From Exiguobacterium sibiricum 7-3 (lineage in GTDB: Bacteria > Bacillota > Bacilli > Exiguobacteriales > Exiguobacteriaceae): a stretch of DNA of 64,000 bases. The stretch lies in the NCBI RefSeq assembly GCF_000620865.1, contig NZ_KK211190.1:1997971-2061970 (forward strand), given 5' to 3'. Made by a program: the position numbers and the translations under genes. Numbering within the stretch: position 1 is the first letter of the stretch; each line of letters begins with the position of its first letter. Shown here one piece after another: positions 1 through 64,000 of this stretch. The notes under the pieces were generated by a model that was not told the origin of the DNA, ran no database searches, and saw only the letters and a program-made list of their open reading frames with translations.

Positions 1-471
1 CTGCGATTCGACTGTCACCCGGTGGGCATCATTATCAATCGTCAAATGCGGGAAGACGATGACGTCTTTTGTTTTCGCATCCGTATGCAGGAATTTTGTT
101 GCACTGGCCCGGCGTAAAATCGCTTTGACGCGGAGTACGACTTCACGGGGACTGAACGGTTTGACGATATAATCATCCGCGCCCATCTCAAAACCGTGAA
201 CCCGGTTCGTCTCTTCGCCTTTTGCCGTCAGCATGACGATCGGTGTTGCTTTCGTTTTACGCAGTTCTTCACAGACCTGCATGCCATCAAGCTTCGGCAT
301 CATCAAATCAAGTAGAATCACATCATATTCCGTTTCAAGTGCCATCTCGAGAGCCGTTTCTCCATTGTCGGCTTCTTCAATCGTAAAGTTCTCACGTTCG
401 AGATACATTTTTAATAAACGTCGAATCCGTTCCTCGTCATCAACGACTAAAATACGCGCTTCTTCTGACAT
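1..471 (-). CDS. resD: Response regulator ResD (partial, C-terminus outside window)
   Basis: This is an OmpR/PhoB-type response regulator, of which 157 residues lie inside the window. The N-terminal receiver domain shows the acidic pair in ILVVDDEERIRRLL, the phospho-acceptor Asp in VILLDLMMPKLDG, the conserved Thr in MLTAKG and the Lys in YIVKPFSPRE. The start of the DNA-binding domain follows and runs off the left edge. The ATG at 471 is preceded by GGGAGGAA at good spacing. It sits downstream of resABC in the same orientation, as in B. subtilis, where ResD with the kinase ResE controls respiration genes in response to oxygen limitation. A TATACT hexamer about 65 bases upstream and a strong terminator after resC suggest its own promoter. 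Confidence 0.93.
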   Translation of the reverse strand, partial: MSEEARILVVDDEERIRRLLKMYLERENFTIEEADNGETALEMALETEYDVILLDLMMPKLDGMQVCEELRKTKATPIVMLTAKGEETNRVHGFEMGADDYIVKPFSPREVVLRVKAILRRASATKFLHTDAKTKDVIVFPHLTIDNDAHRVTVESQ

Positions 472-583
472 CAGTTGATTCCTCCCATGAACTAATCTGT
501 CTCACTCTATCCTACTACTCTCCTAGTATACTATGAAACAAAAGAAATAGCGTCTCTGACCGCGGAAATCAATCGTCTCGCCC

Positions 584-625
584 AAAAAAGGATGGACGAC
601 GGAAGTTCTCTTCCGTCGTCCATCC
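584..625 (-). terminator. Intrinsic terminator after resC
   Basis: A perfect 16-bp stem (590-605 with 610-625) and a four-base loop are followed on the minus strand by a CTTTTTT run. It lies just after the resC stop and before the resD start, so it should end most resABC transcripts. Confidence 0.9.
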
Positions 626-658
626 TTGAATGATGATTCTACTAGTTGATTTCGTTAC

Positions 659-1825
659 TTATGCGTATGAGTGAAGACCGGCAACGACCAAGTTAACGAA
701 GACGAGGTTGAACATGATGACGGCAAATCCACCGACACATAACCACGCTGATTTTTTACCGATCCAGCCGCGCTGAATCCGCATGTGCAGGTAGAAGACA
801 TAGAACAGCATGGTAATCAAGGCCCATACTTCTTTCGGATCCCAACCCCAATAACGGCTCCAAGCCATCTGTGCCCAAATCATTGCAAAAATCAATCCAC
901 CGAGAATGAAGACCGGCAAACCGATTGCGATCGCACGGTAGCTGATTTCATCTGCTGTCTCAAGATCAATCTTACGGGCGATTGGTTTGAGGCTCTCTGC
1001 CAAACGTTTCCGTAAAATGACGAAACGAAGCAGGATGTATAAGACGAAACCGCCAATCAGTGACCACAAGACTGTATTGACTTTATTGGCATTGAGGAAA
1101 TTCGGCAATTCGATGACAGCGCCAGAACCGGAAATGATTTTTCCGTTTTCAGGACCTGTTAAGACCGGCATCGTATAGTCATGTTGCATCGTCGCACCGT
1201 TTTTCGCGACATATTCGATCGTCGAATTCGTTCCGAGTGCGTTAAACAATAATCCGACAATGATATAACCGACGACACACACGAGTGAGAACATGACGAC
1301 TTCAAGCCATGTCCGTGTTTTCGATTCTTTGTTGAAATCTGTCGCATGGATCAAGTACAGCAATCCGGTCGCGAAGCTGACCGCAAGAATTCCTTCTCCG
1401 AGTGCTGCCGTCGTGACGTGAATTTTCAACCAGACACTTTGAAGTGCCGGAATCAACGGTTGAACTTCATCTGGGAACATCGACGCGTAAGCGATGACAA
1501 GCAACGCGACCGGCATCGCAATTAATCCCAGGACGTTATTACGGTAAATACCATAGACGATCAGGAAGCCAAGCACCATCATCATCCCGAAGAATGTCGT
1601 GTACTCATATAAGTTCGAGACCGGTACGTGTCCGGCTCCTGCCCAACGTGTAAAGAAGTAACCAAGCTGCGTTGCAAATCCAAGGATTGCGAGTGAGAAA
1701 GCAATCTTACCGGAACGGGTCGGTCCCTTTTTCCCACTGGTCGCAACTGCAAAGAATCCGGTACTGATCAGATATAAGATAAAAGACGTAAGCAGTAAAT
1801 TACCGCTTAAACTAAGCAGATTCAT
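659..1825 (-). CDS. resC: Cytochrome c biogenesis protein ResC (CcsA/CcsB family)
   Basis: This 388-residue polytopic membrane protein belongs to the CcsA heme-handling family of system II cytochrome c maturation. The tryptophan-rich WWD-type motif (WSRYWGWDPKEVWALI) near residue 325, which presents heme on the outer face of the membrane, is clear, and about eight hydrophobic segments surround it. The gene overlaps the end of resB by four bases (ATGA), which implies translational coupling. ResB and ResC together form the heme delivery and ligation complex, and ResA reduces the apocytochrome cysteines. Family length and neighbours agree fully with ResC. Confidence 0.95.
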   Translation of the reverse strand: MNLLSLSGNLLLTSFILYLISTGFFAVATSGKKGPTRSGKIAFSLAILGFATQLGYFFTRWAGAGHVPVSNLYEYTTFFGMMMVLGFLIVYGIYRNNVLGLIAMPVALLVIAYASMFPDEVQPLIPALQSVWLKIHVTTAALGEGILAVSFATGLLYLIHATDFNKESKTRTWLEVVMFSLVCVVGYIIVGLLFNALGTNSTIEYVAKNGATMQHDYTMPVLTGPENGKIISGSGAVIELPNFLNANKVNTVLWSLIGGFVLYILLRFVILRKRLAESLKPIARKIDLETADEISYRAIAIGLPVFILGGLIFAMIWAQMAWSRYWGWDPKEVWALITMLFYVFYLHMRIQRGWIGKKSAWLCVGGFAVIMFNLVFVNLVVAGLHSYA

Positions 1826-3366
1826 TTCGATTCCCCCTCTTCCCGCAACTTCTGCCGGTCTTCCAGTTGCGGAAGTCCCACTTCAGTCAAGGCGAGATTG
1901 ACTTCTTTTTGAAGTCCAAGTGCGTTTTTATTCGTAAATCCGGCAATGTTAATCTGCCCGTTTGTTTCTTTTAACCAGAGTCTGCGGTGTGGCCAGTACA
2001 TGCCGAGCAACAGCCCGACCATGAAAATCATACCGCCTGCAAATAAGAACGGAAGCGTCAAATCTTTTTTAATCCGGACACCAGAGATGTTCGACAGTTC
2101 CGTACCGGCGAAGCCCATCTTATATTGGTTTTCATCGCCGCCGACATTGAGCTTAATCCCGATCAGACTCCGTTCACCTTTTGGATGTTCCGGTGATTTG
2201 ATTGTAAAGACAAACGCCGGATTAACCGGCCGTGACGAATTCGTCGTTGGTTTTCCGTCTTTGACGACGAAGTCCGGCAAGAAATCTTTCAGTTCAACAT
2301 CATAACCGTTCTTTAATTTGTAGGTTTCTTGCGGATTGCGCAAGTCGACTTTAATCGTATCGATGACTTTACCCGTCTTCTGATTCTCGATGTTGAATGA
2401 CATCGTCTTGAATTCCGGATCCGCTGCATATTGTTCCTGGAAGACTTGATAATTTCCGAATTCAAACGGTTGGTTTACGGCGGTTTCACCGGTTTTAACT
2501 TTTTCAAGTTTCGGTTTGAAATCATCCATCATTCCGGTTTTTTTATACAACGTCATCTGCGTATCATAGTTTTTCGGAACACTTCCGCCGGCCCGTTTCA
2601 AAGCTTCTCTGAATTTCTCAGGCTCTTTTGCCGGGTCATAAAACTCGATGTTAAACGAGTTGTTCTCGAGATAATACTGATTATCCGTCGCTTCGACCGG
2701 CAACGTTTCGCCTTCACGAATCCAAAGCAACTCGTCTTCGTGCATGCCGGGAACGATTCGCAACATCGCTCCACCAAAGAACAGGACAAGCCCGATATGG
2801 TTGATATACGGACCCCAGCGGCCAAAACGTTGTTTCTCAGCGAGCAAGGAACCGTCTTGTCGGCGGACCTTGTAGCCTTTTTTCTTCAGCAACGGTTCGA
2901 TGGCATCAATCTGTTTAACCGTCCCAGCCGCTTCAGCGCCAAATCGCTGACCGCCCATGAAACGGTCGGACTGGATGACCGGTTGTTTCTTCAACGCACG
3001 ATACAGCGGGAAGAAACGGTCGATCGATACGATAATGATCGATAACAGTAGTAACGTAATCAGTCCAATGTACCACCAGGATTCAAACAAGTTATGGAAG
3101 CCGAGGGCATAATAAATTTCACCGGCCGTGCCATATTCTTTACCGTAAAATTCTTCCGGCGGAACCGCTTGCGGAATGTACATTTCCTGCGGGAAGATGG
3201 TTCCGACTCCGCTCGCGATGATGATTAACCCGATCAACCATAAGCCGACTTTAACGGATGAAAAGAACGTCCAGGTCCGGTCGATCCACGATTGATTTTT
3301 TCGTTTTGAACGAAGCTCGGCTTCCTCATAACGCATATCCAGTTGCTTATATTCCTGCTGCATCAT
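1822..3366 (-). CDS. resB: Cytochrome c biogenesis protein ResB
   Basis: This 514-residue membrane protein of the ResB/Ccs1 family is the second core part of system II cytochrome c synthetase. Hydrophobic segments occur near residues 35-55, 90-115 and 185-205, a large extracytoplasmic domain fills about 210-430, and a final membrane segment (LPFLFAGGMIFMVGLLLGMY) is near 440-460. The start follows GAGGGGGAA, and a second in-frame ATG immediately follows the first and could also be used. It lies 18 bases downstream of resA and overlaps resC, so the three genes form one operon. Confidence 0.95.
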   Translation of the reverse strand: MMQQEYKQLDMRYEEAELRSKRKNQSWIDRTWTFFSSVKVGLWLIGLIIIASGVGTIFPQEMYIPQAVPPEEFYGKEYGTAGEIYYALGFHNLFESWWYIGLITLLLLSIIIVSIDRFFPLYRALKKQPVIQSDRFMGGQRFGAEAAGTVKQIDAIEPLLKKKGYKVRRQDGSLLAEKQRFGRWGPYINHIGLVLFFGGAMLRIVPGMHEDELLWIREGETLPVEATDNQYYLENNSFNIEFYDPAKEPEKFREALKRAGGSVPKNYDTQMTLYKKTGMMDDFKPKLEKVKTGETAVNQPFEFGNYQVFQEQYAADPEFKTMSFNIENQKTGKVIDTIKVDLRNPQETYKLKNGYDVELKDFLPDFVVKDGKPTTNSSRPVNPAFVFTIKSPEHPKGERSLIGIKLNVGGDENQYKMGFAGTELSNISGVRIKKDLTLPFLFAGGMIFMVGLLLGMYWPHRRLWLKETNGQINIAGFTNKNALGLQKEVNLALTEVGLPQLEDRQKLREEGESK

Positions 3367-3384
3367 AAATTCCCCCTCGATGCG

Positions 3385-3975
3385 TTACTCGTTTGCTTTT
3401 TTGATCATTTCTTCTAACTTCGCTTGGTCAATTTCACCTTCATACTTTTCAACAACCTTACCTTCTTTGTTGATGATGAAGGTCACCGGCAGGTTATAGA
3501 TGCCGTATGCTTTCTCGACGGCACTGTTCGTATCCATCAAGACCGGATAGTCGGTTCCTCCGATTTCCTTGATGAAGCTTGATACTCGGACCGGTGTCTC
3601 ACCGACGTTGACTGCTGCAAAATTAACACCTTCTTTTTGCATCATGTCGTAATTATCGTTGATCAACGGCATTTCTTTTTTACATGGCTCACAGAATGTA
3701 CCCCAAAAATTGAGTAAGAGTCCTTTGCCTTTGTACTCGTCCATCGTATGTTGTTTTTCTCCATACAAATCGACAAGTGCAAATCCTGGCGCGTCATCTC
3801 CGGCAAGGACACGACCGTCCTTATCACGTGTCGCCTGATCAACAAACTGCATGATAACGACCGCACCGGCGAATAATACCATCGTCATGATCATTAACCG
3901 CCAAAATGAACGTTTTTTCTTCTTTTGCTTCGCGGCTGCTAGCCGCTCATCCGGGTTCTGATTCGTTTTTTTCAT
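3385..3975 (-). CDS. resA: Thiol-disulfide oxidoreductase ResA
   Basis: This 196-residue membrane-tethered thioredoxin-fold protein has a Lys-rich cytoplasmic N-terminus, one transmembrane anchor at about residues 27-46 and an extracytoplasmic domain. The active site is C95-E-P-C98 in NFWGTFCEPCKKEMP, identical in type to B. subtilis ResA, which reduces the CXXCH cysteines of apocytochrome c before heme attachment. The conserved cis-proline region (YNLPVTFIINKEGKV) follows. The GGAGG-preceded ATG is nine bases from the site. It is the first gene of resABC, and a TACAAT hexamer about 30 bases upstream is a possible -10. Confidence 0.95.
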   Translation of the reverse strand: MKKTNQNPDERLAAAKQKKKKRSFWRLMIMTMVLFAGAVVIMQFVDQATRDKDGRVLAGDDAPGFALVDLYGEKQHTMDEYKGKGLLLNFWGTFCEPCKKEMPLINDNYDMMQKEGVNFAAVNVGETPVRVSSFIKEIGGTDYPVLMDTNSAVEKAYGIYNLPVTFIINKEGKVVEKYEGEIDQAKLEEMIKKANE

Positions 3976-4057
3976 GTTGCACCGCCTCCACCCATATTGT
4001 ACTTGAAATCGCTTAATTGTTGACAGAATGTGAAATACGTTAATCGTTTTGTCACAA

Positions 4058-4086
4058 ACAAAGAAAACTCAACCCGCAGGCTGAGC
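4058..4086 (-). terminator. Probable terminator after rluB
   Basis: On the minus strand, CTCAGCC-tgc-GGGTTGAG (one G-T pair) is followed by TTTTCTTTG. It separates the scpA-scpB-rluB transcript from resA. Confidence 0.6.
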
Positions 4087-4101
4087 TTCTCGCTTTACAA
4101 A

Positions 4102-4863
4102 TTAACGTTTTTTTGTGTTCTTACGTCTTTTCGTAGGGGGAGCAACCGGATCCGCCAGCTCACGCAATTGATTGACTTCTTTTTTCGAAAGTTCACGCCA
4201 GTCGCCTGATGTTAATCCAGCAAGCGTCAGGAAACCAAACTGTTCCCGTTTCAACTTGATGACTTCTGCGCCGAGTGTTTCGACCATTTGACGGACTTGA
4301 CGGTTATGGCCTTCATAGATGACCATTTCTAAAATCGCGGTATTCTTTTTCTTATCGACATCGCGCATCTCGACACGTGCTTTACCAGTCTTGAATCCGT
4401 CCGGCAAGACGACACCTTTTTCGAGACCTTTGACATGATAGTAGTCCGGCACGCCTTTGATTTTGACGATGTAACGTTTCGGTACTTTGTATTTCGGATG
4501 GAGCAAGAGATTCGAAAACTCGCCGTCGTTCGTCAACAGCAATAATCCGCTTGTGTTGTAGTCGAGACGACCAACCGGGAACACGCGGTGACCCGGAGGA
4601 ACAAGATCGACGACCGTTTTACGGCCTTTATCATCTTCTACCGTCGAGACGACACCTGTTGGTTTATAAAGCATGTAGTAGACGTGTTCTTCACGTTCCA
4701 GTTTGACACCGTCGACTTCGACTTCCGCACGTCCGCCGACTTTCGTCCCGAGTTCCGTGATGACTTTCCCGTTGACTTTGACGCGACCTTCTGTGATCAA
4801 TTCTTCTGCCTTGCGTCGTGATGCGACACCGGCTTGGGCAATAATTTTTTGTAGACGTTCCAT
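4102..4863 (-). CDS. rluB: Ribosomal large subunit pseudouridine synthase RluB
   Basis: This 253-residue pseudouridine synthase belongs to the RsuA/RluB/RluE/RluF family. An N-terminal S4 RNA-binding domain (residues 1-50, starting RLQKIIAQAGVASRRKAEE) is followed by the catalytic domain with the signature GRLDYNTSGLLLLTNDGEF, in which Asp101 is the expected nucleophile. The Lys/Arg-rich tail is typical. The family member in this setting modifies a uridine in 23S rRNA. The start overlaps the scpB stop by one base, giving the scpA-scpB-rluB order seen across Bacilli. Confidence 0.94.
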   Translation of the reverse strand: MERLQKIIAQAGVASRRKAEELITEGRVKVNGKVITELGTKVGGRAEVEVDGVKLEREEHVYYMLYKPTGVVSTVEDDKGRKTVVDLVPPGHRVFPVGRLDYNTSGLLLLTNDGEFSNLLLHPKYKVPKRYIVKIKGVPDYYHVKGLEKGVVLPDGFKTGKARVEMRDVDKKKNTAILEMVIYEGHNRQVRQMVETLGAEVIKLKREQFGFLTLAGLTSGDWRELSKKEVNQLRELADPVAPPTKRRKNTKKR

Positions 4864-5435
4864 TAATTTATTCTCTCCTCTAGTGACGGTTCATTCCGGA
4901 AAAACAAATCCCCGTCCGCTTCAAGTGTTTCTTCAAACTCAAGCGGCGGCAATTCTTCGATACTGTTCAGTCCGAAGTGATCCAAAAAATGATCCGTCGT
5001 TTTATACAATTTGGCACGCCCGACGCCTTTGGCGCGTCCGGCTTCATCAATCAATCCTTTTGCACTTAACGTGTGGATGACACGTTCCGTCTTTACACCA
5101 CGGATGACTTCAATGTCCGCGCGGGTAACCGGCTGTTTGTAGGCGATGATGACGAGTGTCTCCATCGCAGCGCGTGACAGGCTGTCCTCTGCAAGAGACC
5201 CGGCATACGCCTGCACATACGGTGACATTTCTTTACGGGTGACCATCTTGAAGACACCGCCGGATTCGACGATTTGCAACACCCGTTCGTCCGCTTCAAA
5301 TATTGTCTGAAGGGCATGTAACTGTTCCCGAGCCGCTGCCTCACTGATTTCAAGGACTTGACTCAGACCACGCGGATCGATTCCATCGTCTCCGACGACG
5401 AATAACAAACTTTCAATGATTCGCTCATACGCCAA
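4863..5435 (-). CDS. scpB: Segregation and condensation protein ScpB
   Basis: This 190-residue winged-helix kleisin-associated protein joins SMC and ScpA in the bacterial condensin that organises the chromosome. The segment [26 protein letters not shown] is the characteristic ScpB winged-helix core (quoted in outline: [12 protein letters not shown]). The start is a TTG inside the 3' end of scpA, with GGAGGAG seven bases upstream; the ATG a few codons later has no ribosome binding site. The 11-base overlap with scpA indicates coupled translation. Confidence 0.95.
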
Positions 5436-6180
5436 TCTGATTCTCCTCCTTCACTAAGGCACGCAACAAGATGTCGTCGTTCATTTGCTCACAGGCGACG
5501 ACCCGTTGTTTGACCAGTTCGAGTACGGCCAAAAAGCTGACGACCAATTCTTCAACGGTCGGTTGTTCCGTAAAGAAACCAAAAAATGTCGTTCCTTCAT
5601 TGGCAAAAACATATTCCGAAACATGAACCATCTGCTGTTCAAGTGTCCGTTCTTCCCGTTTGACGGTTTTCGAACGACGTACTTTCCAGGCGACGCGTTG
5701 GCGCATTTTTTCATAAGCACGCAACAAATCACTAAAAGACAGGTTTCCACTATAATCTTGATTGTCCGCATCCAGATACGTCATCAAGTCTTCCGGCTGT
5801 TTTGAAAACAGTTCGAGCCGCGCTTCTTCCTTTTCCTTTAAGACAAGTGCAGCTTCTTTGTATGCTTTATATTCAATCAGTTGCTGAATCAACCCTTCAC
5901 GTGTCGGATCCTCTTCAAAATCCGGAACTTCTTCGAAATCCGTCTGTTCGACAGGTAACAGTTGTTTACTTTTTAATTGCAGGAGCGTCGCTGCCATGAC
6001 AAGGTATTCACTCGCAACATCCAGTTCGAGATGTTGCATGGCCCGAATATAGGACACATACTGATCCGTGACGATCGATACGGAAATGTCATACAGGTCA
6101 ATCTCTAGTTTACCAATCAAATGCAACAACAAATCCAACGGGCCTTCAAACGCATCCATCTTTACACTGTATGATTCCAT
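5425..6180 (-). CDS. scpA: Segregation and condensation protein ScpA
   Basis: This 251-residue kleisin subunit of the SMC-ScpAB condensin opens with the family hallmark [12 protein letters not shown], which forms the N-terminal helices that bind the SMC neck. A region rich in acidic residues follows, and a C-terminal winged-helix region binds the SMC cap. Its start is next to GGGAG. It is the first gene of scpA-scpB-rluB and is divergent from the DUF309 gene at 6275. Confidence 0.95.
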
Positions 6181-6274
6181 GATTCTCCCTGCCCATCAAC
6201 GTTTTTTGCGCCTTAGTATACCACACATCACCTGATTTCGACTATGCTATATTAAAAGGAAAGGAGATCAATCC

Positions 6275-6739
6275 ATGCATCCAATCGAACAATTTGCCTT
6301 TGAATTCAATGTCCAACACGACTATTTTGAATGCCACGAAGTGCTCGAAGAACTGTGGCAGGCCGGGCAACGACAAGATGAATCCCTCGTCGCCTTGATT
6401 CAGCTTGCCGTCGCCCGCTATCATCACCGCCGCGGCAATGTAGCCGGGGCGATGCGGACCTACCCGAAAGCGTTCCAAAAACTTGAACGCCATGCCGGGT
6501 CACTTTCCAGTCAAGGAATTGACGTCTCCCGACTGCTTGCCTTACAACCATTGTTCATGCAGCCCGACTACCAGCATATTCCGTTGCCACTCGCTGACGA
6601 TTTGGAACAACGGATCAGCAGTCTGCCAATCGAACAGTTGCAGGACCTATCGTTCTTGCGGCATAAACATGTCCTCCGGGATCGACAGGACGTCATCACG
6701 GCACGACAGATGGCACTTGCAGCACGTCAAAAAAAATGA
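6275..6739 (+). CDS. DUF309 domain protein (YpuF-like)
   Basis: This 154-residue soluble protein has the DUF309 N-terminus, with the conserved FNVQHDYFECHEVLEELW segment followed by a second helical stretch (VALIQLAVARYHHRRGN). The clustered His, Glu and Cys positions in this fold are conserved across the family, but its biochemical role is not established. A DUF309 gene lies next to scpA in many Bacilli, including B. subtilis ypuF, and the same arrangement is seen here, divergently transcribed. The ATG has AAAGGAG eight bases upstream. Confidence 0.85.
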   Translation: MHPIEQFAFEFNVQHDYFECHEVLEELWQAGQRQDESLVALIQLAVARYHHRRGNVAGAMRTYPKAFQKLERHAGSLSSQGIDVSRLLALQPLFMQPDYQHIPLPLADDLEQRISSLPIEQLQDLSFLRHKHVLRDRQDVITARQMALAARQKK

Positions 6740-6773
6740 AAAACCGGTCCGTAGCTACATGGACCGGTTTTTA
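6739..6773. terminator. Bidirectional terminator between DUF309 gene and ribT
   Basis: AAAACCGGTCC pairs with GGACCGGTTTT across a ten-base loop, with A and T runs on both sides. It serves the two convergent genes. Confidence 0.85.
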
Positions 6774-7118
6774 TTGATTTTTCCATTTCTCAACAAGTCG
6801 ACTCGTTTCGTCCGTTGCACCCGTGATTTCTGTCCGCAACATCTTTTCTGCTGCATCGAGTAACATATACGACATCCGTTCCCCGCGGAACGATGGCGAC
6901 AAGGCGATATGTTTCAATTCAGCGTGGCCATCCACTAATTGAAATCCGATGATGCCGATAAAATCTTCATCCTGTTTATAGAGATACAACTGCTGATTCT
7001 CATCTTGTTCATAGGTTTGAACCGTTTCAAGCAAATACTTCGGATCCTTCACTTCGCACGAAAAAGCGATTAACCCCATCGCGGTCCGTTCATTCAACTT
7101 TTTATATTTTACTAGCAT
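6771..7118 (-). CDS. ribT: RibT-like GNAT acetyltransferase
   Basis: This 115-residue GNAT-fold protein aligns by eye with B. subtilis RibT over its whole length: the start MLVKYKKL, the strand-rich core LYLYKQDEDFIGIIGF, the HIALSPSFRGERMSYMLLDA acetyl-CoA region and a short tail. In RibT the pyrophosphate loop is RGxGxx-like; here it reads RGERMS, so acetyl-CoA binding may be altered. In B. subtilis ribT ends the riboflavin operon just before ypuF and scpA. Here ribDEAH are absent from the window and ribT sits alone, convergent to the DUF309 gene. Its substrate is unknown. Confidence 0.72.
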   Translation of the reverse strand: MLVKYKKLNERTAMGLIAFSCEVKDPKYLLETVQTYEQDENQQLYLYKQDEDFIGIIGFQLVDGHAELKHIALSPSFRGERMSYMLLDAAEKMLRTEITGATDETSRLVEKWKNQ

Positions 7119-7245
7119 CTGATTCTACACCTTCCTAGTTTCAACAACTCTCAGGAACATGATCAACTGAGACTTGTTTATTCTACACCTTCTCGACCTG
7201 AAATGCTTCACTTTTCGTCAAATCGACTAAAAAGATGGGCGGGTC

Positions 7246-7288
7246 GTCTTATTTAAAACGAGGCCTCCCTGTCCGTTGACAGAGAGGC
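7246..7288 (-). terminator. Terminator after DJ-1 family gene
   Basis: GCCTCCCTGTC (7263-7273) pairs with GACAGAGAGGC (7278-7288) with one mismatch. On the minus strand it is followed by CTCGTTTT. The flanking 7119-7262 contains no gene that I can support. Confidence 0.6.
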
Positions 7289-7314
7289 GAACTCGTACAA
7301 TAAGATGAGGAAGA

Positions 7315-7845
7315 TTAGTTTGCTCCTTCAAGGACCTTGATGAATTCGCGCATATAATCCGGCAAATCGGGCGGGCGACGGCTCGAGATGATGTGTCCGT
7401 CGACTACAACCGCTTCATCGTGCCAAATTGCTCCGGCGTTCGTCATGTCATCCTTGATTCCAGGTGTACTCGTGACGTTGATTCCTTTTAACACACCGGC
7501 TGAAATCAGGACCCATCCGGCGTGACAAATCTGACCGATCGGTTGTTTCACCTGATCAAAGTGACGGACCATCGCGAGGACGGAATCGAATCGCCGTAAT
7601 AAATCCGGTGACCAGCCGCCCGGTACTAAAATCGCATCATAATCTGCCGGATTAATCTCGTCAAACGTTTTGTCTGACACAATCGGAACACCGTATTTTC
7701 CGATATATTTTTCATCAGCCTTTTCACCGACGATGTCAACAGTCGCTCCTTCTTCGCGTAACCGGTGAACCGGGTACCACAGCTCTAAATCCTCAAAGTC
7801 GTTACTGACAAGTTGAATAATCTTTTTTCCTGCTAACCGCATCAT
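7315..7845 (-). CDS. DJ-1/PfpI family protein (YfkM-like, general stress)
   Basis: This class I glutamine-amidotransferase-like protein of about 176 residues has the nucleophile elbow GQICHAGWVL (Cys nucleophile followed by His) and the upstream acidic residue in DAILVPGGWSPD. Relatives act as protein or nucleotide deglycases or chaperones, and B. subtilis YfkM/Gsp18 is a SigmaB-controlled stress protein. The longest frame starts at 7860, but GGAG six bases before the ATG at 7845 makes that the better start. A GTTTTT-N14-GGGAAG element upstream resembles a SigmaB promoter. Substrate unknown. Confidence 0.83.
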   Translation of the reverse strand: MMRLAGKKIIQLVSNDFEDLELWYPVHRLREEGATVDIVGEKADEKYIGKYGVPIVSDKTFDEINPADYDAILVPGGWSPDLLRRFDSVLAMVRHFDQVKQPIGQICHAGWVLISAGVLKGINVTSTPGIKDDMTNAGAIWHDEAVVVDGHIISSRRPPDLPDYMREFIKVLEGAN

Positions 7846-7879
7846 AAATCGCTCCTTCATTTTTCAGTTCTTGTTGTCA

Positions 7880-7905
7880 CTTCCCGTATTGAGCGAAAAA
7901 AAAAC
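7880..7905 (-). promoter_or_regulatory. Candidate SigmaB promoter for DJ-1 family gene
   Basis: On the minus strand, GTTTTT (7905-7900) and GGGAAG (7885-7880) are separated by 14 bases, close to the SigmaB consensus GTTTaa/GGGwAt. Its -35 is formed by the U-tract of the ppiB terminator. Confidence 0.45.
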
Positions 7906-7932
7906 TTCCCTTCTTTGATCAAAGAAGGGAAG
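7896..7932 (-). terminator. Terminator after ppiB
   Basis: A perfect 12-bp stem, CTTCCCTTCTTT (7905-7916) with its complement (7921-7932), has a GATC loop and nine consecutive Ts following on the minus strand. Confidence 0.92.
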
Positions 7933-7939
7933 AAATCAC

Positions 7940-8377
7940 TTACGCTTCGACGCGAATTTCTTTAATGCCAGCGCCTTGTTTCATTTTTGTCGCATGTTCA
8001 AGACCTGATGTCACTTGTCCGAAGACTGTGTGAACGCCGTCGAGGTGTGGTTGCGGCTCGTGAACGACGAAGAATTGGCTTGAACCTGTGTTACGGCCTG
8101 CATGCGCCATTGAAAGCGAACCGGCTTTATGTTTGTGCGGGTATGATGTTGACGTTTCGCACGGAATCGTCTTACCTGATCCGCCTGTACCGTTTCCGAT
8201 CGGGCAACCGCCTTGTGAGACGAAACCAGGGATGACACGGTGGAAGTTCAATCCATCGTAGAAGTTCGAGTTCGCAAGGTTCTCGAAGTTTTCTGTTGTG
8301 ATCGGTGCATCGTCGTTAAACAATTCAAACTCAATTTTATTTCCGTCTTCTAATAAGATATATCCAGTTTTTTGCAT
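7940..8377 (-). CDS. ppiB: Peptidyl-prolyl cis-trans isomerase (cyclophilin)
   Basis: This 145-residue cyclophilin-type proline isomerase is cytosolic, with no signal peptide. The family core is plain: NFYDGLNFHRVIPGFVSQGG with the catalytic Arg, then the AGSLSMAHAGRNTGSSQFF active-site strand and HLDGVHTVFGQV. The frame is open to 8425, but the ATG at 8377 with an AAAGG site gives MQKTGYILLEDG, which matches the usual PpiB length. It is followed by a strong terminator. Confidence 0.94.
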   Translation of the reverse strand: MQKTGYILLEDGNKIEFELFNDDAPITTENFENLANSNFYDGLNFHRVIPGFVSQGGCPIGNGTGGSGKTIPCETSTSYPHKHKAGSLSMAHAGRNTGSSQFFVVHEPQPHLDGVHTVFGQVTSGLEHATKMKQGAGIKEIRVEA

Positions 8378-8480
8378 CGTATACCAACCTTTCGTGCTTT
8401 TCAGCTGTGGTGTTCGCCACGGCATTCGTGGCTCCGTTACCTAGTGTATCAAATCTTCACAAAAAACGCAGGTTTTTTAC

Positions 8481-9485
8481 TCATTCCACTGCCGATTCGA
8501 GAATTTCGAGCTGAACGGTTTCACCGGCAATGACCGATATCCGAATGCCGTTTGGTAACGGGAAGACCGGGTCGGTATGTCCGAAGTCTGCTCCGAGAAC
8601 GATCGGGAAGTCATAACCGCGGGTCGCCCGCAACAGAATGTCCTTCAGCGGGAAGTCCGGATCAAACTCGACTTTACTGTGAAAACGTCCGACGACGATC
8701 CCGGAAATCTTATCATACGCTCCGAGATGACGGAGTTGCGTAAAGTACCGGTCAATCGTCTCCGGCGTTTCACTTTCGTCGTCTTCAAGCATCAGGACCG
8801 CACCGTCAAGCGACGGCATGTATGGTGTCCCGGCAAGCAACAGCAATGTCCCAAGGTTACCGGCAACGATTGGTCCCGTCCCCTCGCCTGTACGGGCGAC
8901 GACGTACCCCTCATTGACGACGTGCGTCCGTCTCCGGTCATCATTGATGTCCCAGCGCAGGCCTTCATCCGTCCATTCATCCGATGCTTCGATTTGACCG
9001 ATCGGTTCCGTCTGCATCAACATTTTTTCAAACCATTTTTTTGTATAGTCATCGAGACCATGCAGTTGACCAAATTGCGGTAAAATAGCAGGCCCGACGA
9101 ATGTCGTTAATCCGGTCTTCGTCTGGATGCCGGACAGCAGTGCCGTAATGTCGCTGTATCCCATGAAGATTTTCGGATTATTCCGGATCAAGTCGTAATC
9201 GAGTTCATCGAGCAACTGATGCGAGTTAAAGCCGCCGATCGTCGCAATGATCGCTTTGACATCCGGGTTTTGAAACGCCATATGTAAATCTTGAAGCCGT
9301 TCCCCGATTGTTCCTGCCGTATGACTGTGAACCGCTGTCGCATTCGGCATGACGAGGACCTTAAAACCCATCCGTTCCAGTGTTTCAATCCCCCGTTGCA
9401 GACGACGCGGTACATAAGCTGCGACCGCAGAAGCCGGCGAAAGAATCGCAATCGTATCGCCGACGTTTAATTGAGCTGGTTTCAT
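8481..9485 (-). CDS. S66 family LD-carboxypeptidase / MccF-like protein
   Basis: This 334-residue serine peptidase belongs to family S66, which holds cytosolic LD-carboxypeptidases that trim recycled muropeptides and MccF-type enzymes that cleave toxic aminoacyl nucleotides. The family N-terminus (GDTIAILSPASA) and the nucleophile Ser in FMGYSDITALL are visible. A catalytic Glu near GNLGTLLLLAGTPYMP and a C-terminal His near DFGHTDPVFPLPNG complete the triad region. The start follows GGGGGGAA. It follows pdp on the same strand but after a terminator, so it is probably a separate unit. The choice between LdcA and MccF roles cannot be made from sequence alone. Confidence 0.85.
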   Translation of the reverse strand: MKPAQLNVGDTIAILSPASAVAAYVPRRLQRGIETLERMGFKVLVMPNATAVHSHTAGTIGERLQDLHMAFQNPDVKAIIATIGGFNSHQLLDELDYDLIRNNPKIFMGYSDITALLSGIQTKTGLTTFVGPAILPQFGQLHGLDDYTKKWFEKMLMQTEPIGQIEASDEWTDEGLRWDINDDRRRTHVVNEGYVVARTGEGTGPIVAGNLGTLLLLAGTPYMPSLDGAVLMLEDDESETPETIDRYFTQLRHLGAYDKISGIVVGRFHSKVEFDPDFPLKDILLRATRGYDFPIVLGADFGHTDPVFPLPNGIRISVIAGETVQLEILESAVE

Positions 9486-9520
9486 TTGTGTTCCCCCCTC
9501 ACGTTCTTCATTTCACTATA

Positions 9521-9561
9521 ACAAAAAACAACCGACTGGGAAAGAAACCCAGACGGTTGTA
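9521..9561 (-). terminator. Terminator after pdp
   Basis: ACAACCG-a-CTGGG (9528-9540) pairs with CCCAG-a-CGGTTGT (9548-9560). On the minus strand the stem is followed by a run of six Ts. Confidence 0.88.
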
Positions 9562-9571
9562 AGAAAAAACC

Positions 9572-10873
9572 TTATTGAATGACCGCGTGAACGAGCGGAC
9601 GTGCTTCCGGCTTCGTGTCACTGATGTGATACGCGTGATCCATTTTTTCGATGGCTTGATCAAGCGTTTCTTTGTTCGAACGGAGTGTCGCGATGACATC
9701 ACCGACTTCGACTTTGTCGCCGACTTTTTTGAACAATGTGACGCTTGCTGCATGATCGATGACATCCGTTTTCGTTGCACGGCCTGCTCCGAGAATCATC
9801 GCTGCAACACCAACTTCATCGGCAATGATTTCTGAGACGTATCCGGCTTTCGACGCGACGAAATCTTTTTCGAATTTCGTTTCGAGTGCTTTTGACATAT
9901 CGTCGACGAGTGACGCATCGCCGCCTTGTGCTGCGATGAATTTCTTGAAGACGTCAAGTGCTGCTCCGTTTGCGAGACGCGACTCGAGATCCGCATACGC
10001 TTCGTCGAACGTCGGATAGAACTCACCGAGGACTGCCATGTGTGATGCAATCGTCAAGGCGATGACTTTCAAATCGCGTACATCTTTCCCTTGCAGGACT
10101 TCAATTGCTTCTTTGACTTCATTCGCATTTCCGATTTCGTTTCCGAGCGGCTGATCCATGTCCGTGATGACGGCAATCGTCTTCCGGTTAACACTTTTAC
10201 CGATTGATACCATTTCTGTCGCAAGTGCTTTCGCGTCTTCAAATGATTTCATGAACGCGCCTGAACCTGTTTTAACGTCGAGGACGATACTGTCAGCACC
10301 GGCTGCGATTTTTTTCGACATGATCGAGCTTGCGATCAACGGAATCGAGTTGACCGTCGCTGTCACATCACGCAATGCGTAGAGTTTTTTGTCAGCAGGT
10401 GTCAGGTTCCCTGTTTGACCGATGATAGCCATCTTGATGTCGTTGACTTGTGTCACGAACGCTTCTTCCGATAACTCCACATCAAATCCTGGGAAAGCTT
10501 CGAGTTTGTCGATTGTTCCGCCTGTATGGCCAAGACCACGTCCGCTCATCTTCGCGACAGGAATCCCGATTGATGCGACGAGTGGTGCCACGATCAGACT
10601 GATTTTATCACCGACACCGCCTGTTGAGTGTTTGTCGACCTTTTTACCGTGGATACGTGACAAGTCGATGACATCACCAGACTCGACCATCGCCATCGTC
10701 AAATCCGCGATTTCGCGATCTGACATACCTTGATAGAAAATTGCCATCGACATCGCTGACATCTGATAATCCGGAATGTCACCGTTCGTGAAGCCTTCTA
10801 CCATCGCTTTAATATCAGCAGTTTGTAATTCGCCGCCGTCTCGTTTTGTTGCAATCAAATCTACCATACGCAT
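9572..10873 (-). CDS. pdp: Pyrimidine-nucleoside phosphorylase
   Basis: This 433-residue enzyme of the thymidine/pyrimidine nucleoside phosphorylase family splits uridine, thymidine or deoxyuridine with phosphate into base and (deoxy)ribose 1-phosphate. The signature SGRGLGHTGGTIDKLE lies near residue 110 and the phosphate loop KHSTGGVGDKISL near 81, followed by the alpha/beta domain and a C-terminal domain ending in the usual RSNKETLDQA region. The start follows GAGGAGG. It is the last gene of deoB-punA-pdp, so the sugar phosphate it makes feeds DeoB. Confidence 0.95.
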   Translation of the reverse strand: MRMVDLIATKRDGGELQTADIKAMVEGFTNGDIPDYQMSAMSMAIFYQGMSDREIADLTMAMVESGDVIDLSRIHGKKVDKHSTGGVGDKISLIVAPLVASIGIPVAKMSGRGLGHTGGTIDKLEAFPGFDVELSEEAFVTQVNDIKMAIIGQTGNLTPADKKLYALRDVTATVNSIPLIASSIMSKKIAAGADSIVLDVKTGSGAFMKSFEDAKALATEMVSIGKSVNRKTIAVITDMDQPLGNEIGNANEVKEAIEVLQGKDVRDLKVIALTIASHMAVLGEFYPTFDEAYADLESRLANGAALDVFKKFIAAQGGDASLVDDMSKALETKFEKDFVASKAGYVSEIIADEVGVAAMILGAGRATKTDVIDHAASVTLFKKVGDKVEVGDVIATLRSNKETLDQAIEKMDHAYHISDTKPEARPLVHAVIQ

Positions 10874-10923
10874 AATAAGTTCCTCCTCAAGGGGTCGTTC
10901 GTATTTTTATCGAGCTTAGATTC

Positions 10924-11736
10924 TTACATTTTTTTGATTGAACCGCGGACAAGTGACAGGAAGTGGGCACGGACACGTTCTGTCGTCTCCATGACTTCTT
11001 CGTGATGAAGCGGTTGATCGAGAATTCCGGCTGCCATGTTCGAAACACACGAAATTCCAAGTACGCGCATGTTCGAGTGGCGGGCCACGATGACTTCCGG
11101 CACCGTCGACATTCCGACGACATCTCCGCCGAGCAACCGGGCGAGTTGCACTTCTGCCGGTGTTTCGTATGTTGGACCCGTGTTCCCGAAGTAGACACCT
11201 TGACGGACTGTAATACCGAGCTCATCGGCAGTCTCTTGCGCAAGACGCAACAATTCCGCATCATACGGTTTTGACATGTCCGGAAAACGTGGTCCCATCT
11301 CATCAACGTTTTTACCAATCAACGGGTTTGTTCCGAAGAAGTTGATGTGATCCGTGATCAACATCAAGTCACCCGGTTCAAATGCTTCGTTACAAGCGCC
11401 GGCTGCATTCGTGACGATCAGTGTTTCGACACCGATTGCTTTCATGACACGGACCGGGAATGTAACCATTTCCATCGAGTAGCCTTCATAAAAGTGGAAA
11501 CGTCCTTGCATCGCAACGACTTGTTTGCCTTCAAGGGTACCGAAGACGAGTTGTCCGGCATGACCTTCTACTGTCGAGACCGGGAAGTTCGGAATATCAC
11601 TGTATGGAATCGCAATCGGATTTTCGATATCGTCTGCGAGGACACCAAGTCCTGAACCAAGAATCAAACCGATTTCTGGTTTTGCCTGCATTTTACTCTC
11701 TAAATACGCACGTGTTTCATTCCAATTGACTGTCAT
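10924..11736 (-). CDS. punA: Purine-nucleoside phosphorylase (PNP-II type)
   Basis: This 270-residue trimeric-type purine nucleoside phosphorylase (PupG/PunA group) converts purine (deoxy)nucleosides and phosphate to base and sugar 1-phosphate. Conserved segments are LILGSGLGVLAD, MQGRFHFYEGY, TNAAGACN and the purine-site stretch GDVVGMSTVPEV. The start follows AAGGGAGC. It lies 19 bases after deoB and 50 bases before pdp on the same strand, which marks a nucleoside salvage operon. Confidence 0.95.
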   Translation of the reverse strand: MTVNWNETRAYLESKMQAKPEIGLILGSGLGVLADDIENPIAIPYSDIPNFPVSTVEGHAGQLVFGTLEGKQVVAMQGRFHFYEGYSMEMVTFPVRVMKAIGVETLIVTNAAGACNEAFEPGDLMLITDHINFFGTNPLIGKNVDEMGPRFPDMSKPYDAELLRLAQETADELGITVRQGVYFGNTGPTYETPAEVQLARLLGGDVVGMSTVPEVIVARHSNMRVLGISCVSNMAAGILDQPLHHEEVMETTERVRAHFLSLVRGSIKKM

Positions 11737-11755
11737 CTGAATCGCTCCCTTAAAA

Positions 11756-12928
11756 TTAAAGTTCTGACAAGAAACTCTTACCGTGTGCCGGTAGCTTCAC
11801 ATTGAAGTTTTCCGCAACCGTTGCTCCAAGGTCGGCAAACGTCGAACGGATACCTAAATCTTTGGCAACACCGTTTTTCGAATAGACCAACAGCGGAACA
11901 TACTCACGGGTATGATCTGTTCCCGGATGGACCGGATCATTTCCGTGGTCTGCCGTAATGATCAACAAATCATCTTCTTGCAGACGGTCAAAGACTTCCG
12001 GCAGACGGGCATCAAATTCTTCTAATGCCTGACCGTATCCTTGTGGGTCGCGACGATGACCGAACAATGCATCAAAATCGACGAGGTTCAAGAAGCAAAG
12101 TCCCGTAAAGTCACGGTCGAGTTGTTTGACGAGTTGATCCATGCCGTCCATGTTTGATTTTGTCCGAATGGCGTCCGTGACTCCCTCACCATCGAAGATA
12201 TCAGCAATTTTACCGAGCGAGATGACATCGAGACCCGCTGTTTCGAGTTCGTTCATGACAGTCCGGTCAAACGGTTTCAGCGCATAGTCGTGGCGATTTG
12301 AAGTCCGGACCCATGCTCCTTGCTCACCGAGGAACGGACGGGCGATGATCCGGCCGAGCATGTATGGATCGTCGCGCGTGATATCACGGGCATACTCGCA
12401 GATACGATAGAGTTCTTCAAGCGGAACGACTTCTTCGTGTGCTGCGATTTGAAGCACGGAGTCTGCTGATGTATAGACAATCAAAGCACCTGTCTCGACA
12501 TGTTCCTGTCCGAGTTCATCGAGAATTTCTGTCCCTGATGCCGGTTTGTTCCCGATGATTTTCCGTCCAGAAAATGTTTCCAGGCGACCGATTAAATCTT
12601 CCGGGAATTTCTCAAAGACGCGGAACGGCGTGTCAATCCGCAGGCCCATGATTTCCCAGTGACCGGTCATCGTATCTTTACCGGCTGAGACTTCTTCCAT
12701 TTTTCCGAAAGAAGCAATAGGCGCAGCATCCGCTGACACACCTTGAACCGGTTCGATATGCGACAGACCGAGCTTAGCAAGATGCGGCATATTCAGACCA
12801 TCACGTTGTTCTGCGATATGTCCCAGCGTATGCGCACCAAGATCACCGAATTGTTCTGCATCCGGCGCTTCTCCGATTCCTACAGAATCCATGACCACTA
12901 AAAATACACGTTTGAATGGTTGAGCCAT
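11756..12928 (-). CDS. deoB: Phosphopentomutase
   Basis: This 390-residue alkaline-phosphatase-superfamily mutase interconverts (deoxy)ribose 1-phosphate and 5-phosphate. The metal-binding and phosphorylation motifs are present: [14 protein letters not shown] at the start, [10 protein letters not shown] with the phosphorylated Thr near residue 85, and the C-terminal [16 protein letters not shown] cluster. An AGGAGG site precedes the ATG. It is the first gene of deoB-punA-pdp and follows xerD, the order found in B. subtilis. An inverted repeat about 70-100 bases upstream may be an operator. Confidence 0.96.
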
Positions 12929-12998
12929 ATTAAAATTCCTCCTATATATTTATTGCTTATTACTAAAGATAAATCCCGTTTGAATTTTCCCGTAAATA

Positions 12999-13030
12999 GA
13001 CTAGACAAAACACTCTATTTGTCTGAAGTC
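12999..13030. promoter_or_regulatory. Inverted repeat upstream of deoB, possible operator
   Basis: GACTAGACAAA (12999-13009) faces TTTGTCTGAAGTC (13018-13030), imperfect by two inserted bases. It lies in the leader of the nucleoside operon. It is not the published B. subtilis DeoR half-site, so the regulator is not identified. Confidence 0.35.
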
Positions 13031-13052
13031 AGACCTTTTGATGGTAAAACCA

Positions 13053-13937
13053 TCACGCGCGTGGATGATGGTTCTTATAGACATCATGCAGTCTGGCTTT
13101 GTTGACATGTGTGTACATTTGCGTCGTCGATAAATCGGCATGCCCTAACATTTCCTGAACGACACGTAAGTCTGCTCCGTTCTCGAGAAGATGGGTCGCA
13201 AACGAATGACGCAAGACGTGGGGAGTGATGTCTTTTTCAATTCCCGCTTCTTTCGCCCGGCGCTTGATCATCTTCCAAAAACCCTGCCGCGATAAACGAT
13301 CGCCGCGGCTGTTGAGGAACACATAGTCCGTTTGTCGTCCACCGAGACTGTTACGGGCCAGTTCAAGATAAATCGAGACGCTGTCAATCGCCGTCTGACT
13401 GATCGGGATGATGCGGGTTTTGTTGCCTTTTCCAAGACAGGACAAGTAACCAAGTTCGAGTTGTAAATCGCCCAGTGTCAGTTGTAACAGTTCGCTGACA
13501 CGCATACCGGTTCCGTAGAGCAATTCAAGCATTGCTGCATCCCGCCGTACGAGTGGATCATTTCCGACGACCGAGTCAAGCAAACGGACGATATCGGTTT
13601 GACTCCAAACAACCGGCAGTTTTTTATCCGGCTTCGGCAAGTCAAGATGACGTGACGGATCATGACGGACGATTTGACGTTCTACTAAAAACTGATGGAA
13701 CGATCGAATCGAGCTCGTCGACCGCCGAACCGTCGCTCGTGATTTTTGTGCCTGTAACAAGGATTCAATATGAAGGACGATATGGTGGCGTGTGACTTCT
13801 TCCGCGGACGAAATCCCTTGCTGTTCAAGCGTCGTCAAATACTGGTTTAAATCATTTCGATAAGCAGCTGCCGTGTTAACTGACATCTGCCGCTCAATCA
13901 CTAAATAGTCGATAAATGTCTCCAGTTGTTGCCTCAC
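13053..13937 (-). CDS. xerD: Site-specific tyrosine recombinase XerD
   Basis: This tyrosine recombinase of 294-295 residues, with XerC, resolves chromosome dimers at dif. An N-terminal SAM-like core-binding domain covers about residues 1-85. The catalytic domain has the active-site Arg in LLYGTGMRVSELLQL, the HVLRHSFATHLL box with His and Arg, LGHADLSTTQMYTHV with His and the nucleophilic Tyr. The GTG at 13937 has GAGG nine bases upstream, while the ATG at 13946 abuts that site, so GTG is preferred. The position between fur and deoB matches B. subtilis xerD, which argues against a mobile integrase. Confidence 0.93.
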   Translation of the reverse strand: MRQQLETFIDYLVIERQMSVNTAAAYRNDLNQYLTTLEQQGISSAEEVTRHHIVLHIESLLQAQKSRATVRRSTSSIRSFHQFLVERQIVRHDPSRHLDLPKPDKKLPVVWSQTDIVRLLDSVVGNDPLVRRDAAMLELLYGTGMRVSELLQLTLGDLQLELGYLSCLGKGNKTRIIPISQTAIDSVSIYLELARNSLGGRQTDYVFLNSRGDRLSRQGFWKMIKRRAKEAGIEKDITPHVLRHSFATHLLENGADLRVVQEMLGHADLSTTQMYTHVNKARLHDVYKNHHPRA

Positions 13938-14031
13938 TGAACTCATCCTCTGTCATTAAGAAATCGCTTACTTTCCCATCATATCAAAGGTGTAAACCGT
14001 TGTGAAGAGGTCTGACCTATATTTTTCAAAA

Positions 14032-14060
14032 AGAAAAACCGTCCTCTTTTTGATGAGGAC
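14032..14060 (-). terminator. Terminator after fur
   Basis: GTCCTC (14041-14046) pairs with GAGGAC (14055-14060). On the minus strand GGTTTTTC follows. Confidence 0.6.
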
Positions 14061-14062
14061 AG

Positions 14063-14545
14063 TCAGACGGTTTGTGTTTGCGATTGTTCCAGTGCCTCAC
14101 GTGCATGCCGCTCTTGGCACACCCGGCACACACCATGAAACGTCAAACGGTGATCTTTGATCTTAAATTGGAAACGCGTGACGATTTCTTTTTCGACTTC
14201 TTCTAACATATCATCTAGGATTTCCTCGACGGATCCGCATTCGATACAGACGAGATGATGATGCGAGTGACTCGCACCTTCTTGCCGTAAATCAAACCGG
14301 GATACGCCGTCTCCGAAATTGACTTTATCAACGACTTCAAGTTCCGTTAATAATTCAAGCGTCCGGTAGACCGTCGCAAGTCCAATGTCTGAGTTTTTTT
14401 CTTTGACCAATAAAAAGACATTTTCCGCACTTAAGTGGTCCGACTCATGCTCCAGTAAGATCCGTACGGTCGCTTCACGTTGGGGAGTCAGCTTATATCC
14501 TTTACCGCTCAGCTGTTTTTTAATGCGTTCAACACGACTTTCCAT
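14063..14545 (-). CDS. fur: Ferric uptake regulator Fur
   Basis: This Fur-family metal-responsive repressor has about 160 residues. The winged-helix half includes LTPQREATVRILLEHESDHL and DIGLATVYRTLELLTEL. The metal-binding half has SHSHHHLVCIECGSVEE with the His cluster and first CxxC, and a C-terminal CRVCQERH with the second. The overall match by eye is to B. subtilis Fur rather than PerR or Zur. The frame is open to 14608, but AAAGGGGG seven bases before the ATG at 14545 (three bases after another ATG) fixes the start near MESRVERIKK. A SigmaA promoter and a Fur/PerR-like box lie upstream. Confidence 0.92.
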   Translation of the reverse strand: MESRVERIKKQLSGKGYKLTPQREATVRILLEHESDHLSAENVFLLVKEKNSDIGLATVYRTLELLTELEVVDKVNFGDGVSRFDLRQEGASHSHHHLVCIECGSVEEILDDMLEEVEKEIVTRFQFKIKDHRLTFHGVCRVCQERHAREALEQSQTQTV

Positions 14546-14579
14546 CATAGCGCCCCCTTTGGTCGAAACTGATGGTTTT

Positions 14580-14608
14580 ATCATAGCCGATAATCCGTCC
14601 TTTTTCAA
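14580..14608 (-). promoter_or_regulatory. SigmaA promoter of fur
   Basis: On the minus strand TTGAAA (14608-14603) and TATGAT (14585-14580) are separated by exactly 17 bases, 35 bases before the fur start codon. Confidence 0.75.
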
Positions 14609-14613
14609 ATTAA

Positions 14614-14637
14614 AATGATTATCAACTGAAAATCATT
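14614..14637. promoter_or_regulatory. Fur/PerR-box-like inverted repeat upstream of fur
   Basis: AATGATTATCA-ac-TGAAAATCATT is an 11-2-11 inverted repeat with a single mismatch, built of the TGATTATCA type half-sites used by Fur and PerR. It lies just upstream of the fur -35 and near the nudF stop. A second perfect repeat (AAAATCATTC at 14630-14639 with GAATGATTTT at 14645-14654) overlaps it. Confidence 0.5.
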
Positions 14638-14641
14638 CGCT

Positions 14642-15178
14642 TTAGAATGATTTTAATGTACGAATGTGCCAATGCTGAATCGCCATGATCGTTTTTGCAT
14701 CGACAATTGTCCCGTTCGCAATAAGTTCCAGTGCCCGTTCAAGCGTCAACGTCTGGTTCTCCAAGAACTCATCCGCATCCAGCTGGCGTTGTCCTGCAGT
14801 CAAACCCGTTGCTTCATAAATATGTACACGTTCACTGCAAAAACCGGGTGCGCCGTAAAAATCAAACACATGTGTCAGCTTATCTGCGGCGTATCCGGTC
14901 TCTTCTTTTAGTTCACGTCCTGCGCATTCTTCCGGATTTTCCCCTTTTTCCAACTTGCCTGCTGGGATTTCAATCGATAATTGTTCAAACGCTTTCCGGT
15001 ATTGCTCGACGACTAACAGATCTCCTTTTTCATCAAACGCAATGATGGCGACTGCACCGTTATGATAAACCAATTCACGGACAGAGGTATTACCGTTCGG
15101 AAGACTGACGACATGTTTCTCGACGTTAAAGACTTTTCCTTCATAAATAACTTCCCGTTCTAATGTTTTTTCTTCCAT
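14642..15178 (-). CDS. nudF: ADP-ribose pyrophosphatase (Nudix)
   Basis: This Nudix hydrolase of about 178 residues is of the ADP-ribose pyrophosphatase type. The complete Nudix box G-x5-E-x7-RELxEExGY is present in GENPEECAGRELKEETGY with its preceding Gly, and the N-terminal strand region LEREVIYEGKVFNVEK is typical of NudF. It would hydrolyse ADP-ribose to AMP and ribose 5-phosphate. The open frame reaches 15301, but AGAGG lies upstream of the ATG pair at 15181/15178. It is divergent from the aldo/keto reductase gene, the same pairing as yqkG/yqkF in B. subtilis. Confidence 0.88.
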   Translation of the reverse strand: MEEKTLEREVIYEGKVFNVEKHVVSLPNGNTSVRELVYHNGAVAIIAFDEKGDLLVVEQYRKAFEQLSIEIPAGKLEKGENPEECAGRELKEETGYAADKLTHVFDFYGAPGFCSERVHIYEATGLTAGQRQLDADEFLENQTLTLERALELIANGTIVDAKTIMAIQHWHIRTLKSF

Positions 15179-15364
15179 CATAGACACCTCTTCTAATCGA
15201 ATTTCTTCTCTTTCATAGTATGCCTGTTTTTTGATTCTTGATGCAAGCCTGTTTCCTTTTCCGCCGGAATGCCCATTCCGTACAAATCCACTCAGGAACA
15301 TCCTCGATCAAATATGGTAAACTCATACACAGTAGCACTAGTCGAAAGAAATGAGGGATTGAAT

Positions 15365-16219
15365 ATGACACTAGGTTTAGGTACGATGACGATTTTAAAA
15401 CGGGGGCAAGAGGAAGCAACCGAGATTCTTCGGACAGCGCTCGACGAAGGCATCATCCACTTCGATACGGCGGATGTTTACGCGAACGGTGCAGTCGAAT
15501 CATTGATCGGACAGACTTTTTCACCGGAGGATCGCAGCCGGCTGTTTCTGGCGTCAAAAGGCGGTAACCGGATGAATGATACGGGAACCGGTTGGACGTG
15601 GGACCCGAGTTACGACTATCTGAAAAAAGCGTGTTTTGAGAGTCTGAACCGTCTCGAAACACCGTATCTCGATCTCTATTATGTCCATGGCGGAACGATG
15701 GACGATGATCTTGATGCCTCGATTCGTGCCATGAAAGACTTGCAGGAAGAAGGACGGATCAAAGAATACGGACTCTCGTCACTCCGTCCGAACGTCATTG
15801 ACTACTGGCTCGAGAACAGTGATTTCTCATATTTGATGACTCCATATTCTTTACTCGACCGTCGGATCGAAGAGTTATTACCGCGACTGCAAGAGCGCAA
15901 CATTAAACTCGTTGCCCGTGGACCGCTCGCAAAAGGTCTCCTGACGACGGAAAGTATGTCTCGTCTTCAGTCGGTCGACCGGTTCGAACAGTACGATAAG
16001 GAACAACTGGAACACCTTTTATCAATGTTACAAGACTACCCGCTCCCGGCTATGGCACTTCAAGCCATTGACCAACAAGCTGATATCGTTCTGCCGGGCG
16101 CGTCAAGCGTGTCGCAACTGCAATCGAATCTGCAAGCGATGCGGGAACCGTTGACTGCTGAACAGATTGCGCATGTCTTGTCACTTCTTCCTGTCCACAC
16201 GTATACAGAATATCGGTGA
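15365..16219 (+). CDS. Aldo/keto reductase (YqkF-like)
   Basis: This 284-residue aldo/keto reductase is NADPH-dependent and acts on aldehydes or ketones; the physiological substrate is unknown. The catalytic Asp and Tyr are in HFDTADVYANG, the Lys in LFLASKGGNR, and the His in YYVHGGTMDDDLD. The cofactor region ARGPLAKGLL and the late VLPGASSVSQL segment also fit. The ATG at 15365 with GAGGG seven bases away is preferred; compared with B. subtilis YqkF the protein lacks the first beta-hairpin and begins directly at GLGTMT. It is divergent from nudF. Confidence 0.9.
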   Translation: MTLGLGTMTILKRGQEEATEILRTALDEGIIHFDTADVYANGAVESLIGQTFSPEDRSRLFLASKGGNRMNDTGTGWTWDPSYDYLKKACFESLNRLETPYLDLYYVHGGTMDDDLDASIRAMKDLQEEGRIKEYGLSSLRPNVIDYWLENSDFSYLMTPYSLLDRRIEELLPRLQERNIKLVARGPLAKGLLTTESMSRLQSVDRFEQYDKEQLEHLLSMLQDYPLPAMALQAIDQQADIVLPGASSVSQLQSNLQAMREPLTAEQIAHVLSLLPVHTYTEYR

Positions 16220-16220
16220 G

Positions 16221-16246
16221 GTTTGAATTTTTCACCATCAGGGAAA
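16221..16246 (+). promoter_or_regulatory. Candidate SigmaB promoter for PfpI-type gene
   Basis: GTTTGA (16221-16226) and GGGAAA (16241-16246) are separated by 14 bases, 42 bases before the start codon at 16288. Confidence 0.45.
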
Positions 16247-16287
16247 CTTCTTCTTTGTAACGTTATTACAGAGGAGGAGTTTTTATT

Positions 16288-16944
16288 ATGTCTAAAATTT
16301 TAATCGTATCTACAAGTGCTGACGAAATGAACGGTCATAAAACGGGTTTATGGTTCGAGGAGTTTGCTGCTCCATTCAACCTGTTCAAAGAAGCCGGTCA
16401 TGATGTCACAGTCGTTTCAGTTAAAGGCGGCGACGTACCGATTGATAAAGCATCGATGGTGAAAGAAATCCTGCCTAAATTCCAGGAAGCACGCCGTGCC
16501 CTGCACGATACGACGCCACTTGCCGATGTAGATCCTGCTTCGTTTGACGCTGTCTATTTCCCAGGCGGTCACGGTGCAGTCGTCGACTTCCCGAATAACC
16601 CGCTCGTTGCCGGTGCCATCGAAGCAATGGTCAGAAAAGACGGTATCGTCGCATCAGTCTGCCACGGTCCTGCTGCCTTTGCCCACGTCACGATTGATGG
16701 AAAACCATTCGTATCAGGTCGTCAAATCAACGGCTTCACGGATGAAGAAGAAAAATCAACAGGACTCGAAGACAAAGTTCCGTTCCTGCTTGAAACGACA
16801 TTACGCGGTGAAGGGGCAACCTTCCTGACTTCCGATGCCGGAAAAGAATTTGCCGTCATCGACGGTAATGTCATCACAGGTCAAAACCCTGCATCAAGTG
16901 AAGCTGTCGCTAAACTCGTCATTGCTAAACTTGCAACTGTCTAA
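16288..16944 (+). CDS. Type 1 glutamine amidotransferase-like / DJ-1 superfamily protein (Hsp31-like)
   Basis: This 218-residue protein has the DJ-1/PfpI superfamily fold. The nucleophile elbow SVCHGPAAF carries the Cys-His pair, FPGGHGAVVDF precedes it, and a late acidic position in FPNNPLVAG may complete the triad, as in Hsp31/YDR533C-type glyoxalase III or chaperones. A GGAGGAG site precedes the ATG. It is the second DJ-1-type gene in the window, and both have a SigmaB-like promoter, which fits a protein-repair or carbonyl stress role (inference). A bidirectional terminator follows. Confidence 0.85.
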   Translation: MSKILIVSTSADEMNGHKTGLWFEEFAAPFNLFKEAGHDVTVVSVKGGDVPIDKASMVKEILPKFQEARRALHDTTPLADVDPASFDAVYFPGGHGAVVDFPNNPLVAGAIEAMVRKDGIVASVCHGPAAFAHVTIDGKPFVSGRQINGFTDEEEKSTGLEDKVPFLLETTLRGEGATFLTSDAGKEFAVIDGNVITGQNPASSEAVAKLVIAKLATV

Positions 16945-16960
16945 GCAACTCTTTCTACAC

Positions 16961-17001
16961 GAAAGCCCCGCTCCGATGCGTACATCGGAACGGGGCTTTT
17001 C
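16961..17001. terminator. Bidirectional terminator
   Basis: A 17-base stem, AAAGCCCCGcTCCGATG with CATCGGAaCGGGGCTTT, holds a CGTA loop and is flanked by T runs. It lies between convergent genes. Confidence 0.9.
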
Positions 17002-17029
17002 ATGTGATTCAGCCGAAGAAAAATCGAAT

Positions 17030-17644
17030 TTAAGGTAAAACCCGTTCATAGGCTGCGATTTCATGACTCAGTTCTTCTAACTTCTGTTTTTGGGTTTCAT
17101 ATTGTGGTGTCAGCTCGAGATGTTCCTGCTCCAGACTCGTTTGTTCCGCCGGAGTGAACGTACGGGGAACAACCCGTCCCCGCCGGTACCACCGTTTTGG
17201 GATAATTGTCGGTTCCGGACCCGATCTTAAGAGATGATCATATGCCGACCGGACTTCTTCGAACTGATCTTTGACAGATGGATGCTCCTGACGCAATTGT
17301 TCGAGGCGTGTCGCGACGAACGGTTGCGACTTCAGCACCAGCTGCTGTTTGATTGACTGCTTCAGAATCTGTTTGACTTGTGACCGTTGTACATCTGATT
17401 CTGCTTCGTCCGCTACAATCTCAAGATTAAGCTCTCCCGCTTCATCTAAAATCTGCTCCATCTCTTCGAACGATAACCAGACCATCTGTTGCGTGACGAA
17501 CCGGTCAATCAATCCGGACTCTTCATAATAATCGCCAATTTCTCCGCCTAATTTTAATTCGGCGACGGCATAATGCACTTCATGTTCAATCATCTCATCC
17601 GTTACTTCATCCAACCACTCTTCATAATCTGTAAATACACTCAC
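17030..17644 (-). CDS. Uncharacterised acidic coiled-coil protein
   Basis: I do not recognise this 204-residue protein. It has no signal peptide or membrane segment. The first half is strongly acidic (EEWLDEVTDEMIEHEVHYAV). A basic patch, IIPKRWYRRGRVVPR, sits near residue 150, and the C-terminus is heptad-like (EQTSLEQEHLEL, TQKQKLEELSHEIAAYE), suggesting a coiled coil. The start is a GTG at 17644 with GGAGGAG eight bases upstream, giving MSVFTDYEEWLDEV; the longer frame has no site. It stands alone between terminator hairpins. Codon use resembles its neighbours. Confidence 0.7.
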   Translation of the reverse strand: MSVFTDYEEWLDEVTDEMIEHEVHYAVAELKLGGEIGDYYEESGLIDRFVTQQMVWLSFEEMEQILDEAGELNLEIVADEAESDVQRSQVKQILKQSIKQQLVLKSQPFVATRLEQLRQEHPSVKDQFEEVRSAYDHLLRSGPEPTIIPKRWYRRGRVVPRTFTPAEQTSLEQEHLELTPQYETQKQKLEELSHEIAAYERVLP

Positions 17645-17777
17645 GTTCTGTACTCCTCCTCTAATCCCAATACAATTCATTTACTGTACCACAACGTCTG
17701 GCCCGAATGCGCTTTTGACGACGTAAAAAGACCAATCCTCTTTTCTGACAAGTGGATTGATCAAGTGAGTTTGTTGC

Positions 17778-18314
17778 TCAGACATTCGTCTGACTTTTTT
17801 TTATTTCTTCCATCGCCCAGTCGCACCAGTCAAGATAATTCAGCATCATCCGTAAGCCGTATTCACTCGTCAAGGTTTCGCCAAGCGTTGCCCCGTTCTC
17901 TAAATGATCTTTTCGCCAGACCTTCATCATATCGACGGCAAACTGATGATGCCGCTTCGATTCTTCCAAATACAGAATCGCTTCATCCGGCGGTAACAGA
18001 TGCAATAACGATACCCGCATCAAATTTTCATCTTTCATCTTCGGCTTGAATTCACTTGGTGCACGCAACCAGGCGACAAGTGCCGTTTGACCCGCTTCCG
18101 TAATCGAATAGACTTTTTTATCCGGTAAGTCTTCTTGGACGATATAAACACTCGTCACAAGCTGATCGTCTTCCATCTTCAACAATTCACGGTAAATTTG
18201 TGTATGATGCGCCGTCCAAAAATGTGTCATCTGCTTTTTGAACGTCGTACTTAAATCATATCCGGTCGCTTCTCCTTGAGTTAGCAGTCCGAGCAATGCA
18301 AATCGTAACGCCAC
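17778..18314 (-). CDS. PadR family transcriptional regulator
   Basis: This 178-residue PadR-type repressor has the N-terminal winged helix ALRFALLGLLTQGEATGYDL with TAHHTQIYRELLKMEDDQLV and the wing DKKVYSITEAGQTALVAWL. The C-terminal half (FKPKMKDENLMRVSLLHLLP) forms the PadR-C helical dimer domain. The GTG at 18314, with AAGGTG six bases before it, gives the normal family start; the GTG at 18323 overlaps that site. The target is unknown, but the neighbouring ynj-like operon is a reasonable candidate. Effectors of this class are usually small aromatics or drugs. Confidence 0.87.
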   Translation of the reverse strand: MALRFALLGLLTQGEATGYDLSTTFKKQMTHFWTAHHTQIYRELLKMEDDQLVTSVYIVQEDLPDKKVYSITEAGQTALVAWLRAPSEFKPKMKDENLMRVSLLHLLPPDEAILYLEESKRHHQFAVDMMKVWRKDHLENGATLGETLTSEYGLRMMLNYLDWCDWAMEEIKKSQTNV

Positions 18315-18403
18315 TGGCTGCACCTTCTTTCATCAAATGTATATATTGTTAATTATCTCAAACAAATGCCCATTATGCTACTTTCTGCCTAGCTTTATCA
18401 TAA

Positions 18404-18449
18404 AAAAGACGAAAGGACTGCCGCAGAAAATAGCGTGACAGTCCTTTCG
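18404..18449 (-). terminator. Terminator at end of ynj-like operon
   Basis: CGAAAGGACTG (18410-18420) pairs with CAGTCCTTTCG (18439-18449). On the minus strand it is followed by TCTTTTTT. It abuts the stop of the Nudix gene. Confidence 0.85.
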
Positions 18450-19043
18450 TTACATTTGTTGTACCCGATATGCCTGAATTCCTTCGTTCACACGCCTCCA
18501 GTATGCAAGCGGATGCGGTACGAATTGATCCCGTCGGATAACTTCTTGATCAATCGTCTTAAACGTCTCTGCCGTCTCGTCTGCCAATCGGGCAAACTCA
18601 GTAATCGGTAAGGCAATCAATCGACTGACCTCTTCTGCTTGCAACCTATACTGTTCCAGCGGCACCGCTGAATCCGTCAGGTACAGATGGACACGTTCAC
18701 GATCCTTTAAGTCCGCTAGTATCAATTCTCCCAGGAAGACACCTAGCGGAACTAACTGATTGAACTGCCGGACGAGACCGATCTCTTCTTCGAGTTCGCG
18801 GATCCCGTCCGCCGGTGTCTCACCTGCGAGCAAATGTCCGGCTGCCGTAATATCAAACAACTCCGGAAAATCTTTTTTCTGTTTCGCCCGTTGTTGCAAC
18901 AAAACGTGTCCTTTGTCGAGATCGATGACAAAACAATGAAACGTTTCATGCCATAATCCGTCCCGGTGTACCGTCTTCCGGGTTGCCGGATACAACGGCT
19001 GACCGGATGAATCGACGACCATCAAGTGTTCCGATTCACTCAT
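18450..19043 (-). CDS. Nudix hydrolase of isopentenyl-isomerase-like (YfcD) type
   Basis: This 197-residue protein resembles the YfcD/Idi-like Nudix subgroup. HRDGLWHETFHCFVID leads into strands, then the Nudix box is visible in AGHLLAGETPADGIRELEEEIG. The length and the HETFH region separate it from ADP-ribose hydrolases. Substrate is unknown; YfcD-type proteins act on nucleoside diphosphate derivatives or remain unassigned. It is the last gene of an eight-gene overlapping operon and overlaps the CDP-alcohol transferase by four bases, which hints at work on a CDP- or NDP-linked compound (inference). Confidence 0.85.
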   Translation of the reverse strand: MSESEHLMVVDSSGQPLYPATRKTVHRDGLWHETFHCFVIDLDKGHVLLQQRAKQKKDFPELFDITAAGHLLAGETPADGIRELEEEIGLVRQFNQLVPLGVFLGELILADLKDRERVHLYLTDSAVPLEQYRLQAEEVSRLIALPITEFARLADETAETFKTIDQEVIRRDQFVPHPLAYWRRVNEGIQAYRVQQM

Positions 19044-19621
19044 CGCAACACCTTCGAAGCTTGATAAAAACGTTCGCCGACGGTGTACAACTCAGCAATC
19101 AAAAAGATGACGGCAATCCAAATGATGGCGCTTGGGAACAGTAACATCGCGGTCAGAAAAAGAAATCCTTCCGTCCGTTCGACAAGACCAGGTTGATACT
19201 GAAATGATTTGAATCCATAATTATCGCTGACCGCTCCAATCGCAAGAAACATCGTCATACCAATGACAAATGAAGCGACGAGTAATAAAATAACGACTTG
19301 CGTCTCCGGAAACCGCAGGGCAATACCAATCAAAACGGATAATTCCACGATTCGATCGAGGACCAGATCAAGAATCGTCCCGATCGGCGTTGTTTTTTCC
19401 CGTCGCGCCATTGTTCCATCGACGACATCAAGCGCTCCGGACAGCCATAATAATAAAATTGCGATTCCCATCATATCGTTATAGACAAAGAAACCGGTCG
19501 AGGCACCAATGATGCCGGAAATGATTGTCACTTGGTTGGCTGAAAGACCCATCTTCTTCAATAATGTCGCCATTTGCTCAAAAAGGGGCTGGACGACTTT
19601 TCTGGCGCGCGTATCTAACAT
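19040..19621 (-). CDS. CDP-alcohol phosphatidyltransferase family membrane protein
   Basis: This 193-residue integral membrane enzyme has the CDP-alcohol transferase signature: Asp65, Asp68-Gly69, Ala72-Arg73, Gly81, Asp85 and Asp89 in DVVDGTMARREKTTPIGTIL and the following D/D pair. The spacing between Arg73 and Gly81 is seven, slightly short of the usual eight or nine. About six membrane helices are visible. Family members transfer a phosphoalcohol between CMP and an acceptor. The E. coli counterpart by context is ynjF, which also follows ynjBCD; its substrate is not established. The gene starts one base after the ATPase stop. Confidence 0.88.
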   Translation of the reverse strand: MLDTRARKVVQPLFEQMATLLKKMGLSANQVTIISGIIGASTGFFVYNDMMGIAILLLWLSGALDVVDGTMARREKTTPIGTILDLVLDRIVELSVLIGIALRFPETQVVILLLVASFVIGMTMFLAIGAVSDNYGFKSFQYQPGLVERTEGFLFLTAMLLFPSAIIWIAVIFLIAELYTVGERFYQASKVLR

Positions 19622-19622
19622 G

Positions 19623-20513
19623 CTACCCCTCCTTTCTCACAAGATAAGCTGTCACCTTTTCGCTGAACGTCTCTGTCGTTTGAACGACAAGCCGCTCTCC
19701 CGTTTGGCGCTCCACTTCATAAAATCGAACACCGTATTGCGTCAGCTCTTTCGTAATCGTAACACGTTCCTGTAATCCATTCGTCGGTCTTAAGACCAAC
19801 TTCACTTCGGATAACGGATACCACTCACCGTCCAGGCGCACTCCGTCGCCAAAGAACGGACTTTTTTCCGCTAACTCAATCGGATGTCCCTGATCAATGA
19901 TTTGTCCCCGCTCCATAACGTAGACATAATCCGCCATTGCCATCGCTTCCTCACGGTCATGCGTGACAAGCAACGTCGTCACACCTTGCGCAACCGTCAA
20001 GCGTCGAATCAGCGTCCGAAGTTCACGGCGGCGCGGTAAATCAAGGCTCGAGAACGGTTCATCCAGCAGCAGGAAATTCGGACTGCTTGCCAAAGCGCGT
20101 GCGAGACTGGCCCGTTGCTGTTCTCCGCCGGATAATTCATGGACAAAGGCATCCGCCCGTCCTGTTAATCCGACTTTAGTTAACCACTCTTGTACGTCCT
20201 GTTGATGACCTGTCGTCATACCAATCCGGATGTTTTGTCCGACCGTCAAATGAGGAAACAGTAACGGACGTTGGAACAACATCGTTACTCCACGTTGATT
20301 CGGAGCGACGTGCGTCATGTCGACTTCACCGAAACGAATGATGCCGTCTGATACTTTCTCAAGACCGGCAATCAACCGTAACAGTGTCGTTTTCCCACTT
20401 CCACTCGGACCAACGAGCGCAACACATTGACCAGACGCAATGCGTAAATCAATTGCCTGCAGGACCTGTTTCTGGCCAAATCGTTTATTGACGTGCTGAA
20501 TCGTAACGTCCAT
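19623..20513 (-). CDS. ABC transporter ATP-binding protein (YnjD-like)
   Basis: This 296-residue importer-type ATPase has Walker A GPSGSGKTTLL, the Q-loop in MLFQRPLLFPHLTVGQN, signature LSGGEQQRASLARAL, Walker B FLLLDEPFSSLD and the H-loop THDREEA. Beyond residue 215 a short C-terminal domain resembles the regulatory tail of molybdate or polyamine type ATPases. It overlaps the second permease gene by 29 bases and is flanked by the other parts of a complete ABC importer, so it powers that uptake system. Substrate is unknown. Confidence 0.92.
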   Translation of the reverse strand: MDVTIQHVNKRFGQKQVLQAIDLRIASGQCVALVGPSGSGKTTLLRLIAGLEKVSDGIIRFGEVDMTHVAPNQRGVTMLFQRPLLFPHLTVGQNIRIGMTTGHQQDVQEWLTKVGLTGRADAFVHELSGGEQQRASLARALASSPNFLLLDEPFSSLDLPRRRELRTLIRRLTVAQGVTTLLVTHDREEAMAMADYVYVMERGQIIDQGHPIELAEKSPFFGDGVRLDGEWYPLSEVKLVLRPTNGLQERVTITKELTQYGVRFYEVERQTGERLVVQTTETFSEKVTAYLVRKEG

Positions 20514-21231
20514 CTAACAGCCTCCGAACTACTTGCACCCATCCTTCTAATAAAATGAGTTGCACAAAATAAATCAATAAAGGTAAAACCAATAACCAAA
20601 TCGTCGCTTCTTTAGCGGCGACCAAGGAATTTCCGGAATAGAGCGGAAACGCTTCAAGCGCAATCATTTGAACGACTCCGCCCCCGATTAAGATAACGAG
20701 CGCATACTGACTCAAAGCGATGACCGTTACGAGTAACGTGACCGATTGGATGGCAGAACGCATCATCGGTCCTGTCAAAAAAAGAAAACGTTTGAAGCGG
20801 CTTGGTTCAATCAACACCATTTGCTCCATCATCTGTTCACCCAGTGCTTGAAACGCATTCGTATAAATCCGAATTGTATATGGTAACGTCGGAAGCAGTA
20901 AAACCAGCAACACACCAATAAATTGATCGGCTAGCCCTAACCGGATCCATGTCAGATAGAGACCAAACGACAATAATAACACCGGTAAGAACAGTGGCAA
21001 ACTGATCAACAGTTCCATATACCGGATGGGTCGCCCCGTCCGAAATGCAATCGCCTTTCCTGTAATATAGCCGATCAAATGATTGAGCAGTGTTAATACG
21101 CCAATCATCGAAACCGTTGTCGTCAAGGTGTCGAACAAACGGGGATTCCAGGTCCAGGTGGACGGAATCAGTCCGAGCAATGGAGCCAGGACCAGCAAAG
21201 CTACTATTACTGTTATTGCCCGTCTTCTCAT
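20485..21231 (-). CDS. ABC transporter permease (YnjC C-terminal half-like)
   Basis: This 248-residue inner-membrane permease has about six hydrophobic segments. The cytoplasmic EAA-type loop is around EQMVLIEPSRFKRFLFLTGP, where the coupling helix contacts the ATPase. The gene overlaps the first permease by ATGA and the ATPase by 29 bases. In E. coli YnjC both permease halves are one chain of roughly 510 residues; here they are two genes. It pairs with the product of 21228-21992. Confidence 0.87.
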   Translation of the reverse strand: MRRRAITVIVALLVLAPLLGLIPSTWTWNPRLFDTLTTTVSMIGVLTLLNHLIGYITGKAIAFRTGRPIRYMELLISLPLFLPVLLLSFGLYLTWIRLGLADQFIGVLLVLLLPTLPYTIRIYTNAFQALGEQMMEQMVLIEPSRFKRFLFLTGPMMRSAIQSVTLLVTVIALSQYALVILIGGGVVQMIALEAFPLYSGNSLVAAKEATIWLLVLPLLIYFVQLILLEGWVQVVRRLLDGRYDSARQ

Positions 21232-21992
21232 TCTACCCGCCCCTTACTGATCCGCTCCGTTAACGGGCGAATCATGCGTGTAAAGATCAATAACAACAAA
21301 AATAAGATTCCAGTCAAGAGAACACTGATGGCAAAAGCTTCCGGTTGGCGGGATAAATCGCCTTGTGTATACAAATCAAACGTATAGACGCCAATCAGCT
21401 TCGGATACGTCACACCGAGCAACGCCGGGACTTCATATGCAAATAAAGTAAAAGCAAAAACAATAAAGGCTGCCTCGAGAACAGGAAACAGCAAAAATAC
21501 TCCTTTTCCATGCCAAAACCGTTTCATGCGCGATAAACCGAGCATCAATCCCAATTCTTCGTACCGGTGATCGAGGCGCCGGTAGACCGGCAACAAATAA
21601 AAAAAGACAAACGGAATTTCTTTGTAGAGATACGTCAAGATGATGCTGAATTGATTCCCTTCATGCGGACCGACGACCGGAAAATCGCTCAAATAAAGAA
21701 TGGCCAAATAGGCTGCACCGAGGTGTGGCAAAAATAACGGAACAGCCAAGAATTGTGTCGTCCATCCTGTTTGCTTGGCGAAAAATCCGGCCAACCACGC
21801 TCCGACCAAAACAGACAGCACCGTACTGCTGACTGCTACATACAAGCTGATGCCGATACTTTCCAAAAATACCGGATCCACGAACAACCGGCTGTAATCT
21901 CCCCAGGTCGTCATCGAAAGACTGACGAAAAGACCGTAGCCGACCATACCGGTAATCAGCAAAGTGGCAGGCCAGGCATTACCGCGCCACAC
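21228..21992 (-). CDS. ABC transporter permease (YnjC N-terminal half-like)
   Basis: This 254-residue permease has an N-terminal membrane segment (WPATLLITGMVGYGLFVSL) and about five others. The EAA-type loop is near EELGLMLGLSRMKRFWHGKG. The GTG start has only a weak ribosome binding site and lies 14 bases inside the 3' end of the binding-protein gene, so it probably depends on translational coupling. With 20485-21231 it forms the heterodimeric channel of the ynj-like importer. Confidence 0.87.
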   Translation of the reverse strand: MWRGNAWPATLLITGMVGYGLFVSLSMTTWGDYSRLFVDPVFLESIGISLYVAVSSTVLSVLVGAWLAGFFAKQTGWTTQFLAVPLFLPHLGAAYLAILYLSDFPVVGPHEGNQFSIILTYLYKEIPFVFFYLLPVYRRLDHRYEELGLMLGLSRMKRFWHGKGVFLLFPVLEAAFIVFAFTLFAYEVPALLGVTYPKLIGVYTFDLYTQGDLSRQPEAFAISVLLTGILFLLLLIFTRMIRPLTERISKGRVE

Positions 21993-23172
21993 GTTCCGGC
22001 CAGTCTTTCCGAATCACATCAAAGAAGGCCGGATCCAGTTCAGCACGGACTTTGCCCTCAAATGCCGCTGGTTTCGGTGTGGATTCCGCCGCCGGAACGT
22101 CTTCAAACGCCTGTTTTTCCGTCGAACTTAACGTCGTCAAATCTAAACTTGTTCCGTCCCCCCAGTACGTGCCGTCAAATTTCTTGAGTTGGGCATCCGG
22201 CGACAATAACGTGTTGACTGTGACTAGTGCTCCATTGGGATTTGGTGCATTAAACGGAATCGACAGGAAATGGGTCGAGGCAATTGAACCCTCGGTCAAG
22301 ACTAGCGGACGTGTCTCTTTCGGGAATGTCCCTGATTTCACTTCCTGTTCCGCCCGACGTTCATTGAAGCCCATCGTGAACGCAACGCTTCCTTTTGCAT
22401 ACAACTGGTCAAGCTGTGCTAACGTCTTCGGATACGTTTTGCCTTCTTTCCATAAATAAGGTTTCAATTCATTTAAATAGGCCCACGTTTTCTTAAAGTC
22501 CGCTTTCGGATCTTTTAACGTTTCTTTCGACTCGACCCCATACATGACGTGGCGGACAAAGGCATTTCCCGTAAAGTCCGTCACTTCCGGATACGTGAAT
22601 TTACCCGGATTTTGTTTGACCCAGCTTTTAAGTTGCTGTAAGTCTTTCGGTGGTTTCGCGACACTGGCTTGATCATAATGGAACGTATATTGAACTTTTC
22701 CCCACGCCGCTTCCAGGTGATCAGTCGGTGTCCCGCTATCCGATCCTTGTGCTTGTGGATCCACGTATTTCATGTTCGGCAACACTTTCGTGATTTCACC
22801 GTATAATAAGCCGTCCTTTTTCGCATTCCGGAAGTTGTCCCCGTTGATCCAGACGACATCAATGACGCCTGTTTTTTTCCCGGCTTTTTTTTCCGCCCGA
22901 AGTTTTTGAATCAAATCAGCTGTTTCAATCGGAACACGCTTTAATGTAATCTTATGCTCTTTTTTCAGCTTCGGTGCTACATATTCATCGATGTAGGCAT
23001 TGATCCCCTCGTCGCCGCCCCACATATACATCCGGACGGTCGTCTCGTTTGCATCTTTTTCAATCGATGTATAAGAAGAACCTAATACTTTTTCCTGAAC
23101 CGGTGCTGCCGGAGACGCACATCCGGCAAGAAACAATCCTGTTGCTGCGATTCCAATCATTTGCTTCATCAT
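21979..23172 (-). CDS. ABC transporter substrate-binding lipoprotein (YnjB-like)
   Basis: This 397-residue extracellular binding protein has a lipoprotein signal with lipobox LAGC (Cys18). The mature part resembles the COG4134 YnjB type of large type II binding proteins (VRMYMWGGDEGINAYIDEYVAPK near the start, DVVWINGDNFRNAKKDG later). The ligand is not known; iron, thiamine and polyamine binders share the fold, but I see no decisive motif. It overlaps the first permease gene by 14 bases and follows an SDR gene by 15 bases. Confidence 0.87.
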   Translation of the reverse strand: MMKQMIGIAATGLFLAGCASPAAPVQEKVLGSSYTSIEKDANETTVRMYMWGGDEGINAYIDEYVAPKLKKEHKITLKRVPIETADLIQKLRAEKKAGKKTGVIDVVWINGDNFRNAKKDGLLYGEITKVLPNMKYVDPQAQGSDSGTPTDHLEAAWGKVQYTFHYDQASVAKPPKDLQQLKSWVKQNPGKFTYPEVTDFTGNAFVRHVMYGVESKETLKDPKADFKKTWAYLNELKPYLWKEGKTYPKTLAQLDQLYAKGSVAFTMGFNERRAEQEVKSGTFPKETRPLVLTEGSIASTHFLSIPFNAPNPNGALVTVNTLLSPDAQLKKFDGTYWGDGTSLDLTTLSSTEKQAFEDVPAAESTPKPAAFEGKVRAELDPAFFDVIRKDWPERVAR

Positions 23173-23187
23173 GTGTAAAAAACCCCT

Positions 23188-23946
23188 TTATTTTTTATCA
23201 AAACCTGACTTACCGAGCCATTCAATGATCCGCGGAAACAGTCCGTAGGCTTTTGCAGAACCTTCCATCCAAAACGGCGCATTGACCTCGCGTTTTTCTC
23301 GGATGATGGCTCGAGTAACCGTTCGTGCCAATTTTTCTTTCGACAACACGATGCTCGCGACATTTTTTTCGTATTTCCGGCTGAGATCCGCCCGAATAAA
23401 AAATTCCGTCGCAATCGGTCCAGGATTGACGGTCATGACATGAAGCCCCTTCGGCTTCAGTTCAAGACGCAAAGCATTGGAAAACTGATATAAGGCTGCT
23501 TTTGTCATACAATAAATCGTCGACTTAGGTGTAGGTAATTTCCCCGCCTGACTCGCCACGTTGACAATCATGCCTTGAGGACGAAACAGCGGGAGACAGG
23601 CTTTCGTCAATCGAATCGGGGCCAGGACGTTGACCCGGTTCATCGATTCGATGGTTTCAACCGTCGTCTCCTCTAAAAAACTGAACTCCCCGAAACCGGC
23701 GTTATTAATTAATACATCAATCATGCCATACCGCTCGGCGATTTGATCAGCCAGACGCTCCGGTGAATGTTCTAAATCATAGACAACGTATTCCGCTTGC
23801 AGTGTCTTTGCGACCTGTTGCAACCGATCTTCCCGCCGGGCGACTAAGATCAAGTTTGCTCCATGCCGATTCAGCTCGTATGCGAGGGCTTCCCCGAGAC
23901 CGCTGGAGGCACCGGTCAAGACAACCGTTTTATTCATGAGATTCAT
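23188..23946 (-). CDS. SDR family NAD(P)-dependent oxidoreductase
   Basis: This classical short-chain dehydrogenase of about 252 residues has the cofactor motif TGASSGLGEAL, the NNAG motif (LINNAGFGEF), Ser in NVASQAG, and catalytic YCMTK (Tyr-x3-Lys). The first basic residues after the glycine motif (VARRED) suggest NADP(H). Substrate is unknown. The ATG at 23946 has AAAGGG eight bases upstream and overlaps the upstream metallo-hydrolase gene by 17 bases, so it belongs to the same transcript as the ynj-like operon. Confidence 0.9.
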   Translation of the reverse strand: MNLMNKTVVLTGASSGLGEALAYELNRHGANLILVARREDRLQQVAKTLQAEYVVYDLEHSPERLADQIAERYGMIDVLINNAGFGEFSFLEETTVETIESMNRVNVLAPIRLTKACLPLFRPQGMIVNVASQAGKLPTPKSTIYCMTKAALYQFSNALRLELKPKGLHVMTVNPGPIATEFFIRADLSRKYEKNVASIVLSKEKLARTVTRAIIREKREVNAPFWMEGSAKAYGLFPRIIEWLGKSGFDKK

Positions 23947-24916
23947 GTCCACTGCCCTTTCTCGTATACCGTAAAATCCCGTCTTGTTTTTCGACAACAA
24001 TCTGTCCACTGGCCACAAGGTAGTCGAGGCGTGCTTTCATCTCACTCATGACGAGCGGGAACGATTTCTTCAAACGGTTTCCGTATGTCACTTGCGCGAG
24101 TTCAAACAACGTTTTTGTTCCCTCGATATGTTTCAACAACTGTTCGCCCCGCGCTTTACGTTGCAACAGACGTTCTTCAATCAAGGACGGGACATCGCGA
24201 ATCGGCTCGCCGTGTCCGGTATAGGCAATCTCAATCCGTTCGCCTTGCAGTTTACGGAGGGAACGCATGTAAGCGAGGACCGGTCGTTTCATGTCCGATT
24301 CATCTCCGGGTTGCGGTTGCTCGAGCAACGGATTGGGTTCGACGCGCGCCAACAGGTGATCTGCTGCAAACAGGACTCCTGACTGACTGAGGATACCGAT
24401 TTGATCGCTGGCATGACCCGGTAATTCGAGTACACGGTAGTCGCCTGACGCCGTAATGGCATCCCCTTCTTGCAGGGTATGATCCAGCTGTCCCTTTCCG
24501 AGCCATTTCAAAGCGGATAAATAACTCGGTAACAGCGCACGTATTTCGTCCGGTACACCAAATGACAACGCCAACCGTTGCAGGAAGTCATCCCCGTTGC
24601 TCAAAAAGGCTTGATCTTGTTCTAAGTATGGTCTCAGACGGGCATGTCCATGAATCGGAATCCCCTGTTCAGAAAAACGATAGGCGAGTCCGGCATGATC
24701 TGCATGATGGTGCGTCACGATTACTTTATCGAGCATCGAAACCGTCACTCCGATTTTCCCGAGACCCTCTTGCATCTCTTGCCAGGCTTGATCCGTATCC
24801 GGACCACAATCGATTAAAATGGTTTCCGTTCCGGTCCGTAACAGATAACAATTGATATCTCCGACAGGAAACGGTGTCGGAATGGGTAAAGTAAAGATTT
24901 CATCTTCTCGTCGCAT
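23930..24916 (-). CDS. MBL-fold metallo-hydrolase
   Basis: This 328-residue metallo-beta-lactamase-fold protein has the zinc motif THHHADHAG, a further His in LPGHASDQIG, Asp in LFAADHLL and His in YTGHGEPI, all expected metal ligands. The C-terminal tail resembles the winged-helix extension of the LACTB2/YflN-like hydrolases (VASGQIVVEKQDGILRYT). Substrate is unknown, perhaps a thioester or lactone. It is the first gene of the eight-gene operon, with GAGGGG before its ATG. Confidence 0.88.
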   Translation of the reverse strand: MRREDEIFTLPIPTPFPVGDINCYLLRTGTETILIDCGPDTDQAWQEMQEGLGKIGVTVSMLDKVIVTHHHADHAGLAYRFSEQGIPIHGHARLRPYLEQDQAFLSNGDDFLQRLALSFGVPDEIRALLPSYLSALKWLGKGQLDHTLQEGDAITASGDYRVLELPGHASDQIGILSQSGVLFAADHLLARVEPNPLLEQPQPGDESDMKRPVLAYMRSLRKLQGERIEIAYTGHGEPIRDVPSLIEERLLQRKARGEQLLKHIEGTKTLFELAQVTYGNRLKKSFPLVMSEMKARLDYLVASGQIVVEKQDGILRYTRKGSGHESHE

Positions 24917-25045
24917 CGATAAACCCCTCTTCTCTCTGGATGGTTTCCTTCATTATAGAGAGAAAGAAGCGACAGCGGCAAACTTTGTCGCCCTCAAATC
25001 ACTAAACCTCTAAAAAGAATACGGCGGACGACAGCATTTGGATGC

Positions 25046-25082
25046 AAAAAAGCGACCTTTCCGCAGATTGAAAGGTCGCTTT
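25046..25082 (-). terminator. Terminator after gapN
   Basis: AAAGCGACCTTTC pairs with GAAAGGTCGCTTT around an eight-base loop. On the minus strand a run of six Ts follows. The rest of 24917-25094 contains no gene that I can see. Confidence 0.9.
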
Positions 25083-25094
25083 GATCAAACTATC

Positions 25095-26534
25095 TTATTT
25101 TAAGTTAAGAACTGTTAATTTATCGCGTGTCATGGAAGCAAGACTTCGTCCGACACCTTGTACACCAAGACCCGATGATTTTACACCGATGAATGGGAAG
25201 TGATCGGGACCACGTTCCGTCCGACCATTAATTTGGACAGAACCTGTTTCAAGCGCATCTGCAACACTGAACGCTGCGTCGATGTTTTCCGTGAAGACAC
25301 TTGCTTGAAGACCGTATTCCGATTCATTCGCATACGCGATCATTTCCTCGACCGAGTTGACACGAATGACAGGTAAGACCGGTCCGAACGGTTCTTCCCA
25401 TGCAATCCGCATATCACGTGTGACATGGTCAAACAATGTTGGTTCGATCAAGTTTGCCGTCCGGTTTCCACCTGTGACGAGTGTTGCGCCTTTTTCGTTC
25501 GCATCCGTAATCAGACCTTCGACGAAATCAGCTGACTTCGCATCGATCAACGGTACGACAACACTTTCGTCTTCCGGTGAACCGACTGTCAATTTCGCGA
25601 TTCGAGCAGACAATTCTGCGACGAGGGCATCTGCCTGAGGTTCAAGAACAAATACACGTTTAATTGCTGTGCAACGTTGTCCGGAATACGAAAACGCACC
25701 GCTGATGATGTGATCTGCCGCTAGCGAGAGATCCGCATCCTCAAGAACGAGGGCCGGGTCTTTCCCGCCAAGTTCGAGAACGAGTGGAATCATCGACGAT
25801 TGACGCGAGAGATGTTGTCCCGTCGCTGTACCACCTGTGAACGTAATCATGTTGATGCCGGGGTGAGCTGTCAAATAATCACCGATGACCGATCCGCGAC
25901 CGGTTACGAGATTGACGAGTCCTGCCGGCAGACCAGCTGCGACAAGTGCTTCAACCATCAATGTACCGCTGATCGAACCTTGTGTTGCCGGTTTGAAGAC
26001 AACTGCGTTTCCGGTCATCAAGGCAGGTGCCAGTTTCGCCGCTGCGAGGTTGACCGGATAGTTAAACGGTGAAATCGCAAGTACGACACCAAGCGGTGCT
26101 TTTTTGATGATGGCGATTTTTTTCGCACTTCCGCCCGGGAACGAGTCCCCTTGCATCATCTGACCGTCAAAACGGAGGCCTTCTTCTGCTGTATAACGGA
26201 TGATTTCTGCCGTCCGTTTCACTTCTTTGATTCCGTCAGCAAGTCCTTTACCAACTTCACGCATAATGACTTCGCCGATTTCGTCCGCACGCTTTTCAAG
26301 TTCCGTTGCCCACGCATGAAGCAATTCGGCCCGTTTATTGGCAGGGACTTTCGCCCATTCTGCCTGCGCTGTTTTAGCAGACGCAATTGCCCGGTCTACT
26401 TCTGATTTTGTCATCGCTTGGACACGACCGACTGTATCTTCTTTATAAGGGGAAGAAATTTCAATGGTTTCATTGGATTCACTTTCCTGCCATTGTCCAT
26501 CTAATAAGTATGTGTATGTTGTTGCTGTAGTCAT
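25095..26534 (-). CDS. gapN: NADP-dependent glyceraldehyde-3-phosphate dehydrogenase (non-phosphorylating)
   Basis: This 479-residue aldehyde dehydrogenase of the GapN type oxidises glyceraldehyde 3-phosphate to 3-phosphoglycerate with NADP, bypassing one ATP-yielding step but giving NADPH. The catalytic Cys288 lies in FSYSGQRCTAIKRV, the GapN-typical context, and the general base Glu254 in LVLELGGKDP. The cofactor region ISPFNYPVNLAAAKLAPAL is conserved. GGAGG lies nine bases before the ATG. It stands alone with its own terminator. Confidence 0.93.
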   Translation of the reverse strand: MTTATTYTYLLDGQWQESESNETIEISSPYKEDTVGRVQAMTKSEVDRAIASAKTAQAEWAKVPANKRAELLHAWATELEKRADEIGEVIMREVGKGLADGIKEVKRTAEIIRYTAEEGLRFDGQMMQGDSFPGGSAKKIAIIKKAPLGVVLAISPFNYPVNLAAAKLAPALMTGNAVVFKPATQGSISGTLMVEALVAAGLPAGLVNLVTGRGSVIGDYLTAHPGINMITFTGGTATGQHLSRQSSMIPLVLELGGKDPALVLEDADLSLAADHIISGAFSYSGQRCTAIKRVFVLEPQADALVAELSARIAKLTVGSPEDESVVVPLIDAKSADFVEGLITDANEKGATLVTGGNRTANLIEPTLFDHVTRDMRIAWEEPFGPVLPVIRVNSVEEMIAYANESEYGLQASVFTENIDAAFSVADALETGSVQINGRTERGPDHFPFIGVKSSGLGVQGVGRSLASMTRDKLTVLNLK

Positions 26535-26699
26535 TCCACTCGACCTCCATTTATTTTTTCTCTCTCACTTCAGTGTGTGGCTGCATAGCTTATTGTAATC
26601 AATTGGTCAGACAAATGCCAAACATTTTGCTTAACATAAAATGAAAGCGATTTCAATAACTTTTTTATTCTTTTTGTTGTGGAAGAGTTGCTTCTTTCT

Positions 26700-26707
26700 G
26701 CCGATAA
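26700..26707 (+). promoter_or_regulatory. Possible SigmaD -10 element of cheV
   Basis: GCCGATAA resembles the SigmaD flagellar/chemotaxis -10 (GCCGATAT). The expected -35 TAAA is only GGAA here, so support is partial. It lies 43 bases before the cheV GTG start. Confidence 0.35.
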
Positions 26708-26749
26708 CTAGTCAGAAGTGCAGTGCAGGATGGAAAGGGGATCAATTAC

Positions 26750-27628
26750 GTGTACAATCAACACGATATTTTATTAGAAGCTGGAACAAATGAGTTGGAA
26801 ATCGTTATTTTTCATTGCGGACCGTATACGTTCGGCATCAATGTCATGAAAGTCCGGGAAATCATCGTTCCACTACCGATGACACCACTACCTGGGACAC
26901 CGGACGCTGTCAAAGGATTGATCGAACTTCGGGGTGAAGTCATGACGGTCATCGATTTACCGACCGTCATCGGCGTGGCTCATGAAGAAACAACAGACGA
27001 TCGCTTGATCATCTGTGAATTCAATGGCGAGAAGAGTGTCCTCCGCGTCGATTCCGTAACGGAAATCCGCCGTATTTCGTGGGAACAGATCGATACACCA
27101 AATGAACTCGCACGGGGGATCGAAGGTTTGACGAACGGTGTTGTCAAGACCGGAGACAAGATGATCATCTTGCTCGATTATGAAAAAATCGCGCTTGAAC
27201 TTTCGCGTAAAGACATCTTCGCCCGGGAAGAAGGTCGTCGCGTCTCGCCACGGAACCGGTCGAATAAAACCATTTGGATTGCAGAAGACTCGGAAATGTT
27301 ACGGACACTTATCATCGAAACACTCGAAGAAGCTGGTTACGATAGTTTGAAATGGTTCATCAACGGAAAAGATGCCTTTGATGCCTTTGAAGCGGGAAGC
27401 GATTGTGATCTGTTGATCACGGACATCGAGATGCCCAAAATGGACGGTCTTCACTTGACGAAACGCCTGCGTGAAGATGATCGTTATACCGATTTGCCAA
27501 TCGTCGTCTTCTCCTCATTGATCTCTAACGATCTTCGACATAAAGGAGAATCCGTTGGTGTCAACGCTCAAATCACGAAACCGGAAATCGGTCGATTGAT
27601 CGAAACGGTCGATACATACGTGCTTTGA
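26750..27628 (+). CDS. cheV: Chemotaxis coupling protein CheV
   Basis: This 292-residue protein joins a CheW domain (residues about 15-150) to a receiver domain (about 175-290). CheW features include NELEIVIFHCGPYTFGINVM and RGEVMTVIDL. The receiver has the acidic pair Glu179-Asp180, phospho-acceptor Asp225 in LLITDIEMPKMDG and Lys near ITKPE. CheV couples chemoreceptors to the kinase CheA and adapts them through phosphorylation. The start is a GTG with AAGGGG nine bases upstream, giving VYNQHDILLEAGTNELEI as in B. subtilis CheV; another GTG at 26723 lies upstream of that site. Confidence 0.93.
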   Translation: MYNQHDILLEAGTNELEIVIFHCGPYTFGINVMKVREIIVPLPMTPLPGTPDAVKGLIELRGEVMTVIDLPTVIGVAHEETTDDRLIICEFNGEKSVLRVDSVTEIRRISWEQIDTPNELARGIEGLTNGVVKTGDKMIILLDYEKIALELSRKDIFAREEGRRVSPRNRSNKTIWIAEDSEMLRTLIIETLEEAGYDSLKWFINGKDAFDAFEAGSDCDLLITDIEMPKMDGLHLTKRLREDDRYTDLPIVVFSSLISNDLRHKGESVGVNAQITKPEIGRLIETVDTYVL

Positions 27629-27646
27629 ATCGTTATTGTCGTACAC

Positions 27647-27685
27647 AAATATCCGTCCCCTGATTTTCAGGAGACGGATATTTTT
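27647..27685 (+). terminator. Terminator after cheV
   Basis: AAATATCCGTC-c-CCTGA pairs with TCAGG-a-GACGGATATTT across a three-base loop and is followed by Ts. The A-rich side may also serve the convergent HPt gene. Confidence 0.85.
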
Positions 27686-27738
27686 AATATAGGCATGATT
27701 GCGACAGAAGTCGTGTCAACGGTATCTAATCTTTCACC

Positions 27739-28104
27739 TCAGACAGAATCCGTATTTTTACCAAGAAACACATCTAACCAAATTTTTCTGAAACCGACCA
27801 TACATTCTTCAATCCGAGTCAAGACTTCCGGGGCATTCGTGACCGAACCCGTTTCCGCCTCACGCTCTAGAAGTTCAAAATCATCTGCTAAGTCATCCGC
27901 CGCTACGGAATAGGAGGCACCTTTAAGTAAGTGAGCTAATTTCTCAGTCTGTACCGCATCTTCTGCTTCGACCGCATCCTTGAGTTCCGGAAACTTCCGA
28001 TCAAACTGAGCAATGTACGTCTCACCAATTTTCTGTAAAAATACGTCATCGCCACCGGCAATCAGACGTAGTTCTTCTAACTTCTTTTCATTAAAAAAAG
28101 GCAT
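27739..28104 (-). CDS. Stand-alone HPt (histidine phosphotransfer) protein
   Basis: This 121-residue all-helical protein is of the HPt type. The phospho-accepting His58 lies in KLAHLLKGASYSV, the standard HPt helix with Lys and Gly after it. There is no kinase or receiver on the same chain. HPt proteins relay phosphate between receivers or from a hybrid kinase. It lies between cheV and corA, and one gene away from a receiver-phosphatase, so either of those receivers could be its partner (inference). GAGGAGGGG precedes the ATG. Confidence 0.86.
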   Translation of the reverse strand: MPFFNEKKLEELRLIAGGDDVFLQKIGETYIAQFDRKFPELKDAVEAEDAVQTEKLAHLLKGASYSVAADDLADDFELLEREAETGSVTNAPEVLTRIEECMVGFRKIWLDVFLGKNTDSV

Positions 28105-28165
28105 CTTTTCCCCTCCTCTTTTTCTATATTATCATTAAACGTTTTAAAAAAAAATCTGAGAATCA

Positions 28166-28195
28166 TTTACACGGTCTATAGAGTATTCCTATAAT
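28166..28195 (+). promoter_or_regulatory. SigmaA promoter of corA
   Basis: TTTACA (28166-28171) and a perfect TATAAT (28190-28195) are separated by 18 bases and lie 30 bases before the start codon. Confidence 0.7.
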
Positions 28196-28224
28196 GAAAA
28201 AGTGAAGAGCAGGAGGGATAGACA

Positions 28225-29160
28225 ATGTTGACGATTTATCGAAGTGATGTGACGGGGGCAGTCAACGAGATTCAGGAGTTTACGAAAGGTTCCTGGATTC
28301 ATCTTGTCAATCCGACAAAAGACGAAGCCGATCAAGTAATCGCTGCTACGAAAATTCCTGAGGATTTTATTTATGACCCACTTGATGTCGAGGAAAAACC
28401 TCGTTTCGAGAAAGATGATGAAGGTTTGTTGATGATCGTCGACGTTCCTTACATCGAAGAAGAATCATCCGGACGTCGTTACAATACGATCCCGCTTGGT
28501 ATCATCGTGACGTCAAGACACTTTATCACGGTCTGTTCGCAACAGTTGGATGTCTTAACGTTATTCTCAAGCGGAAAGCTCCGTGCATTCCGGACGAATT
28601 ACCGTTCCCGATTCGTCTTTCAAATCTTATATAAAGTCAGTTCCTCATATCTCCGGTTCCTGCGGCAAATTGACCGCCGGATGGATGAGCTCGAGGAAGA
28701 ATTACAACGTTCGATGCGAAACCAAGAAATCTTCCAATTAATGAACTTACAAAAATCGCTCGTATATTTCATGACTTCTTTGAAGTCAAACGATGGAGTA
28801 CTCGATCGGATCATCAAAACACCGAGTCTTGAAAAACACGAAGACGATGAAGACCTGCTCGAAGATGTGTTCGTCGAACACCGCCAGGCCATGGAAATGG
28901 CCCAAATCTACAAAGACATCATCAGTTCGACAATGGATACGTTTGGTTCCGTAATCTCGAACAACGTCAACTTCGTCATGAAGTTTCTCGCGTCGATCAC
29001 GATTGTCATTTCGATTCCGACGATGATTTCGGGAATGTTCGGAATGAACGTCCATGTACCATGGGAAGGCGAAGTCATCGGCTTTTGGATTGTCTTCGGC
29101 ATGATGATTTTCTTCTCTGGCTTAGCTGCCTTTATTTTGTGGCGCCGCCGTTTCTTTTAG
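28225..29160 (+). CDS. corA: CorA family divalent cation transporter
   Basis: This 311-residue CorA/MIT-family channel takes up Mg2+ or related cations. A large cytoplasmic domain is followed by a long helix (YLRFLRQIDRRMDELEEELQ onward) and two C-terminal membrane segments. The first ends in the GMFGMN selectivity motif (GMN followed by VHVPWE), the second is GFWIVFGMMIFFSGLAAFI. The basic RRRFF tail is typical. GGAGGG precedes the ATG. It is a single-gene unit with its own promoter and a large 3' hairpin. Confidence 0.92.
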   Translation: MLTIYRSDVTGAVNEIQEFTKGSWIHLVNPTKDEADQVIAATKIPEDFIYDPLDVEEKPRFEKDDEGLLMIVDVPYIEEESSGRRYNTIPLGIIVTSRHFITVCSQQLDVLTLFSSGKLRAFRTNYRSRFVFQILYKVSSSYLRFLRQIDRRMDELEEELQRSMRNQEIFQLMNLQKSLVYFMTSLKSNDGVLDRIIKTPSLEKHEDDEDLLEDVFVEHRQAMEMAQIYKDIISSTMDTFGSVISNNVNFVMKFLASITIVISIPTMISGMFGMNVHVPWEGEVIGFWIVFGMMIFFSGLAAFILWRRRFF

Positions 29161-29171
29161 TGCTTATGAAC

Positions 29172-29284
29172 TGATGGACAAAAAACCACTTACTTTTAAA
29201 TGCCTTAGTCTAGGAAAGCGTGTTGAGACGACTGTCTCTTCGGCTCTCTCTGCCTAAGTCCATCAAAAGGAAAGTGGTTTTTTT
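29172..29284. terminator. Large imperfect hairpin between corA and phosphatase genes
   Basis: AAAAAACCACTT (29180-29191) pairs with AAGTGGTTTTTT at the end of the region, followed by T on the plus strand and preceded by A runs, so it can end both convergent transcripts. Inside are CTTAG/CTAAG and GAGAC/GTCTC pairs. A competing perfect 8-bp pair, TGATGGAC (29172-29179) with GTCCATCA (29258-29265), is mutually exclusive with the outer stem. Confidence 0.6.
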
Positions 29285-29289
29285 GCAGA

Positions 29290-30393
29290 TTAATTAATTT
29301 CGACGGTTACGAGACATAAATCGTCTGCATCGTCACTTTGATCCGGTTGAATCAATTGATGAATCGCCGGCCCCTGTTCTTGAATCAATTCACGAATCGC
29401 ACTGATGCCTTCATCGATTCCCTTACTGTACAATTCCATGAAGCCATCTGTATACAAGTAGACACAACCTGGCGAAACGAGGTCAATCGTCTGGCTCGTA
29501 TACTCCGAATCTTCGAACATCCCGACCGGTAATCCCGTATTCTCAAGCGGAATGATTTGATTCCCCATCCGCAGTAAGCCCGGTGGATGCCCGGCATTCG
29601 CATAACTGAGTTTCATTTCATCCAGTTCGATGTACAAGTACACGGCTGTAAAGTAAATTTCCGTTTCATCACCCGGGAACAAGCGGCTCATCTGTTTGTT
29701 TAATTCCTCGAGTACTTTCGCCGGATCGCCAATGCGATGTACGAGTTCAAATAAAATCGAACTCATTCCCATCGTAATCAGAGCAGACGAGACGCCGTGT
29801 CCCATGACGTCAAATAAGATGATTCCGTATTTTTGCGGCGAAATCCGGTACCAGGCATACATATCGCCTGCCAGTTTTTTCGACGGAATGTAGGTCGCCA
29901 TAATCCGGATGTCTTCGTCCTCGATATTCGCACTTAACACGCTTTGTTGAAGCTTTTGCGCTAAATCAAAGTCTTCCTGTAAGACTTTTTCGTAACGCTT
30001 TCGAGCATCAATCGCTTGTTTAAGTGACATCGCGTTTCGGACACGGGCTAACAATTCCGTTTTCCGAATCGGTTTTGTCGTGTAATCAGATGCACCGGCA
30101 TCAAGTCCATCCGCGATATCTTCTTCGTTCGATCGACCGGATACGATGACAATCGGTAACTCATCCAAGCCAAACCGTTTACGAATTAAGCGTGTCGTAT
30201 CGATACCGCTGATTCCGGGCATTTCGACGTCAAGTAACACGACGTCAAGTGTCTCGGTAAACACCGGGTCTTCCATCAGTTCCATCGCTTCTTCCCCGCT
30301 CATCGCTTTGACTACATCGTATCCTTCGTTTTCAAGCAAACGTTCTAAAATCATTAAATTGGTAAACTCATCATCTACGACCAGTATACTCAT
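29290..30393 (-). CDS. Receiver-PP2C phosphatase (RsbU/RsbP-like response regulator)
   Basis: This 367-residue protein has a receiver domain with acidic Asp7-Asp8, phospho-acceptor Asp55 in VVLLDVEMPGISG and Lys107 in TTKPIRK. A short helical linker (RYEKVLQEDFDLAQKLQQSVL) leads to a SpoIIE/PP2C domain with metal-binding Asp177 (LAGDMYAWY), Asp195-xx-Gly-His-Gly (FDVMGHGVSSAL) and the late DD pair (SDDADDLCLVTVEI). Such enzymes dephosphorylate anti-anti-sigma factors and switch on SigmaB-type partner switching. Phosphorylation of the receiver would control activity; the kinase is not in the window, but an HPt gene is 1.2 kb away. Confidence 0.9.
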   Translation of the reverse strand: MSILVVDDEFTNLMILERLLENEGYDVVKAMSGEEAMELMEDPVFTETLDVVLLDVEMPGISGIDTTRLIRKRFGLDELPIVIVSGRSNEEDIADGLDAGASDYTTKPIRKTELLARVRNAMSLKQAIDARKRYEKVLQEDFDLAQKLQQSVLSANIEDEDIRIMATYIPSKKLAGDMYAWYRISPQKYGIILFDVMGHGVSSALITMGMSSILFELVHRIGDPAKVLEELNKQMSRLFPGDETEIYFTAVYLYIELDEMKLSYANAGHPPGLLRMGNQIIPLENTGLPVGMFEDSEYTSQTIDLVSPGCVYLYTDGFMELYSKGIDEGISAIRELIQEQGPAIHQLIQPDQSDDADDLCLVTVEIN

Positions 30394-30449
30394 GTCGTCT
30401 CACCTCGTTCCATCAACATATTCATTGAAAATAGTTTAGCACACAATTT

Positions 30450-30474
30450 GCATTTTCGTTTAGACGAAAGATGC
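30450..30474. promoter_or_regulatory. Inverted repeat between divergent genes
   Basis: GCATTTTCGT (30450-30459) faces ACGAAAGATGC (30464-30474), imperfect by one base. It lies between the phosphatase gene and the small membrane protein gene and could be an operator. No known consensus was recognised. Confidence 0.3.
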
Positions 30475-30516
30475 TTTTTCCGTCATACTAAAGAAGAATG
30501 AAAGGAGGAATGGGTC

Positions 30517-30687
30517 ATGTGGCTTTATGTCGTCTCCATTCTAATCATCGTGTTCGTCTTAGTCGCTTCAATCCTCGTGATTTCAAAGGGTTACGGGTAC
30601 AAAGGCAACAAGGATGACATCGAAATCGATTACGATGAAATCAACCGTAAACTATCTGAAAAACACGATGACGAGCATCGATCGTAA
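30517..30687 (+). CDS. Small single-pass membrane protein (YtzI-like)
   Basis: This 56-residue protein has one N-terminal membrane helix (about residues 2-22, WLYVVSILIIVFVLVASILV), then ISKGYGYKGN and an acidic tail (DDIEIDYDEINRKLSEKHDDE). The ATG has AAAGGAGG nine bases upstream, and a terminator follows the stop at 30687, so it is a genuine gene despite its size. The S-K-x-Y-x-Y-K motif after the helix recalls small Bacillus proteins such as YtzI, but I am not sure of the family. Function unknown. Confidence 0.75.
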   Translation: MWLYVVSILIIVFVLVASILVISKGYGYKGNKDDIEIDYDEINRKLSEKHDDEHRS

Positions 30688-30696
30688 GACCATCTC

Positions 30697-30725
30697 AGAC
30701 CATCATATCATCGGATGGTCTTTTT
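30697..30725 (+). terminator. Terminator after small membrane protein gene
   Basis: AGACCATC (30697-30704) pairs with GATGGTCT (30714-30721) and is followed by TTTTT. Confidence 0.8.
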
Positions 30726-30743
30726 GTTGTATTACAAATGCAT

Positions 30744-30768
30744 GTTTTTAGTTGTGAGATAAGGGTAT
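30744..30768 (+). promoter_or_regulatory. SigmaB promoter of the YtxH-like gene
   Basis: GTTTTT (30744-30749) and a perfect GGGTAT (30763-30768) are separated by 13 bases. Transcription would start near 30775, which leaves room for the AAGGGAG site before the ATG at 30811 and rules out the upstream ATG at 30778. Confidence 0.68.
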
Positions 30769-30810
30769 ATTCCTATCATGGTCAAATCATACTTTAAGGG
30801 AGTGTCAATC

Positions 30811-31353
30811 ATGCAACCAAACTTACCAAACGATCCACATGCCGTACATGCCGAAAACCCGAATCGCCAGTTCGATCAGGAAACTTCATCTGGTCGTCAA
30901 GTCAGTTTACTTACAGGAATGCTGCTAGGCGCAGTCGTCGGCGGTCTCCTGACGTTACTCAGCTCGTCTAGCCGTCAAAATACGAAACAAAGCCTGCGCG
31001 GTGCTAAAGACTCTGTCTCGACGCTCGCTTCATCAATTAAAGAAGATCCGTCAGGCAAAGCATCACAAGTCATCAACCAAGTAAAGAGCGCTTCAAGCAT
31101 CATTCAAGAAGTCGCATCTGATGTCCAAAACGTTTACGATAAAGTCAACACGGAGCTTGAGACCGTTAAGACTGATGCATCGTCTGTCAAAGAGACAGTC
31201 AACGAAGCTAAAGGAGATCTCAACTCTATTAGCAGTAAAGTCGTTGAAGCGAAAGATGTGGCACTCGGAAAAGAAGAAGCACCTCCCGAGCACCAACCAA
31301 ATAATGCGCAGCACGATGATTCGAAACAAGATCATTCTCAATCAAACAAATAA
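30811..31353 (+). CDS. YtxH-like general stress protein
   Basis: This 180-residue protein has a single membrane segment near residue 36 (LLTGMLLGAVVGGLLTLLSS), followed by a long Ala/Ser/Val/Lys-rich helical stretch with alternating SS-xx-V patterns, as in YtxH and other desiccation or general stress proteins. It ends in a hydrophilic Gln/His/Asp-rich tail. The ATG at 30811 has AAGGGAGT seven bases upstream. A good SigmaB promoter is in front, which fits a SigmaB regulon member. Its molecular role is unknown. Confidence 0.83.
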   Translation: MQPNLPNDPHAVHAENPNRQFDQETSSGRQVSLLTGMLLGAVVGGLLTLLSSSSRQNTKQSLRGAKDSVSTLASSIKEDPSGKASQVINQVKSASSIIQEVASDVQNVYDKVNTELETVKTDASSVKETVNEAKGDLNSISSKVVEAKDVALGKEEAPPEHQPNNAQHDDSKQDHSQSNK

Positions 31354-31361
31354 TTCGATGA

Positions 31362-31393
31362 CACCTTCCCGGACGATCCGGGAAGGTGTTTTT
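31362..31393. terminator. Bidirectional terminator
   Basis: A perfect 11-bp stem, CACCTTCCCGG with CCGGGAAGGTG, has an ACGAT loop followed by TTTTTC. It lies between the convergent YtxH-like and YdcF genes. Confidence 0.88.
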
Positions 31394-31980
31394 CATTGGA
31401 AGTGTTTCACGATAATCGCAACACGTTCCCGCATCCCGAAACGTAGTACGCCGGACAGTGGTGTCGCAGCCGGAATGGCATCGGTCTTTAAGTCCATCTG
31501 TTCTGCTTCTTTTCGGGCACGGTACAAATGAAAGTCCGATGTCACGATCGAGACACGGTTTTCAGATGCCGGTAACAGCCGTTTTGAAAACATCAGATTT
31601 TCAGTCGTCGATGTCGATTGATCTTCAAGCAACAATCGTTCTTCACTGATTCCTCCTTGAAGCATCCCGCGTCGCATCGCTTCCGCTTCCGAAATCGCCT
31701 CTCCGTCCCCTTGTCCTCCGCTTAAGATAAACGTCGTATCCGGAAATTGTTTTCCGTACCGGACGGCTGCCTCAATCCGGTTACTTAGAATCAATGAGGG
31801 TTTCTCGCCTTTGACACCGGCTCCAAGCACGATGACGTACGGATGCTTCCCGTTCGCAAGCGGTCGTTCCCCCTTCGCGATGAACCAGCCGATGCTGAAC
31901 CAGAATACGATGAGTAATAAGAGTAACCCAAGACCGGCCTTATAAAAACGGCGTATGATATGTTTTAATGTTTTCTTCAC
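31393..31980 (-). CDS. YdcF family (DUF218) membrane-anchored protein
   Basis: This 195-residue protein has one N-terminal membrane helix (AGLGLLLLLIVFWFSIGWFI) and a DUF218 domain outside or at the membrane. Family segments are YVIVLGAGVKG, SNRIEAAVRYGKQFP, FILSGGQGDGE, STSTTENLMFSK and VTSDFHLYRARKEA. Relatives include SanA and YdcF, linked to envelope integrity in enterobacteria; the reaction is unknown. The start is GTG with GAGGAG eight bases upstream. Confidence 0.88.
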   Translation of the reverse strand: MKKTLKHIIRRFYKAGLGLLLLLIVFWFSIGWFIAKGERPLANGKHPYVIVLGAGVKGEKPSLILSNRIEAAVRYGKQFPDTTFILSGGQGDGEAISEAEAMRRGMLQGGISEERLLLEDQSTSTTENLMFSKRLLPASENRVSIVTSDFHLYRARKEAEQMDLKTDAIPAATPLSGVLRFGMRERVAIIVKHFQ

Positions 31981-32071
31981 GATTATGTCTCCTCAGTGGT
32001 AAGATCTTGCTGTCTTTTTGTCACCTCTTTCAATACGCCTCGCCACGTAAAAGGTTTCAACTCGTTTTTAC

Positions 32072-32111
32072 AAAAAAAAAGCGACACCTCCGCAAAAAAT
32101 CGGTGTGTCGC
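32072..32111 (-). terminator. Terminator after endonuclease gene
   Basis: GCGACACC pairs with GGTGTGTCGC, with a small bulge. On the minus strand nine Ts follow. It overlaps no gene; 31981-32131 is otherwise empty. Confidence 0.83.
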
Positions 32112-32131
32112 TCTGCCTTATCTGCCTGACA

Positions 32132-32953
32132 TTAATTTCCCCAAATCGATGTCACGTATTCCGGATGATCGATGAACGGATTACGGTTTTTTTGCCATTT
32201 CTCAAAGATGATATCGTTTCGTCTGATTTCCGTCGCATCGACCGGATCAAGTTTGTTCCAGGCTTTTAGCGTCGACAGTTTTCCATGGAGTGGATTCGTA
32301 CCGTTGCTGACGTTTTCTGATGCCTCTAAATCAATTTCACCGCCGCCTTCATAGCGGACTGCCATGTAAAAGATCATGCGGGCGATATCGCCTTTGACAC
32401 GTGTCGGCGGCTCCCATGAATCGCTGTCGCGGTAGCAGTCACAACCGGCATACTTCGTTCCGCCGTTATCAAAATCAAGATTTCCCCGTGCGCTGTTGAC
32501 GACGACGTCTTCTGCCCGAAGATGGTGCAAATCTGTTCCCGGTCCGTTGCTTGTTCCGAAATCACCGTGTGACTTCGCCCAGACGTGTTCCCGGTTCCAT
32601 TGACCGACGTTCCCGCCGTTATTGCTCTTGGCAATCGATTTACCCGTATAGAGTTCGATGACATTATTTGCATTGTTCGGATCTTGATCCGTTTCCTTCA
32701 GAGCAGTCCAAACCGTGTCGTATGACACTTGCGTATGGTTATCGATGATATCGTGCAGTGAGGCTTTTAATGCCGCACCTGTTTTACCCGATGCTGGTAG
32801 ATAATACGCGTCGATCGTCGGCTGTGACGTGACCATCTGAGGTCCGGCAACGATTTTCGTCGGTTCTGTTTTCGCGATGACTGGTGTAAACGAAATTGAC
32901 CCAAGTGCAAGTGCAGCGACAAGCGCCCCGCTGATTTTCGACTTCCAATTCAT
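32132..32953 (-). CDS. Secreted endonuclease I family nuclease
   Basis: This 273-residue protein has a Sec signal peptide (hydrophobic VAALALGSISFTPVIA, cleavage near Ala27) and an endonuclease I/Bsn-type nuclease domain. The His-Me finger is visible in QWNREHVWAKSHGDFG, with GTDLHHLRAED and a metal-ligand Asn in VVVNSARGNLDFDNG after it. C-GCDC in YAGCDCYRDSD is family-typical. Such enzymes degrade DNA or RNA outside the cell, probably for nutrient or phosphate scavenging. The start follows AAGGGGG. Confidence 0.9.
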   Translation of the reverse strand: MNWKSKISGALVAALALGSISFTPVIAKTEPTKIVAGPQMVTSQPTIDAYYLPASGKTGAALKASLHDIIDNHTQVSYDTVWTALKETDQDPNNANNVIELYTGKSIAKSNNGGNVGQWNREHVWAKSHGDFGTSNGPGTDLHHLRAEDVVVNSARGNLDFDNGGTKYAGCDCYRDSDSWEPPTRVKGDIARMIFYMAVRYEGGGEIDLEASENVSNGTNPLHGKLSTLKAWNKLDPVDATEIRRNDIIFEKWQKNRNPFIDHPEYVTSIWGN

Positions 32954-33218
32954 ACTGTGTTTCCCCCTTGGTTACATATGTATGTGCTCGTCTTACCTCC
33001 TCATTTTCACACCTCCTTTCACATCTGAGAAGCTGGACAAAAGACCTTGAAATCCCCGAAAAGAAACTGAATCAAAATTCATTCGGTTGTTCAAGAGTCC
33101 GATGGTCCTGTTTTTTTCTTTAGAACAGGTCAACCGACCAGTTATTCTTCTCATCAAAAAATATTCCAGGTTCAAAAGTCACGAAAACAAGATGTTCAGA
33201 AATAAACGCCACGGGTGA

Positions 33219-34829
<1,611 letters not shown>

Positions 34830-34837
34830 GTTCATAC

Positions 34838-34891
34838 AAAAAAACCGGTTGTTCAAAGGACTTTTCCGTCCACTGAACAACCGGTTTCTTT
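34838..34891. terminator. Bidirectional terminator after amylase
   Basis: A perfect 14-bp stem, AAACCGGTTGTTCA with TGAACAACCGGTTT, is flanked by A and T runs. It is shared with the convergent gene at 34892. Confidence 0.88.
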
Positions 34892-35506
34892 TTATTCGGC
34901 GAGTCCGATGCTGCTTCGGACATGTTCGTCCTGTTCGATTGCTTCCAGTAAAAAGTGAGCGACATCCGCCCGGTTGATTTGTTTTGCCTGCTCCGGAACA
35001 CCGCTCTCCGTTTGGCGATATAAGCCGGTCAACGGACCATTCATCAGACGAAGCGGTCGCGCGACCGTATAGGCGACGTCCGCCTGCTTCAACAGTTCAA
35101 TCGCCTGCCGGTGATCCTTTAAGGGATTTTTAAGAATCTGTTGTGCAAGTAACCCTTGAGCTCCCGGCAGTTCCTGATCGACGCCTGCAGAAGCGACGTA
35201 GCCGATTCGTTCGACTCCGTTCACCTTCATCGCATTCACGATTCGCAAGAGACTCCGTTCTAAAAATCCGCTGTATGCCAGACTCTCGGTCCCGAGGGCC
35301 GTCAATACTGCCTCTTGTCCCTGCATCGCTTGATTCACTGCGTCTTGGTTAAGTACGTCTCCTTCAATTACATGCAGTTTCTCGTCCGTCAATTCCAGTT
35401 TGTCCGGGTTACGGACGAATGCCGTCACCGTATGTCCGTGGGCAATCGCCTGTTTGACCAACTCCTGTCCGGTTTGTCCGGTTGCTCCGAAAATAATCAG
35501 TTTCAT
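34892..35506 (-). CDS. NAD(P)H-binding atypical SDR protein (YwnB-like)
   Basis: This 204-residue Rossmann-fold protein begins with the nucleotide motif IIFGATGQTGQELV. It resembles atypical SDRs such as YwnB or biliverdin-reductase/NmrA-like proteins: VTAFVRNPDKLEL follows the first strand and VEGDVLNQDAV-type residues follow the second. YVASAG replaces the classic catalytic motif, and no YxxxK is visible, so it may be a redox sensor or reductase of unknown substrate. AAGGGAGG precedes the ATG. Confidence 0.85.
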   Translation of the reverse strand: MKLIIFGATGQTGQELVKQAIAHGHTVTAFVRNPDKLELTDEKLHVIEGDVLNQDAVNQAMQGQEAVLTALGTESLAYSGFLERSLLRIVNAMKVNGVERIGYVASAGVDQELPGAQGLLAQQILKNPLKDHRQAIELLKQADVAYTVARPLRLMNGPLTGLYRQTESGVPEQAKQINRADVAHFLLEAIEQDEHVRSSIGLAE

Positions 35507-35618
35507 AAAACGGCCTCCCTTTATCTGTTCTTTTACTCATGTACCCTTCCCTTTCGGTCAGTAATCGTCCGGCATTTTATTGTGAATCAGAAAATTGTTT
35601 CTTCTTGTTTTCCATTTG

Positions 35619-35627
35619 TGCTAAAAT
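35619..35627 (+). promoter_or_regulatory. Possible extended -10 promoter of moxR operon
   Basis: TGCTAAAAT is a TG-n extended -10. It lies about 100 bases before the moxR start with no clear -35. The rest of 35507-35730 shows nothing else. Confidence 0.3.
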
Positions 35628-35730
35628 TCAGTTAATAATATTGGATATTTTTTCCTTAAGTTGCTTCATTTCTTAAATCCTTTTCAAAATGGCTGTTTGA
35701 AGTTCATTCCACTAGACGGAGGCGTACATA

Positions 35731-36654
35731 TTGAAACTACAACAATTAAAAGACCAGCTCAATACGATTTATCTCGGAAAGTCTGATGTCATCGATTTAT
35801 GTTTGACGGCATTGATTGCCGAAGGCCACATCCTACTTGAAGATGTACCGGGTACCGGGAAGACGATGCTCGCTAAAGCCCTTGCCAACAGTTTCGACAG
35901 TGCCTTCTCCCGGATTCAGTTCACGGCGGATCTTCTCCCGTCTGACGTCATCGGTTCCGACTTCTTTAACATGAAAACACAGGAATTTGAGAACAAACGT
36001 GGTCCTCTGTTTGCGAATGTCGTACTGATTGACGAAATCAACCGGGCTGTCCCACGGACCCAGTCTGCTTTGCTTGAAGCGATGGAAGAACGCCAAGTCT
36101 CAATCGGCGGGACAACGTATCAGATGCCGGCTCCGTTTTTTGTCATTGCCACGCAGAATCCGATTGAATCTGCCGGAACCTTTCCGCTTCCGGACGCCCA
36201 GCTTGACCGCTTCATGGTGGCGATTGAAGTCGGATATCCTGATCTTGAACACGAACGCCAACTGTTGAACGAAGTATTGGCGAACGTCCGGAAACAAGCC
36301 ATCGGTATCGCGACAGGCGGCGACTTGATTACATGGCAGGAAGAAGCACGGCGCGTTCATGCGTCTCAGGATGTACTCGATTATCTATTGTCGATCGTCC
36401 AGGCAACCCGTCACCATGCTCTCGTCGAAGTCGGCGTCAGTCCCCGTGGTGCGATTGCTTTACTTCGGGCATCACAAAGTTATGCCTTCCTCAACGGACG
36501 CGATTTCATCATTCCGGAAGACATAAAATACTTGGCGAAACATGTCTTGTCCCATCGTTTAACATTAACGCTTGAAGGCGGCATCAAAACGACGAAAGCC
36601 GATTTATTACTGCATCTGCTTGATGACATTCCGGTCCCGGTTGAAATGGGGTGA
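35731..36654 (+). CDS. MoxR family AAA+ ATPase
   Basis: This 307-residue AAA+ ATPase of the MoxR branch has Walker A LEDVPGTGKTMLAKAL, Walker B in NVVLIDEINRAVPRTQ and sensor 1 in FFVIATQNPIES. A GTFPLPDAQLDRFM segment is typical of MoxR, and SPRGAIALLRASQ near residue 235 holds sensor 2. MoxR proteins act as chaperones that mature or insert metal or cofactors into partner complexes. The start is TTG with GGAGG eight bases upstream. It is the first of eight genes with spacings of -4 to 24 bases and is followed at once by the usual DUF58 partner. Confidence 0.92.
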   Translation: MKLQQLKDQLNTIYLGKSDVIDLCLTALIAEGHILLEDVPGTGKTMLAKALANSFDSAFSRIQFTADLLPSDVIGSDFFNMKTQEFENKRGPLFANVVLIDEINRAVPRTQSALLEAMEERQVSIGGTTYQMPAPFFVIATQNPIESAGTFPLPDAQLDRFMVAIEVGYPDLEHERQLLNEVLANVRKQAIGIATGGDLITWQEEARRVHASQDVLDYLLSIVQATRHHALVEVGVSPRGAIALLRASQSYAFLNGRDFIIPEDIKYLAKHVLSHRLTLTLEGGIKTTKADLLLHLLDDIPVPVEMG

Positions 36655-36658
36655 TGTC

Positions 36659-37726
36659 ATGCACATCGAACGTTCGGTTCCATTTTGGCTGGAACGCCGG
36701 CTCTTTTCCGTTTATGTCATTTTGACGTTCGTTTTCTTATTCATCCCGGGATTGTCCTTACTCGGTTTTTTATTCGCAGCAATCGCCACCGTTCACTACG
36801 TTGTCGGGCAGACTGAAAAACAACTGAAGCGCGACGTTGCCTTGGAATGGAAACATTACGAACCGCTGATGTTTAATCAGGAGTCGACTGCGTTGCGTTT
36901 GCAGCTGTTCGGTCTTGAAGCCCTTGAAAAATTAGGACTGAAGACCACCCTTCGGCTGCACACGGATAACGGTCTCATTTTCCCTGACATGGATCCGCTC
37001 CACCCGCATACGTATCATGCCGTCATCGGATCGGACGAACAAATTGAAATCCCGATTCAGGCGATGCGGCGGGGACCGGCGCATTTTGACGAACTCACCC
37101 TGACAATCCGGCTGCCGTGGCGGATGGGCGTGTATCTGTTTACCTTTGATGCATTTCCTCATTTCACGGTCTTACCTTCGCTGACGGCACAGGCGACACC
37201 ACTCCTGTTGCATCGGCTTCGGATCGGGGATCGTGCCGACCGGTACTCTCCACTGAAAAATAAGCTCGTTCAACTGGGGGCAAAACCGTATACGGCTGAG
37301 CCGTCGAAAGAAATCGACTGGTATGCGACAGCCAAGACCGGCCGTCTGCAGACCAAGGTCTTTGAGACGAGCAATCAGGATACGTTCAGCCTCGCCTTGA
37401 ATCTGTCCGGACCAAGCGGTTACGGACTGCATACGAACTTTGAGACGTTCATTGATCAGACAGCGTTTCTCGCAAGTGAGCTGATTAAAGAAGGCTGTAA
37501 AGTTGAACTGTTTTTAAACCATCTCGACGCAAACAACCGGATGACCCATTTAAAGCTTCAGGAAGGGCAGCCTCAACTGAAACAAATCCTGTTGACGTTA
37601 TCGACCCTGTCGACGCGGGACACCTATATTCCAACCGGTCAATTCGAACGGTACGTCACACGTCGAAAACACCGAAATAGCCAATTGATTCAAATTGGTA
37701 ATGATCATATTCAAGCTATCGGTTAA
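36659..37726 (+). CDS. DUF58 domain protein
   Basis: This 355-residue protein has two N-terminal membrane segments (SVYVILTFVFLFIPGLSLLG and the next hydrophobic stretch). The C-terminal DUF58/vWA-like domain has the key sequence KEIDWYATAKTGRLQTKVFE, the equivalent of the IDWkasAr...VK-x-E family motif. DUF58 proteins are the standard partners of MoxR ATPases. The ATG at 36659 with GGGGTG upstream overlaps the moxR stop region; the longer frame from 36572 runs inside moxR and is rejected. Confidence 0.86.
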   Translation: MHIERSVPFWLERRLFSVYVILTFVFLFIPGLSLLGFLFAAIATVHYVVGQTEKQLKRDVALEWKHYEPLMFNQESTALRLQLFGLEALEKLGLKTTLRLHTDNGLIFPDMDPLHPHTYHAVIGSDEQIEIPIQAMRRGPAHFDELTLTIRLPWRMGVYLFTFDAFPHFTVLPSLTAQATPLLLHRLRIGDRADRYSPLKNKLVQLGAKPYTAEPSKEIDWYATAKTGRLQTKVFETSNQDTFSLALNLSGPSGYGLHTNFETFIDQTAFLASELIKEGCKVELFLNHLDANNRMTHLKLQEGQPQLKQILLTLSTLSTRDTYIPTGQFERYVTRRKHRNSQLIQIGNDHIQAIG

Positions 37727-37749
37727 ACCGTACTTGCAGGAGGGACAAT

Positions 37750-38616
37750 ATGCCGTCATTTCTCATCCGTAAAACCACTCAACTCGTGTTCGCCTTCTTT
37801 GTTCTGGTCGTCATCAGTGCTTTACCGCATCTGATTGTTCAGATGCGACCGGATTTCCCGAAGTATTTCAACACAGTGCAACAACAGCTCAGTCTGTTGA
37901 CGTCTTCACATCCATTAACGTATTACAATGCAACGGCTGGAGAAAACAGACTGTTACTTCCGGATCTTCAGCCGTTCATTCAGGAGACGCTCGTCATCTT
38001 CAGCAGCGCTCTGCTTTGTTCATCGATTGCGGCTTTACTTTATGCGTTTTTATTTTACCGGGCCGGAGCAAAAATCCGTTCCGTCTTGACGCAAACTGCC
38101 CGACTCCTGGAAATGATTCCTGATTTATTTTGGATCATTTTTTCACAATTCATCATCGTCATTTTATTCAAGACGACCGGATTTGATCAAATCGAGGTTG
38201 CTGGGGGATTTAGCGATTCGATCCGGTTCCTGCCGATTTTGACATTATCCTTAACGACCGTTTTTTTCTTCATCAAATGGCTGACCGGCCGGATTCAGGA
38301 AGAACAGCATGCAAGCTACCTGGAGTTGGCCCGCGCAAAAGGTATCCACTCGTCCCGGCTGTTTTGGCAACATTTGATGCCAAATCTGTTTTATCGTTTT
38401 TATCTGTTTTTCCGGACGAACATCATTACGATTCTTTCGAGTCTGGTCGTCATCGAGTATACTTTTAACGTCCAGGGACTGTTTCGTTTTATCTTAATCA
38501 ATCAGGATTTTTCGATACTGCTTGTTTTATTGCTTTTAATCTATCTGCCCTTTTTCATATTAGATACGGTGGCAGAACTTTGTATCCCCCTCTCGTGGAA
38601 AGGAGAGATTTCATGA
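37750..38616 (+). CDS. ABC transporter permease, dipeptide/oligopeptide (DppB) type
   Basis: This 288-residue permease has an N-terminal membrane helix, an outside segment of about 80 residues and five further helices. The EAA loop is well kept: YLELARAKGIHSSRLFWQHL followed by MPN, the shape of DppB/OppB-type channels. It overlaps the next permease by ATGA. No peptide-binding protein and no DppD/DppF-type ATPase lies in the operon, so either remote partners serve it or it has a different use. GGAGGG precedes the ATG. Confidence 0.88.
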   Translation: MPSFLIRKTTQLVFAFFVLVVISALPHLIVQMRPDFPKYFNTVQQQLSLLTSSHPLTYYNATAGENRLLLPDLQPFIQETLVIFSSALLCSSIAALLYAFLFYRAGAKIRSVLTQTARLLEMIPDLFWIIFSQFIIVILFKTTGFDQIEVAGGFSDSIRFLPILTLSLTTVFFFIKWLTGRIQEEQHASYLELARAKGIHSSRLFWQHLMPNLFYRFYLFFRTNIITILSSLVVIEYTFNVQGLFRFILINQDFSILLVLLLLIYLPFFILDTVAELCIPLSWKGEIS

Positions 38617-39632
38617 GACGTGTTTTGAGATATGACTTCATCTTTTGGATGTGCCTGTTGTTCTTTGGAACATTGTTGTTACTCAGTTTCGGTAATGCCG
38701 TGTTTCGTGACGGACAGGTCGATCAAATTCAAAATCTCTATTCGAAAGACGGAACATTTATCGCCACCTCACCACTTGAACCCTCCACGGATCGTTGGTT
38801 TGGGACGGACCGTTCCGGAAACGATTTGTTTCAGGTGATGATTGAAGGGGCCAAGTGGACGATTGGTGTTTGTGTCAGCGTCGCCTTCGCCCGAATCGTT
38901 CTCGCCTTGCTGATCGGTGTCCTGCTCGCTTTCCGGGGAAAACGGCTGTATACGGCATTACGTCTCCTGCTGGACGGTTTCTTGATCATTCCGATTTCGT
39001 TGCTTGCCTTGTTTATTTTATTGCCGGCTTTCCTATTTATAGATCCCGCCTCGGTTCCGTCCGCGTTCTCGCGTGTCTTCCTCGAAGTCAGTGTCTTGAC
39101 GGTACTCGGTTTACCGGCATTAGTGCTGTATTTAATCGGTGAGACCCGGCAATTGCTTGCACAAGAATTCATGCTTGTCGCCCGCACACTCGGCGGACGT
39201 CCTGGACATCAGTTTCGGGTACATATTTGGCCGCATCTGTTGCCGACACTAACGATTGTCTTCATGCAACAGTTCGTTCAGACATTAATGGTCCTGATCC
39301 ATCTCTCGTTGTTCGGCTTGTTTTTTGGCGGAACACTCGTCTTATTCGAAGGTGGCGCGGCCCCGATTATTTTTGAATGGGCGTCCCAGTTCGGCTACTA
39401 TTTCCTGCAATTCTCAGCCGTTTCGTGGATCAACCATCTGTTTTTAGTTCCGGCGATTGCTTTAGCTTTGCTCGTGTTCTTTGCCAATTTACTGACCAGC
39501 CGCCTCGAGCGTGCTTACCGCTTGCGCCGCCAACAAATAAGTAGTTCAACTCCATCCCTTGCTGAAGCGGAAGCAGCGACAGCCCATTTGTCTCACCCGT
39601 TTGATCCGGTCGACATTTCAATCAAATCCTAG
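38613..39632 (+). CDS. ABC transporter permease, dipeptide/oligopeptide (DppC) type
   Basis: This 339-residue permease has an N-terminal helix, then GTDRSGNDLFQVMIEGAKWT, the DppC-family stretch before the channel domain. The EAA loop is EFMLVARTLGGRPGHQFRVH followed by IWPHLLP. The C-terminal 30 residues are a hydrophilic tail (LAEAEAATAHLS). AAAGGAG before the ATG at 38613 and the ATGA overlap with the first permease fix the start. It pairs with 37750-38616. Confidence 0.88.
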   Translation: MRRVLRYDFIFWMCLLFFGTLLLLSFGNAVFRDGQVDQIQNLYSKDGTFIATSPLEPSTDRWFGTDRSGNDLFQVMIEGAKWTIGVCVSVAFARIVLALLIGVLLAFRGKRLYTALRLLLDGFLIIPISLLALFILLPAFLFIDPASVPSAFSRVFLEVSVLTVLGLPALVLYLIGETRQLLAQEFMLVARTLGGRPGHQFRVHIWPHLLPTLTIVFMQQFVQTLMVLIHLSLFGLFFGGTLVLFEGGAAPIIFEWASQFGYYFLQFSAVSWINHLFLVPAIALALLVFFANLLTSRLERAYRLRRQQISSSTPSLAEAEAATAHLSHPFDPVDISIKS

Positions 39633-39640
39633 GAGGATGT

Positions 39641-41068
39641 ATGAAGCGAATAATCATTGGTGCCGTCATTGTTCTTTATATGGCGGTTTTTAGTTTTTCC
39701 ATTTGGTCTTATCAACACCCTGTCCTGACCAGTTCCGATCAGTCAAACTTACTCCCGACCCGTGTCAAACAGATTCGGTCGGCAACTTCGACGGATGACC
39801 TGAAGTCCTGGATTGAGCAAGCAAAACAACGCCAGGAGACGGTGTCGATTGCCGGTATGCAACACAGTCAAGGCGGGCAGACATACCTGCCGGACACGAC
39901 AGTCCTTGATATGACCAAGTACGATCAGATTCTAGATTATACTCCCAGAACGAAACGGATTACCGTCCAAAGCGGCGCCACCTGGGGTGAAATTCAAGAC
40001 CGGATTCAGCCGGACGGTCTAGCAATTCAAGTCATGCAGTCGCAGAATATCTTTACAGTCGGCGGCGCACTCAGCGTCAATGTCCACGGCCGGGATATCC
40101 GTTACGGTTCCCTGCTTGATACGGTCGATTCGTTTCGGCTGTTGCAAGCGGACGGTTCCGTCGTCAACGTCAGCCGGACGGAACATGCGGATTTATTCCG
40201 CCTGGTCCCCGGCGGATATGGTCTCTTCGGTATCATTTTGGACGTTACTTTGAAACTGACAAACGATGAATGGTACGCCGAGCAGACTGTCTCCTTGAAT
40301 TATCAGGATTATCCGGCTTATTTCCGGCAACATGTCCTCGGTGACGATGACGTCCGTATGCACATCGGACGTATTTCTGTCGCGCCGGACGGATTTTTCA
40401 AAGACATGTATGTCACGAACTATCGCAAAACAGAGCGGACAACTCCGATTGAAGAGGAACCGCTCAAACAAGAAACCATCATTGCTTTGCCGAAAGCATT
40501 ACTCGGCATCTCCCGGTACAGCGACTTCGGAAAAAATCAGCTCTGGTCATTTCAAAAATCGTATTTCCTGAAGCAGAGCGGAACGTTCGAATCCCGTAAC
40601 AATGTCATGCGTTCCGACAGTGCGTTTATGGAATATACGAGTCCCGGTCGAACCGAATTACTCCAGGAATACTTCGTGCCGGTTGATTCGTTTGTTTCCT
40701 ACATCGATCAATTGCGGTCGATTTTGACAGCCGAGGAACTGAATGTCTTGAATATCACGATCCGGTATGTCGAGCAGGATGAAACAGCTGCCTTGTCCTA
40801 TGCGAAACAGGATATGTTTGCCCTCGTCTGGCTGATCAATACGGAAACGGATCCGATATCGATCAACGAAACGAAACGGATTGTCCAAAAGTTGATTGAT
40901 GCGACACTCGCACATCAGGGCAGTTACTACCTGCCGTACTATCCGTTCGCAACACGCAAGCAGTTCCATGACGCCTATCCGAATGCTGCTACTTTTAAAG
41001 AAGCCAAACAACAGCAGGATCCCGATGGCCTTTTCATGAACCAATTTTATCTCGACTATTTTAAGTAA
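39641..41068 (+). CDS. Membrane-anchored FAD-binding oxidoreductase (PCMH type)
   Basis: This 475-residue protein has one N-terminal membrane anchor (IIIGAVIVLYMAVFSFSIW). Outside the membrane is a PCMH/FAD_binding_4 domain: SIAGMQHSQGGQTYLPDTTV, then TVQSGATWGEIQDRI, VGGALSVNVHGRD and GGYGLFGIILDVTLKL, which cradle FAD. The C-terminal half is the substrate-binding domain. The context resembles sugar or alcohol oxidases and decaprenylphosphoryl-ribose oxidase relatives, but the substrate is unknown. It lies in the middle of the moxR operon, eight bases after the permease pair. Confidence 0.87.
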   Translation: MKRIIIGAVIVLYMAVFSFSIWSYQHPVLTSSDQSNLLPTRVKQIRSATSTDDLKSWIEQAKQRQETVSIAGMQHSQGGQTYLPDTTVLDMTKYDQILDYTPRTKRITVQSGATWGEIQDRIQPDGLAIQVMQSQNIFTVGGALSVNVHGRDIRYGSLLDTVDSFRLLQADGSVVNVSRTEHADLFRLVPGGYGLFGIILDVTLKLTNDEWYAEQTVSLNYQDYPAYFRQHVLGDDDVRMHIGRISVAPDGFFKDMYVTNYRKTERTTPIEEEPLKQETIIALPKALLGISRYSDFGKNQLWSFQKSYFLKQSGTFESRNNVMRSDSAFMEYTSPGRTELLQEYFVPVDSFVSYIDQLRSILTAEELNVLNITIRYVEQDETAALSYAKQDMFALVWLINTETDPISINETKRIVQKLIDATLAHQGSYYLPYYPFATRKQFHDAYPNAATFKEAKQQQDPDGLFMNQFYLDYFK

Positions 41069-41075
41069 GGAGACG

Positions 41076-41675
41076 ATGATGAACTATTCACTTTTTGTTC
41101 GTATTCAAAGCATGATTTTAATGAGCAGCAGTATCATTTTTCCGTTTTATTTATTGCTTGTCCGGCAAATTGGAGATTCCTATGCCCAGTTCGGTCTTGC
41201 CTACGGTCTCTTCACGCTGACTTCAGCGTTCGCTTACCTCGGAATCGGTCGTCTGAGTGACCGGTTCGGCGACCGCTCATTGCTTGTCACCCACACGTTT
41301 GGCATGGCACTGGTTTTATTGTACGTACCGATTGTGACGTCCATTAGCCACGTCTACCTGATTCAAATCATCATGGGAATACTTGGTGCGTTGCAAAAGA
41401 ACACGGAAAAAACAATCCTTGCCCGGCAGGAACTTGCCTTGACGACGGTTGGCCGGACAATCGGCCGCTATCATTTCAAGACATCATTATGGTCGGCACT
41501 TGGAATCATAGCTGCCGGTTATCTGATTGATTTTTTAACGATTGGCAGTCTGTTTTACATCATCTCTGCCGTCTATTTTTATGTAACGTTGCGTTTACTG
41601 TGGGACCGTCCACGTTCAGAAAAAAAACATACGGAAGATTCATCATCGGGTGTCGAAGCGGGTATAAAGAAGTAG
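41076..41675 (+). CDS. Half-length MFS transporter (six helices)
   Basis: This 199-residue protein is the N-terminal half of a major facilitator fold: six membrane segments with motif A in GRLSDRFGDRSLL between helices 2 and 3. It then ends in a charged tail (SEKKHTEDSSSGVEAGIKK) before the next gene starts 15 bases later. There is no second half downstream in any frame. AAGGAG precedes an ATG pair (41076/41079). It may work as a homodimer or pair with another half. It is not a recent frameshift by appearance. Confidence 0.8.
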   Translation: MMNYSLFVRIQSMILMSSSIIFPFYLLLVRQIGDSYAQFGLAYGLFTLTSAFAYLGIGRLSDRFGDRSLLVTHTFGMALVLLYVPIVTSISHVYLIQIIMGILGALQKNTEKTILARQELALTTVGRTIGRYHFKTSLWSALGIIAAGYLIDFLTIGSLFYIISAVYFYVTLRLLWDRPRSEKKHTEDSSSGVEAGIKK

Positions 41676-41690
41676 AAGGGATGTGATCGT

Positions 41691-42392
41691 ATGATTGACG
41701 TAACCCATTACTCCCAAGCGTTCGGGAAACGCACGGTCTTGAGAGATGTCCAGTTTTCAATTGGTCAAGGTGAAATTGTCGGTTTAATTGGTCCGAGCGG
41801 TTCCGGAAAAACGACTTTAATCAAGTCGTTGATTGGTCTGCAACAACCAACGACCGGGACGATCATGGTTCTCGGCACCAAACAACCCTCGCTCGCCCAA
41901 GCGGAGAACATCGGCTACATGGCACAGTCGGATGCGCTTTATGAAGACTTAACGGCGCGCGGAAATCTGCGGTATTTCGGAAAACTATACGGTTTAAAAA
42001 AAGCACGTCTTCGAGCGCGCATCGAAACCGTCCTTGAATTCGTCGATTTGAAGAAAGATGCCGATCGTCCGATCCATCAATTTTCCGGTGGAATGAAAAG
42101 ACGACTCAGTCTGGCCATCGCCTTGATCCACGAACCGAGTCTTCTGTTGCTCGATGAACCGACGGTCGGGATTGATCCCGCGCTTAAGAAAACATTTTGG
42201 CATGAGTTTGAACAACTGCGCCAGTCCGGTGTAACGGTACTCGTCACGACACATGTCATGGATGAAGCTGAGCGTTGCGACCGGTTATTGTTGATCCAAC
42301 ATGGTCGTCTAATCGAAGCCGGTACCCCCAATGATTTGATTCAACGTTTTGGTTCCATCGATGAAGCTTTCATTCCAAAGGAGCGAGTATAA
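41691..42392 (+). CDS. ABC-2 type exporter ATPase
   Basis: This 233-residue ATPase has Walker A GPSGSGKTTLIKSL, Q-loop IGYMAQSDALYEDLT, signature FSGGMKRRLSLAIAL, Walker B LLLLDEPTVGIDP and H-loop TTHVMDEAERCD. It is of the drug or polysaccharide exporter (DrrA/YhaQ-like) type rather than the peptide-importer type. Its stop overlaps the start of the ABC-2 permease gene by one base, so these two form the export pair at the end of the moxR operon. Confidence 0.92.
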   Translation: MIDVTHYSQAFGKRTVLRDVQFSIGQGEIVGLIGPSGSGKTTLIKSLIGLQQPTTGTIMVLGTKQPSLAQAENIGYMAQSDALYEDLTARGNLRYFGKLYGLKKARLRARIETVLEFVDLKKDADRPIHQFSGGMKRRLSLAIALIHEPSLLLLDEPTVGIDPALKKTFWHEFEQLRQSGVTVLVTTHVMDEAERCDRLLLIQHGRLIEAGTPNDLIQRFGSIDEAFIPKERV

Positions 42393-43522
42393 TGCAAATT
42401 CTGACAGTAGCGGAACGTGTGATTTCACAAATTTTTCGGGATAAACGGACGATTGCCATGATGTTTCTCGCTCCCTTATTTGTTCTGTTCTTACTGTCGA
42501 CGATTCTCGGTTCGAGCTCGGACGATGTGACAATCGGTACGGTCGATTTACCGGTGACCTTTCAAGATACACTGAAAACCAAAACAGACATCCGCACCTT
42601 TTCAAGCAAAGCGGCTGGTATCACTGCCATGAAGGATCGACAGATTGATGCCTTGATCACCTTTCAAAAGAATCAGCCGAAAATTTTAATTGAAGGCGGC
42701 GACATTTCAAAAAACGCCGCAGCGCTCCAACTCATTCAAGAAACCTTGATCACGATTCAAGGAAAACAAGCACTCACAGCCAATACGAAACTCACGGCAA
42801 CCGTTCAACAGTTGCAACAACAATTGACGCAATTAACGAATCAAACATTCGATACGCCGCAACCTGCATCACCCACTCTTACCAAACCCGACATCCAATT
42901 TTTATACGGCAATCCGGATGCTGAATTATTTGATCAAATCGCCCCTGCCTTGATGGGGTTTTTCATCTTCCTATTTGTCTTCATCATTGCCGGTGTCAGC
43001 TTTTTACGGGAGCGGTCGAGCGGTACACTCGAACGGACGCTTGCGACGCCGCTCAAACGCTCGAGTATCGTCTTCGGTTATTTTGTCGGTTTCTTTTTAT
43101 TCGTCACGATCCAGACGATTCTTATTCAGTTATTCATCGTCAACGTGCTTGACGTGACGCAACAGGGAAACTACTTCTTACTTTTGTTCGTCAATCTCCT
43201 GACGGCAAGTGTCGCCTTGTCGCTTGGTTTACTGCTGTCGAGTTTTTCCCGGACTGAATTTCAACTGATCCAGTTCATTCCGTTAGCCATCGTGCCTCAG
43301 ATTTTCTTCAGCGGATTGTTTGATTTGGGTGATGCTCCCGTGTGGGTCGAAATCATTAATCGGTTGATGCCATTGACTTATGCCGCGCATGCTCTGCAAA
43401 ATATCATGACTCGGGGCTACGGGCTTCAAGACATTTGGCTCGATCTTGTCGTATTGGCAGGTTTTGTCCTCCTGTTCGTCGCACTCAATATGCGGGCTCT
43501 CAAAAAACAACGCCCGGTCTAA
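42392..43522 (+). CDS. ABC-2 type exporter permease
   Basis: This 376-residue ABC2_membrane_3-type permease has one N-terminal helix, an extracytoplasmic domain of about 170 residues with coiled-coil character (TATVQQLQQQLTQLTNQ), and a block of five C-terminal helices. The motif FLRERSSGTLERTLATPLKR before helix 3 is typical of the YhgE/DrrB exporters. It couples to the ATPase at 41691-42392. Substrate is unknown. It is the last gene of the operon. Confidence 0.9.
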   Translation: MQILTVAERVISQIFRDKRTIAMMFLAPLFVLFLLSTILGSSSDDVTIGTVDLPVTFQDTLKTKTDIRTFSSKAAGITAMKDRQIDALITFQKNQPKILIEGGDISKNAAALQLIQETLITIQGKQALTANTKLTATVQQLQQQLTQLTNQTFDTPQPASPTLTKPDIQFLYGNPDAELFDQIAPALMGFFIFLFVFIIAGVSFLRERSSGTLERTLATPLKRSSIVFGYFVGFFLFVTIQTILIQLFIVNVLDVTQQGNYFLLLFVNLLTASVALSLGLLLSSFSRTEFQLIQFIPLAIVPQIFFSGLFDLGDAPVWVEIINRLMPLTYAAHALQNIMTRGYGLQDIWLDLVVLAGFVLLFVALNMRALKKQRPV

Positions 43523-43670
43523 GAACATCGACTTCATTTCCCAGACTCCATTGACAATCCATTTTTTTCCTTATACAATCAAAAAAAAAAGCGAAATGAG
43601 GCCGACCAATGTAAATCCATCTAGATTACCTACCCACTAACTAAATACGAACGATGTGGAGGTTTTATAG

Positions 43671-44849
43671 ATGAACCGATTTACAACTTTACTGGTCAGC
43701 CAGTGGGTAGCAAATGCGGGAGATGCGCTCTACATCGTCGCTCTCATCGCTACCCTGTATGCTGAAACCGGACAGGCCAGCACAGCTGCCCTGTTCCCGA
43801 TTGCCGTGACGGCAGGCATGGCCATGAGCGGATTTTTCTTTGCTTCTCTTGCACGACGCTTTCGACATGCATCCTTGCTGTTGTTTAGCCAACTTATTAA
43901 AACCGTCACACTGGGAGTGATCGTTTTTCTTGATCTTCCCATTGCTTCTCTTCTCGTGTGCGTCGTTTGGATTGCGTTCCTCGATGGTTTTGCACGTCCC
44001 ATCGAGAGTGCCTTTCTGCCTCGGATCACCGATGATTTGCAAAAAGCCAACAGTTTGGTCCAAGGAACCAATCAAGTCGTCCAACTCGTGATGTGGCCGC
44101 TTGGAGCCATTTTCGTCAGTGTTGGGTCTCCGCATCTTGTTTTGATGATTTCCTTCGGCTTGTTTATCGGAGCGACCCTTTGGACAACGTTGTTTCATCG
44201 TCAAGTGCGTCAGCTGGCTGATCCGGTCGAAGATTCGGACGAATCGCCAACATTTCAATCGAGTTTTCGATATACCCGCACACATCCGGCTGCCCGCCTC
44301 AATACGACGTTGCTCGGCATCGATGCGTTTGCAAGCACTGCCTGGATTTCAGCGTTGTTTCTTGTTTATATCGATACGCACCTCGCGCTGTCCCGCAGCT
44401 GGTGGGGAATTCTCAATGCCTTTTACCTGCTGAGTATGATCGGCGGCAGTTACTATATGCTCCGTCGCACGAAGCGGAAACCCTTGTTGATTAGCAGTGT
44501 CGTATTATCGATTGGTGCAACGGTCCTCTTCGCCTCGGCACCGCATGTCGTCTTTGCCATCATTGCCTGTATCATGCAAGGCGCAGCCAGTCAGTTACGA
44601 GCCATTGACATGAACACGCGGTTGCAGGAAGCTACACCAATCGCCCGGTTACCTTATGTTTACAGCATGCAGCAAACCGTCTATACACTGAGTTTTTGTC
44701 TCGGCAGTTTAGTGTTTGGTCTGCTTGCGGACCGCTTGAACATCGAAATCGTGTACTGGATCGCCGCTGTCATCGCTCTGTTGATGCTTCCGTCGGCACG
44801 GCGGCTTCAACAGTCCGTCCCCGCCTCCGCGGAACGCCACGTTTCGTGA
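43671..44849 (+). CDS. MFS transporter
   Basis: This 392-residue twelve-helix major facilitator protein begins MNRFTTLLVSQWVANAGDALYIVAL, the N-terminus of the enterobactin-exporter-like/MFS_3 group. Its loop between helices 2 and 3 (ASLARRFRHASLLLF) is the usual motif A place, and the second half repeats the pattern around LRRTKRKPLLISS. It is probably a drug or siderophore exporter. GGAGG precedes the ATG. It has its own 148-base leader with no clear promoter, so it is likely not part of the moxR operon. Confidence 0.87.
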   Translation: MNRFTTLLVSQWVANAGDALYIVALIATLYAETGQASTAALFPIAVTAGMAMSGFFFASLARRFRHASLLLFSQLIKTVTLGVIVFLDLPIASLLVCVVWIAFLDGFARPIESAFLPRITDDLQKANSLVQGTNQVVQLVMWPLGAIFVSVGSPHLVLMISFGLFIGATLWTTLFHRQVRQLADPVEDSDESPTFQSSFRYTRTHPAARLNTTLLGIDAFASTAWISALFLVYIDTHLALSRSWWGILNAFYLLSMIGGSYYMLRRTKRKPLLISSVVLSIGATVLFASAPHVVFAIIACIMQGAASQLRAIDMNTRLQEATPIARLPYVYSMQQTVYTLSFCLGSLVFGLLADRLNIEIVYWIAAVIALLMLPSARRLQQSVPASAERHVS

Positions 44850-44912
44850 TCGATCCATGTTTTGAATACGATCCATGAAAATGGGGCTGACTCAAAAGTC
44901 AATTTCTACACA

Positions 44913-44949
44913 GATGAGGGTGGCAGATTATAAGTCTGCCACCCTCATC
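44913..44949. repeat. Perfect 15-bp inverted repeat
   Basis: GATGAGGGTGGCAGA and its exact complement flank a seven-base loop. A T-run is weak after it, so it is a poor terminator, and with the preceding GGCTGACTCAAAAGTC sequence it resembles intergenic repeat elements of Bacilli. Confidence 0.5.
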
Positions 44950-45146
44950 TTGTTCAACAGGAATCACTCGCTTCTCGCAACTTTTACAGGAAAAAGTAAG
45001 CATCCTGAAAGCCAATTTGTATTATCAACCCTTTATCCGCAAGACAAACATCATTCCAAGTCCCAGCAACAGACCGGTCAGACCGAGGTAAAAGTACGCC
45101 CCGTTTCAATCGAGTTGCAATCCACTTGGGTCACTCAAAATCCAAA

Positions 45147-45186
45147 ACAAAAGACAGTGCGTTCCGGGGAACCCACTGTCTTTTGT
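45147..45186. terminator. Terminator after sensor kinase
   Basis: A perfect 13-bp stem, ACAAAAGACAGTG with CACTGTCTTTTGT, has a 14-base loop. The T-runs are modest in both directions. Confidence 0.7.
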
Positions 45187-45212
45187 GTTCTCATCATCAC
45201 TTGGAACGTCAC

Positions 45213-47798
45213 TTATCGTTTACGAAGCTGACTGTTTGAAGCTGTTGGTGCCTCAATGATTTCTTCAAGCAATACATCTGCTTGAACGAATGGCAGTTCG
45301 ACTGTAAAGACCGAACCCTTTCCTTCCGTCGATTCCACATGAATCAATCCTTCATGTGCCCGGACGATTTCTTGACAAATCGCCAGACCAAGACCGGTCC
45401 CGCCGATTTTCCGGCTGTCGGAGTTATCGACCCGATAAAACTTACCAAACAACTCCGGTAACGCTTGACGCGGAATGCCGATGCCTTCGTCCGTAACCGT
45501 GACGCGTAACCGGTCATCTAATTCTTCGAGTTTTAACTCAACCTGTCCGCCGTCCGGTGAATACTTGATGGCGTTGTTTATCAGGTTTCCAAACAGTTGC
45601 CGCATCTTCGCTTCATCTGCCTCAATCCAACGTAACGGTGTATCCCCTGTATCGAGACTCAATTGATGATGTGTCGCAGAACCGGCTTGGAATTCGGCCA
45701 CTTCCTGAATCAAGTCTGCAAGGTCAAGTGCCTTGAAATGATACTGCTGTTGGCTCGATTCCATCCGCTGAACGTCGAGGAAATCATTAACGAGACTCGT
45801 CAGACGTTGTGTCTCGGTATGAATCGTCGTCAAGTAGCGTTGTTGTCGATCCGCCGGCAAATCTTTCGCAAGCATCAATTCCGTGTAACCAAAGATGGAA
45901 GCGAGTGGTGTCCGCAATTCATGGGAGACCGTCGATACGAATTCTGACTTCATCCGATCGATTCCCGTCTCAATCGTCACATCACGTAAGACGAGCATCG
46001 TCCCGCGGAATCGACCGCCATAATGGATGCCTTCCGCATAGACCTGGACGAACCGTTCTTCTTTATTCAGAGATAATGACAATCCTTCCGTCGGTATCTC
46101 ATGGCTGCACACACGATCCATATAATCCAAAAACGCTTCATGTTGGTCGACTTGAACGGCCAACTCTTCGATTTTGACATCAAGCGTCATCAAACCGTCG
46201 TCGTTGAACTGATCATGTGCCGGATGGTGGAACAACGCCAACAACGGTTTATTGGCGAAGATTTTTCCACCTTCGATATAGATGACGGCTTCACGGATCG
46301 AGTGCAACAGTTTCGACGTTTTCTCGCGTTCCCGCTCGATTTCATCAAACACCCGCATCCGCAGGAGTGATAATGCCAACTGACGCGAGAACGACCAAAT
46401 CTCTCCCGTCTGATCGTCATTAAACTGATCGCGGTATCGAACGAGATAAATGCTCGCAATCATCGTGTTCGTCGCCGGGTCCATGACCGGAACGACCGTT
46501 TCATACATGCTGTATGGATACGGAAGCGGATGATCACTCGTGACCTGTTTCGTCGATCGGACAGCCCGTTTGTGCATGCGCGCCCGCTCGAGCAAAGACA
46601 TCGAGGACGTCAAGAGTTTACGTTCCTGATCGACGGTCATCCCGTAAGAGACGATATCCGTATAGCGGTCTTCTTCGAGGAAGACGATTGCCCCTAACTC
46701 GGCATCCGTGATCGTAATCAACTTCTCGATGATGGCCGGATAGGCCGTTAATGTCTCGCGTGACGCGAGGGTTTCCGTCAATTCGTTCCGGTAACGCAAA
46801 TGTGTTTCATTGCGTAACGTTATATCAAGAGCTTCTTCCAGCTCTTCTTGTTGTGTTTGCAACTCTTCTTGTTGCGCCACCAATTCTTCTTGCTGACTTT
46901 GCAGTTCGTCGTTGCTTGAGACGAGTTGCATTTTTTGTGCGGAAATCGCCGCCGCCATTTGATTAAAGGTCGTCGTCAATTCCCCAATTTCGTCTCGCTC
47001 GTTCACGACGTGAATCGGTGTAGCGTCTTCCCCTTTTGCCAAACGACTGCTTTCCCGGTTGAGTTGACGCAATTGTCCGGTCAACTTCGACACGAACGGG
47101 CGAACGAGTAAGGCAATGATAAGTAACAGGACTGCTAAATTGATGAAACCAAGAATTTGCGACGTATTCACTTGTTTTCCAAGCTTATCTTGCGCTGCCA
47201 ACTCTTGTTTGTTCAATGAGTTACGATACTCCGTGAACACCGTTTCCATATCAACGATGCTCGAACTCATATCAGCTGCACTTTTTGTTTGGATGTTGAA
47301 ATTCCGGTCCGGATCAAGTTGCTGCGCCTGCGTCACTTTTCCGAGCGTCGCCATCTGCAGAAACGGTTCCGTCACATCACCGTCTTTTTTAGCGGCAACA
47401 TAGTTCGTTAAACTTGGCATGACACGTTCCGTATAGGCACTGTAGAGTGTCCGGGCATCGGTTGCATATTGTTCTTCTTCTTTAAAACGCGCATTTTTTT
47501 CGAACCACGTCGTCTGGCGATTAATGGCGTCTTTTTTCCGTTCGATTTCTTCAAGCATCGCCCTATCACCTAACAGGACGAATCCACGCATTTCATATTG
47601 AAGACTCTGCCAGGATTCATATAAGTTCGTCGCTCGTGTTCGATGATCGTTCAACGTCAAGAGTTCCTGACGCGAATCCTGCACTTGATTTTTCGTATAA
47701 AAGTAAACACCGGCTGAGGTCAGCACGAGTGTCAGAATAATCATATAGAAGGCGAACATAATTTGGCGTCCAATCGTACGATTAAGCCATGATTTCAT
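45213..47798 (-). CDS. Large orphan sensor histidine kinase
   Basis: This 861-residue membrane kinase has an N-terminal helix (about 13-32), an extracellular helical domain (about 33-210) and a second helix (about 215-235). A HAMP linker (about 240-290) leads to a Gln/Glu heptad coiled coil (about 290-330). A GAF-like domain (about 340-490), a PAS-like domain (about 500-610) and then the kinase follow: H-box SHELRTPLAS with His626, N-box NLINNAIKYSP, G1 DEGIGI and G2 GGTGLGLAI. No response regulator gene is adjacent. GAGGGGG precedes the ATG. Signal and partner are unknown. Confidence 0.92.
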   Translation of the reverse strand: MKSWLNRTIGRQIMFAFYMIILTLVLTSAGVYFYTKNQVQDSRQELLTLNDHRTRATNLYESWQSLQYEMRGFVLLGDRAMLEEIERKKDAINRQTTWFEKNARFKEEEQYATDARTLYSAYTERVMPSLTNYVAAKKDGDVTEPFLQMATLGKVTQAQQLDPDRNFNIQTKSAADMSSSIVDMETVFTEYRNSLNKQELAAQDKLGKQVNTSQILGFINLAVLLLIIALLVRPFVSKLTGQLRQLNRESSRLAKGEDATPIHVVNERDEIGELTTTFNQMAAAISAQKMQLVSSNDELQSQQEELVAQQEELQTQQEELEEALDITLRNETHLRYRNELTETLASRETLTAYPAIIEKLITITDAELGAIVFLEEDRYTDIVSYGMTVDQERKLLTSSMSLLERARMHKRAVRSTKQVTSDHPLPYPYSMYETVVPVMDPATNTMIASIYLVRYRDQFNDDQTGEIWSFSRQLALSLLRMRVFDEIEREREKTSKLLHSIREAVIYIEGGKIFANKPLLALFHHPAHDQFNDDGLMTLDVKIEELAVQVDQHEAFLDYMDRVCSHEIPTEGLSLSLNKEERFVQVYAEGIHYGGRFRGTMLVLRDVTIETGIDRMKSEFVSTVSHELRTPLASIFGYTELMLAKDLPADRQQRYLTTIHTETQRLTSLVNDFLDVQRMESSQQQYHFKALDLADLIQEVAEFQAGSATHHQLSLDTGDTPLRWIEADEAKMRQLFGNLINNAIKYSPDGGQVELKLEELDDRLRVTVTDEGIGIPRQALPELFGKFYRVDNSDSRKIGGTGLGLAICQEIVRAHEGLIHVESTEGKGSVFTVELPFVQADVLLEEIIEAPTASNSQLRKR

Positions 47799-47995
47799 CT
47801 ATTGATCCCCCTCTATCGTGTTCTTAATACACAATTTTTTTGTTTCTAAACTCTATTTTAAAGCTTTTTTATTGAATTCCACTAAATATGCTCAAAAAAG
47901 ACCACTTTTCATCTAACTTTAATCTAAACGGTTGTATGTTACAAACAGATGTCGAAAAACAGTGTTTTGTTACTCTAGTGAATGGGTTTCATACC

Positions 47996-48023
47996 AAAAA
48001 CCCACTCCGATGAACGGAGTGGG
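47996..48023 (-). terminator. Terminator after His-rich protein gene
   Basis: CCCACTCCG pairs with CGGAGTGGG across a five-base loop. On the minus strand TTTTTGG follows. The rest of 47824-48030 is empty. Confidence 0.85.
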
Positions 48024-48030
48024 CAACGAT

Positions 48031-48564
48031 TTAAAAATTCGAATGATTGGAATTTTGATGATCCGTGTGATGCTGATTCATATGCATTTGATGATGATCA
48101 TGGTGTGTGCCCGAATGACGGCGGACCGGCTGTTCGTCCGCTAATGGATCACCTTCAAGCAGACCAAGCCGTGCATACTGCGCCACAATGTCTTGTTTTG
48201 TTGTTCCTTGGATTACATCCGTCTGTTGAATCAGCGCCAAAATTCCTTTTGCCAGTCGAACCGGTTCCAAATTCGTCTTTTCAATCGGAAACACTGACAA
48301 GGAACGCATGTATGTCAAATAGTCTTGTGCTCCTGACTCTGATGGTGTCACAAGTTGTGACGCATGATGCCGAAGTGATGTGGTGATTCCACTCGTCGAA
48401 ATTCCTTTTGAGGCTGCTGAAATCAATGAAATGACAATGACGGAAATAATCAGAACAAAAAAGATGACCATGAAAACCGGCATCCCGGAAAAAAAGCCGT
48501 CGCCTTCGATATACAGCAACAGTCGGTTGCCGTTAAGCAATGAAGCGAATCCTGATAACGCCAT
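48031..48564 (-). CDS. Unknown membrane protein with His-rich tail
   Basis: I do not recognise this 177-residue protein. It has one strong membrane segment (VFMVIFFVLIISVIVISLIS, about residues 29-50) and a middle region with a short-helical-domain look (LAKGILALIQQTDVIQGTTKQDIVAQYARL, i.e. an SHOCT-like helix pair). The C-terminus carries about a dozen His among Asp, Asn and Met (THHDHHQMHMNQHHTDHQ), likely able to bind metal ions. GAGGAGGG precedes the ATG. Function unknown; a metal-storage or sensing role is speculative. Confidence 0.75.
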   Translation of the reverse strand: MALSGFASLLNGNRLLLYIEGDGFFSGMPVFMVIFFVLIISVIVISLISAASKGISTSGITTSLRHHASQLVTPSESGAQDYLTYMRSLSVFPIEKTNLEPVRLAKGILALIQQTDVIQGTTKQDIVAQYARLGLLEGDPLADEQPVRRHSGTHHDHHQMHMNQHHTDHQNSNHSNF

Positions 48565-48633
48565 AAAAACCCTCCTCGTTTCGTATAATAGTTACTTTTA
48601 CGCAACACGAACAAGGCGGGTTTCCGTTTTTTG

Positions 48634-49050
48634 TTAAGTTTCTAAGGAAACTTCAGCATTAAACCAATCTTCAACAAACAAAAAACCGTTCGGGGCATCA
48701 ATCCGATAAGAATACAGGACGGCAAAGTCACCGTCCGCCATCATCGGTAAGGTGATTTCCCGTAATATGGCCTTCACTTCTTCCGTCATGACGGTCTCAT
48801 AGCGGACGAAATCGTCTTCCCGGGTTTCCCGTTCCGTCAAATACGGTAACAATAATGATTTCCCAAACGATTGGGGATCATCGATGACTTCTGCCGTCAC
48901 TCCGAATAATTCTTCCGCTTCTTCAATCAGCGCATCAGCCTGCCCGACCGTCACTTGATTCGGGAACCAGACCGTCAGTTTGGTCCCTTCTTTTAAAAAT
49001 TGTTCGAACATCGGTATAAAGGTCTTATTTTCCATCAAATCGTAATGCAT
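48634..49050 (-). CDS. Uncharacterised protein coupled to topB
   Basis: This 138-residue soluble acidic protein has no recognised family. It has alternating strands and helices (TKLTVWFPNQVTVGQADALI, EELFGVTAEVIDD), a possible ferredoxin-like or ACT-like pattern. It begins at the ATG whose A is the last base of the topB stop (TGATG), with GGGAGA six bases before it. This single-base overlap means it is co-translated with topoisomerase III. Function unknown. Confidence 0.7.
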   Translation of the reverse strand: MHYDLMENKTFIPMFEQFLKEGTKLTVWFPNQVTVGQADALIEEAEELFGVTAEVIDDPQSFGKSLLLPYLTERETREDDFVRYETVMTEEVKAILREITLPMMADGDFAVLYSYRIDAPNGFLFVEDWFNAEVSLET

Positions 49051-51167
49051 CAAGCTTCTCCCTTCACAAACTCGAATTTCAATTGATTTTGTTCCAAATA
49101 CAGCATCGCCTGGAAGGTCCGTCCATTTTTTTTCATATCAAGCGGCTTTGTTTTTCCATTCGCAAGCAGTTTTTTCAGTTCGGTTTGCGTCAGGCGTGCC
49201 CCGAGAATCGTCTTCGGCAGGGTAAACCCGCAATTGTTCTTCTGATAGGCACTGCACCCGTAAAATTTGCCTCGATCGAGCAACTCTGCCTGACAGACCG
49301 GACAGATGCCAACCAGCCGGTTCGTTGCGCCCCGCGCCCGTTTTGCCGGTACCTGGGTCGGATCGACTTCTAATTGTTCGACCCGTGTTTTTGCATCCTG
49401 AACTAAATGTTGCGACAGTTTCTTCGCCTGATCGACGAACTGAGCCGCTGAAGCCTCACCCTTCCCGATTTGATCCAGCCGGCTTTCCCATTTCGCAGTC
49501 ATCTCCGGCGAGGCGAGAATACTTCCGCTGACGGCTTCAATCAGAATCCGTCCTTTCGCCGTCGGATGAAGTTCTTTTTTCTTCACTTGAATGTATTCCC
49601 GGCGTTTCAGTCCGTCGATGATACCGGCACGGGTTGCTTCTGTTCCAAGTCCCTCGATTTCCTTCATGATGGCTTGAAGTTCATTTTCAAGCACTTTTCC
49701 GGCCGTTTTCATCCCGAGAATCAAGGTTCCTTCCGTGTAGCGTTTTGGCGGTTCCGTTTGTTTCTCGAGTAACTTCGCGCTTTTAATCGGTACCTGTTGT
49801 CCGATTTCAAGTGCCGGCAGTTCCTGCTCTTTCGCTTCAACCTTCAAGACTTTCTTGAATCCTAACTCAAGCGACCGGCTGCCTTTTGTGATGAAGCGGT
49901 CCTGTTCTCGTTCCGTAATGATTTCCGTTTTTTCCGACCGGGCATCCGGAGCAAACGCCGCTAAGAAACGACGGACGATCAAATCATAGACTTGTGCGTC
50001 ACGTCCTGTCAGTTTCGCAACAGCTCCCGCTTCTTCCGTCGGGATGATCGCATAATGATCGCTGACCTTCGCTGAATTGACGTACCGTTTATTGTTCGTA
50101 ATGTTGTTCGTCACGATATCCGTCAGTTCGGTATACTCCGGCTGTTTCAAAAGTCGTTTTAAAATCTTCGGAAACTGGCTCGCTTCATCTTTTGAGACAA
50201 ACGACGAATCAGTCCGCGGATAACTGATCCAACCCCGGATGTACAGTTTTTGCGCAATATCGAGTGTTTCTTTTGCGCCGAGTCCGAAACGCCGGCTCGC
50301 TTCCGTTTGCAACAACGATAAACTGAACCAAAATGGCGGCTTTTCAACTTGTTCCGTCTTATCGACCGCCGCTACGACACCTGTTCCTGGAGTTCGGGCA
50401 ACAATCGTTTCCGCGAGGCTCCGTTCTGTAATCTTCGTTTGTTTTTTGATATTGATGTATTTTCCTTTATACCGGGTAAAGTCCGCTTCGACTTCAAAAA
50501 ACGTTTCCGGACGGAAGGTCTCGATCTGCTTCTCCCGCTCAACGATTAACGATAGCGTCGGCGTCTGGACCCGTCCCAGTGAAAAGACGTCGGCGATACC
50601 TTTTTTCTTGAGCAACGTCGTATAAGCCCGTGAAGCATTCATCCCGATTAGCCAGTCGGCACAGGCGCGACTCATCGCCTCATGGAACAGATTCTCGGTT
50701 TCTTTGCCATCGAGCAGATTCGCAAAACCGTGATCTACGGCCTGCGGTGTCAGACTGGAAATCCAAAGGCGCTGAATCGGTTTCGCGTTATTGGCCAATC
50801 GGAGAATCAATCGGACGATTGCCTCTCCCTCTCGCTCGGCATCCGATGCTATAATGATGGAAGTCGTCGTCCGTTCGTTCAGTAACTTCTTGATGACTTG
50901 GAACGCTTTGCTTTTTCCCCGGGATAACCGGTAGTCGAACCGTTCCGGGATGATCGGAAGATGGTCATAGTTCCATCGTTTCCATTTGGCATCGTAATGG
51001 GCCGGTTCCTGGAGTTCACATAAATGGCCGACGGCATAAGCAAGCTTTGCCCCGGCCGGAAATCGGTCACACGGTTTGATTTCAATATAGCCGTCCCGCT
51101 TGACCGATGGATACGGCGCTGCCAGTTTTTCAGCTTGTTTCGGTTTTTCCGCAATGATTAATTGCAT
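49050..51167 (-). CDS. topB: DNA topoisomerase III
   Basis: This 705-residue type IA topoisomerase relaxes or decatenates DNA through a transient single-strand break. The Toprim domain (LIIAEKPKQAEKLA with its catalytic Glu, then IIASDAEREGEAIVRLI with its acidic cluster) is complete. The active-site Tyr is in GWISYPRTDSSF. The C-terminal part has one zinc-ribbon repeat (CPVCQAELLDRGKFYGC, later NNCGF). GAGGGTG precedes the ATG. The next gene is overlapped by one base. Confidence 0.95.
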   Translation of the reverse strand: MQLIIAEKPKQAEKLAAPYPSVKRDGYIEIKPCDRFPAGAKLAYAVGHLCELQEPAHYDAKWKRWNYDHLPIIPERFDYRLSRGKSKAFQVIKKLLNERTTTSIIIASDAEREGEAIVRLILRLANNAKPIQRLWISSLTPQAVDHGFANLLDGKETENLFHEAMSRACADWLIGMNASRAYTTLLKKKGIADVFSLGRVQTPTLSLIVEREKQIETFRPETFFEVEADFTRYKGKYINIKKQTKITERSLAETIVARTPGTGVVAAVDKTEQVEKPPFWFSLSLLQTEASRRFGLGAKETLDIAQKLYIRGWISYPRTDSSFVSKDEASQFPKILKRLLKQPEYTELTDIVTNNITNNKRYVNSAKVSDHYAIIPTEEAGAVAKLTGRDAQVYDLIVRRFLAAFAPDARSEKTEIITEREQDRFITKGSRSLELGFKKVLKVEAKEQELPALEIGQQVPIKSAKLLEKQTEPPKRYTEGTLILGMKTAGKVLENELQAIMKEIEGLGTEATRAGIIDGLKRREYIQVKKKELHPTAKGRILIEAVSGSILASPEMTAKWESRLDQIGKGEASAAQFVDQAKKLSQHLVQDAKTRVEQLEVDPTQVPAKRARGATNRLVGICPVCQAELLDRGKFYGCSAYQKNNCGFTLPKTILGARLTQTELKKLLANGKTKPLDMKKNGRTFQAMLYLEQNQLKFEFVKGEA

Positions 51168-51210
51168 TGGTTCACCCTCATTTCCTTACTTCAGACACGC
51201 GGAGGTTAAC

Positions 51211-52104
51211 ATGCCCTATTTCACTTTATTCATGGCACTCTTTTTTATCTCGACATCTGCAATTTTCGTTAAATGGGCCGAAACCCCGATTGAAGCGGTT
51301 GCTTTTTACAGAATGTTGTTTTCGACACTGTTGCTGTTACCGTTGATTCACCTGAAAGAATTACTTAGTCTCAGTTCAACGACCATCCGACATATGATTT
51401 TAAGCGGAATTCTCTTAGCCGGTCATTTTTGGCTGTGGTTCCTGTCCCTTGATTATACGACAGTTGCCAGCTCGACGCTCTTCGTAACCGCGAGTCCGAT
51501 TTTCGTTTTGATCGGGAACGCTGTCTTCTTTAAACAACATCCGTCAAGAAAAGCCCTCTTTTTCGTCGGCGTCGCGTTGCTTGGCGGCGGACTTGTCGCT
51601 TACGGTGACATCGCGGTCGGTCCAAGAGCGCTGATCGGAGACGGACTCGCCTTGCTTGCGACGATTCTTGTCGCCGGTTACTGGCTGCTCGGTCAGCATG
51701 TCCGGACAAGCGTCTCGACGAACACGTATTCATTCGGTGTCTATGCCGTGTCCTCCGTCGTTCTGTTACTGTTTTCGCTCATTCAGTCGGTCAATCTAGT
51801 CGGTTCATTCCAAACTGATTGGAAAATTTATATTTTACTCGCTGTTTTCCCGACGCTGCTTGGTCACAACTTATTTAACTGGGCCTTGTCGCGTGTCAGC
51901 GCTAGTATCGTCAGCATCACGATTCTCGGTGAAGCCGTTTGGGGGATGATTTTCGGATACTTCCTGTTCCAAGAGTCGTTGACCTGGATTCAAATCACCG
52001 GTGCTGCCTTACTGCTCGTCGGAATCGGTCTGTTCCTCCGGCGCAACGAACGGGATATCCGGGAACAATTCGCCAAACAAAATGCCGCTACGACTGCGGA
52101 ATAA
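51211..52104 (+). CDS. DMT family transporter (EamA)
   Basis: This 297-residue protein has ten predicted membrane helices and two EamA repeats. The first repeat starts TLFMALFFISTSAIFVKWA and the second near SFGVYAVSSVVLLLF. Proteins of this family export metabolites, amino acids or drugs; the substrate is unknown. The long frame from 51100 is antisense to topB; the ATG at 51211 has GGAGG five bases upstream. It is divergent from topB. Confidence 0.88.
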   Translation: MPYFTLFMALFFISTSAIFVKWAETPIEAVAFYRMLFSTLLLLPLIHLKELLSLSSTTIRHMILSGILLAGHFWLWFLSLDYTTVASSTLFVTASPIFVLIGNAVFFKQHPSRKALFFVGVALLGGGLVAYGDIAVGPRALIGDGLALLATILVAGYWLLGQHVRTSVSTNTYSFGVYAVSSVVLLLFSLIQSVNLVGSFQTDWKIYILLAVFPTLLGHNLFNWALSRVSASIVSITILGEAVWGMIFGYFLFQESLTWIQITGAALLLVGIGLFLRRNERDIREQFAKQNAATTAE

Positions 52105-52112
52105 AAAAAACG

Positions 52113-52162
52113 AACACCAGTCAGACCCGCTTCTCACAGAAGGTGGCTGACTGGTGTTTTTT
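52113..52162. terminator. Bidirectional terminator
   Basis: AACACCAGTCAG pairs with CTGACTGGTGTT across a 22-base loop, with A and T runs on both sides. It lies between convergent transporter genes. Confidence 0.85.
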
Positions 52163-53621
52163 AATTGGTCGGATCTTCCGGACGGACTTTCGGCAGTCGG
52201 AAGGTCATGAAAAAGGCAAGGATGGCACAGACGAGCCCCCCGATGAAGACGAGGTGCAGTCCGTTTGCGAGCGCCTGTTCCGCGGCCGATTGAACGTCTG
52301 CTCCGTAACGGGCTGCCGTACCGGCCTGGAAAAACGGATCAATCGAGTAGCCGGAAAGCAGCTTCGAGTCGGAAAATGCCTGGATGATCGAGACGTTAAA
52401 CAATGTTCCGAATATCGCCACACCAAGCGTTTGACCCGTCGTACTCAAAAACGAGTTGACGGCAGTCGCCGATCCACGGAGCGACCAGTCGACTGATGTC
52501 TGTAAGACGACCATGAAGACCGGTTGTGCCAATCCGAAACCGATCCCGATCAACGAGACAGCCAAATAAATGAAGACATCGCTTGATTCCCGTCCGATTC
52601 CGATTAAAATCGTCATCCCGATGACGAGTAATCCCATTCCGGTCATCGTCCGGTAGCGCGGCGAGGCGATGCCAATCGTCCGCCCGCCAACGATCGCAGT
52701 CAGTGTCCAAAACAAGGATAACGGCATCAGCATGAAGCCGGCTTCGGTCGGACTTTTCCCGAGAACACCTTGCGCAAAAATCGGGATGTACGCCGACATC
52801 GAGACGAGTACCCAGGCAGAAAAGAAGACGGCCAGATTGATGACGAGAATGACCGGATGGCGGATGACCACAGGTGGCAATAACGGATCAGCTGCTTTTT
52901 TCTCGACCCGGTAAAACCAAAACAACAGGACCACACTGACCGCAAAACTGATTAAAATCAGCGGTTCGGCAAATGATTCGGTCTCACTCCCGGAGAGTAA
53001 TCCGTACAGCAGGGCACTCATCCCGGTCGCAAATAAAATCGCTCCCCGGTAATCAATCTTGCGTGACGTTTCGGTAACATTTTCTTTATAGAACAGGACG
53101 ATCATGATAAAGGAGATCAAGGCAAACGGAACATTTAACAAAAAGATATAGCGCCACGATAACGTCTCGACCAAAAAACCGCCGACTAGCGGACCGGCGA
53201 CACCGGAGATTCCCCAAACCGCACTTAAAACGCCCTGGATTTTTCCGCGTTCCTCGTATGTATACAAATCTCCGATGATGGTCATCGCAATCGGCAGGAC
53301 GGCTCCGGCACCAATTCCTTGCGCGGCCCGGAACAGAATCAATGTTTCCATCGATTGAGCCAGTCCACACGCAAGCGATGCGACCGTGAAGACCCCGATT
53401 CCGAACAACAGGACTCGTTTTCTTCCGTACAAGTCAGCCATCTTTCCATAAATCGGTGTCGATACGGCCATGAACAGTAAGAACCCGGCGAAAATCCAAC
53501 TGACGAGTTTAGCACCATTCAACTCGCTCGCCATGACGGGTGTCGCTGTTGCAACGATCGTTCCTTCAATCGCTGCCAAAAATGTAGCTAATAATAAGGC
53601 AATCGTGACATTTTTCCTCAA
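52161..53621 (-). CDS. Multidrug MFS transporter (DHA2, 14 helices)
   Basis: This 486-residue DHA2-type drug:H+ antiporter shows motif D (AIEGTIVATATPVM) in helix 1, motif A (GKMADLYGRKRVLL), and motif C (GISGVAGPLVGGFL) in helix 5. The helix count of about 14 fits EmrB/QacA. The reading frame has only a TTG at 53621 as a reasonable start, with a weak AAGCGAG site. No regulator gene is adjacent, so it is likely constitutive or controlled from elsewhere. Confidence 0.9.
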   Translation of the reverse strand: MRKNVTIALLLATFLAAIEGTIVATATPVMASELNGAKLVSWIFAGFLLFMAVSTPIYGKMADLYGRKRVLLFGIGVFTVASLACGLAQSMETLILFRAAQGIGAGAVLPIAMTIIGDLYTYEERGKIQGVLSAVWGISGVAGPLVGGFLVETLSWRYIFLLNVPFALISFIMIVLFYKENVTETSRKIDYRGAILFATGMSALLYGLLSGSETESFAEPLILISFAVSVVLLFWFYRVEKKAADPLLPPVVIRHPVILVINLAVFFSAWVLVSMSAYIPIFAQGVLGKSPTEAGFMLMPLSLFWTLTAIVGGRTIGIASPRYRTMTGMGLLVIGMTILIGIGRESSDVFIYLAVSLIGIGFGLAQPVFMVVLQTSVDWSLRGSATAVNSFLSTTGQTLGVAIFGTLFNVSIIQAFSDSKLLSGYSIDPFFQAGTAARYGADVQSAAEQALANGLHLVFIGGLVCAILAFFMTFRLPKVRPEDPTN

Positions 53622-53777
53622 GACACTCAGCTCGCTTTCTGTGTTTGTACCATTCTCTTATCATACAGTGAATGACCGAACTTCTAAAAGGAGATGCTTA
53701 TCAAGCAGGAATCAAGGGAACAATAGGGAATGATAAAGATTAGAGAATGAGTCATCAATTGAATGGAGGAGTATGAC

Positions 53778-54590
53778 ATGTTACGAAAAACTGCTTTGAT
53801 TACAGGTGCTTCCGGTGGGATCGGTCTTGACTTAGCCGTATTGGCGGCACGCGATGGATTTGACTGTGTCTTGATTGCCCGCAACGAAAAGAAACTGACC
53901 GAGCTTAAGCATGTCCTTGAAAAACGTTACCAAATCAAGGCTTACACATTCGCAGTCGATCTCTCACAATCAGACAGCGTCTCCCGTGTTCTCAGTTTCC
54001 TCGAGGAACATGAACTGACGGTTGATTTATTATTCAACAATGCCGGCTTTGCGACATCAGGCCGTTTCGCGGAAATCGATCCGTCAGAAGATTTAAATTC
54101 GATTCATGTCAACGTCGTCGCCTTAACGGAACTGACGAAACGTCTGGTGCCGGGCATGCTTGATCGCGGGTTCGGTCGTATCCTGAATGTTGCCTCTGTT
54201 GCCGCCTTCATGCCGGGACCGTATATGAGCGTCTACTATGCCACTAAAGCGTATGTCTTGTCGTTGTCCGAAGCACTCGCATCTGAACTCGATGGCTCCG
54301 GTGTCACGGTTACCTGTCTTTGTCCGGGACCGACGGATACGAACTTCTTTGATCGTGCCCAAATCACGTTACCATTCAAAAGTATGCCGTCTCACCTCGT
54401 CGCATTTGCCGGATACCGGGGAGCATTAAAAGGAAAACGAGTTGTCGTACCCGGAGCAAGTAACCGCGCTATGGTGACGTTCGCTAAACTGTTACCACGC
54501 CGTCTCTTAACGGAAGTTACTGGACGCATTCAAAATCCAGATCAGCAACAACAAGAGACACCGGTCGAAGAATTCGCTGTTTCCAACTAA
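53778..54590 (+). CDS. SDR family oxidoreductase
   Basis: This 270-residue classical short-chain dehydrogenase has the cofactor motif ITGASGGIGLDLA, NNAGFATSG, Ser in NVASVAAF and catalytic YYATK. The VLIARNEKK stretch after strand 2 implies NADP(H). The C-terminus is a membrane-associated or hydrophobic helix (AMVTFAKLLPRRLL). The substrate is unknown; relatives are YqjQ-like. The ATG at 53778 has GGAGG eight bases upstream; the earlier ATG at 53763 overlaps that site. Confidence 0.88.
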   Translation: MLRKTALITGASGGIGLDLAVLAARDGFDCVLIARNEKKLTELKHVLEKRYQIKAYTFAVDLSQSDSVSRVLSFLEEHELTVDLLFNNAGFATSGRFAEIDPSEDLNSIHVNVVALTELTKRLVPGMLDRGFGRILNVASVAAFMPGPYMSVYYATKAYVLSLSEALASELDGSGVTVTCLCPGPTDTNFFDRAQITLPFKSMPSHLVAFAGYRGALKGKRVVVPGASNRAMVTFAKLLPRRLLTEVTGRIQNPDQQQQETPVEEFAVSN

Positions 54591-54603
54591 TCCGAACACA
54601 GAA

Positions 54604-54650
54604 AAGACGTTCATCCTTTCTTACTGGAAAGTGATGGACGTCTTGTTTTG
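54604..54650. terminator. Terminator after SDR gene
   Basis: AAGACGT-t-CATC pairs with GATG-g-ACGTCTT across a 17-base loop, followed by GTTTTG. It may also end the ECF operon from the opposite side. Confidence 0.7.
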
Positions 54651-54651
54651 T

Positions 54652-55026
54652 TTAATTTGGTTTTGGACGATGAAAATGATCCGTCATCCATTTTTGAACG
54701 TTTTTCGGAATGGAGGTATACCGGTACACGTACCGAAGCGTGACAGCCCCCGTCACCATGACCAGATAACCGCTCGACAGGACTAACAACCAGGCAACAA
54801 TCGACAGGAACAAATCTGTCTCAAAAAAGAGATGTCCGATCAGTCCGCCTTCGACGGAGGTAATCAGCATCGCTCCGGGAAAAATCGCTGCTGCCAGTAA
54901 ATAAAACCCCGCATAACGTCCACGAATCGTTTCCTTCAACAATAAGATACTTCCAAATAGCAGACCAAAACCAGCAATAAGTAACAACCCGACGAGATAC
55001 GTTATGGACAGCGGCGAACTAAGCAT
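54652..55026 (-). CDS. Small polytopic membrane protein of unknown function
   Basis: This 124-residue protein has about four membrane helices (TYLVGLLLIAGFGLLFGSIL, GFYLLAAAIFPGAMLITSV and two more) and a basic C-terminal tail (SIPKNVQKWMTDHFHRPKP). I do not recognise a family. The ATG at 55026 has GGAG nine bases upstream. It lies 33 bases downstream of the ECF S-component gene on the same strand, so it is probably the last gene of the ECF operon; a link to that transporter is inference. Confidence 0.65.
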   Translation of the reverse strand: MLSSPLSITYLVGLLLIAGFGLLFGSILLLKETIRGRYAGFYLLAAAIFPGAMLITSVEGGLIGHLFFETDLFLSIVAWLLVLSSGYLVMVTGAVTLRYVYRYTSIPKNVQKWMTDHFHRPKPN

Positions 55027-55059
55027 CACGCTTCACTCCAATCGAAATGGGATTACTTA

Positions 55060-55626
55060 TCATGTACCCTGATTTCCATCAAACGAGTGCAAAATCCGCA
55101 AAAAAATCGGGTACAAAAACCAGATGAAGACAGCATTCGAAACGCCGTGCAATAAATCAAATAGACCGCCTGTCAAGAGTAGTGTCCAAAACGCTTCTCG
55201 CGAAAACTCGGTAAAGATTAAAAAACCTAAATTGCTGATCCAGCCATAAAAAAACCCCGCCGCCAGTCCATAGATCGTTAAAAGCCATCTCGTTCGCATA
55301 CCCGGTAAGACACAGAGAAGACTGATGACCGTGTACGCCACGATTTGAAATAACACAAAAGGACCACTTCCTAAAAATAAACTCGTCAAGACGACAACGA
55401 GCATTCCGACAATCGTTCCGGAAACCGGCCCTACACAGGCTGCGACCAGGAGAACTAGTGCGGTCGCCGGTTGAACATTCGGAATGCTTGCAAAAATCAG
55501 CCTTCCGACAATCGCCGCTGCCGTGATGAGGGCCATGAACCGAAGCATGGACTCTGAAATCGGACGTTTTTCGAAACAGAGAATAACTAAACTGATGAGG
55601 AGGACTGCTGCGCCGATCAACTCCAT
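55060..55626 (-). CDS. ECF transporter S component (substrate-binding subunit)
   Basis: This 188-residue membrane protein has six helices and the S-component pattern of the group next to DUF4430 proteins: VGRLIFASIPNVQPATALVL, followed by GPVSGTIVGMLVVVLTSLFL, then GSGPFVLFQIVAYTVISLL. This region fits vitamin-type ECF specificity subunits. The substrate is not determined; DUF4430 is related to the C-terminal domain of transcobalamin-like cobalamin binders, so a corrinoid is a reasonable guess, at low confidence. It overlaps the ATPase gene by 10 bases. Confidence 0.82.
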   Translation of the reverse strand: MELIGAAVLLISLVILCFEKRPISESMLRFMALITAAAIVGRLIFASIPNVQPATALVLLVAACVGPVSGTIVGMLVVVLTSLFLGSGPFVLFQIVAYTVISLLCVLPGMRTRWLLTIYGLAAGFFYGWISNLGFLIFTEFSREAFWTLLLTGGLFDLLHGVSNAVFIWFLYPIFLRILHSFDGNQGT

Positions 55627-56582
55627 TCGTACAACCTGCTTTGCTCGATGAACATCGATGTCGGACCATCAAAGGCAATTTCCCCTTGGACAAGATACAC
55701 GATGCGGGTCGCACAAAAAATCAGGTCGGGATCGTGCGTGGCGAGAATAATCAACTTGTCCGGATGATTCAGCATAGTTTGAATAAAATCAGACCGTTGC
55801 TGATTGGTTAACCCCGCCGTCGGTTCATCAAAATAACAGGCTTCTTCCGTCCAGGAAAGCCGTTCGATCAATTGTTTTTTTTGTTCGGAAAAAGTAGCGC
55901 CCGGCTTATCCAAGACAGGTGCCAGGGCAGGATGTGCCGGAACATAACATTTTTCCCCGGTTCGTTTGACCTTTCCGTAAAGCGGCCGGTCAACCCCAAG
56001 CAACAGGCGTAGCAAGGTTGATTTCCCACTTCCGTTGGCTCCAATCAAGGCTACCCGCTCCCCTAAGCGAAACGACATCTGTTCGACCAGCAAGGCGTAT
56101 TTTGCCTGCAACGGATAACGGTGCCGGATGCGTAACATCTCGTCGATGACCTTTCCTTTGACCGCTCTCGTTCCGCTCTGTTTTTTGAGTGGATGCTGTT
56201 GTACCACGGAATAGGTGATGTGACAGGAAAAACGACGTTCGATTTCCTCAAACAACAGTATCAACCGGTTTTTACGGACTTGATCTAAAAATAAAAACGG
56301 TTCCGCCAAGAAAATCCGTTCCGGTAAGCTAGACAATGTATACCCGAGCGAAACCAGTTGCTGTTCCCCCGAAGACAACTCACTTGTCTCTCGGTCAAAA
56401 AAAGCTTCCAGCCCAAGTAATGTCGCCAGTTCTCCTGCGACAAATAAACTGGTCGTCGCTAACATATCGCGAACACGACCATGCAACAGGCGGTCCGGAT
56501 GAATCACTTCGGCTCCGGCCGTATGGGCCAGTTGTTCCAGACGTTCAAGTGAACCTTCTTCGTCGGTAATGATGGTAGGCAT
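55617..56582 (-). CDS. Fused, complementary half-degenerate ECF-type ATPase
   Basis: This 321-residue protein joins two ABC ATPase-like halves. The N-terminal half (1-140) lacks Walker A but keeps the signature LSSGEQQ (69-75) and a damaged Walker B, FLAEPFLFLD (91-100), with Ala for the catalytic Asp. The C-terminal half (about 160-321) has perfect Walker A GANGSGKST (181-189), Walker B CYFDEPTAGL with Asp252-Glu253 and an H-loop His283, but only 65 residues separate Lys187 and Asp252, so the helical domain with its signature is missing. Together they would supply one complete ATP site. GGAGG lies eight bases before the ATG, so the short N-terminus is genuine. Confidence 0.85.
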   Translation of the reverse strand: MPTIITDEEGSLERLEQLAHTAGAEVIHPDRLLHGRVRDMLATTSLFVAGELATLLGLEAFFDRETSELSSGEQQLVSLGYTLSSLPERIFLAEPFLFLDQVRKNRLILLFEEIERRFSCHITYSVVQQHPLKKQSGTRAVKGKVIDEMLRIRHRYPLQAKYALLVEQMSFRLGERVALIGANGSGKSTLLRLLLGVDRPLYGKVKRTGEKCYVPAHPALAPVLDKPGATFSEQKKQLIERLSWTEEACYFDEPTAGLTNQQRSDFIQTMLNHPDKLIILATHDPDLIFCATRIVYLVQGEIAFDGPTSMFIEQSRLYEWS

Positions 56583-57252
56583 CCCGTATTCCTCCTTTTG
56601 AGAACATTACTAATCCGGGTAACACTAACGCGGCCCCGACCGCAACAGGAGACCATAAGGCAATGTATATTACTGTAATCAGAAGTCCCATCAACAGATC
56701 AGAACGCGTCAAGTGACGTAACGGACTCGGGACTGCTTCGACCGGTAACAGATGATACAACGCAACCCGTTCCATCTTTTCTGCCACCGGTTGTTTGGCA
56801 TGGCTCATCTTCACTTCCGGCCACGTACGGAGCAACGATGGCAAGATAGCCAGGACCATCCCCGTTAAGCGCGTCAGTCGCGGTAGAATCCGAAATAACG
56901 GACCCATCTGATCGAGTCGGACCAATGTAAAAGTCAATTGACTTGATGTTACGAACAAGGCAACCGTCAGTCCGGTCAACCAAATCCCGTATGGATCAAC
57001 GGAAGCACCGACGAGCAGAGGGGCATACATCATTCCGATATAAATCAGAGGTAACGTCAGATAGCGCAAAACGTTCCATTGACGCATCCATGTAAAGAAT
57101 ACGAAATGTCCGGTCAAAACAATCAGTATGCCGGCATATGTGTGCAAAAAGAACGGGACCGATAACATCGCCACTAAAAAAAGAGCGACATTCAGTGGAT
57201 GAAGTCGCTCCCGTTCCGCCTTACTGAAAATAAGCCATTGCATCTTTTTCAA
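56545..57252 (-). CDS. ECF transporter T component (EcfT-like)
   Basis: This 235-residue membrane protein has about five helices in EcfT order, with the long cytoplasmic coupling segment around residues 120-185 (LFRILPRLTRLTGMVLAILP and SHAKQPVAEKMERVAL). The expected Ala-Arg-Gly coupling motifs are not evident; the nearest is AKQ. This fits the equally divergent ATPase next to it. The gene overlaps the DUF4430 gene by 32 bases and the ATPase gene by 38. The start codon is TTG at 57252, with ATG at 57243 possible. Confidence 0.78.
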   Translation of the reverse strand: MKKMQWLIFSKAERERLHPLNVALFLVAMLSVPFFLHTYAGILIVLTGHFVFFTWMRQWNVLRYLTLPLIYIGMMYAPLLVGASVDPYGIWLTGLTVALFVTSSQLTFTLVRLDQMGPLFRILPRLTRLTGMVLAILPSLLRTWPEVKMSHAKQPVAEKMERVALYHLLPVEAVPSPLRHLTRSDLLMGLLITVIYIALWSPVAVGAALVLPGLVMFSKGGIRDAYHHYRRRRFT

Positions 57253-57637
57253 ATCGCCATTCCAGACGGTCGCCGTCTTTTAGTTCGTACGCCCCTGCCC
57301 CGACTTGTGCCGGTTTGTCATTGACGCCAAATACCCAGCCGCTGCTTGCTCCGGCTGATTTTTCACGGATACCGTCAACGGCCGTCACGTACGCCATTTC
57401 ACCCTTACCGGTCTGTACGACCGGCAGTTTTGTCTCTTCCAGTGCATCGAGCGCCGTTTCCGATTTGCTCAAGCACATCTCTTTTTCGAATAATGTCGTC
57501 GTTTTTTTCTTTGCATGATTGACGACCGAAACGTCTACGGAGCGGTCACATGCTTTTGAATCCGCCGTCTGATCCGCCGGTTTTTCCGTACATCCTGCAA
57601 GCAACAAGATTCCACTCATCAGCATCCATTTTTTCAT
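57221..57637 (-). CDS. DUF4430 domain lipoprotein
   Basis: This 138-residue secreted lipoprotein has lipobox LLAGC (Cys16), a linker and one DUF4430 domain. Its hallmark is SSGWVFGVNDKPAQVGAGAY followed by LKDGDRLEWRFE. DUF4430 domains occur in bacterial surface proteins beside ECF transporters and resemble the beta-domain of transcobalamin and intrinsic factor. It could capture substrate at the cell surface and hand it to the S component. AAAGGAG precedes the ATG, which overlaps the upstream gene by ATGA. Confidence 0.85.
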   Translation of the reverse strand: MKKWMLMSGILLLAGCTEKPADQTADSKACDRSVDVSVVNHAKKKTTTLFEKEMCLSKSETALDALEETKLPVVQTGKGEMAYVTAVDGIREKSAGASSGWVFGVNDKPAQVGAGAYELKDGDRLEWRFEKDAMAYFQ

Positions 57638-58530
57638 CGTACGACTCCTTTTCGTCTTGAGGTCTCAAAACTGTAATTGTATAAAAGTATTGTTTTCTCC
57701 CGTAACGATTGCCCGTCGGAACGAAGATACGTCAATCGAATCGCGTTGGCCAACACATCTTCTCCGGTATTCACATACGGAATCAATTCACCTTGATCGT
57801 TAATCAATAGAACCGTAGCATCCTGTAAGCTGAACGTTTCATACAAACCATCCAAATCCATCTCGACATACGGTGTCTTCGATTCATGGAGAATCTGCTT
57901 GATAGATAAAGTCTTCAACGTTCGAAACGAGGTCGAGGCATCAATCAATTTTTGATAGTACGACTCGAGCGAACGGGTCAGTACTTCTTCCCGGGGACGG
58001 TACGTCAATGTGCCCGTCACTTCTTGATAGGTCACTTCGTACCGGATGAACCGCTTCGGACTTTTCGCGATCAACTCAAATGTCGCATTCCGCAGGTTGC
58101 CTCCTTGGTCAAACAACAATTGACTTTGTTCCAGTCGCAGCGAGTCGTCTCCGATCCGCCGGTCAATGTGCGTCATCAGTGTGTCAAAAGATTCATCTGT
58201 AATCGTGACCTGTCCGATTTGTTGTGTCTCTTCCCGAAGCGTAAACGTATCGAACGGTCCCAGGATGAGCTGAAGCAGGAAAAAAAGAAATCCGAATAAG
58301 GCCATATATCGTTTGTATCGAGAATTTTTTTTCGGGTGCAGGACAATCAGGAATAAGATGATTCCCAGCGGCAACTGAATGTCATAGACAGGAAACGATA
58401 CCGCTCCTAAACATGCATAAAAAACGAATTTCAAGTAAAGATATTGTTCCTTTTCCGTCCGTTTTTCTAAAAAGAAACCAAGAATGATACTTGCTAGCAG
58501 AAACAATGACCATTGGATGAGAAAGTCCAT
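57634..58530 (-). CDS. Unknown membrane protein upstream of DUF4430 gene
   Basis: This 298-residue protein has three or four N-terminal membrane helices within the first 92 residues (IQWSLFLLASIILGFFL, YLYLKFVFYACLGAVSF, LPLGIILFLIVL and LFGFLFFLLQLIL). A soluble domain rich in beta strands follows (about 93-298), presumably outside. I do not recognise a family. It lies between rnz and the DUF4430 gene with overlaps of a few bases, so it is part of the ECF operon. It may be an accessory or envelope-anchoring part. Confidence 0.75.
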   Translation of the reverse strand: MDFLIQWSLFLLASIILGFFLEKRTEKEQYLYLKFVFYACLGAVSFPVYDIQLPLGIILFLIVLHPKKNSRYKRYMALFGFLFFLLQLILGPFDTFTLREETQQIGQVTITDESFDTLMTHIDRRIGDDSLRLEQSQLLFDQGGNLRNATFELIAKSPKRFIRYEVTYQEVTGTLTYRPREEVLTRSLESYYQKLIDASTSFRTLKTLSIKQILHESKTPYVEMDLDGLYETFSLQDATVLLINDQGELIPYVNTGEDVLANAIRLTYLRSDGQSLREKTILLYNYSFETSRRKGVVR

Positions 58531-58535
58531 GTTGT

Positions 58536-59441
58536 TTACCCCTTAATCACGACAGATTGATGATCTGTCATGAGGTATGACTCTTCAAATACTTCCCGCG
58601 CCTCCACTTCCAACCGTTGTTCTTGATCAACATACCGTGCAGAAATATGCGTCAGCAACAATTTTTTAGCCTGTGCTTTTAAGGCGATTTCAGCAGCTTG
58701 TCTTGCTGTCGAATGACCAAAACGTCCGGCATGATCTTGTTCCGAATCAGCAAATGTCGCCTCATGCACAAGGACATCTACTTCTTGTGCCAAACGGATA
58801 CTCCCGTCACATGGCACCGTATCTCCTAACACGGCCAACTTGATGCCCGGCTTTGGGTCTCCAAGAAAATCAGTCGACCGGTGTTCGATTCCCTCAAATA
58901 CAAACGTTTCCTGCTGTTTGATTTGACGATAGAGTGGTCCAGAAGGAATGCCCAGTTGTTGTAACGCTTCGACACGTAATGCTCCTTTTTCTTCCTGACC
59001 TTCAATCCGGTAACCGTACGCCAAAAATCGATGTTCCAATTCTTCGACAGTGATTCGGAATCCTTCCTGTTCGTATGTCCCGCCTGCCTCGACTTCAATG
59101 ATGTCGAGCGGATAACGCAGATACGTCCCGGTAACCCGTAATGTCGCCTCCAGCCACTCCTTTAATCCTTTTGGTCCATAGATCGTCAACAACGTCGTAC
59201 CTTCCAGTGCAGCCCGGGTACTGATAAAACCCGGCAGTCCAAAGATATGATCACCGTGCAGATGTGTGATGAAAATCGTACTGACCTTACGCGGTTTGAT
59301 CGGACTGTGCAACATCTGATGTTGCGTTGCTTCACCGCAATCAAATAACCAGGTCATCTTCGGATGTAACAGTGCGATGGATGAAACATTCCGTTGTTTG
59401 GACGGCATCCCGGCTCCTGTTCCTAAAAAATAAAATTCCAT
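58536..59441 (-). CDS. rnz: Ribonuclease Z
   Basis: This 301-residue MBL-fold endoribonuclease matures tRNA 3' ends. The N-terminal FLGTGAGMPSKQRNVSSIAL is diagnostic, and the zinc motif THLHGDH covers residues 59-65 (His60, His62, Asp64, His65). Later ligands occur in VLGDTVPCDGS, VHEATFADSEQD and FGHSTARQAAEIA, with LTHISARY near the end. The next gene starts five bases after its stop, so rnz is read with the ECF operon. AAAGGGG precedes the ATG. Confidence 0.95.
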   Translation of the reverse strand: MEFYFLGTGAGMPSKQRNVSSIALLHPKMTWLFDCGEATQHQMLHSPIKPRKVSTIFITHLHGDHIFGLPGFISTRAALEGTTLLTIYGPKGLKEWLEATLRVTGTYLRYPLDIIEVEAGGTYEQEGFRITVEELEHRFLAYGYRIEGQEEKGALRVEALQQLGIPSGPLYRQIKQQETFVFEGIEHRSTDFLGDPKPGIKLAVLGDTVPCDGSIRLAQEVDVLVHEATFADSEQDHAGRFGHSTARQAAEIALKAQAKKLLLTHISARYVDQEQRLEVEAREVFEESYLMTDHQSVVIKG

Positions 59442-59548
59442 CTTTTTCCCCTTTTCGTAAAATTAGCAATTTTTATACACAAAATACACCTTTCTCGAGT
59501 GGAAGCATGATAAACTGTACCCATACTGATTCGAAAGGTGGTTTTTCC

Positions 59549-59728
59549 ATGACCAAAATCGAACGGACTTATGCACGAATCGTACAAAGTGCCCGGATGT
59601 TAAACGAAAACTATCGGCAACAGTATGGGAAATCAATCCAAATTCAAGACATTGCAACAACCTTACTATGTACGGAAGAACTTGTTCTTGAGTCGATGGA
59701 ATATTTCGAACGTCCACAATTAACTTAA
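59549..59728 (+). CDS. Small sigma-70 region 3-like protein
   Basis: This 59-residue protein has an ATG with AAAGGTGG seven bases upstream and a strong terminator after it. It has no membrane segment. The stretch ARMLNENYRQQYGKSIQIQD followed by IATTLLCTEELVLESMEYF matches by eye the region 3 helix-turn-helix of SigmaB/SigmaF-type factors (A-x2-L-x5-RSP-x3-EIADHL-x-ISEEEVLEAME). Regions 2 and 4 are absent. It could bind DNA or an anti-sigma factor; family assignment is tentative. It is divergent from rnz, and a TGATAAACT sequence 40 bases upstream may be an extended -10. Confidence 0.68.
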   Translation: MTKIERTYARIVQSARMLNENYRQQYGKSIQIQDIATTLLCTEELVLESMEYFERPQLT

Positions 59729-59740
59729 TCGTACAACGAC

Positions 59741-59778
59741 AAAGAGTGTACCGCAACGTTGCGGTACACTCTTTTTAG
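59741..59778. terminator. Bidirectional terminator
   Basis: AAAGAGTGTACCGCAA is followed by a two-base CG centre and its exact complement, a perfect 16-bp stem with TTTTT after it. It serves the convergent genes at 59549 and 59786. Confidence 0.92.
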
Positions 59779-59785
59779 TCTGGCA

Positions 59786-60910
59786 TCACTTATTCGTGAT
59801 GTAATCCACTAACGTCACACATAATTCTGCTGTCTTGACGAGCTCTTCAATCGGCATTTTTTCGTTTGTCGTATGAATGTCCTCGTAACCAACAGCCAAA
59901 TTGACGGTTGGAATCCCAAATCCAGCAATCACGTTTGCATCTGATCCCCCACCAGAATGCAACAAACGTGGTGTCCGACCGAGTTGTGTAATCGCTGCTT
60001 TCGCCACTTCGACGACTTGATCGCCGTCTTCGAATTTGAAACCAGGATACATGACTTTGACTTCGACTTCCGCACGCCCTCCGAATTCAGCAGCAACTTC
60101 TTCGAAAGCCGCTTTCATTTTCGCCGTTTGGGCCTCCATTTTAGGCGCAACGAGTGAGCGGGCTTCCGCAAAGATTTCGACGTAATCACAAACGATGTTA
60201 GTCGATGGACCACCTCCGCTGAAGCGTCCAATGTTCGCCGTCGTCTCTTCATCGATCCGGCCAAGCGGCATTTTAGCGATTGCTTTTGCTGCAATCGTGA
60301 TGGCAGAGATTCCTTTTTCAGGTGCAACACCAGCATGAGCTGTTTTGCCGTAAATTTTTGCATTTACTTTCGCTTGGGTTGGTGCAGCCGTAATGATATC
60401 GCCGACTTTACCGTCTGAATCCAGAGCAAAACCGTAGTCTGCATCAATCTTCGATGGATCCAAAACCATCGCCCCCACTAAACCGGACTCTTCGCCGACC
60501 GTGATGACGAATTGAATTTTCCCGTGCGGTTGATTCGTTTCGTTCAAGACATGGACCAATTCGATTAATGAAGCGAGTCCCGCTTTATCATCTGCCCCAA
60601 GAATCGTTGTTCCATCGGTTTTAACATATCCGTCTTCGATGATTGGTTTGATTCCCTGTCCCGGAAAAACCGTATCCATATGGGAAGTGAAATAAATCTT
60701 ATCGACTCCGTCTTTTGTTGCCGGAAGCGTGATGATCAAGTTGTTTCCTTTATGTTCGGTTTTTGATGAAGCGTCATCTTCGAATACGTCACAGCCGAGT
60801 GTCGTAAACGTTGCTTTTAAGTGGGCACAGATTTGTGCTTCCTCTTTTGATTCCGAGTCAATCTGGACCAGTTCTAAAAAGGTATCAAGTACACGTTGCT
60901 CATTCACCAT
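59786..60910 (-). CDS. M20 family metallopeptidase, PepT-like (YqjE-type)
   Basis: This 374-residue zinc-dependent aminopeptidase-like enzyme of the M20 clan has the first metal ligand and Asp in YFTSHMDTVFPGQG, Asp in TILGADDKAGLASL, the catalytic Glu and metal Glu in VITVGEESGLVGA, and a late His in HSGGGSDANVIAGFG or the C-terminal THTT-like EDIHTTNEKM. The lid domain (about 180-290) is present. It resembles B. subtilis YqjE, a tripeptidase-like protein. GAGGAGG precedes the ATG. An extended -10 (TGGTATACT, minus strand, near 60954-60962) is a likely promoter. Confidence 0.9.
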   Translation of the reverse strand: MVNEQRVLDTFLELVQIDSESKEEAQICAHLKATFTTLGCDVFEDDASSKTEHKGNNLIITLPATKDGVDKIYFTSHMDTVFPGQGIKPIIEDGYVKTDGTTILGADDKAGLASLIELVHVLNETNQPHGKIQFVITVGEESGLVGAMVLDPSKIDADYGFALDSDGKVGDIITAAPTQAKVNAKIYGKTAHAGVAPEKGISAITIAAKAIAKMPLGRIDEETTANIGRFSGGGPSTNIVCDYVEIFAEARSLVAPKMEAQTAKMKAAFEEVAAEFGGRAEVEVKVMYPGFKFEDGDQVVEVAKAAITQLGRTPRLLHSGGGSDANVIAGFGIPTVNLAVGYEDIHTTNEKMPIEELVKTAELCVTLVDYITNK

Positions 60911-60975
60911 GTTGCATTCCTCCTCATTTTTTCAGTTCGACTAGCGCTTTTTTAGTATACCATCTATAGGCAGAT

Positions 60976-61004
60976 TTGCACTTCGCAAGCGTTGTTTGTA
61001 CAAT
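60976..61004 (+). promoter_or_regulatory. SigmaA promoter of the 35-residue protein gene
   Basis: TTGCAC (60976-60981) and TACAAT (60999-61004) are separated by 17 bases, 40 bases before the ATG at 61044. Confidence 0.6.
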
Positions 61005-61043
61005 GGCTATAATCAATCGTTCTATGAAAGGAGTCGTTTTATT

Positions 61044-61151
61044 ATGGCAAAACCATCAAAACAACAACGGATCATCAAATGGACCACGATTACGATTTTA
61101 GCAATTTTCTTACTCGGTACTTTTGCGTCGACGATGTTCTACCTCTTCTGA
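61044..61151 (+). CDS. Prli42-like small membrane protein
   Basis: This 35-residue protein has a short basic N-terminus (MAKPSKQQRIIKW) and one membrane helix (TTITILAIFLLGTFASTMFY) to the end. AAAGGAG lies ten bases before the ATG and a SigmaA promoter is in front, so it is a real gene. The size and shape match Prli42, the membrane anchor of the stressosome that turns on SigmaB in Listeria and Bacillus; DUF4044-type small proteins are an alternative. Its stop lies 13 bases inside the 3' end of the convergent exporter gene. In Bacillus this type of gene often lies near PepT-like and ArAE genes, but I recall that only loosely. Confidence 0.6.
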   Translation: MAKPSKQQRIIKWTTITILAIFLLGTFASTMFYLF

Positions 61152-62092
61152 TCGACGAATCGTTGCTTCAGTTTCAAATACTGTTCCGCTTCCTGCAACA
61201 TGTGCAACAGAGCGGACCGGACTTCGAACTCATCGCGTGTCTTCGGTAACGGTGACTCGCGAAATTCTTCGAGTAGACGTTTGAGTTCCATCAAAAATAA
61301 CGTCGCGTCGGCATCGGGTCGGACATTGTCACCAATCGTCCGGAACAGGTCGGCGACTTTTTTACCTTCGTCTACGACAAGGACTAAATCATCGACGTTG
61401 CGGACGATTCCACTCAACAATTCAAATTGTTGTTCGCGCATTCGGAAATACAGATAGTCTTCATCATCATTTCGCCGACCGATGGCATTCCCCATCCGTT
61501 TCAAGGAAGCATCCTTCCCCTCTTTCAACAGCCGTTCCGTCTCATGTAGCGTCAGCGAATGTTGGTTGATCCGCCCCGTCTCGATCGCCGCGGCCACTTC
61601 GAAGAACAAGGCGGCAATCCGTTGATCGATTTGCAGTCGCCGCTCGGCAATCGTCCGGTCGAGACTCGGCATGTACATATTAACGAGTAATCCGACCCCG
61701 ACACCAATCAGCAACAAATACAATTCGTTTAAAAAAATGCTGAGGTTTAATTGGCGTGCGACATACAGATGGGTCAGGATGACGACACTTGTGATAAAAC
61801 CGTCCTGTAGGCGGAGGCGTTGTGTCAGTGGAAGAAATAAAATGAAATAGAGTGCAATAGCAATCGGACGGTATCCGATGACTTCGAAGATCACAAAACC
61901 AAGTCCAATCGCGAGGACCGAAGCCATGATCCGTTCATAAGACGAACGAAATGATTTTTTTCTTGTCGCTTGAATGCTCAAAATAGCGATGATGGCTGCA
62001 AAAACGTAGTAATCCAGTTGCATCTTTTCCGCAATCCACATCGCGAGTGCCGCTGCGACAGCGGTCTTTAACGTGCGATATCCGATAAACAC
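61139..62092 (-). CDS. Aromatic acid exporter family protein (YqjA-like)
   Basis: This 317-residue protein of the ArAE_1/DUF939 family has six N-terminal membrane helices (TLKTAVAAALAMWIAEKMQL, VFAAIIAILSIQATRKKSF onward) and a cytoplasmic helical domain of about 150 residues. The basic segment QATRKKSFRSSYERIMASVL between helices is the family hallmark. Its role in Bacillus is not fixed; export of aromatic acids is inferred from a distant relative. The start is GTG with GGAGG seven bases upstream. Confidence 0.87.
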   Translation of the reverse strand: MFIGYRTLKTAVAAALAMWIAEKMQLDYYVFAAIIAILSIQATRKKSFRSSYERIMASVLAIGLGFVIFEVIGYRPIAIALYFILFLPLTQRLRLQDGFITSVVILTHLYVARQLNLSIFLNELYLLLIGVGVGLLVNMYMPSLDRTIAERRLQIDQRIAALFFEVAAAIETGRINQHSLTLHETERLLKEGKDASLKRMGNAIGRRNDDEDYLYFRMREQQFELLSGIVRNVDDLVLVVDEGKKVADLFRTIGDNVRPDADATLFLMELKRLLEEFRESPLPKTRDEFEVRSALLHMLQEAEQYLKLKQRFVDQKR

Positions 62093-62170
62093 AGACTTCC
62101 CTCCATTCTTTGTTAGGGTACCTATTCTTTACCCAGGTTGTCGATTGATTTTTTTGAAGGACGTGATTTT

Positions 62171-63256
62171 TTGACTAAACGTACGATTCGCCCCACTCGC
62201 CCGGTCCGTCGAACGGGCTCCTTCAAGGGGCTTGTCTTTTTTTTCTTACTCGGTTGCGGATTGTTCCTGTTGTTACGGGACAAACCCCAAACCATTCTTC
62301 CTCCGGCTTCCCCATACGTCGCGGAACTCTACCGGGACGGGAAAGTCATCCGGGAAGAAGAATTCGATTCCGTCACCGAAGCGAAAGCATTTATCAACGG
62401 ACGCCGTGGCGCTATCAAACGGACGTCCGATGAACGGTATCTCTATTTGACCGGAAGCGGGATTGGAATCGTCAATTCAAATCAGACCTTAAATATTTAT
62501 TCGGACCGTGCGTTGAAAAAACGACATACGTATGTCGCGCCCGGCAGTCGACTCGCTTTACTTGCCTATACGGATTCGGTCAGTCGGGTCGAGATTGCCG
62601 GTCTGACCGGTTATGTCGCTTCCGATCGGTTGACTCTTTATCCGCTCGAACAATCCAGTAATCGGTCCTATTATGAAAAACAAGACGAGCGTCTCTTGCA
62701 TTATATCGTCGCCGATGCCGGTCTCGGTGGTTTGATTACGGCTGGTGAAGCACCGGCGTCATTAGACGACCGAACGATGCAGTATGTCGAGTCCAAAACG
62801 TTGACGCAGGATTTACGGAAACCGACCGCTTTGACAGCCAAGCAACTGGATGCCTATATTAAAAAAAATGCTCCCGACAGTCCCTTGATCGGCACGGGCA
62901 AGACGTTTAAGCAGGTTGAACGCACTTATCAAATCAATGCGGCCTATTTGCTCGCCCATGCGATTCACGAGTCCGATTACGGACGGTCCGACATCGCTAA
63001 AGACAAGTTTAATCTATTCGGGGTTAATGCAACGGATATCGCTCCCGGTCAAAATGCGACGGCGTATACTTCCTTTGAAGACTCGATCCGTAAGACGGGC
63101 CGCTTCATCGCCCGTGATTACCTTGCTAAAGACGGGAAATACTACCGCGGTCCGTTTCTCGGAAACAAGGCACGCGGAATGAACGTGTTTTATGCCTCCG
63201 ATCCGTACTGGAGCGAAAAAATCGCCGGAATCCTCTTGAAAATGAACGCCGTCTAA
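62171..63256 (+). CDS. Membrane-anchored glucosaminidase (LytG-like)
   Basis: This protein of about 361 residues has an N-terminal membrane anchor (GLVFFFLLGCGLFLLL) after a basic stretch. An SH3-like wall-binding region lies near the middle (YVAPGSRLALLAYTDSVSRV to GLTGYVASDRLTLYP), and a C-terminal glucosaminidase domain holds the catalytic Glu in AHAIHESDYGRS. NLFGVNATDIAPGQNATAYT and the end KARGMNVFYASDPYWSEKIA are typical. It cleaves N-acetylglucosamine bonds in peptidoglycan. The start is TTG at 62171 with AAGGA nine bases upstream; the ORF is open to 62138. Confidence 0.86.
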   Translation: MTKRTIRPTRPVRRTGSFKGLVFFFLLGCGLFLLLRDKPQTILPPASPYVAELYRDGKVIREEEFDSVTEAKAFINGRRGAIKRTSDERYLYLTGSGIGIVNSNQTLNIYSDRALKKRHTYVAPGSRLALLAYTDSVSRVEIAGLTGYVASDRLTLYPLEQSSNRSYYEKQDERLLHYIVADAGLGGLITAGEAPASLDDRTMQYVESKTLTQDLRKPTALTAKQLDAYIKKNAPDSPLIGTGKTFKQVERTYQINAAYLLAHAIHESDYGRSDIAKDKFNLFGVNATDIAPGQNATAYTSFEDSIRKTGRFIARDYLAKDGKYYRGPFLGNKARGMNVFYASDPYWSEKIAGILLKMNAV

Positions 63257-63312
63257 AACCGACTTATGGTACACTAATGGGCGAGACATCAATCATTTAG
63301 GAGTGAATACAC

Positions 63313-64000
63313 ATGGAAAAAGTTTTAGTATTTGGTCATAAAAATCCGGACACGGATACGATTGCATCGGCCATCGCCTATGCCGAATTAAAAAAAGAGC
63401 TCGGTGTTCACGCTGAAGCCGTTCGTCTTGGTGAAATCAACGGAGAAACGCAATTTGCGCTCGACTACTTCAAAGTCGCCCGTCCCCGCCTCGTGACAGA
63501 AGTATCAAAAGAAGCACAACACGTCATTCTCGTTGACCACAATGAACGTCAACAAAGTGCCGACGATATCGATGCCGTCAAAGTAACGGAAGTCATCGAC
63601 CATCACCGGATTGCCAACTTCGAAACGTCTGATCCGATTTATTACCGGGCAGAACCGGTTGGCTGTACGACGACAATCTTAAACAAAATGTACAAAGAAC
63701 ACGGTGTTGCGATTAAACCGGAAATCGCCGGTTTGATGTTATCAGCCATCGTTTCCGACTCGTTATTATTCAAATCACCGACATGTACGGAGCAGGACGT
63801 CATTGCAGCACGTGAACTCGCGACGATTGCCGGCGTCGATGCCAACGTTTATGGTCTCGATATGTTAAAAGCCGGTGCTGATTTATCAATGAAAACTGTG
63901 GATGAGCTGATTGCACTTGATGCAAAAGAGTTTTCGATGGGACCATTCAAAGTCGAAATCGCACAAGCAAACACAGTCGATACGGCAGAAGTTTTGCTTC
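63313..64000 (+). CDS. ppaC: Manganese-dependent inorganic pyrophosphatase (partial)
   Basis: The first 229 residues of a DHH-family class II pyrophosphatase lie in the window; the gene runs off the right edge. The metal ligands are in [15 protein letters not shown], then [12 protein letters not shown] and [12 protein letters not shown] with the DHH triad. It hydrolyses pyrophosphate and drives biosynthetic reactions. The ATG has a GGAGTG site eight bases before it. A TGGTACACT extended -10 about 40 bases upstream (63267-63275) may be its promoter. Confidence 0.94.

Follow-up and report, generated by a model that had tools for sequence, protein, structure and literature searches.

Gene content and organization of the operon

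The window, a 64,000-nt stretch of the Exiguobacterium sibiricum 7-3 genome, carries eight tightly packed genes between positions 18450 and 24916, all on the minus strand. ORF and profile searches confirmed that these genes are real and agreed with the coordinates, strand, and gene families of a first-pass annotation of the same DNA. The first gene (23930..24916) encodes a 328-aa MBL-fold metallohydrolase (PF00753, 73.6 bits), and the second (23188..23946) encodes a 252-aa short-chain dehydrogenase (SDR; PF00106, 156.5 bits). With the SDR starting from the ATG at 23946 and the MBL stop codon ending at 23930, the two overlap by 17 nt, as annotated. After a gap of 15 nt follows the gene for a YnjB-family substrate-binding lipoprotein (21979..23172; NF008633, 424.4 bits, cut-off 203), which overlaps by 14 nt the gene for ABC permease A (21228..21992, GTG start). 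This in turn overlaps the permease B gene (20485..21231) by 4 nt. Both permeases matched YnjC, with PF00528 scores (23.7 and 23.2 bits, respectively) that did not reach the cut-off of 26.4. The permease B gene overlaps by 29 nt that of an ABC ATPase (19623..20513; PF00005, 121 bits), a YnjD homologue that is longer than YnjD. A gap of 1 nt separates the ATPase gene from that of a YnjF-type CDP-alcohol phosphatidyltransferase (19040..19621; PF01066, 43.9 bits), and a 4-nt overlap joins the latter to the last gene (18450..19043), which encodes a Nudix-fold protein (PF00293, 44.6 bits, cut-off 21.1).

A candidate sigma-70-like promoter (TTGCCG-18-TATAAT, 10/12 matches; 24952..24981, minus strand) lies in front of the operon; a scan of 17700-25200 returned 20 such sites against a shuffle mean of 8.6. 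Behind the operon, a terminator-like stem-loop on the minus strand (18402..18449) was read from the sequence; its stem has 11 bp and its loop 18 nt, and a run of T comes after it. It is absent from the program's hairpin list, in which loops were at most 8 nt. The window had no Rfam match at gathering scores.

The first-pass annotation had described the operon as collinear with a region of E. coli. Homologues of the binding protein, permease, ATPase, and YnjF are indeed encoded in the E. coli K-12 ydjXYZ-ynjABCD-ynjE-ynjF region, and the annotated difference between one permease chain (YnjC) in E. coli and two in the window was upheld, as permeases A and B both match YnjC. The order itself differs. 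In MG1655, ynjE lies in between and ynjF is on the opposite strand, as it also is in Klebsiella, whereas all genes of the window operon share one strand; E. coli nudG encodes a 135-aa protein of another Nudix subtype that is not orthologous to the window Nudix protein. The E. coli region has two VTT genes, YdjY, an AhpD-like protein, and a rhodanese, all missing from the window operon, and it lacks the MBL and SDR genes. We therefore did not take the E. coli parallel at face value.

The YnjBCD transporter

The window YnjB is 35% identical to E. coli YnjB (2e-68), has a lipobox that reads LAGC by eye, and belongs to the YnjB family (NF008633 / COG4134), scoring above the curated cut-off. YnjC- and YnjD-related permeases and ATPase adjoin it, which identifies the transporter as YnjBCD. 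Permease A aligned with the N-terminal half of YnjC over 211 residues (residues 35-237, 4e-5) and with its C-terminal half over a 76-residue stretch (residues 373-448, 2e-8); permease B aligned with the C-terminal half (residues 362-508, 3e-8), and the ATPase with E. coli YnjD (32%, 8e-28). A split permease is ordinary among the Bacillota loci mapped: a single permease ORF of >500 aa occurred in only 7 of 98 distinct non-Exiguobacterium loci. The single-permease loci were L125 (from the same genome as L153), L154, L156, L158, L165, L172, and L208.

YnjBCD shares its transporter type and binding-protein fold with importers of 2-aminoethylphosphonate, hexose phosphate, polyamines, and thiamine, but the NCBIfam scores shown for these were all under cut-offs. 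An AlphaFold model of YnjB (pLDDT 91.8) was compared with the PDB by Foldseek; the top matches included STM0429 and the hexose-phosphate binder AfuA, with near-ties across sugar, polyamine, hexose-phosphate, STM0429-like, and metal-citrate binders, so the model names no ligand. A phmmer search of YnjB against PDB sequences (E 0.01) gave no match, nor did E. coli YnjB match phage records.

Association of YnjB and YnjF across genomes

The Bacillota survey comprised 398 phylum-drawn genomes, 30 of which encode YnjB over the cut-off. Loci were taken from 45 relatives (38 of them Exiguobacterium), 28 phylum-drawn loci, and 80 named loci. The named loci were the best 80 of 575 confirmed ones by similarity to the window, and the set thus leans to Bacillales. 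Seventeen of them duplicate other sets (all 14 Exiguobacterium ones plus L153, L170, and L213); removal of duplicates reduced the loci from 153 to 136, those with full flanks from 81 to 79, and the enzyme rows from 96 (145 minus all Exiguobacterium rows but two) to 93. Two lists of 75 records supplied 20 plasmid loci, which were picked by hand for breadth, and several high-GC plasmid loci were read by tblastn. Presence counts are lower bounds, since the ORF caller, with its preference for long frames, overlooked some genes, of which YnjF in L095 and Nudix in L075 were recovered.

A YnjF-type enzyme was encoded in 23 of the 398 genomes, and 21 of these 23 had YnjB over the cut-off (Fisher p 8e-26, ignoring relatedness). 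Of the two others, G139 has YnjB fragments ~1.6 kb from a partial YnjF; two of the fragments contain a stop codon. YnjB occurred without YnjF in 9 of the 30 YnjB genomes. That YnjF is nearly always found with YnjB, and YnjB sometimes without YnjF, is the asymmetry expected of a pump feeding an enzyme.

The two genes are also close together. A CDP-alcohol transferase gene lay within 8 kb of YnjB in 45/45 relatives (44 mapped, and L095 by tblastn), 18/28 phylum-drawn loci, and 70/80 named loci (the best 80 of 575), or 116/136 loci with duplicates removed. The chance expectation, calculated from 3 such genes in the 3.08 Mb of the window's genome, is ~0.016 per 16-kb stretch. YnjF itself was linked to YnjB in 65 of the 79 distinct full-flank non-Exiguobacterium Bacillota loci and in 15 of the 20 plasmid loci chosen for spread (same strand in 14/15), and the pair was also found in Alphaproteobacteria, Gammaproteobacteria, and Fusobacteriota. 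ynjF was on the opposite strand in 17/98 distinct non-Exiguobacterium Bacillota loci.

The first-pass annotation had tied import to both CDP-alcohol chemistry and a Nudix enzyme, had proposed a co-occurrence survey of the three, and had stated that lack of linkage outside the two groups it compared would count against the idea. In the survey, run for Bacillota, the YnjB-YnjF tie was borne out and the Nudix tie was not (0/79 distinct full-flank Bacillota loci outside Exiguobacterium). As the YnjB-YnjF pair occurs in several phyla, the objection fails for the CDP-alcohol gene, and the YnjBCD-YnjF link is much wider than those two groups. Co-location alone is no proof of a shared compound.

Nudix, MBL, and SDR genes at the operon

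Within the genus label of the window (g1), all 19 genomes had the Nudix gene at the operon. The six genomes sampled from the sister label (g2) all had the homologue away from the operon, and four Bacilli genomes in which no YnjB passed the cut-off had homologues too. Window-type Nudix genes occurred at none of the 79 distinct full-flank non-Exiguobacterium Bacillota loci and none of the 20 plasmid loci, one of which (Klebsiella) had a NudG-type gene. Similarity to E. coli NudG (E 0.11 over 53 residues) did not indicate orthology. The protein had been annotated as YfcD type; it scored 41.6 bits with the NCBIfam YfcD model (NF011922, cut-off 152) and 57.9 bits with the isopentenyl-diphosphate isomerase model (NF002995, cut-off 127), and its nearest PDB sequence was YfcD 2fkb (1e-5), making it a relative of YfcD rather than a member by score. 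The textbook Nudix box consensus is GX5EX7REUXEEXGU; the box here is one residue short, with X6 for X7 in 25/25 rows from 18 distinct genomes. The Nudix gene is thus a one-genus passenger with a predicted Nudix fold. A Nudix pathway member was rejected on these grounds (not orthologous to NudG, unlinked in g2, absent at other loci), and with it the suggestion of nucleotide clean-up.

The MBL and SDR genes were each near YnjB in 38/45 relatives, for MBL the 38 Exiguobacterium loci, and in 0/28 phylum-drawn loci. Among the 79 distinct other full-flank loci, MBL was found in 6 and SDR in 3. They are mostly Exiguobacterium additions to the module.

The YnjF-type enzyme

The window CDP-alcohol transferase matched E. 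coli YnjF over its full length (31% over 181 residues, 1e-17) and has an intact catalytic motif (D65..D68G..AR..G81...D85...D89). The motif D..DG..AR..G...D...D and the full-length match place it in the YnjF subfamily, and the motif residues were complete in 93/93 distinct YnjF-type rows. With a YnjF profile built here, the window enzyme scored 293 bits; 23 of the 398 Bacillota genomes scored at least 163 bits, and the next matches at most 61 bits. In a tree built to see whether the YnjF-type enzymes form a single clade, the group needed 3 changes, and the outgroup branches (7-8 changes per column) were too long for that question.

Phosphatidylinositol-phosphate (PIP) and archaetidylinositol-phosphate synthases (PF01066) are the best NCBIfam and PDB sequence matches of YnjF and share with it the catalytic motif and an ER.E segment. 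YnjF differs from them in its scores, which were 90.1 bits with the archaetidylinositol-phosphate synthase model (NF040950, cut-off 180) and 60.1 bits with the PIP synthase model (NF045883, cut-off 170), and in a conserved segment of its own, K138-x-F-x-Y-Q-x-G. A passage of PMC4634129 describes R155 of the PIP synthase MtPIPS as an arginine that binds inositol phosphate. The equivalent residue was G in 72, T in 16, A in 4, and C in 1 of the 93 distinct YnjF-type rows, and never Arg. R184, at about the position of MtPIPS R195, was kept in 91/93.

At L106, in a draft genome that is 84% complete, YnjF and YnjB read as one 556-aa frame. The enzyme part ends before its last segment and the lipobox-like ACS is kept, so the frame may reflect a deletion or an assembly error; we set it aside rather than count it as a Rosetta-stone fusion.

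Neighbors of the module in other lineages

VTT/TVP38 genes were present in 67, oxidoreductases in 64, and an LPG-synthase TM region in 9 of the 79 distinct full-flank non-Exiguobacterium Bacillota loci. VTT was found in 6/45 relatives, none of them Exiguobacterium; the 38 Exiguobacterium loci have no VTT, which leaves the window operon outside the VTT-containing form of the module, and the window's genome has 12 VTT matches away from the operon. Exiguobacterium g1 operons also lack a flavin oxidoreductase beside YnjBCD-YnjF. Six of the 20 plasmid loci had VTT fused to an FAD oxidoreductase (four annotated, two found by tblastn). In several of these loci the product is annotated as a bifunctional TVP38/FAD-dependent oxidoreductase, which resembles the COG0398 DedA-Pyr_redox fusions of PMC10127716; the passages available from that source name neither YnjBCD nor YnjF, and "CDP" occurs 0 times in its main text. 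In Deinococcus taeanensis a lysophospholipid acyltransferase gene overlaps the YnjB start, and in two Alteromonadales a sterol desaturase family gene follows YnjF.

Eight of the nine YnjB genomes without YnjF had a nucleoside hydrolase and/or an APH-type kinase instead. Among the 14 YnjF-less full-flank loci, 6 had the kinase, 6 had the hydrolase, and 8 had at least one, and each was found at 0 of the 65 full-flank loci with YnjF. Calls were checked with Pfam, except that the L112 and L116 kinases rest on a profile built here. The hydrolase gene is on the opposite strand in L110 and L112 and upstream in L116; the L108 kinase had no match among PDB sequences (phmmer, E 0.01). Six full-flank loci (L160, L176, L188, L190, L203, and L215) had neither YnjF, kinase, nor hydrolase near YnjB, implying that the pump manages without them there. 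L114, with flanks less than full, had both YnjF and the kinase, and the two routes are thus not mutually exclusive.

The Lic1-type choline system combines an importer, of another type than YnjBCD, with an APH-family choline kinase and a cytidylyltransferase. The YnjF-less variant resembles it in having an importer, an APH-family kinase, and a CofC-like (DUF2064) transferase, which is not known to act as a cytidylyltransferase, whereas YnjF is used instead in the window.

Possible functions of YnjBCD-YnjF

These results suggest that the pump imports a compound later built into the membrane. We give about even chances to a two-part salvage-to-membrane unit, predicted from sequence, in which YnjBCD would import a hydroxyl compound that YnjF would make into a phospholipid headgroup. 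Outside the membrane, the lipoprotein YnjB would bind a small compound with a hydroxyl, either an alcohol or a riboside, which YnjD and the pair of YnjC-like permeases would bring in; the direction of transport is deduced from the presence of a binding lipoprotein. YnjF, in the membrane, would then move phosphatidyl from CDP-diacylglycerol onto one of the hydroxyls of this compound, so that the phospholipid formed has an unusual headgroup. The module would be completed in most other lineages by flavin disulphide-type oxidoreductases and by a TVP38/DedA protein; the latter, as a scramblase-like protein of the COG0398 kind, would distribute the lipid over both sides of the bilayer. In YnjF-less Bacillota outside the window's class (a kinship label of the genome sample, not a class name), a nucleoside hydrolase, an APH/choline-kinase-like kinase, or both may handle the compound. 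The genes, their order, the motifs, the co-occurrence, and the alternatives to YnjF are observed; from them we infer one compound passing from pump to enzyme, an acceptor without phosphate, a lipid product, and VTT proteins of the COG0398 kind. The lipid-type genes near YnjB (VTT, the acyltransferase, the sterol desaturase family, and the LPG-synthase TM region) favor this reading, and the lack of Arg at the R155 equivalent speaks for an acceptor without phosphate. Counting against it, simple lipid assembly leaves the oxidoreductases and rhodaneses unexplained, the Exiguobacterium operon has no VTT, elsewhere as common a neighbor as YnjF, six full-flank loci have YnjB with none of the three enzymes, and in some loci the ynjF or hydrolase gene lies on the opposite strand.

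A less likely alternative is that YnjBCD and YnjF act on different compounds and are co-regulated in an envelope or redox stress response with a theme of membrane and thiol repair. The theme genes encode TVP38, flavin reductases, rhodanese, carboxymuconolactone decarboxylase/AhpD, and Msr. VTT and oxidoreductase genes accompany most full-flank loci (67/79 and 64/79); MsrA, MsrB, and carboxymuconolactone decarboxylase family genes precede a Metabacillus plasmid copy; and an IncC plasmid copy is flanked by genes for a sigma-70 family factor, a carboxymuconolactone decarboxylase family protein, and DoxX. According to an excerpt of PMC2731931, BaeR overproduction mildly induces E. coli ynjA (1.6-fold) and ynjB (1.4-fold), and a ciprofloxacin screen (PMC13131330) lists a ynjB deletion with a "-" mark above tolerant mutants. 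However, retention of YnjB in 21/23 YnjF genomes is tighter than shared stress needs, and the g1 operons lack both the flavin oxidoreductase and VTT.

It appears quite unlikely that YnjF works on phospho-alcohols in the way of the PIP and archaetidylinositol-phosphate synthases, with a pump for a phosphorylated or phosphonate alcohol. Those synthases are its closest NCBIfam models (60 and 90 bits), R184 is kept in 91/93 rows, 2-aminoethylphosphonate transporters are among those that the ATPase and permeases resemble, and STM0429 and AfuA are among the top structural matches of YnjB. Yet both scores are far under the cut-offs of 170 and 180, Arg at the R155 equivalent is absent from all 93 rows, and the structural ranks lie close together inside one large fold class.

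Some neighbor names hint at selenium, tellurium, or arsenic (selenite uptake or arsenosugar synthesis), namely TIGR03169 (N-terminal to SelD), an ExtH-like rhodanese, a GrdB/PrdB-like protein, and "arsenosugar" transferases TIGR04282/TIGR04283; we consider such a role very improbable. SelD was found in 27/30 YnjB genomes against 259/398 overall (Fisher p 0.002, relatedness uncorrected), a weak enrichment given this high base rate. It was not over the cut-off in the window's genome (best match 1.2e-9) or in the YnjB genomes G019, G039, G080, and G342, and ArsS (TIGR04167) was over the cut-off in none of 14 YnjB genomes, the window's included. Five of these 14 have TIGR04283 beside YnjD. The binding-protein family is of an organic-solute kind, and at genome level the selenium and arsenosugar roles are unsupported for the window.

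A single conserved pathway of importer, CDP-alcohol enzyme, and Nudix common to E. coli is scarcely credible: the window gene order suggests it, as does the Nudix gene that E. coli and Klebsiella have next to ynjF, but that protein and the window Nudix are no orthologs, linkage fails in 6/6 sampled sister-genus genomes and 79/79 distinct full-flank Bacillota loci outside Exiguobacterium, and the single plasmid case in 20 is NudG type.

A more specific form of the salvage-to-membrane reading is unlikely: YnjBCD-YnjF would be a widespread, undescribed salvage route in which an imported riboside or polyol is lipidated to yield a headgroup new to bacteria (e.g. phosphatidyl-riboside or phosphatidyl-nucleoside), which a COG0398 DedA scramblase spreads over the bilayer. 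If that were true, the nucleoside hydrolase and APH-kinase versions would represent catabolism or another fate of that compound. A literature search found no paper tying YnjBCD to YnjF, and matches to "ynjf" look, from their titles, like chance strings; the E. coli K-12 record itself gives both no more than "putative" or domain names. The survey separates this core pair from the local passengers Nudix, MBL, and SDR and places DedA-type proteins and flavin reductases in the same neighborhood. An association this close to obligate, and seen in several phyla, assigns one testable job to the two orphans, YnjBCD and YnjF, and points to a phospholipid headgroup that may have gone unsought.

Organization of the operon and comparison with E. 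coli

Eight genes on the minus strand of the window, read from 24916 to 18450, encode an MBL-fold hydrolase, an SDR, a YnjB-type lipoprotein, two permeases (A and B), an ATPase, a CDP-alcohol phosphatidyltransferase (YnjF), and a Nudix protein. Neighboring genes overlap by 4 to 29 nt or are separated by only 1 or 15 nt, and the 17-nt MBL/SDR overlap described in the first-pass annotation was correct. The operon is preceded by a single promoter-like site and followed by a hairpin and T run identified by reading the sequence. The window's genome is 3.08 Mb, and its YnjB shares 93-94% identity with the nearest YnjB among named genomes, also from Exiguobacterium.

The parallel previously drawn with the E. 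coli ynj region held only in part. E. coli MG1655 has clear counterparts of YnjB, YnjD (the ATPase), and YnjF; permease B resembles the C-terminal half of E. coli YnjC, and permease A both halves. Unlike in the window, however, ynjE lies in between and ynjF is in the opposite direction in MG1655, and the 135-aa nudG product matched the window Nudix only with an E value of 0.11. The E. coli region additionally carries two VTT (TVP38/DedA-type) genes, YdjY, the AhpD-like YnjA, and the rhodanese YnjE.

Association of YnjF with YnjB in Bacillota and on plasmids

The co-occurrence survey proposed in the first-pass annotation was run on 398 Bacillota genomes. YnjB (NF008633) exceeded its cut-off in 30 of them, and a YnjF profile built from 14 YnjF-type enzymes detected 23 at ≥163 bits, with the next match at 61 bits. 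Both proteins were present in 21 genomes (Fisher p = 8e-26, a statistic that ignores relatedness). The two YnjF-only genomes were G314, with a partial YnjF match, and G139, where several YnjB fragments, two with a stop codon, lie close to a partial YnjF match (C1:1258542-1261578); this pair seems to be decaying together. Nine genomes had YnjB only (G122, G126, G161, G164, G202, G225, G253, G298, and G455); the fetched locus contained an APH kinase or nucleoside hydrolase gene in eight of these, and the contig ends in G161.

We read 153 Bacillota loci: 45 from relatives, 28 further loci drawn from the phylum, and 80 from named genomes (the best 80 of 575 by similarity to the window). YnjF was encoded within 8 kb of YnjB in 45/45, 18/28, and 70/80 of these, respectively, and 22 of the 29 genus labels among the best 80 of 575 had at least one YnjF-bearing locus. 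Seventeen genomes were common to two sets; after their removal, YnjF was near YnjB in 116 of 136 loci, including 78 of the 98 outside Exiguobacterium. A subset of 79 distinct loci from outside Exiguobacterium (81 counting two duplicates), hereafter full-flank loci, extended for 6.5 kb or more in both directions. In this subset, the neighbors of YnjB included YnjF (65 loci), VTT (67), an oxidoreductase of one of the three types looked for (64), rhodanese (18), LPG-synthase transmembrane region (9), and YdjY (7), so that several E. coli extras recur. The claimed tie of the CDP-alcohol gene to ynjBCD was thus borne out, both at these loci and in 21 of the 23 YnjF genomes.

Of the 14 full-flank loci lacking YnjF, eight carried an APH kinase and/or nucleoside hydrolase gene, and six carried VTT with neither; both genes were absent from all 65 full-flank loci with YnjF. 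The partial locus L114 has YnjF alongside an APH kinase and both transferases. Five loci (L112, L114, L116, L120, and L123) encode TIGR04283, a DUF2064/TIGR04282-like protein, and an APH kinase downstream of YnjD; in their genomes, ArsS did not exceed its cut-off. At L222, L229, L126, and L133, YnjB or distant relatives lie near nucleoside hydrolase genes without YnjF and may represent a nucleoside-importing branch.

Several loci had other arrangements. A GrdB/PrdB-related protein of 154-172 aa is encoded near YnjB at L063, L155, L167, L175, L184, L187, L191, L200, and L206, several of which also have YdjY and LPG-synthase transmembrane genes. At L189 (6409-8301), a MerA/Lpd-like oxidoreductase is fused to DUF1499, the fusion being tested in this locus, and is followed by VTT and YnjBCD; Planococcus loci have a frame of 627-644 aa at the corresponding position. 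In L189 and the Planococcus loci, YnjF and a TIGR03169-like oxidoreductase gene diverge from VTT-YnjBCD. In a draft genome, YnjF and YnjB share one 556-aa frame (L106:7983-9653), in which YnjF is missing its final segment and the joint bears a lipobox-like ACS; fusion, deletion, and misassembly are all conceivable origins.

For other phyla, twenty plasmid loci, picked for spread, were examined by tblastn and annotation. YnjF was present in 15 and absent from five (two Deinococcus, Peptoclostridium, Paracoccus, and one Sinorhizobium meliloti). TVP38-FAD oxidoreductase fusions near YnjB were annotated in an E. coli IncC plasmid, Pseudoalteromonas, Catenovulum, and Pseudooceanicola, and tblastn revealed two more, in Aeromonas and Ciceribacter. 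The start of YnjB in Deinococcus taeanensis is overlapped by a lysophospholipid acyltransferase gene. On the IncC plasmid (L216:1904-14041), the island that carries the module also encodes DUF692/DUF2282 and DoxX proteins, a sigma-70 family sigma factor, and members of the carboxymuconolactone decarboxylase and haloacid dehalogenase families; 20 further plasmid matches (H7-H26), 67% identical to E. coli YnjB, probably represent this one copy.

Additional genes of the Exiguobacterium operon

The Nudix gene, previously proposed to act on the same compound as the importer and YnjF, did not behave as a pathway member. It was at the operon in 19/19 genomes of g1, the window's genus label, but in six of six sampled genomes of the sister label g2 a homologue with 40-45% identity was located away from it. 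Neither window-type nor NudG-type Nudix genes occurred at any of the 79 full-flank loci, and homologues were found in Bacilli whose genomes had no YnjB above the threshold (G040, G043, G045, and G051). The Nudix box consensus has seven residues between E and RE; all 25 rows from 18 distinct genomes, including the window protein (18450-19043), have six, a difference that may have changed or abolished their pyrophosphohydrolase activity.

A flavin oxidoreductase gene takes the Nudix position in g2; the one product tested (L087) is related to TIGR03169 at 76 bits, below the cut-off of 310. TIGR03169-like genes are frequent YnjB neighbors elsewhere, unlike in the window's genome, whose own (G000:C7:1479366-1480388; 232 bits against the same cut-off) is far from the operon. 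MBL and SDR genes accompanied YnjB in the 38 Exiguobacterium loci among the 45 relatives and at none of the 28 phylum-drawn loci; SDR occurred at 3/79 and MBL at 6/79 full-flank loci.

Possible function of the YnjBCD-YnjF module

A link of YnjBCD to YnjF was not found among the literature matches listed, from a search mostly outside subscription journals. In the portions of the sources available, a Marinobacter pangenome study terms the ynjBCD transporter uncharacterized and enriched in one clade; ynjABCD is weakly induced upon BaeR overproduction (PMC2731931); a ynjB deletion is tabulated in a ciprofloxacin-tolerance screen (PMC13131330), and ynjB and ydjX, uncommented, in a transporter-knockout screen (PMC9405208); a TVP38/TMEM64 gene adjoins merA1 in a Sinorhizobium expression table (PMC12445080); and YdjX/YdjZ are DedA proteins and ynjE was tested among sulfurtransferase knockouts (PMC7818093, PMC12042036). 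Excerpts of a DedA study that do not deal with YnjBCD make the case that COG0398 proteins are similar to phospholipid scramblases and are most often fused to the same oxidoreductase domains (PMC10127716).

The predicted YnjB model (pLDDT 91.8) ranked Salmonella STM0429, a Campylobacter protein, and AfuA first in Foldseek. VIA-align gave Z scores of 27.0-28.5 for STM0429 and binders of maltose, trehalose, sulfoquinovosyl-glycerol, and glycerophosphocholine; these comparisons singled out no ligand and excluded none within the class.

In 93 distinct YnjF rows, only two from Exiguobacterium, the YnjF-type motif was intact throughout, and F125, L126, K138, E148, E151, and T180 were invariant in the subfamily. 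Mutation of either R155 or R195 is reported to lower the activity of M. tuberculosis PIP synthase severely (PMC4634129). The YnjF residue aligned to R155 is G in 72 rows, T in 16, A in 4, and C in 1, suggesting that YnjF probably does not take a phospho-alcohol, bound in the manner of inositol phosphate, as its acceptor. R184 (91/93 rows) is the likely R195 equivalent, paired by position only, as the HMMER alignment ends before R195.

Names of neighboring genes hinted that the module might handle selenium or arsenic, and SelD was present in 27 of 30 YnjB genomes versus 259 of 398 overall. SelD was, however, not found in the window's genome, and ArsS exceeded its cut-off in 0 of 14 YnjB genomes. 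As the five loci with TIGR04283 behind YnjD are in genomes without ArsS over cut-off, family names such as "arsenosugar biosynthesis glycosyltransferase" (TIGR04283) may mislead. We regard neither element as necessary for the core function.

The reading we favor is that the YnjBCD pump would supply the acceptor for YnjF, since YnjF hardly occurs without YnjB, whereas YnjB often occurs without YnjF, and since a second enzyme set replaces YnjF and the neighbors are of lipid type. The main counterpoints are the six loci without YnjF or a substitute, the strand of E. coli ynjF, and the unexplained oxidoreductases. We give even chances that YnjBCD is such an acceptor-supplying pump.
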